Assembly (NCBI GenBank): GCA_023269765.1
Contig: JAGDWH010000007.1
Location: 1 to 6,273 of the forward strand
Length of the DNA: 6,273 nucleotides
Direction of reading: 5' to 3'
Origin: Desulfurococcaceae archaeon
Lineage (GTDB): Archaea > Thermoproteota > Thermoprotei_A > Sulfolobales > Desulfurococcaceae
Made by a program: the position numbers and the translations under genes. The notes below the pieces were generated by a model. It was not told the DNA's origin. It saw only the letters and a list, made by a program, of their open reading frames with translations, and ran no database searches. Shown in pieces: positions 1-6,273 of this stretch (the stretch's first letter is position 1; the number at the start of each line of letters is the position of its first letter).

Positions 1-65
1 GCCACGTCAGAGTGGCTGTGAGGTCCGCGAGGCCTCGCAGCCAATCTGAGCTGGGATCGGGCGCC
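1..65 (+). rRNA. rrf: 5S rRNA, 3' part (5' end outside window)
   Basis: The start of the window matches the 3' half of a crenarchaeal 5S rRNA. A near-perfect stem pairs 14-23 with 33-42 (one G-U pair) around a 9-base loop, and is extended by 7-11 pairing with 45-49. This is the helix IV/V arm. It is followed by the conserved GAGCTGGGATCGGGC (about 48-62), the loop A/helix I 3' strand of archaeal 5S rRNA. The 5' half that would pair with GGGCGCC lies before the window, so the gene is partial by truncation at the edge, not by decay. The exact 3' end is uncertain by a few bases because GC-rich sequence continues to about 78. No 23S or 16S sequence adjoins it downstream; in many crenarchaea 5S is unlinked from the other rRNA genes. 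Identification is by recall of the conserved 3' sequence, not by alignment. Confidence 0.85.
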
Positions 66-120
66 GCGCTCCCGCCGCTTATTAACTAAATGAGCAATTG
101 AAGCCTGTGTAAAAACCCGG

Positions 121-128
121 TATAATAA
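121..128 (+). promoter_or_regulatory. Possible TATA box for the zinc-ribbon gene
   Basis: TATAATAA stands 60 bases before the ATG at 181. A start about 25 bases downstream would fall near 148-152 and leave a leader of about 30 bases that contains the ribosome binding site at 167-171. The bases just upstream (AACCCGG) are not a good purine-rich BRE, so this is only a candidate. Confidence 0.35.
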
Positions 129-166
129 CCCCTATCATGCCAAATATCAAGGAGTGTTAGAAAAGT

Positions 167-171
167 GGTGA
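167..171 (+). promoter_or_regulatory. Ribosome binding site (GGTGA) for the zinc-ribbon gene
   Basis: GGTGA matches the archaeal anti-Shine-Dalgarno complement (GAGGTGAT type) and is 9 bases before the ATG at 181. It decides that start: an in-frame GTG at 154 runs into a TGA at once. Confidence 0.6.
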
Positions 172-180
172 CTTGCTAGC

Positions 181-468
181 ATGGTTAAATTGTGCCCGAG
201 ATGCGGCTCCGTAATGGTTCCTGTGAAAAAAGGCGACGACGTTTACTTAAAGTGCCCTAAGTGCGGCTTTGAGGTCAAGCCCAGAGAAGGCGTAAAGTAC
301 GGCATGAAGTATCAAGTAGAAAAATCAAAGAGAACAGCAACGGCCAGCGTTAGCGAGGGGCAGGAGTCGAAGCTAACGCCTGAAGAACGAGAAATGCTTA
401 AAGAGTACTACGAGATCTTCTTAGAGGAATTTGCACGCAGCGAAGTCGAGGAAGAGTCTGAAGAGTAG
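181..468 (+). CDS. Small zinc-ribbon protein, RNA polymerase subunit M/TFS N-terminal-like
   Basis: The 95-residue product begins with a zinc ribbon: CPRCG at residues 5-9 and CPKCG at 25-29, giving four Cys ligands (5, 8, 25, 28) with Gly-rich knuckles. This is the pattern of the N-terminal ribbon of Rpb9/TFS/TFIIS-related proteins (RNA polymerase subunit M, 15 kDa family). Full archaeal TFS is about 105-115 residues and has a second C-terminal ribbon carrying the acidic D-E hairpin that stimulates RNA cleavage. That ribbon is absent here. Instead, residues 33-63 form a Lys/Ser/Thr-rich linker, 65-85 look like one helix (LTPEEREMLKEYYEIFLEEF), and 86-95 are a very acidic tail. The protein probably docks on a transcription complex or nucleic acid through its ribbon but cannot act as a cleavage factor; that role is inference. 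The start has a good ribosome binding site, and the stop is doubled (TAGTAG). It sits between 5S rRNA and ABCE1, apparently as its own transcription unit. It could instead be an unrelated small zinc-ribbon protein. Confidence 0.8.
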   Translation: MVKLCPRCGSVMVPVKKGDDVYLKCPKCGFEVKPREGVKYGMKYQVEKSKRTATASVSEGQESKLTPEEREMLKEYYEIFLEEFARSEVEEESEE

Positions 469-473
469 TAGCT

Positions 474-531
474 ATGGTCAGTTGAGAGAAAAACTCCTCA
501 CCACTCAGAGCCGTCGCCACACATCATCCAC
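474..531 (-). ncRNA. Candidate C/D box sRNA (2'-O-methylation guide)
   Basis: Read on the minus strand, the pieces fall in the order and size of an archaeal C/D sRNA. They are a closing stem strand GTGG (528-531), C box ATGATGT (521-527, one mismatch to RUGAUGA), a 12-base guide GTGGCGACGGCT (509-520), D' box CTGA (505-508), C' box GTGGTGA (498-504, one mismatch), a 16-base spacer/guide (482-497), D box CTGA (478-481) and a stem strand CCAT (474-477) that pairs with GTGG through one G-U. The stem abuts both boxes, as in a C/D kink-turn. Box to box is 50 bases, the usual archaeal size. Weak points are the absence of any spacer between D' and C', and that I could not place the guides on an rRNA or tRNA target. 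An AT-rich CTTATTAGG (minus strand, near 556-563) lies about 27 bases upstream and could be its TATA box. Confidence 0.42.
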
Positions 532-681
532 TAAAGACAACATCTTCTCCAATATCCTAATAAGTAGCTCCTTAAGGCGGCATGCAGCAATTCCGAAATA
601 ACTCGAGAATTTTTGAGGACTGCCCGTCTTTAAGGTGAAGGGGTTAAGTGTACTTAGGGTAGCCACGGGCTTAGCGATCAC
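505..681 (-). CDS. Weak small ORF, unknown product (58 aa from GTG)
   Basis: A minus-strand frame opens with GTG at 681 (or 666) and ends with TGA at 505-507. The last 25 residues (RLKELLIRILEKMLSLVDDV then WRRL) look like a real amphipathic helix with alternating hydrophobic and charged residues. The first half (KPVATLSTLNPFTLKTG) is unremarkable. There is no ribosome binding site before either GTG and no ATG upstream of the helix. A stop lies in frame just upstream, at about 696-698. Its 3' end overlaps the candidate C/D sRNA on the same strand, so at most one of the two is likely to be the reason for conservation. I list it because the 3' part is coding-like; it may be chance or the remnant of a lost gene. 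Confidence 0.15.
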   Translation of the reverse strand: MIAKPVATLSTLNPFTLKTGSPQKFSSYFGIAACRLKELLIRILEKMLSLVDDVWRRL

Positions 682-691
682 GCGACAGGGC

Positions 692-699
692 TTTTAATA
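692..699 (+). promoter_or_regulatory. TATA box of ABCE1 (leaderless promoter)
   Basis: TTTTAATA is centred about 27 bases before the ABCE1 ATG at 723. Archaeal transcription starts about 25-27 bases downstream of the TATA centre, so the mRNA would begin at or within two bases of the start codon. The purine-rich GACAGGG just upstream could serve as BRE. There is no convincing ribosome binding site before the ATG (only GAAGGG at 709-714), which fits a leaderless message. Confidence 0.55.
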
Positions 700-722
700 C
701 TGCTCGCCGAAGGGTATCGAAA

Positions 723-2534
723 ATGGTTAGAGTGGCGGTTGTCGATAAGGACTACTGTAAGCCTAGCAAGTGCAATTTAGAGTGTATAAGGTTTTGTCCT
801 ATCAATAGAAGTAAGAAGAAGAAGGCAATAGACCTCTCAGAAGACAGGACAAGGGCAGTAATATACGAAGACGTCTGCATTGGCTGTGGTATATGCGTCA
901 AAAAGTGCCCATACAACGCTATTTCAATAGTGAACTTGCCAGATGAGCTTGAAAAAATTGTGGTACATAGATACGGCGAAAACGCCTTCAAGCTATATGG
1001 GCTTCCAATTCCCAGGCTAGGCCAAGTACTGGGCATTATAGGCCAAAACGGCGCGGGAAAGACAACCAGCATAAAAGTGCTATCCGGGCAGCTCAAGCCC
1101 AACCTGGGGAGGCTTAACAACCCTCCTGACTGGGATGAGATAATTAGGACTTTTCGAGGCACTGAATTGCAGTTTTATCTCGAGAAGCTTGCGAACAACG
1201 AAATAAGAGCCCTTGTCAAGCCACAGTACATAGAAGCAGCAAGAAGAGTTTTAAAGGGCACTGTAAGAGAACTTCTCGAGAAAGCCGACGAAAAAGGGGT
1301 TCTCAGAGAAGTCGTTCACGACCTGGCACTAGAAAGAGTGCTTGACAAAAAGGTCAGTGAGCTTAGCGGTGGCGAGCTCCAGAAAATGCTAATAGCAGCA
1401 TTACTCGTTAAGCAGGCAAACGCGTACTTCTTTGACGAGCCCTGCAGCTATCTCGACGTGAGAGAAAGACTAAGAGTCGCGAGGGCAATTAATAAGCACA
1501 CAAACCCTGAGAAAAACTACGTCGTAATAGTGGAACACGATCTCATGGTTCTAGATTACATAACAGACAACGTCGTCATCATTTACGGTGAACCAGGAGT
1601 ATTTGGCATATCTTCAAAGCCCTACAGCACTAGAGCTGGAATAAACCACTATTTGAGGGGCTACTTACCCGCCGAGAACATGAGAATTAGGAACGAGGAA
1701 GTAAGGTTCAGAATAACGGCGAAGTCCGAGGTTAAGCCCGAATTAACATATCCGCTACTAGCGTGGGATAGCATCTACTTCCAGTATCCTGGAGGCTTCA
1801 AGCTCCATGTTGAGAGTGGCGAGGTACACACAGGCGAAGTTGTAGGAGTCGTGGGGCCTAATGGAATCGGAAAGACGACTTTCATCAAGATCTTGGGAGG
1901 AGAGTTAAAACCCCTGCAAGGAGGGGTGCTGATATCAGCGAGCTCTATTAGTATTAAGCCGCAAGAGCTCTCTCCCAAGCTGTTCTCGGAAGAAACCGTC
2001 GCAGCCAATTTAAAAGCAGCATCGCCCCAAGCCCTAGACCCCTCTTCCTGGCTTTACGTGGAGCTGGTTAAGAGGCTAAGGCTCACTAAACTGCTCGAAA
2101 GGAGAGTAGATGAGCTGAGCGGAGGAGAACTACAAAAACTCGCCGTTGCTTGCGCTCTTGCGCGCGAAGCGGATTTGTACTTCCTCGACGAGCCGTCCGC
2201 GTATCTTGATGTCGAAGAAAGGGTAACTGTGGCGAGGACTATAAGAAGAGTCGTAGAAGGAAGAAACAAGGCAGCACTAGTTGTAGAGCACGACTTGCTA
2301 CTTCAAACATACGTAAGTGATAAAGTAATGGTTTTCTGGGGCGAGCCTGCTATTGAGGGAAAAGCAACAAAACCCCTAGAACCGCGGGAGGGCTTCAATA
2401 TATTGCTGCGTAACCTCGATGTAACTGTCAGAAGAGACCCAGAAACATGGAGACCTAGAGTAAACAAGCCAGGCTCGGTACTTGAGAGAGAACAAAAGTC
2501 GCGCGGGGAGTACTTCGCAGCAGAAGCAATTTAA
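723..2534 (+). CDS. abcE1: ABCE1/Rli1 ribosome recycling ATPase
   Basis: The 603-residue protein has the full ABCE1 layout. It is a soluble twin-ATPase that splits ribosomes into subunits after termination or rescue, working with aRF1 or Pelota. The N-terminal iron-sulfur domain has eight Cys in two groups (12, 17, 21, 25 and 52, 55, 58, 62; the second is the ferredoxin-like CIGCGICVKKCP) for two 4Fe-4S clusters. NBD1 has Walker A GQNGAGKTT (107-115), the ABCE1-specific helix-loop-helix insertion (PPDWDEIIRTFRGTELQ, 134-150), signature LSGGELQ (214-220), Walker B with D238-E239, and H-loop H272. NBD2 has Walker A GPNGIGKTT (378-386), signature LSGGELQ (465-471), Walker B LYFLDEP with D489-E490, D-loop SAYLD (492-496) and H-loop H523. 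No membrane segment is present. All catalytic residues and the usual length are retained. Walker A of NBD1 reads GQNGAG where most family members, as I recall, have GTNGIG; this is a mild variation. The gene appears to be transcribed alone from a leaderless promoter. Confidence 0.97.
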   Translation: MVRVAVVDKDYCKPSKCNLECIRFCPINRSKKKKAIDLSEDRTRAVIYEDVCIGCGICVKKCPYNAISIVNLPDELEKIVVHRYGENAFKLYGLPIPRLGQVLGIIGQNGAGKTTSIKVLSGQLKPNLGRLNNPPDWDEIIRTFRGTELQFYLEKLANNEIRALVKPQYIEAARRVLKGTVRELLEKADEKGVLREVVHDLALERVLDKKVSELSGGELQKMLIAALLVKQANAYFFDEPCSYLDVRERLRVARAINKHTNPEKNYVVIVEHDLMVLDYITDNVVIIYGEPGVFGISSKPYSTRAGINHYLRGYLPAENMRIRNEEVRFRITAKSEVKPELTYPLLAWDSIYFQYPGGFKLHVESGEVHTGEVVGVVGPNGIGKTTFIKILGGELKPLQGGVLISASSISIKPQELSPKLFSEETVAANLKAASPQALDPSSWLYVELVKRLRLTKLLERRVDELSGGELQKLAVACALAREADLYFLDEPSAYLDVEERVTVARTIRRVVEGRNKAALVVEHDLLLQTYVSDKVMVFWGEPAIEGKATKPLEPREGFNILLRNLDVTVRRDPETWRPRVNKPGSVLEREQKSRGEYFAAEAI

Positions 2535-2568
2535 ATAAATATCTTAAAATTTCAAATCACACATAAAT

Positions 2569-2581
2569 GAAACCTTTATTA
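2569..2581 (+). promoter_or_regulatory. BRE/TATA promoter of the aldolase/phosphatase gene
   Basis: GAAACC (2569-2574) followed by TTTATTA (2575-2581) is a good archaeal BRE plus TATA pair in the 84-base gap after ABCE1. Transcription would start near 2603-2606 and leave a leader of about 15 bases before the ATG at 2619. That leader carries only a weak ribosome binding site (GCGGGGTTA). Confidence 0.6.
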
Positions 2582-2618
2582 GCCCTTGACATAATTACAG
2601 TAAAGCGGGGTTAAGTCC

Positions 2619-3722
2619 ATGCCTGAGAAAGTAACCCTGTCCGTCATAAAAGCAGACGTAGGAAGCATAGCCGGACATCACATGGTGCACCCTGATCAGC
2701 TAGCAGCGGCGACGAAGGTCCTTGCTGAAGCTAAGCAAAAAGGTATACTAATAGACTTCTACGTAACGCACGTAGGTGACGACATACAACTAATAATGAC
2801 TCACACCAAGGGACCCGATCACCCAGACATACATGGACTAGCGTGGGAGGCCTTCAAAGCAGCCGCCAAAGTCGCGCGCGAACTAAAGCTATATGCAGCC
2901 GGCCAAGATCTCCTGTCTGAGGCCTTTTCAGGTAATGTTAGAGGACTTGGACCCGGCGTAGCAGAGCTTGAAATGGAGGAGAGAGCTTCAGAGCCTGTTG
3001 TGACTTTTCACGCGGATAAAACAGAACCAGGCGCATTTAACTTGCCAATGTTCAGGATATTCGCAGACCCGTTCAATACAGCGGGGCTTGTTATAGACCC
3101 TAAAATGCACGATGGCTTTATATTCGAGATTTACGACGTGTTTGAAGGCAAGAGCGTATTAATGAAGTCACCAGAAGAAATGTACGATATTCTTGCACTA
3201 ATAGGAACTACTGGAAGATACATCGTTAGAAGAGTCTATAGAAAAAGCGACAACCTGCTGGCAGCTGTTGTTAGTGTCGAGAGGCTTAACTTAATAGCAG
3301 GCAGGTATGTTGGGAAAGACGATCCAGTTGCCATAGTTAGGGCACAGCACGGCTTGCCCGCGCTTGGCGAGATACTAGAGGCATTTACACTACCTCACTT
3401 AGTAGCTGGATGGATGAGGGGCAGTCACTACGGACCATTGATGCCCGTCCCGATGAGGTACGCGAAGACAACGCGATTTGATGGACCACCAAGAGTCATT
3501 GCACTAGGATGGAACATTAGCAAAGGCAGGCTAATAGGGCCTGTTGACTTGTTCGACGACGTAGCCTTTGACGAGACGAGAAGGCTTGCACAGCTGATTG
3601 CAGAGTACATGAGAAGGCATGGCCCATTCATGCCACACAGACTAGGACCCGAGGAAATGGAATACACCACCCTACCACAAGTACTTGAAAAGCTCAAAGA
3701 CAGATTCGTCAAACTAGGATAA
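2619..3722 (+). CDS. fbp: Bifunctional fructose-1,6-bisphosphate aldolase/phosphatase
   Basis: The 367-residue product is a clear member of the archaeal type V FBPase family, the FBPA/P enzyme studied in Sulfolobus tokodaii and Thermoproteus neutrophilus. One Mg-dependent active site condenses dihydroxyacetone phosphate with glyceraldehyde 3-phosphate and then hydrolyses the 1-phosphate, making gluconeogenesis to fructose 6-phosphate effectively one-way. Family blocks visible are IKADVGSIAGHH (10-21, metal-binding Asp13), THVGDDIQLIMTH (50-62, Asp54/Asp55), AAGQDLLSEAFSGNVRGLGPG (near 93-113), ADKTEPGAFNLP (132-143), GRYVGKDDP (228-236), GWMRGSHYGPLMP (264-276), RFDGPP (286-291) and DLFDDVAFDETRRLA (310-324). 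Lys233 with Tyr230 corresponds to the Schiff-base lysine and its tyrosine (K232/Y229 in the studied enzymes), and Tyr349 to the mobile-loop tyrosine. The N-terminus fits the family. The C-terminus stops soon after the conserved LEKLKDRF and lacks the longer tail I recall in Sulfolobus. Triosephosphate isomerase, which balances its two substrates, lies 96 bases downstream. Confidence 0.97.
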   Translation: MPEKVTLSVIKADVGSIAGHHMVHPDQLAAATKVLAEAKQKGILIDFYVTHVGDDIQLIMTHTKGPDHPDIHGLAWEAFKAAAKVARELKLYAAGQDLLSEAFSGNVRGLGPGVAELEMEERASEPVVTFHADKTEPGAFNLPMFRIFADPFNTAGLVIDPKMHDGFIFEIYDVFEGKSVLMKSPEEMYDILALIGTTGRYIVRRVYRKSDNLLAAVVSVERLNLIAGRYVGKDDPVAIVRAQHGLPALGEILEAFTLPHLVAGWMRGSHYGPLMPVPMRYAKTTRFDGPPRVIALGWNISKGRLIGPVDLFDDVAFDETRRLAQLIAEYMRRHGPFMPHRLGPEEMEYTTLPQVLEKLKDRFVKLG

Positions 3723-3771
3723 AAGACGAATAATGACTTAGAAGCAGCGCAACGAAGCCCATTGTAATTGG

Positions 3772-3776
3772 TTTTT
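3772..3776 (+). terminator. Possible T-tract terminator after the aldolase/phosphatase
   Basis: TTTTT in GGTTTTTGTC lies 50 bases after the stop codon and just before the TATA-like sequence of the isomerase gene. Archaeal polymerase can terminate at such T-runs without a hairpin. The run is short, so read-through into the isomerase gene is possible. Confidence 0.25.
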
Positions 3777-3791
3777 GTCAAATCCCCCTTC

Positions 3792-3797
3792 TATAAA
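3792..3797 (+). promoter_or_regulatory. TATA-like sequence before triosephosphate isomerase
   Basis: TATAAA is centred about 25 bases before the isomerase ATG at 3819. Taken alone it predicts a leaderless message. However, a strong ribosome binding site at 3802-3808 lies between this box and the ATG and would be lost from a leaderless transcript. Either the box is not the main promoter, or two transcript types exist: a leaderless one, and a longer one reading through from the upstream gene that uses the ribosome binding site. Confidence 0.35.
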
Positions 3798-3801
3798 GCA
3801 T

Positions 3802-3808
3802 GAGGTGA
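3802..3808 (+). promoter_or_regulatory. Strong ribosome binding site (GAGGTGA) for triosephosphate isomerase
   Basis: GAGGTGA is a near full complement of the archaeal 16S rRNA 3' end and is 10 bases before the ATG at 3819. It is the best such site in the window and supports translation of the isomerase from a message that starts upstream of it. Confidence 0.65.
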
Positions 3809-3818
3809 CGTAATATCG

Positions 3819-4526
3819 ATGTCTGCCGAGAAACCCATTTTAGCAGTCAACTACAAGGCCTACTACCCCCACAGCTTCGGTAAACATGCAATTGAAATAG
3901 CTAGAGCAGCCGTTAGAGTAAAGAGCGAGCTGGACGTTGAAATAATACTGGCTCCGCCCTTTACTGAGCTCTATAGAATACTCCAAGAAGTAGAAGGCAC
4001 CGGCATAAAAGTTTATGCACAGCACGCAGACCCTCTAGAGCCGGGGGCCATCACGGGGTATCTGCCCCTTGAAGGACTAAAAGAACTCGGTGTACACGGC
4101 GTTATTGTAAATCACAGCGAACACAGGCTTAAACTATCTGAAATACACTACATCATTAAGAAAGCCCGTGACTTAGGCCTCGAAGTTCTCGCCTGCGCAG
4201 ATGTGCCTGAAACGGGCGCTGCAATTGCTGTTTTAGAACCCCATATGGTAGCTGTGGAGCCGCCGGAGCTCATAGGTACGGGGGTGAGCGTTAGCAGAGC
4301 GAAACCAGAAGTTATAACAAGGAGCGTGGAGCTGATTAAGAGAGTGAACCCCCATGTAAAGATCCTCACGGGTGCCGGCATATCAACAGGCGAAGACGTA
4401 TACAAGGCAATCAAGCTGGGAACCGTTGGCGTCTTAGTGGCCTCTGCCATAGTCAAAGCAAAGGACGTGTATTCCGTAATTAGAGAAATGGCTCAAAACG
4501 CCCTTAGAGCGTTTGAAGAAGATTAA
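3819..4526 (+). CDS. tpiA: Triosephosphate isomerase (archaeal short form)
   Basis: The 235-residue protein interconverts dihydroxyacetone phosphate and glyceraldehyde 3-phosphate in the cytoplasm. The catalytic set is complete: Asn11 and Lys13 in AVNYKAY (9-15), His99 in NHSEHR (98-103, where bacterial and eukaryotic forms have GHSERR), and Glu147 in AVEPPELIGTG (145-155). The latter runs into the mobile loop 6 (ELIGTGVSVS, 150-159). The phosphate-binding GAGIST (185-190) and LVASAIV (206-212) close the barrel. Length is about 15-20 residues under the 250 of bacterial and eukaryotic enzymes, because helices are trimmed; this is typical of archaeal, usually tetrameric, thermostable forms. The ATG has the best ribosome binding site in the window. 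Its position straight after FBP aldolase/phosphatase puts two consecutive gluconeogenic activities together. The tRNA-Thr begins only 31 bases after the stop. Confidence 0.97.
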   Translation: MSAEKPILAVNYKAYYPHSFGKHAIEIARAAVRVKSELDVEIILAPPFTELYRILQEVEGTGIKVYAQHADPLEPGAITGYLPLEGLKELGVHGVIVNHSEHRLKLSEIHYIIKKARDLGLEVLACADVPETGAAIAVLEPHMVAVEPPELIGTGVSVSRAKPEVITRSVELIKRVNPHVKILTGAGISTGEDVYKAIKLGTVGVLVASAIVKAKDVYSVIREMAQNALRAFEED

Positions 4527-4541
4527 AACCCCATACACGCA

Positions 4542-4550
4542 TTTTTCTTC
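4542..4550 (+). terminator. Possible pyrimidine-tract terminator after triosephosphate isomerase
   Basis: TTTTTCTTC starts 15 bases after the isomerase stop and 7 bases before the mature tRNA-Thr. A T-rich tract here could end the isomerase message. It could equally be part of the tRNA leader, since no clear TATA box for the tRNA is seen between 4527 and 4557. Confidence 0.3.
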
Positions 4551-4557
4551 ATTAGAA

Positions 4558-4659
4558 GCCGCCGTAGCTCAGCCAGGTAGAGCGCCGGCCTCGTAAGGCC
4601 TTATTGGAACCGAAGTCGGGGAAAGCCGGTGGTCGCGGGTTCAAATCCCGCCGGCGGCT
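4558..4659 (+). tRNA. tRNA-Thr(CGT), intron-containing
   Basis: A full cloverleaf can be drawn. The acceptor GCCGCCG (4558-4564) pairs with CGGCGGC (4652-4658). The D stem is GCTC/GAGC (4567-4570 with 4580-4583) with loop AGCCAGGTA. The anticodon stem CCGGC (4585-4589) pairs with GCCGG (4625-4629). The variable loop is TGGTC, and the T arm is GCGGG-TTCAAAT-CCCGC (4635-4651). The discriminator is T at 4659, and CCA is not encoded. After removal of a 28-base intron the anticodon loop is CTCGTAA with anticodon CGT (4592-4594), so the tRNA reads ACG as threonine. G1-C72 and C2-G71 agree with what I recall as archaeal threonine identity pairs. The mature length is 74 bases before CCA addition. It follows the isomerase gene by 31 bases on the same strand and may be processed from that transcript. 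The reading is secure; the exact intron ends are ambiguous by a base because both junctions sit in A runs. Confidence 0.96.
4596..4623 (+). other. tRNA intron at the canonical 37/38 site
   Basis: The 28-base insertion between A37 (4595) and A38 (4624) is at the standard archaeal position and can be folded toward a bulge-helix-bulge, the substrate of the splicing endonuclease. The bulges are TA|A at the 5' junction and AA|A at the 3' junction. Between them C32, T33 and C34 pair with G4621, G4620 and G4619, but the fourth pair would be a G35-G4618 mismatch. The inner intron arm pairs 4597-4602 with 4612-4617 around a 9-base loop, with one C-A mismatch and G-U pairs. The motif is therefore slightly relaxed, as is common in crenarchaea with the heterotetrameric endonuclease. 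Confidence 0.85.
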
Positions 4660-4749
4660 TTACTCAAGTCGAGCTGCTTCCCCACTATTACTAGTTGCTT
4701 GTGAACTATAGTGATTAATCAAGCCTTCTCGTCAAGCCATCCTAAAGCT
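4660..4749. other. Short intergenic gap, convergent gene ends
   Basis: The gap lies between the tRNA-Thr end and the stop codon of the flavodiiron gene on the other strand. It contains a short direct repeat, TCAAGCC at 4719-4725 and 4732-4738. I see no RNA gene, no T-rich terminator for the minus-strand gene and no open frame of note. Confidence 0.4.
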
Positions 4750-5955
4750 CTATTTCAGGAAAAAGCTCTTAATTTTCTCAATTAGCTTAGCGCTTTCCTC
4801 GACTGCTTCGCGTGGTTTAAGCTCAATTACATCGAATTCTCTGCACTTTAAGTTGCTTAGGAACCTTTTAACTTCCTCGCTTTTGGCCCCCCATCCATAG
4901 ACATTTATAAACAACACCTTATTACACCCGGTTTTGTGAGCAGTAATTTCTAAGACCCATCTCACTAAGGGGTTTAGCTGGTTTTCGTAAACAGGGGCGG
5001 CCACGAGCAGTCCCTCGGCACCCAGGGCGTCTGAAACTACTTCGCTAACCAACGATCTTTCGGTATCCGTGAACTTGTATGTTTTAACTTCAAATCCTGC
5101 TTCGGCGAGCGACTTAGCGGCATCTTCGGCTATTTTTTCCGTAAATCTGTACATTGAACCATAGATTACTACTATTCGCTTTTCCCTCTTAGAAGACCAG
5201 TCCTCGTACATCTCCAGGAGTTTGAGCGCTTCATCCCTACTGAGCACTAATCCGTGTGCTGGTGCAATGTAATCCGACTTCAAGATTACTTCCTTCAGCT
5301 TGCTGGCAGATCTCAGTACAAACTCCCTATAGTGACCTACGACATCAGCAAAGTACTTCTTAGCAATCTTGAAGTACGCTGCCCTTTCTCCCTCGCTTAA
5401 TTCGCTCAAGAAGACCTGCTCGAAACCACCAAATGACCCAAAGACATCACAGGTAAAGCCCACTCTCAAGTCTTCAACGAAGGTTACTATGGTTTCTGGC
5501 CAGTGGAGCCAGGGAGTGTGCACAAACTTGAACTTTAGGCCTCCTATAGCTACTTCTTCGCCGTCTGATACGGGCTTGAAGTCCGGCTCAGCACCGTAGA
5601 AGTCTCTAATCATGTTCTTCGCCATGATGTGTCCCAAGACTTTTAACCTAGGGTTAGATTTCAAGAGCTCCGGTAGCGTGCCTGCGTGGTCTGGCTCTAA
5701 GTGGTTTGTGATTACGTGCGTCAGCCGGTTCAAAACCCCAAGTTCTTCGAGCTTCTTTAAGAGAAGCCCGCCCCAACCCCTTTTCCAGCCGTCAATTAGT
5801 ACAAATCCACTAGACGTTTCAACTAAGTAGGCATTGTACGAAACTCCCTCTGGTATTTCCCATAGCGCCTCGAAGTACCTCGTAGCTCTATCTACGAGCT
5901 TGAGGATTTTCACGCCCGGCTTAACATCTCTTATTAAGACTTCGCAGCCGACCAT
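4750..5955 (-). CDS. fprA: Class A flavodiiron protein (FprA/ROO-like O2 or NO reductase)
   Basis: The 401-residue protein (from ATG at 5955) joins a metallo-beta-lactamase-like diiron domain (about 1-250) to a flavodoxin domain with FMN (about 258-400). It reduces O2 to water, or NO to N2O, in the cytoplasm. Diiron ligands are visible: H85, E87 and D89 in NHLEPDHAG (84-92), H151 in PWLHWPET (148-155), D170 in FTCDVFGS (167-174) and H234 in APAHG (231-235). The flavodoxin phosphate loop is YGSMYRFTEKIA (265-276), with further flavin-binding segments at APVYENQLNP (320-329) and NVYGWGAKS (351-359). YFEALWEIPEGVSYNAYLV (27-45) is the usual N-terminal strand pair. There is no C-terminal rubredoxin or flavin reductase domain, so an outside donor such as rubredoxin is needed; none is in the window. 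The reading frame extends upstream to a GTG at 6108, adding 51 residues without family resemblance. I prefer 5955 on homology, yet the only good promoter fits the GTG, so the start is unsettled. It likely protects an anaerobe from oxygen. Confidence 0.93.
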   Translation of the reverse strand: MVGCEVLIRDVKPGVKILKLVDRATRYFEALWEIPEGVSYNAYLVETSSGFVLIDGWKRGWGGLLLKKLEELGVLNRLTHVITNHLEPDHAGTLPELLKSNPRLKVLGHIMAKNMIRDFYGAEPDFKPVSDGEEVAIGGLKFKFVHTPWLHWPETIVTFVEDLRVGFTCDVFGSFGGFEQVFLSELSEGERAAYFKIAKKYFADVVGHYREFVLRSASKLKEVILKSDYIAPAHGLVLSRDEALKLLEMYEDWSSKREKRIVVIYGSMYRFTEKIAEDAAKSLAEAGFEVKTYKFTDTERSLVSEVVSDALGAEGLLVAAPVYENQLNPLVRWVLEITAHKTGCNKVLFINVYGWGAKSEEVKRFLSNLKCREFDVIELKPREAVEESAKLIEKIKSFFLK

Positions 5956-6133
5956 GCACTTGGACGCGCCTGAAATGCCGTTCAAGCCCAATCCCACGGC
6001 TAGTAGATGCGACCTGTAGCTAAAAAACCAAGCACACGGTAGCCAATAGGTCTCGGCAAAAAGTACTACGTGCTTGTGCAGCGCGGCTTCAAAGCTGAGA
6101 CTATTCACCGAAAAGCACGCCTAGCAGGATAAA

Positions 6134-6143
6134 TTTATATAAA
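6134..6143. promoter_or_regulatory. Perfectly palindromic TATA box, divergent promoter
   Basis: TTTATATAAA is its own reverse complement and lies in the AT-rich divergent gap between the flavodiiron gene (minus) and the Glu/Trp repeat frame (plus). Read leftward it predicts a start near 6112, a few bases before the GTG at 6108. Read rightward it predicts a start near 6165, about 23 bases before the TTG at 6188, with the G-rich ribosome binding site inside that leader. Flanking A/T runs on both sides (AAA to the left; AATAATTTTTAA to the right) leave the BRE, which sets direction, undetermined. It could drive both genes or only one. Confidence 0.55.
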
Positions 6144-6174
6144 ATAATTTTTAAGCGTGCTCAGGAAGGTAATT

Positions 6175-6181
6175 GGGGGGA
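6175..6181 (+). promoter_or_regulatory. Possible ribosome binding site (GGGGGGA) for the Glu/Trp peptide
   Basis: A run of six G and an A ends seven bases before the TTG at 6188. It can pair with the pyrimidine-rich 16S rRNA 3' end, though less specifically than GAGGTGA. Its spacing suits the TTG at 6188 and not the TTG at 6198 in another frame (17 bases). Confidence 0.4.
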
Positions 6182-6187
6182 CGAGAC

Positions 6188-6268
6188 TTGAAGTGGCTTG
6201 AAGAAGAGTGGGAGGAGGAGTGGGAGGAAGAAGAGTGGGAAGAGGAAGAGTGGGAGGAGGAGTGGTAG
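6188..6268 (+). CDS. Tiny Glu/Trp repeat peptide, unknown function
   Basis: The frame TTG AAG TGG CTT leads into Glu runs punctuated by Trp and ends in TAG at 6266-6268, giving 26 residues: MKWL, then EEEW, EEEW, EEEEW, EEEEW, EEEW. Seventeen residues are Glu and six are Trp (positions 3, 8, 12, 17, 22, 26). An in-frame TTG at 6173 would add five residues; a TAA at 6170-6172 blocks anything longer. A G-rich ribosome binding site and a TATA box stand at fitting distances upstream. The repeat units differ in length only by whole codons, and the Glu codons differ only at the third base (6 GAA, 11 GAG), as expected if the peptide is translated and selected. Against this, both other plus frames are also open here, since the strand is nearly all purine. 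I do not recognise any family. The mean Trp spacing of 4.6 does not give a single-sided alpha helix or a heptad. It could be a leader peptide, a small acidic structural peptide, or an untranslated purine repeat. Confidence 0.4.
   Translation: MKWLEEEWEEEWEEEEWEEEEWEEEW
6206..6265 (+). repeat. In-frame GAR-TGG minisatellite (units of 12 and 15 bases)
   Basis: The segment consists of TGG triplets separated by blocks of three or four GAA/GAG triplets, giving units of 12, 15, 15 and 12 bases. The plus strand is purine-only apart from the T of each TGG. Regular GGG tracts (6210-6212, 6222-6224, 6237-6239, 6252-6254), plus the G6 run at 6175, could allow a G-quadruplex with long loops or a purine-strand triplex. 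That is a possibility from composition only. Confidence 0.8.
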
Positions 6269-6273
6269 CGAAT

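Follow-up and report, generated by a model that had tools for sequence, protein, structure and literature searches.

The window analyzed here is a stretch of 6,273 nucleotides from a Desulfurococcaceae archaeon. It holds the following features.

181 to 468, plus strand: TFS-like protein with a single zinc ribbon and, behind it, an acidic tail; recurrent neighbor (26 of 76 loci).
723 to 2534, plus strand: ABCE1 (Rli1), the ribosome-recycling ATPase (Pfam Fer4_RLI and ABC_tran), a recurrent neighbor.
2619 to 3722, plus strand: fructose-1,6-bisphosphatase (Pfam FBPase_3), a recurrent neighbor (32 of 76 loci).
3819 to 4526, plus strand: triosephosphate isomerase (Pfam TIM), a recurrent neighbor (28 of 76 loci).
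4558 to 4659, plus strand: tRNA gene.
4750 to 6108, minus strand: A-type flavodiiron protein in a 452-residue reading (Pfam ODP/flavodoxin), not a conserved neighbor of the micro-ORF.
6134 to 6143, plus strand: TATA-like box, TTTATATAAA, 45 to 54 nt ahead of the start codon.
6173 to 6187, plus strand: extension opened by an in-frame upstream TTG, which would give a 31-residue alternative; judged to be 5' leader.
6175 to 6180, plus strand: G-rich Shine-Dalgarno-like motif, 7 nt ahead of the TTG start.
6188 to 6268, plus strand: Glu/Trp micro-ORF of 26 residues, with a TTG start and a TAG stop.

Thus, the order is zinc ribbon, ABCE1, fructose bisphosphatase, triosephosphate isomerase, tRNA, flavodiiron protein (on the opposite strand), and micro-ORF, the last separated from the upstream ABCE1 by 3.65 kb and by other genes. 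The protein at 181 to 468, which recurs beside ABCE1 and the micro-ORF, has the N-terminal zinc ribbon only and then an acidic tail. Rfam, but not ARAGORN, finds the tRNA gene, whose length of 102 bp makes an intron probable.

The micro-ORF begins TTG AAG TGG CTT, continues with runs of three, three, four, four, and three Glu codons split by Trp codons, and ends with a TAG directly 3' of the last Trp codon, five bases from the window edge. Its product reads M-K-W-L, then EEEW twice, EEEEW twice, and EEEW once, which makes six Trp and 17 Glu. The repeat units differ in length by whole codons, and their Glu codons vary at the third base only. Tandem Repeats Finder, run on the window, returns periods of 12 and 15 bases, which are units one codon apart. 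A 21-base degenerate unit pattern, composed after the unit had been seen, occurs twice in the window and never in 200 shuffles. An earlier note on this DNA had described the 26-residue Glu/Trp frame with its whole-codon changes and its wobble-only Glu variation, and had placed around it a TTG start, a run of G seven nt upstream, a TATA-like box, and a stop right after the last Trp; all of these are indeed in the sequence. The upstream TTG at 6173 is assigned to the leader because close relatives begin at the codon matching 6188 (MKW.., VKW.., LKW..), several with a GGGG motif before it.

The same note proposed that this is a selected micro-protein. Such a proposal is best judged by asking how relatives have drifted. 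Among 16 independent pairs of micro-ORFs at least 85% identical, a threshold that biases pN downward, we count 132.5 synonymous and 25.5 non-synonymous differences, for a pN/pS of 0.022; 134 of the differences fall at third positions and 24 at first or second positions. For 31 same-length pairs taken closest first, with no identity threshold, the ratio is 0.12, and for 12 pairs from loci that do not lie immediately ahead of ABCE1 it is 0.10, both of these being upper bounds, because the later pairs join distant sequences without alignment. Within the 31 threshold-free pairs, the first twelve differ by 59 synonymous changes and one non-synonymous change.

Seven relatives (L106, L107, L109, L110, L121-L123), compared with the window, differ at 6 to 11 of the 17 Glu codons, always synonymously, with no non-synonymous difference and all 22 repeat residues in common. 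These seven were, of course, selected for having the window's unit order, and the identity of their residues is therefore by choice; the informative part of the comparison is the free nucleotide drift at silent sites. Other near relatives vary by whole codons, and in two genomes (G001 and G082) a Trp has become Pro. Frame-breaking indels or non-synonymous drift in relatives had been named in advance as what would tell against selection. The search for them was run, and the proposal survived it.

The flanking signals recur as well. At -22 to -3, 67 of 78 loci (the window among them) have a Shine-Dalgarno-like motif; control windows taken further upstream have one in 3, 6, and 8 of 78. For GGTG alone, the counts are 50 of 78 at -22 to -3 and 1 to 3 in the controls. 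TATA-like words lie at -60 to -25 in 42 of 78. Over the same 78 loci, the start codon is ATG in 51, TTG in 19, and GTG in 8, although the filter that defines a micro-ORF takes the start giving the purest composition, so that some true starts will be a few codons further upstream. That filter was positive in 41 of 60 ABCE1 regions, hand-chosen and enriched for pattern-positive genomes, and in none of the 60 reversed sequences. This comparison of codons and signals supports the reading of 6188 to 6268 as a protein-coding microgene conserved at the amino-acid level, rather than a product of chance. The Shine-Dalgarno-like motifs suggest, indirectly, that it is expressed.

The same drift could, in principle, be read on the other strand. 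Here, the DNA would be a purine-rich repeat, or would encode a His/Ser-rich C-terminal tail of an opposing gene (HSSSHSSSSH in the minus-strand frame). Third-base changes in Glu codons would be equally silent in that Ser frame, and the frame is open up to the window edge. However, in four of ten relatives read on the minus strand (L121, L123, L125, and L127) the stop of the opposing gene closes the frame just before the His/Ser run, and no start codon lies between that stop and the run; in the remaining relatives, the opposing gene's stop is in another frame. Further, the starts and the Shine-Dalgarno-like motifs sit on the plus strand, and the Asp-containing members L284 and L285 preserve the plus-strand logic in different DNA. 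A minus-strand or DNA-repeat origin is thus highly improbable, and the His/Ser tail was rejected on the four stops and the plus-strand starts and motifs.

How widely is the microgene spread? Of 214 genomes in the order, 33 were matched by a pattern that took no account of location, versus six for the reversed control pattern, and 31 of the 33 proved to hold Glu/Trp micro-ORFs; the other two (G043 and G054) are chance matches. The loci L091, L092, L184, and L202 were dropped as chance matches. In an even sampling of the phylum, a related pattern matched 212 of 398 genomes, versus 13 for its control. With the filter relaxed, a micro-ORF is present in each of the 30 phylum loci that were read, from 30 genomes, one of them being just 15 residues long; these 30 are a part of the 212 and not a random draw from them, the rest being counted at the level of the pattern. 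A Vulcanisaeta genome (G218) and a Thermofilum genome (G223) have one match each, also at the pattern level.

Six genomes (G399, G431, G456, G510, G664, and G684) match at two or more places, one of the two places in G431 being at a contig end; these may carry more than one Glu/Trp ORF. The marginal members are L297 (15 residues), L309 (18 residues), and L142, where a 12-residue minimal form, MRWFEEEWEEEW, at 1895 to 1933 on the minus strand and about 4.8 kb from ABCE1, is either genuinely short or truncated. In Terraquivivens (L213, 1391 to 1531, plus strand), a 46-residue version has Phe instead of Trp and lies 6.3 kb from ABCE1.

Five of seven genomes match in the class of a Bathyarchaeota MAG. 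In the phylum of a Baldrarchaeota MAG, 16 of 148 genomes match, resolving into five micro-ORFs, one likely stray contig, and ten matches within long proteins. The last (L243 and L245-L253) lie inside proteins of 360 to 480 residues and were dropped as chance. The five (L272-L276) are acidic, Trp-rich ORFs of 30 to 67 residues, some of which contain WPEEE units; their contexts are distinct, and ABCE1 is not adjacent. The remaining locus (L256/L277, genome G295), which was retained among the 78, looks like a stray Desulfurococcales contig: its ABCE1 is 66% identical to that of the window and has the same neighbors.

In the window, the nearest gene to the microgene encodes the flavodiiron protein, and the earlier note suggested looking for such repeats beside flavodiiron genes. 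A tie between the two was not supported. Across 80 flavodiiron loci (926 kb, strict filter), the micro-ORF is absent. A contig scan with a flavodiiron alignment put two Thermogladius genomes and two Desulfurococcaceae MAGs first (G001-G004); a scan with the single flavodiiron protein returned no relative. The flavodiiron loci of these four lack the micro-ORF, though all four genomes carry one, each with an ATG start (MLWL-EEEW.. in G001 and G002, MKWLL-EEEW.. in G003 and G004). The closest relatives of the flavodiiron protein, from Thermogladius and other Desulfurococcaceae, are at most 55% identical to it. Since L105 and L106 have triosephosphate isomerase and then the micro-ORF, with no flavodiiron gene between, that gene appears to have been inserted in the window. 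To judge from these comparisons, it is an incidental neighbor. Its 452-residue reading exceeds most aligned relatives (390 to 417 residues, one of 444), and its true start is probably near 5955, which would leave 5956 to 6108 on the minus strand outside the gene.

The recurrent neighbor is ABCE1. Of the 31 carrier genomes of the order, found without regard to location, 28 have the micro-ORF within 6.2 kb of ABCE1: 26 at 89 to 6199 bp, and two (G197 and G203) directly upstream of it. In the contigs read for the other three (G192, G208, and G210), no such linkage is seen. Within the phylum, ABCE1 lies inside the same 3-kb locus in 20 of the 30 loci read and is 2.3 kb off in G581. The micro-ORF is 41 kb from ABCE1 in G561 and on another contig in G388, G417, G458, G571, G594, and G629. 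When ten genomes were re-searched, only three had a match within 0.5 kb of ABCE1, the nearest among the other seven being at about 12 kb; these ten overlap with the unlinked cases just named, and most of their matches were counted as pattern and not as ORF.

Examined from the side of ABCE1, 32 of 80 regions lack the micro-ORF under the strict filter (19 of 60, and 13 of 20 in a second set, whose other seven have it). The 32 include Ignicoccus, Caldisphaera, Thermofilum, and Vulcanisaeta; they also include L142, with its 12 residues only, L213, with the Phe version only, and some short contigs. Five of these negative genomes (G010, G035, G050, G075, and G076) hold the micro-ORF elsewhere. In loci of the Desulfurococcaceae type the micro-ORF stands apart from ABCE1, being divergent from the TFS-like zinc-ribbon gene, or after triosephosphate isomerase, or near pyruvate kinase or enolase. 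Taken over all of these genomes, the evidence supports a widespread coding microgene, biased to the ABCE1 locus, in the phylum of the nearest named relatives.

Other neighbors deserve mention. In 26 of 76 loci (L093-L111; for example L107, 1561 to 2049, minus strand), an opposing gene of about 160 residues ends 1 to 66 bp past the stop of the micro-ORF; tested examples of it have no match in NCBIfam and no convincing one in Pfam or PDB. In L310-L315, forms of about 40 residues with a Glu/Trp body, five of them with a basic head such as MSRRKTPPK, adjoin an 8-oxoguanine DNA glycosylase (Pfam Ogg-HhH in L310; L311-L315 assigned by likeness). In L280, L281, L286, L287, and L316 the neighbors are a radical-SAM/UPF0004/TRAM enzyme, an aldehyde ferredoxin oxidoreductase (AFOR) with a HEAT-repeat protein, or HypD, by Pfam runs on L280, L286, and L316. 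The radical-SAM/UPF0004 enzyme, AFOR, and HypD are Fe-S cluster proteins. Their genes lie on the strand opposite to the micro-ORF, and are not in operons with it.

As for the peptides themselves, Glu makes up 69% and Trp 19% of their residues over 78 loci; Asp, Leu, and Phe contribute 2 to 3% each. Their lengths run from 12 to 67 residues, mostly 24 to 43, and the aromatic residues are most often 1, 4, or 5 apart, although the spacing is not fixed. The ends are more regular. Among 94 unique sequences, 76 have Trp at the C-terminus, compared with 15% Trp inside (a binomial test on this contrast ignores kinship), and 78 end in Trp or Phe, the window's member being one that ends in Trp. Glu occupies position -2 in 89 of the 94 and position -3 in 91. 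Glu is itself last in 16 of 78 loci. Had the stop arisen out of a Trp codon, the peptide would end in Glu, and so this route does not explain the C-terminal Trp. A single-sequence AlphaFold model of the 31-residue reading is one helix (pLDDT 90.5, pTM 0.47), on which six Trp at uneven spacing would form no single aromatic face.

What might such a peptide do? The account that we favor, tentatively and with a probability of roughly 0.4, is that it acts in trans, as a small acidic, aromatic partner of ABCE1 that is made with it. Here, the product of the micro-ORF would be synthesized together with ABCE1; as a rod of acidic and aromatic residues, it would bind to a basic surface, either on ABCE1 or on the 30S subunit that ABCE1 occupies; its free C-terminal Trp would be the recognition end; and the peptide would aid the maturation of ABCE1 or its recycling cycles. 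Action in trans is suggested by the conservation of the peptide at loci where it does not precede ABCE1, and service to ABCE1 or to the recycling 30S subunit by the recurrence of the microgene near ABCE1 in distant lineages. We count for the partner model the synonymous drift, the Shine-Dalgarno-like motifs, the location-blind linkage, the C-terminal Trp, and the helix model. Against it we count the ABCE1 regions without the ORF, the unlinked copies beside the glycosylase, the radical-SAM enzyme, AFOR, and HypD, the re-searched genomes that were mostly unlinked, the Glu-ended members, and the Trp spacing that is not fixed.

Another idea would make the location a matter of company. The peptide might be a general polyanion, a nucleic-acid mimic or a chaperone for basic ribosomal or chromatin proteins, with its place near ABCE1 reflecting co-expression with translation genes. 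Its composition and its loosely kept spacing fit this, as does the existence of contexts without ABCE1; further, 38 of 76 loci, mostly ones fetched around ABCE1, share a gene cluster that includes eS17. Nevertheless, the linkage to ABCE1 emerges when location is ignored, tight in the order and frequent in the phylum, and bulk charge would not call for anything as specific as a conserved Trp at the C-terminus. We consider the general polyanion unlikely.

The partner model must also be weighed against one in which the micro-ORF is a leader of ABCE1. In 44 of 47 loci preselected for that arrangement, the micro-ORF precedes ABCE1 on its strand by 48 to 385 bp. There, its translation might sense recycling capacity and tune ABCE1 in cis, either because the acidic nascent chain pauses or destabilizes ribosomes, or because poor recycling at the stop allows reinitiation at ABCE1. 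Precedents exist: early acidic residues, as in the leader MgtL, pause or dissociate E. coli ribosomes, an effect that the ABC-F protein EttA relieves (PMC11282234). MgtL and an intergenic Salmonella ORF (PMC8092293), acidic leaders that work through intrinsic ribosome destabilization, share with the Glu/Trp ORF a short length, an early acidic cluster, which in the window falls within the first 30 codons, and a frequent position upstream of a same-strand gene. The Glu/Trp ORF differs in being usually Trp-ended, an end for which a leader has no obvious need, and in being kept even where ABCE1 does not follow. Indeed, the window's micro-ORF and its Desulfurococcaceae-type relatives lie outside the 5' leader of ABCE1, and close pairs among them still differ almost only synonymously. 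Finally, several loci show, by eye, T-rich tracts and TATA-like words in the stretch from the micro-ORF to ABCE1, which suggest separate transcripts. Such a leader is quite unlikely.

A different kind of leader was raised by the earlier note, a peptide sensing the charging of Trp or Glu tRNA. The composition, rich in both, invites this attenuator model, but among identified downstream neighbors no gene for Trp or Glu biosynthesis or for a cognate synthetase was recognized, and the next gene is the opposing one in the 26 loci noted above, or often ABCE1. The model is scarcely credible.

The C-terminal Trp brings to mind another precedent. ABCE1 carries two [4Fe-4S] clusters, and its maturation requires the terminal Trp of eukaryotic Lto1 (ORAOV1) (PMC4523923), the protein that hands ABCE1/Rli1 to the cluster-targeting complex. 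The targeting signal is given in PMC10623007 as [LIM]-[DES]-[WF]-COOH. By analogy, the Glu/Trp peptide might load Fe-S clusters onto ABCE1 as an adaptor, its dominant Glu-Trp-COOH end working as the CIA signal does. The Trp after an acidic residue and the tie to ABCE1 are common to both, and three of the contexts that lack ABCE1 adjoin the Fe-S proteins named above. Further, the Cia2-related family PF01883 is present in 18 of 18 genomes tested; it is equally present, however, in eight genomes with no known micro-ORF, and so discriminates nothing. Other details fit poorly. Residue -3 is Glu rather than Leu, Ile, or Met; the radical-SAM, AFOR, and HypD genes form no operons with the micro-ORF; and the glycosylase context does not fit, as far as is known. 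In the archaeal homologs compared in PMC10623007 the signal is missing, and two of 248 Fe-S proteins of E. coli and M. jannaschii end in Trp. The deca-GX3 motif, through which Lto1 pairs with Yae1, is absent too: the window's peptide has no Gly, Gly is 0.6% over 78 members, and the entire protein, unlike Lto1, is Glu and Trp. Because both residue -3 and the deca-GX3 motif disagree, we do not file the peptide under Lto1 or the CIA signal, although it may work as that signal does. We hold the adaptor model to be quite improbable.

The analogy has a bolder form, a longer shot still. Archaea might have a client-targeting system in which a Glu/Trp microprotein encoded near its client, ABCE1 above all, hands that client through its EEE-Trp-COOH end to a Cia2-like or ApbC-like machine. 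If this is true, the code by which eukaryotic Fe-S assembly reads a C-terminal Trp would have an archaeal counterpart encoded in trans.

The earlier note could tie the composition to no known family, and neither can we. The window's peptide matched no family in Pfam (E up to 1), NCBIfam, or PADLOC (E up to 0.01 in both), nor did L180 in Pfam and NCBIfam or L143 in Pfam. A PDB sequence search with two members gave no match at E up to 10, short low-complexity queries being a weak probe. A protein database search gave three candidates and no match for a 43-residue member, and no candidate for a 41-residue member, a weak test probably limited by low-complexity words. Among open-licence papers, searches for such a peptide or for the neighborhood of ABCE1 brought up none that describes it. 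We call the Glu/Trp microprotein a new kind of protein, with a putative function.

It may also be set beside aS33 and aS34, archaeal proteins of the small ribosomal subunit that were likewise once unannotated small translation proteins, and which occur in overlapping lineages (Desulfurococcales and Sulfolobales), aS33 also in a few Bathyarchaeota (PMC11698992). These are ribosomal proteins with solved structures, the one in the beak having about 80 residues and two zinc motifs, whereas the Glu/Trp peptide is shorter, acidic, and has no match in PDB.

We found no counterpart to a protein family built essentially of two amino acids, spread through a phylum, and placed repeatedly near ABCE1. The peptide would be an added player in ribosome recycling or in the maturation of ABCE1, both of which are central and shared with eukaryotes. 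Genetics exists in the Sulfolobales. The case also suggests that low-complexity microproteins escape gene finders and homology searches, and that synteny, combined with codon comparison, recovers them.
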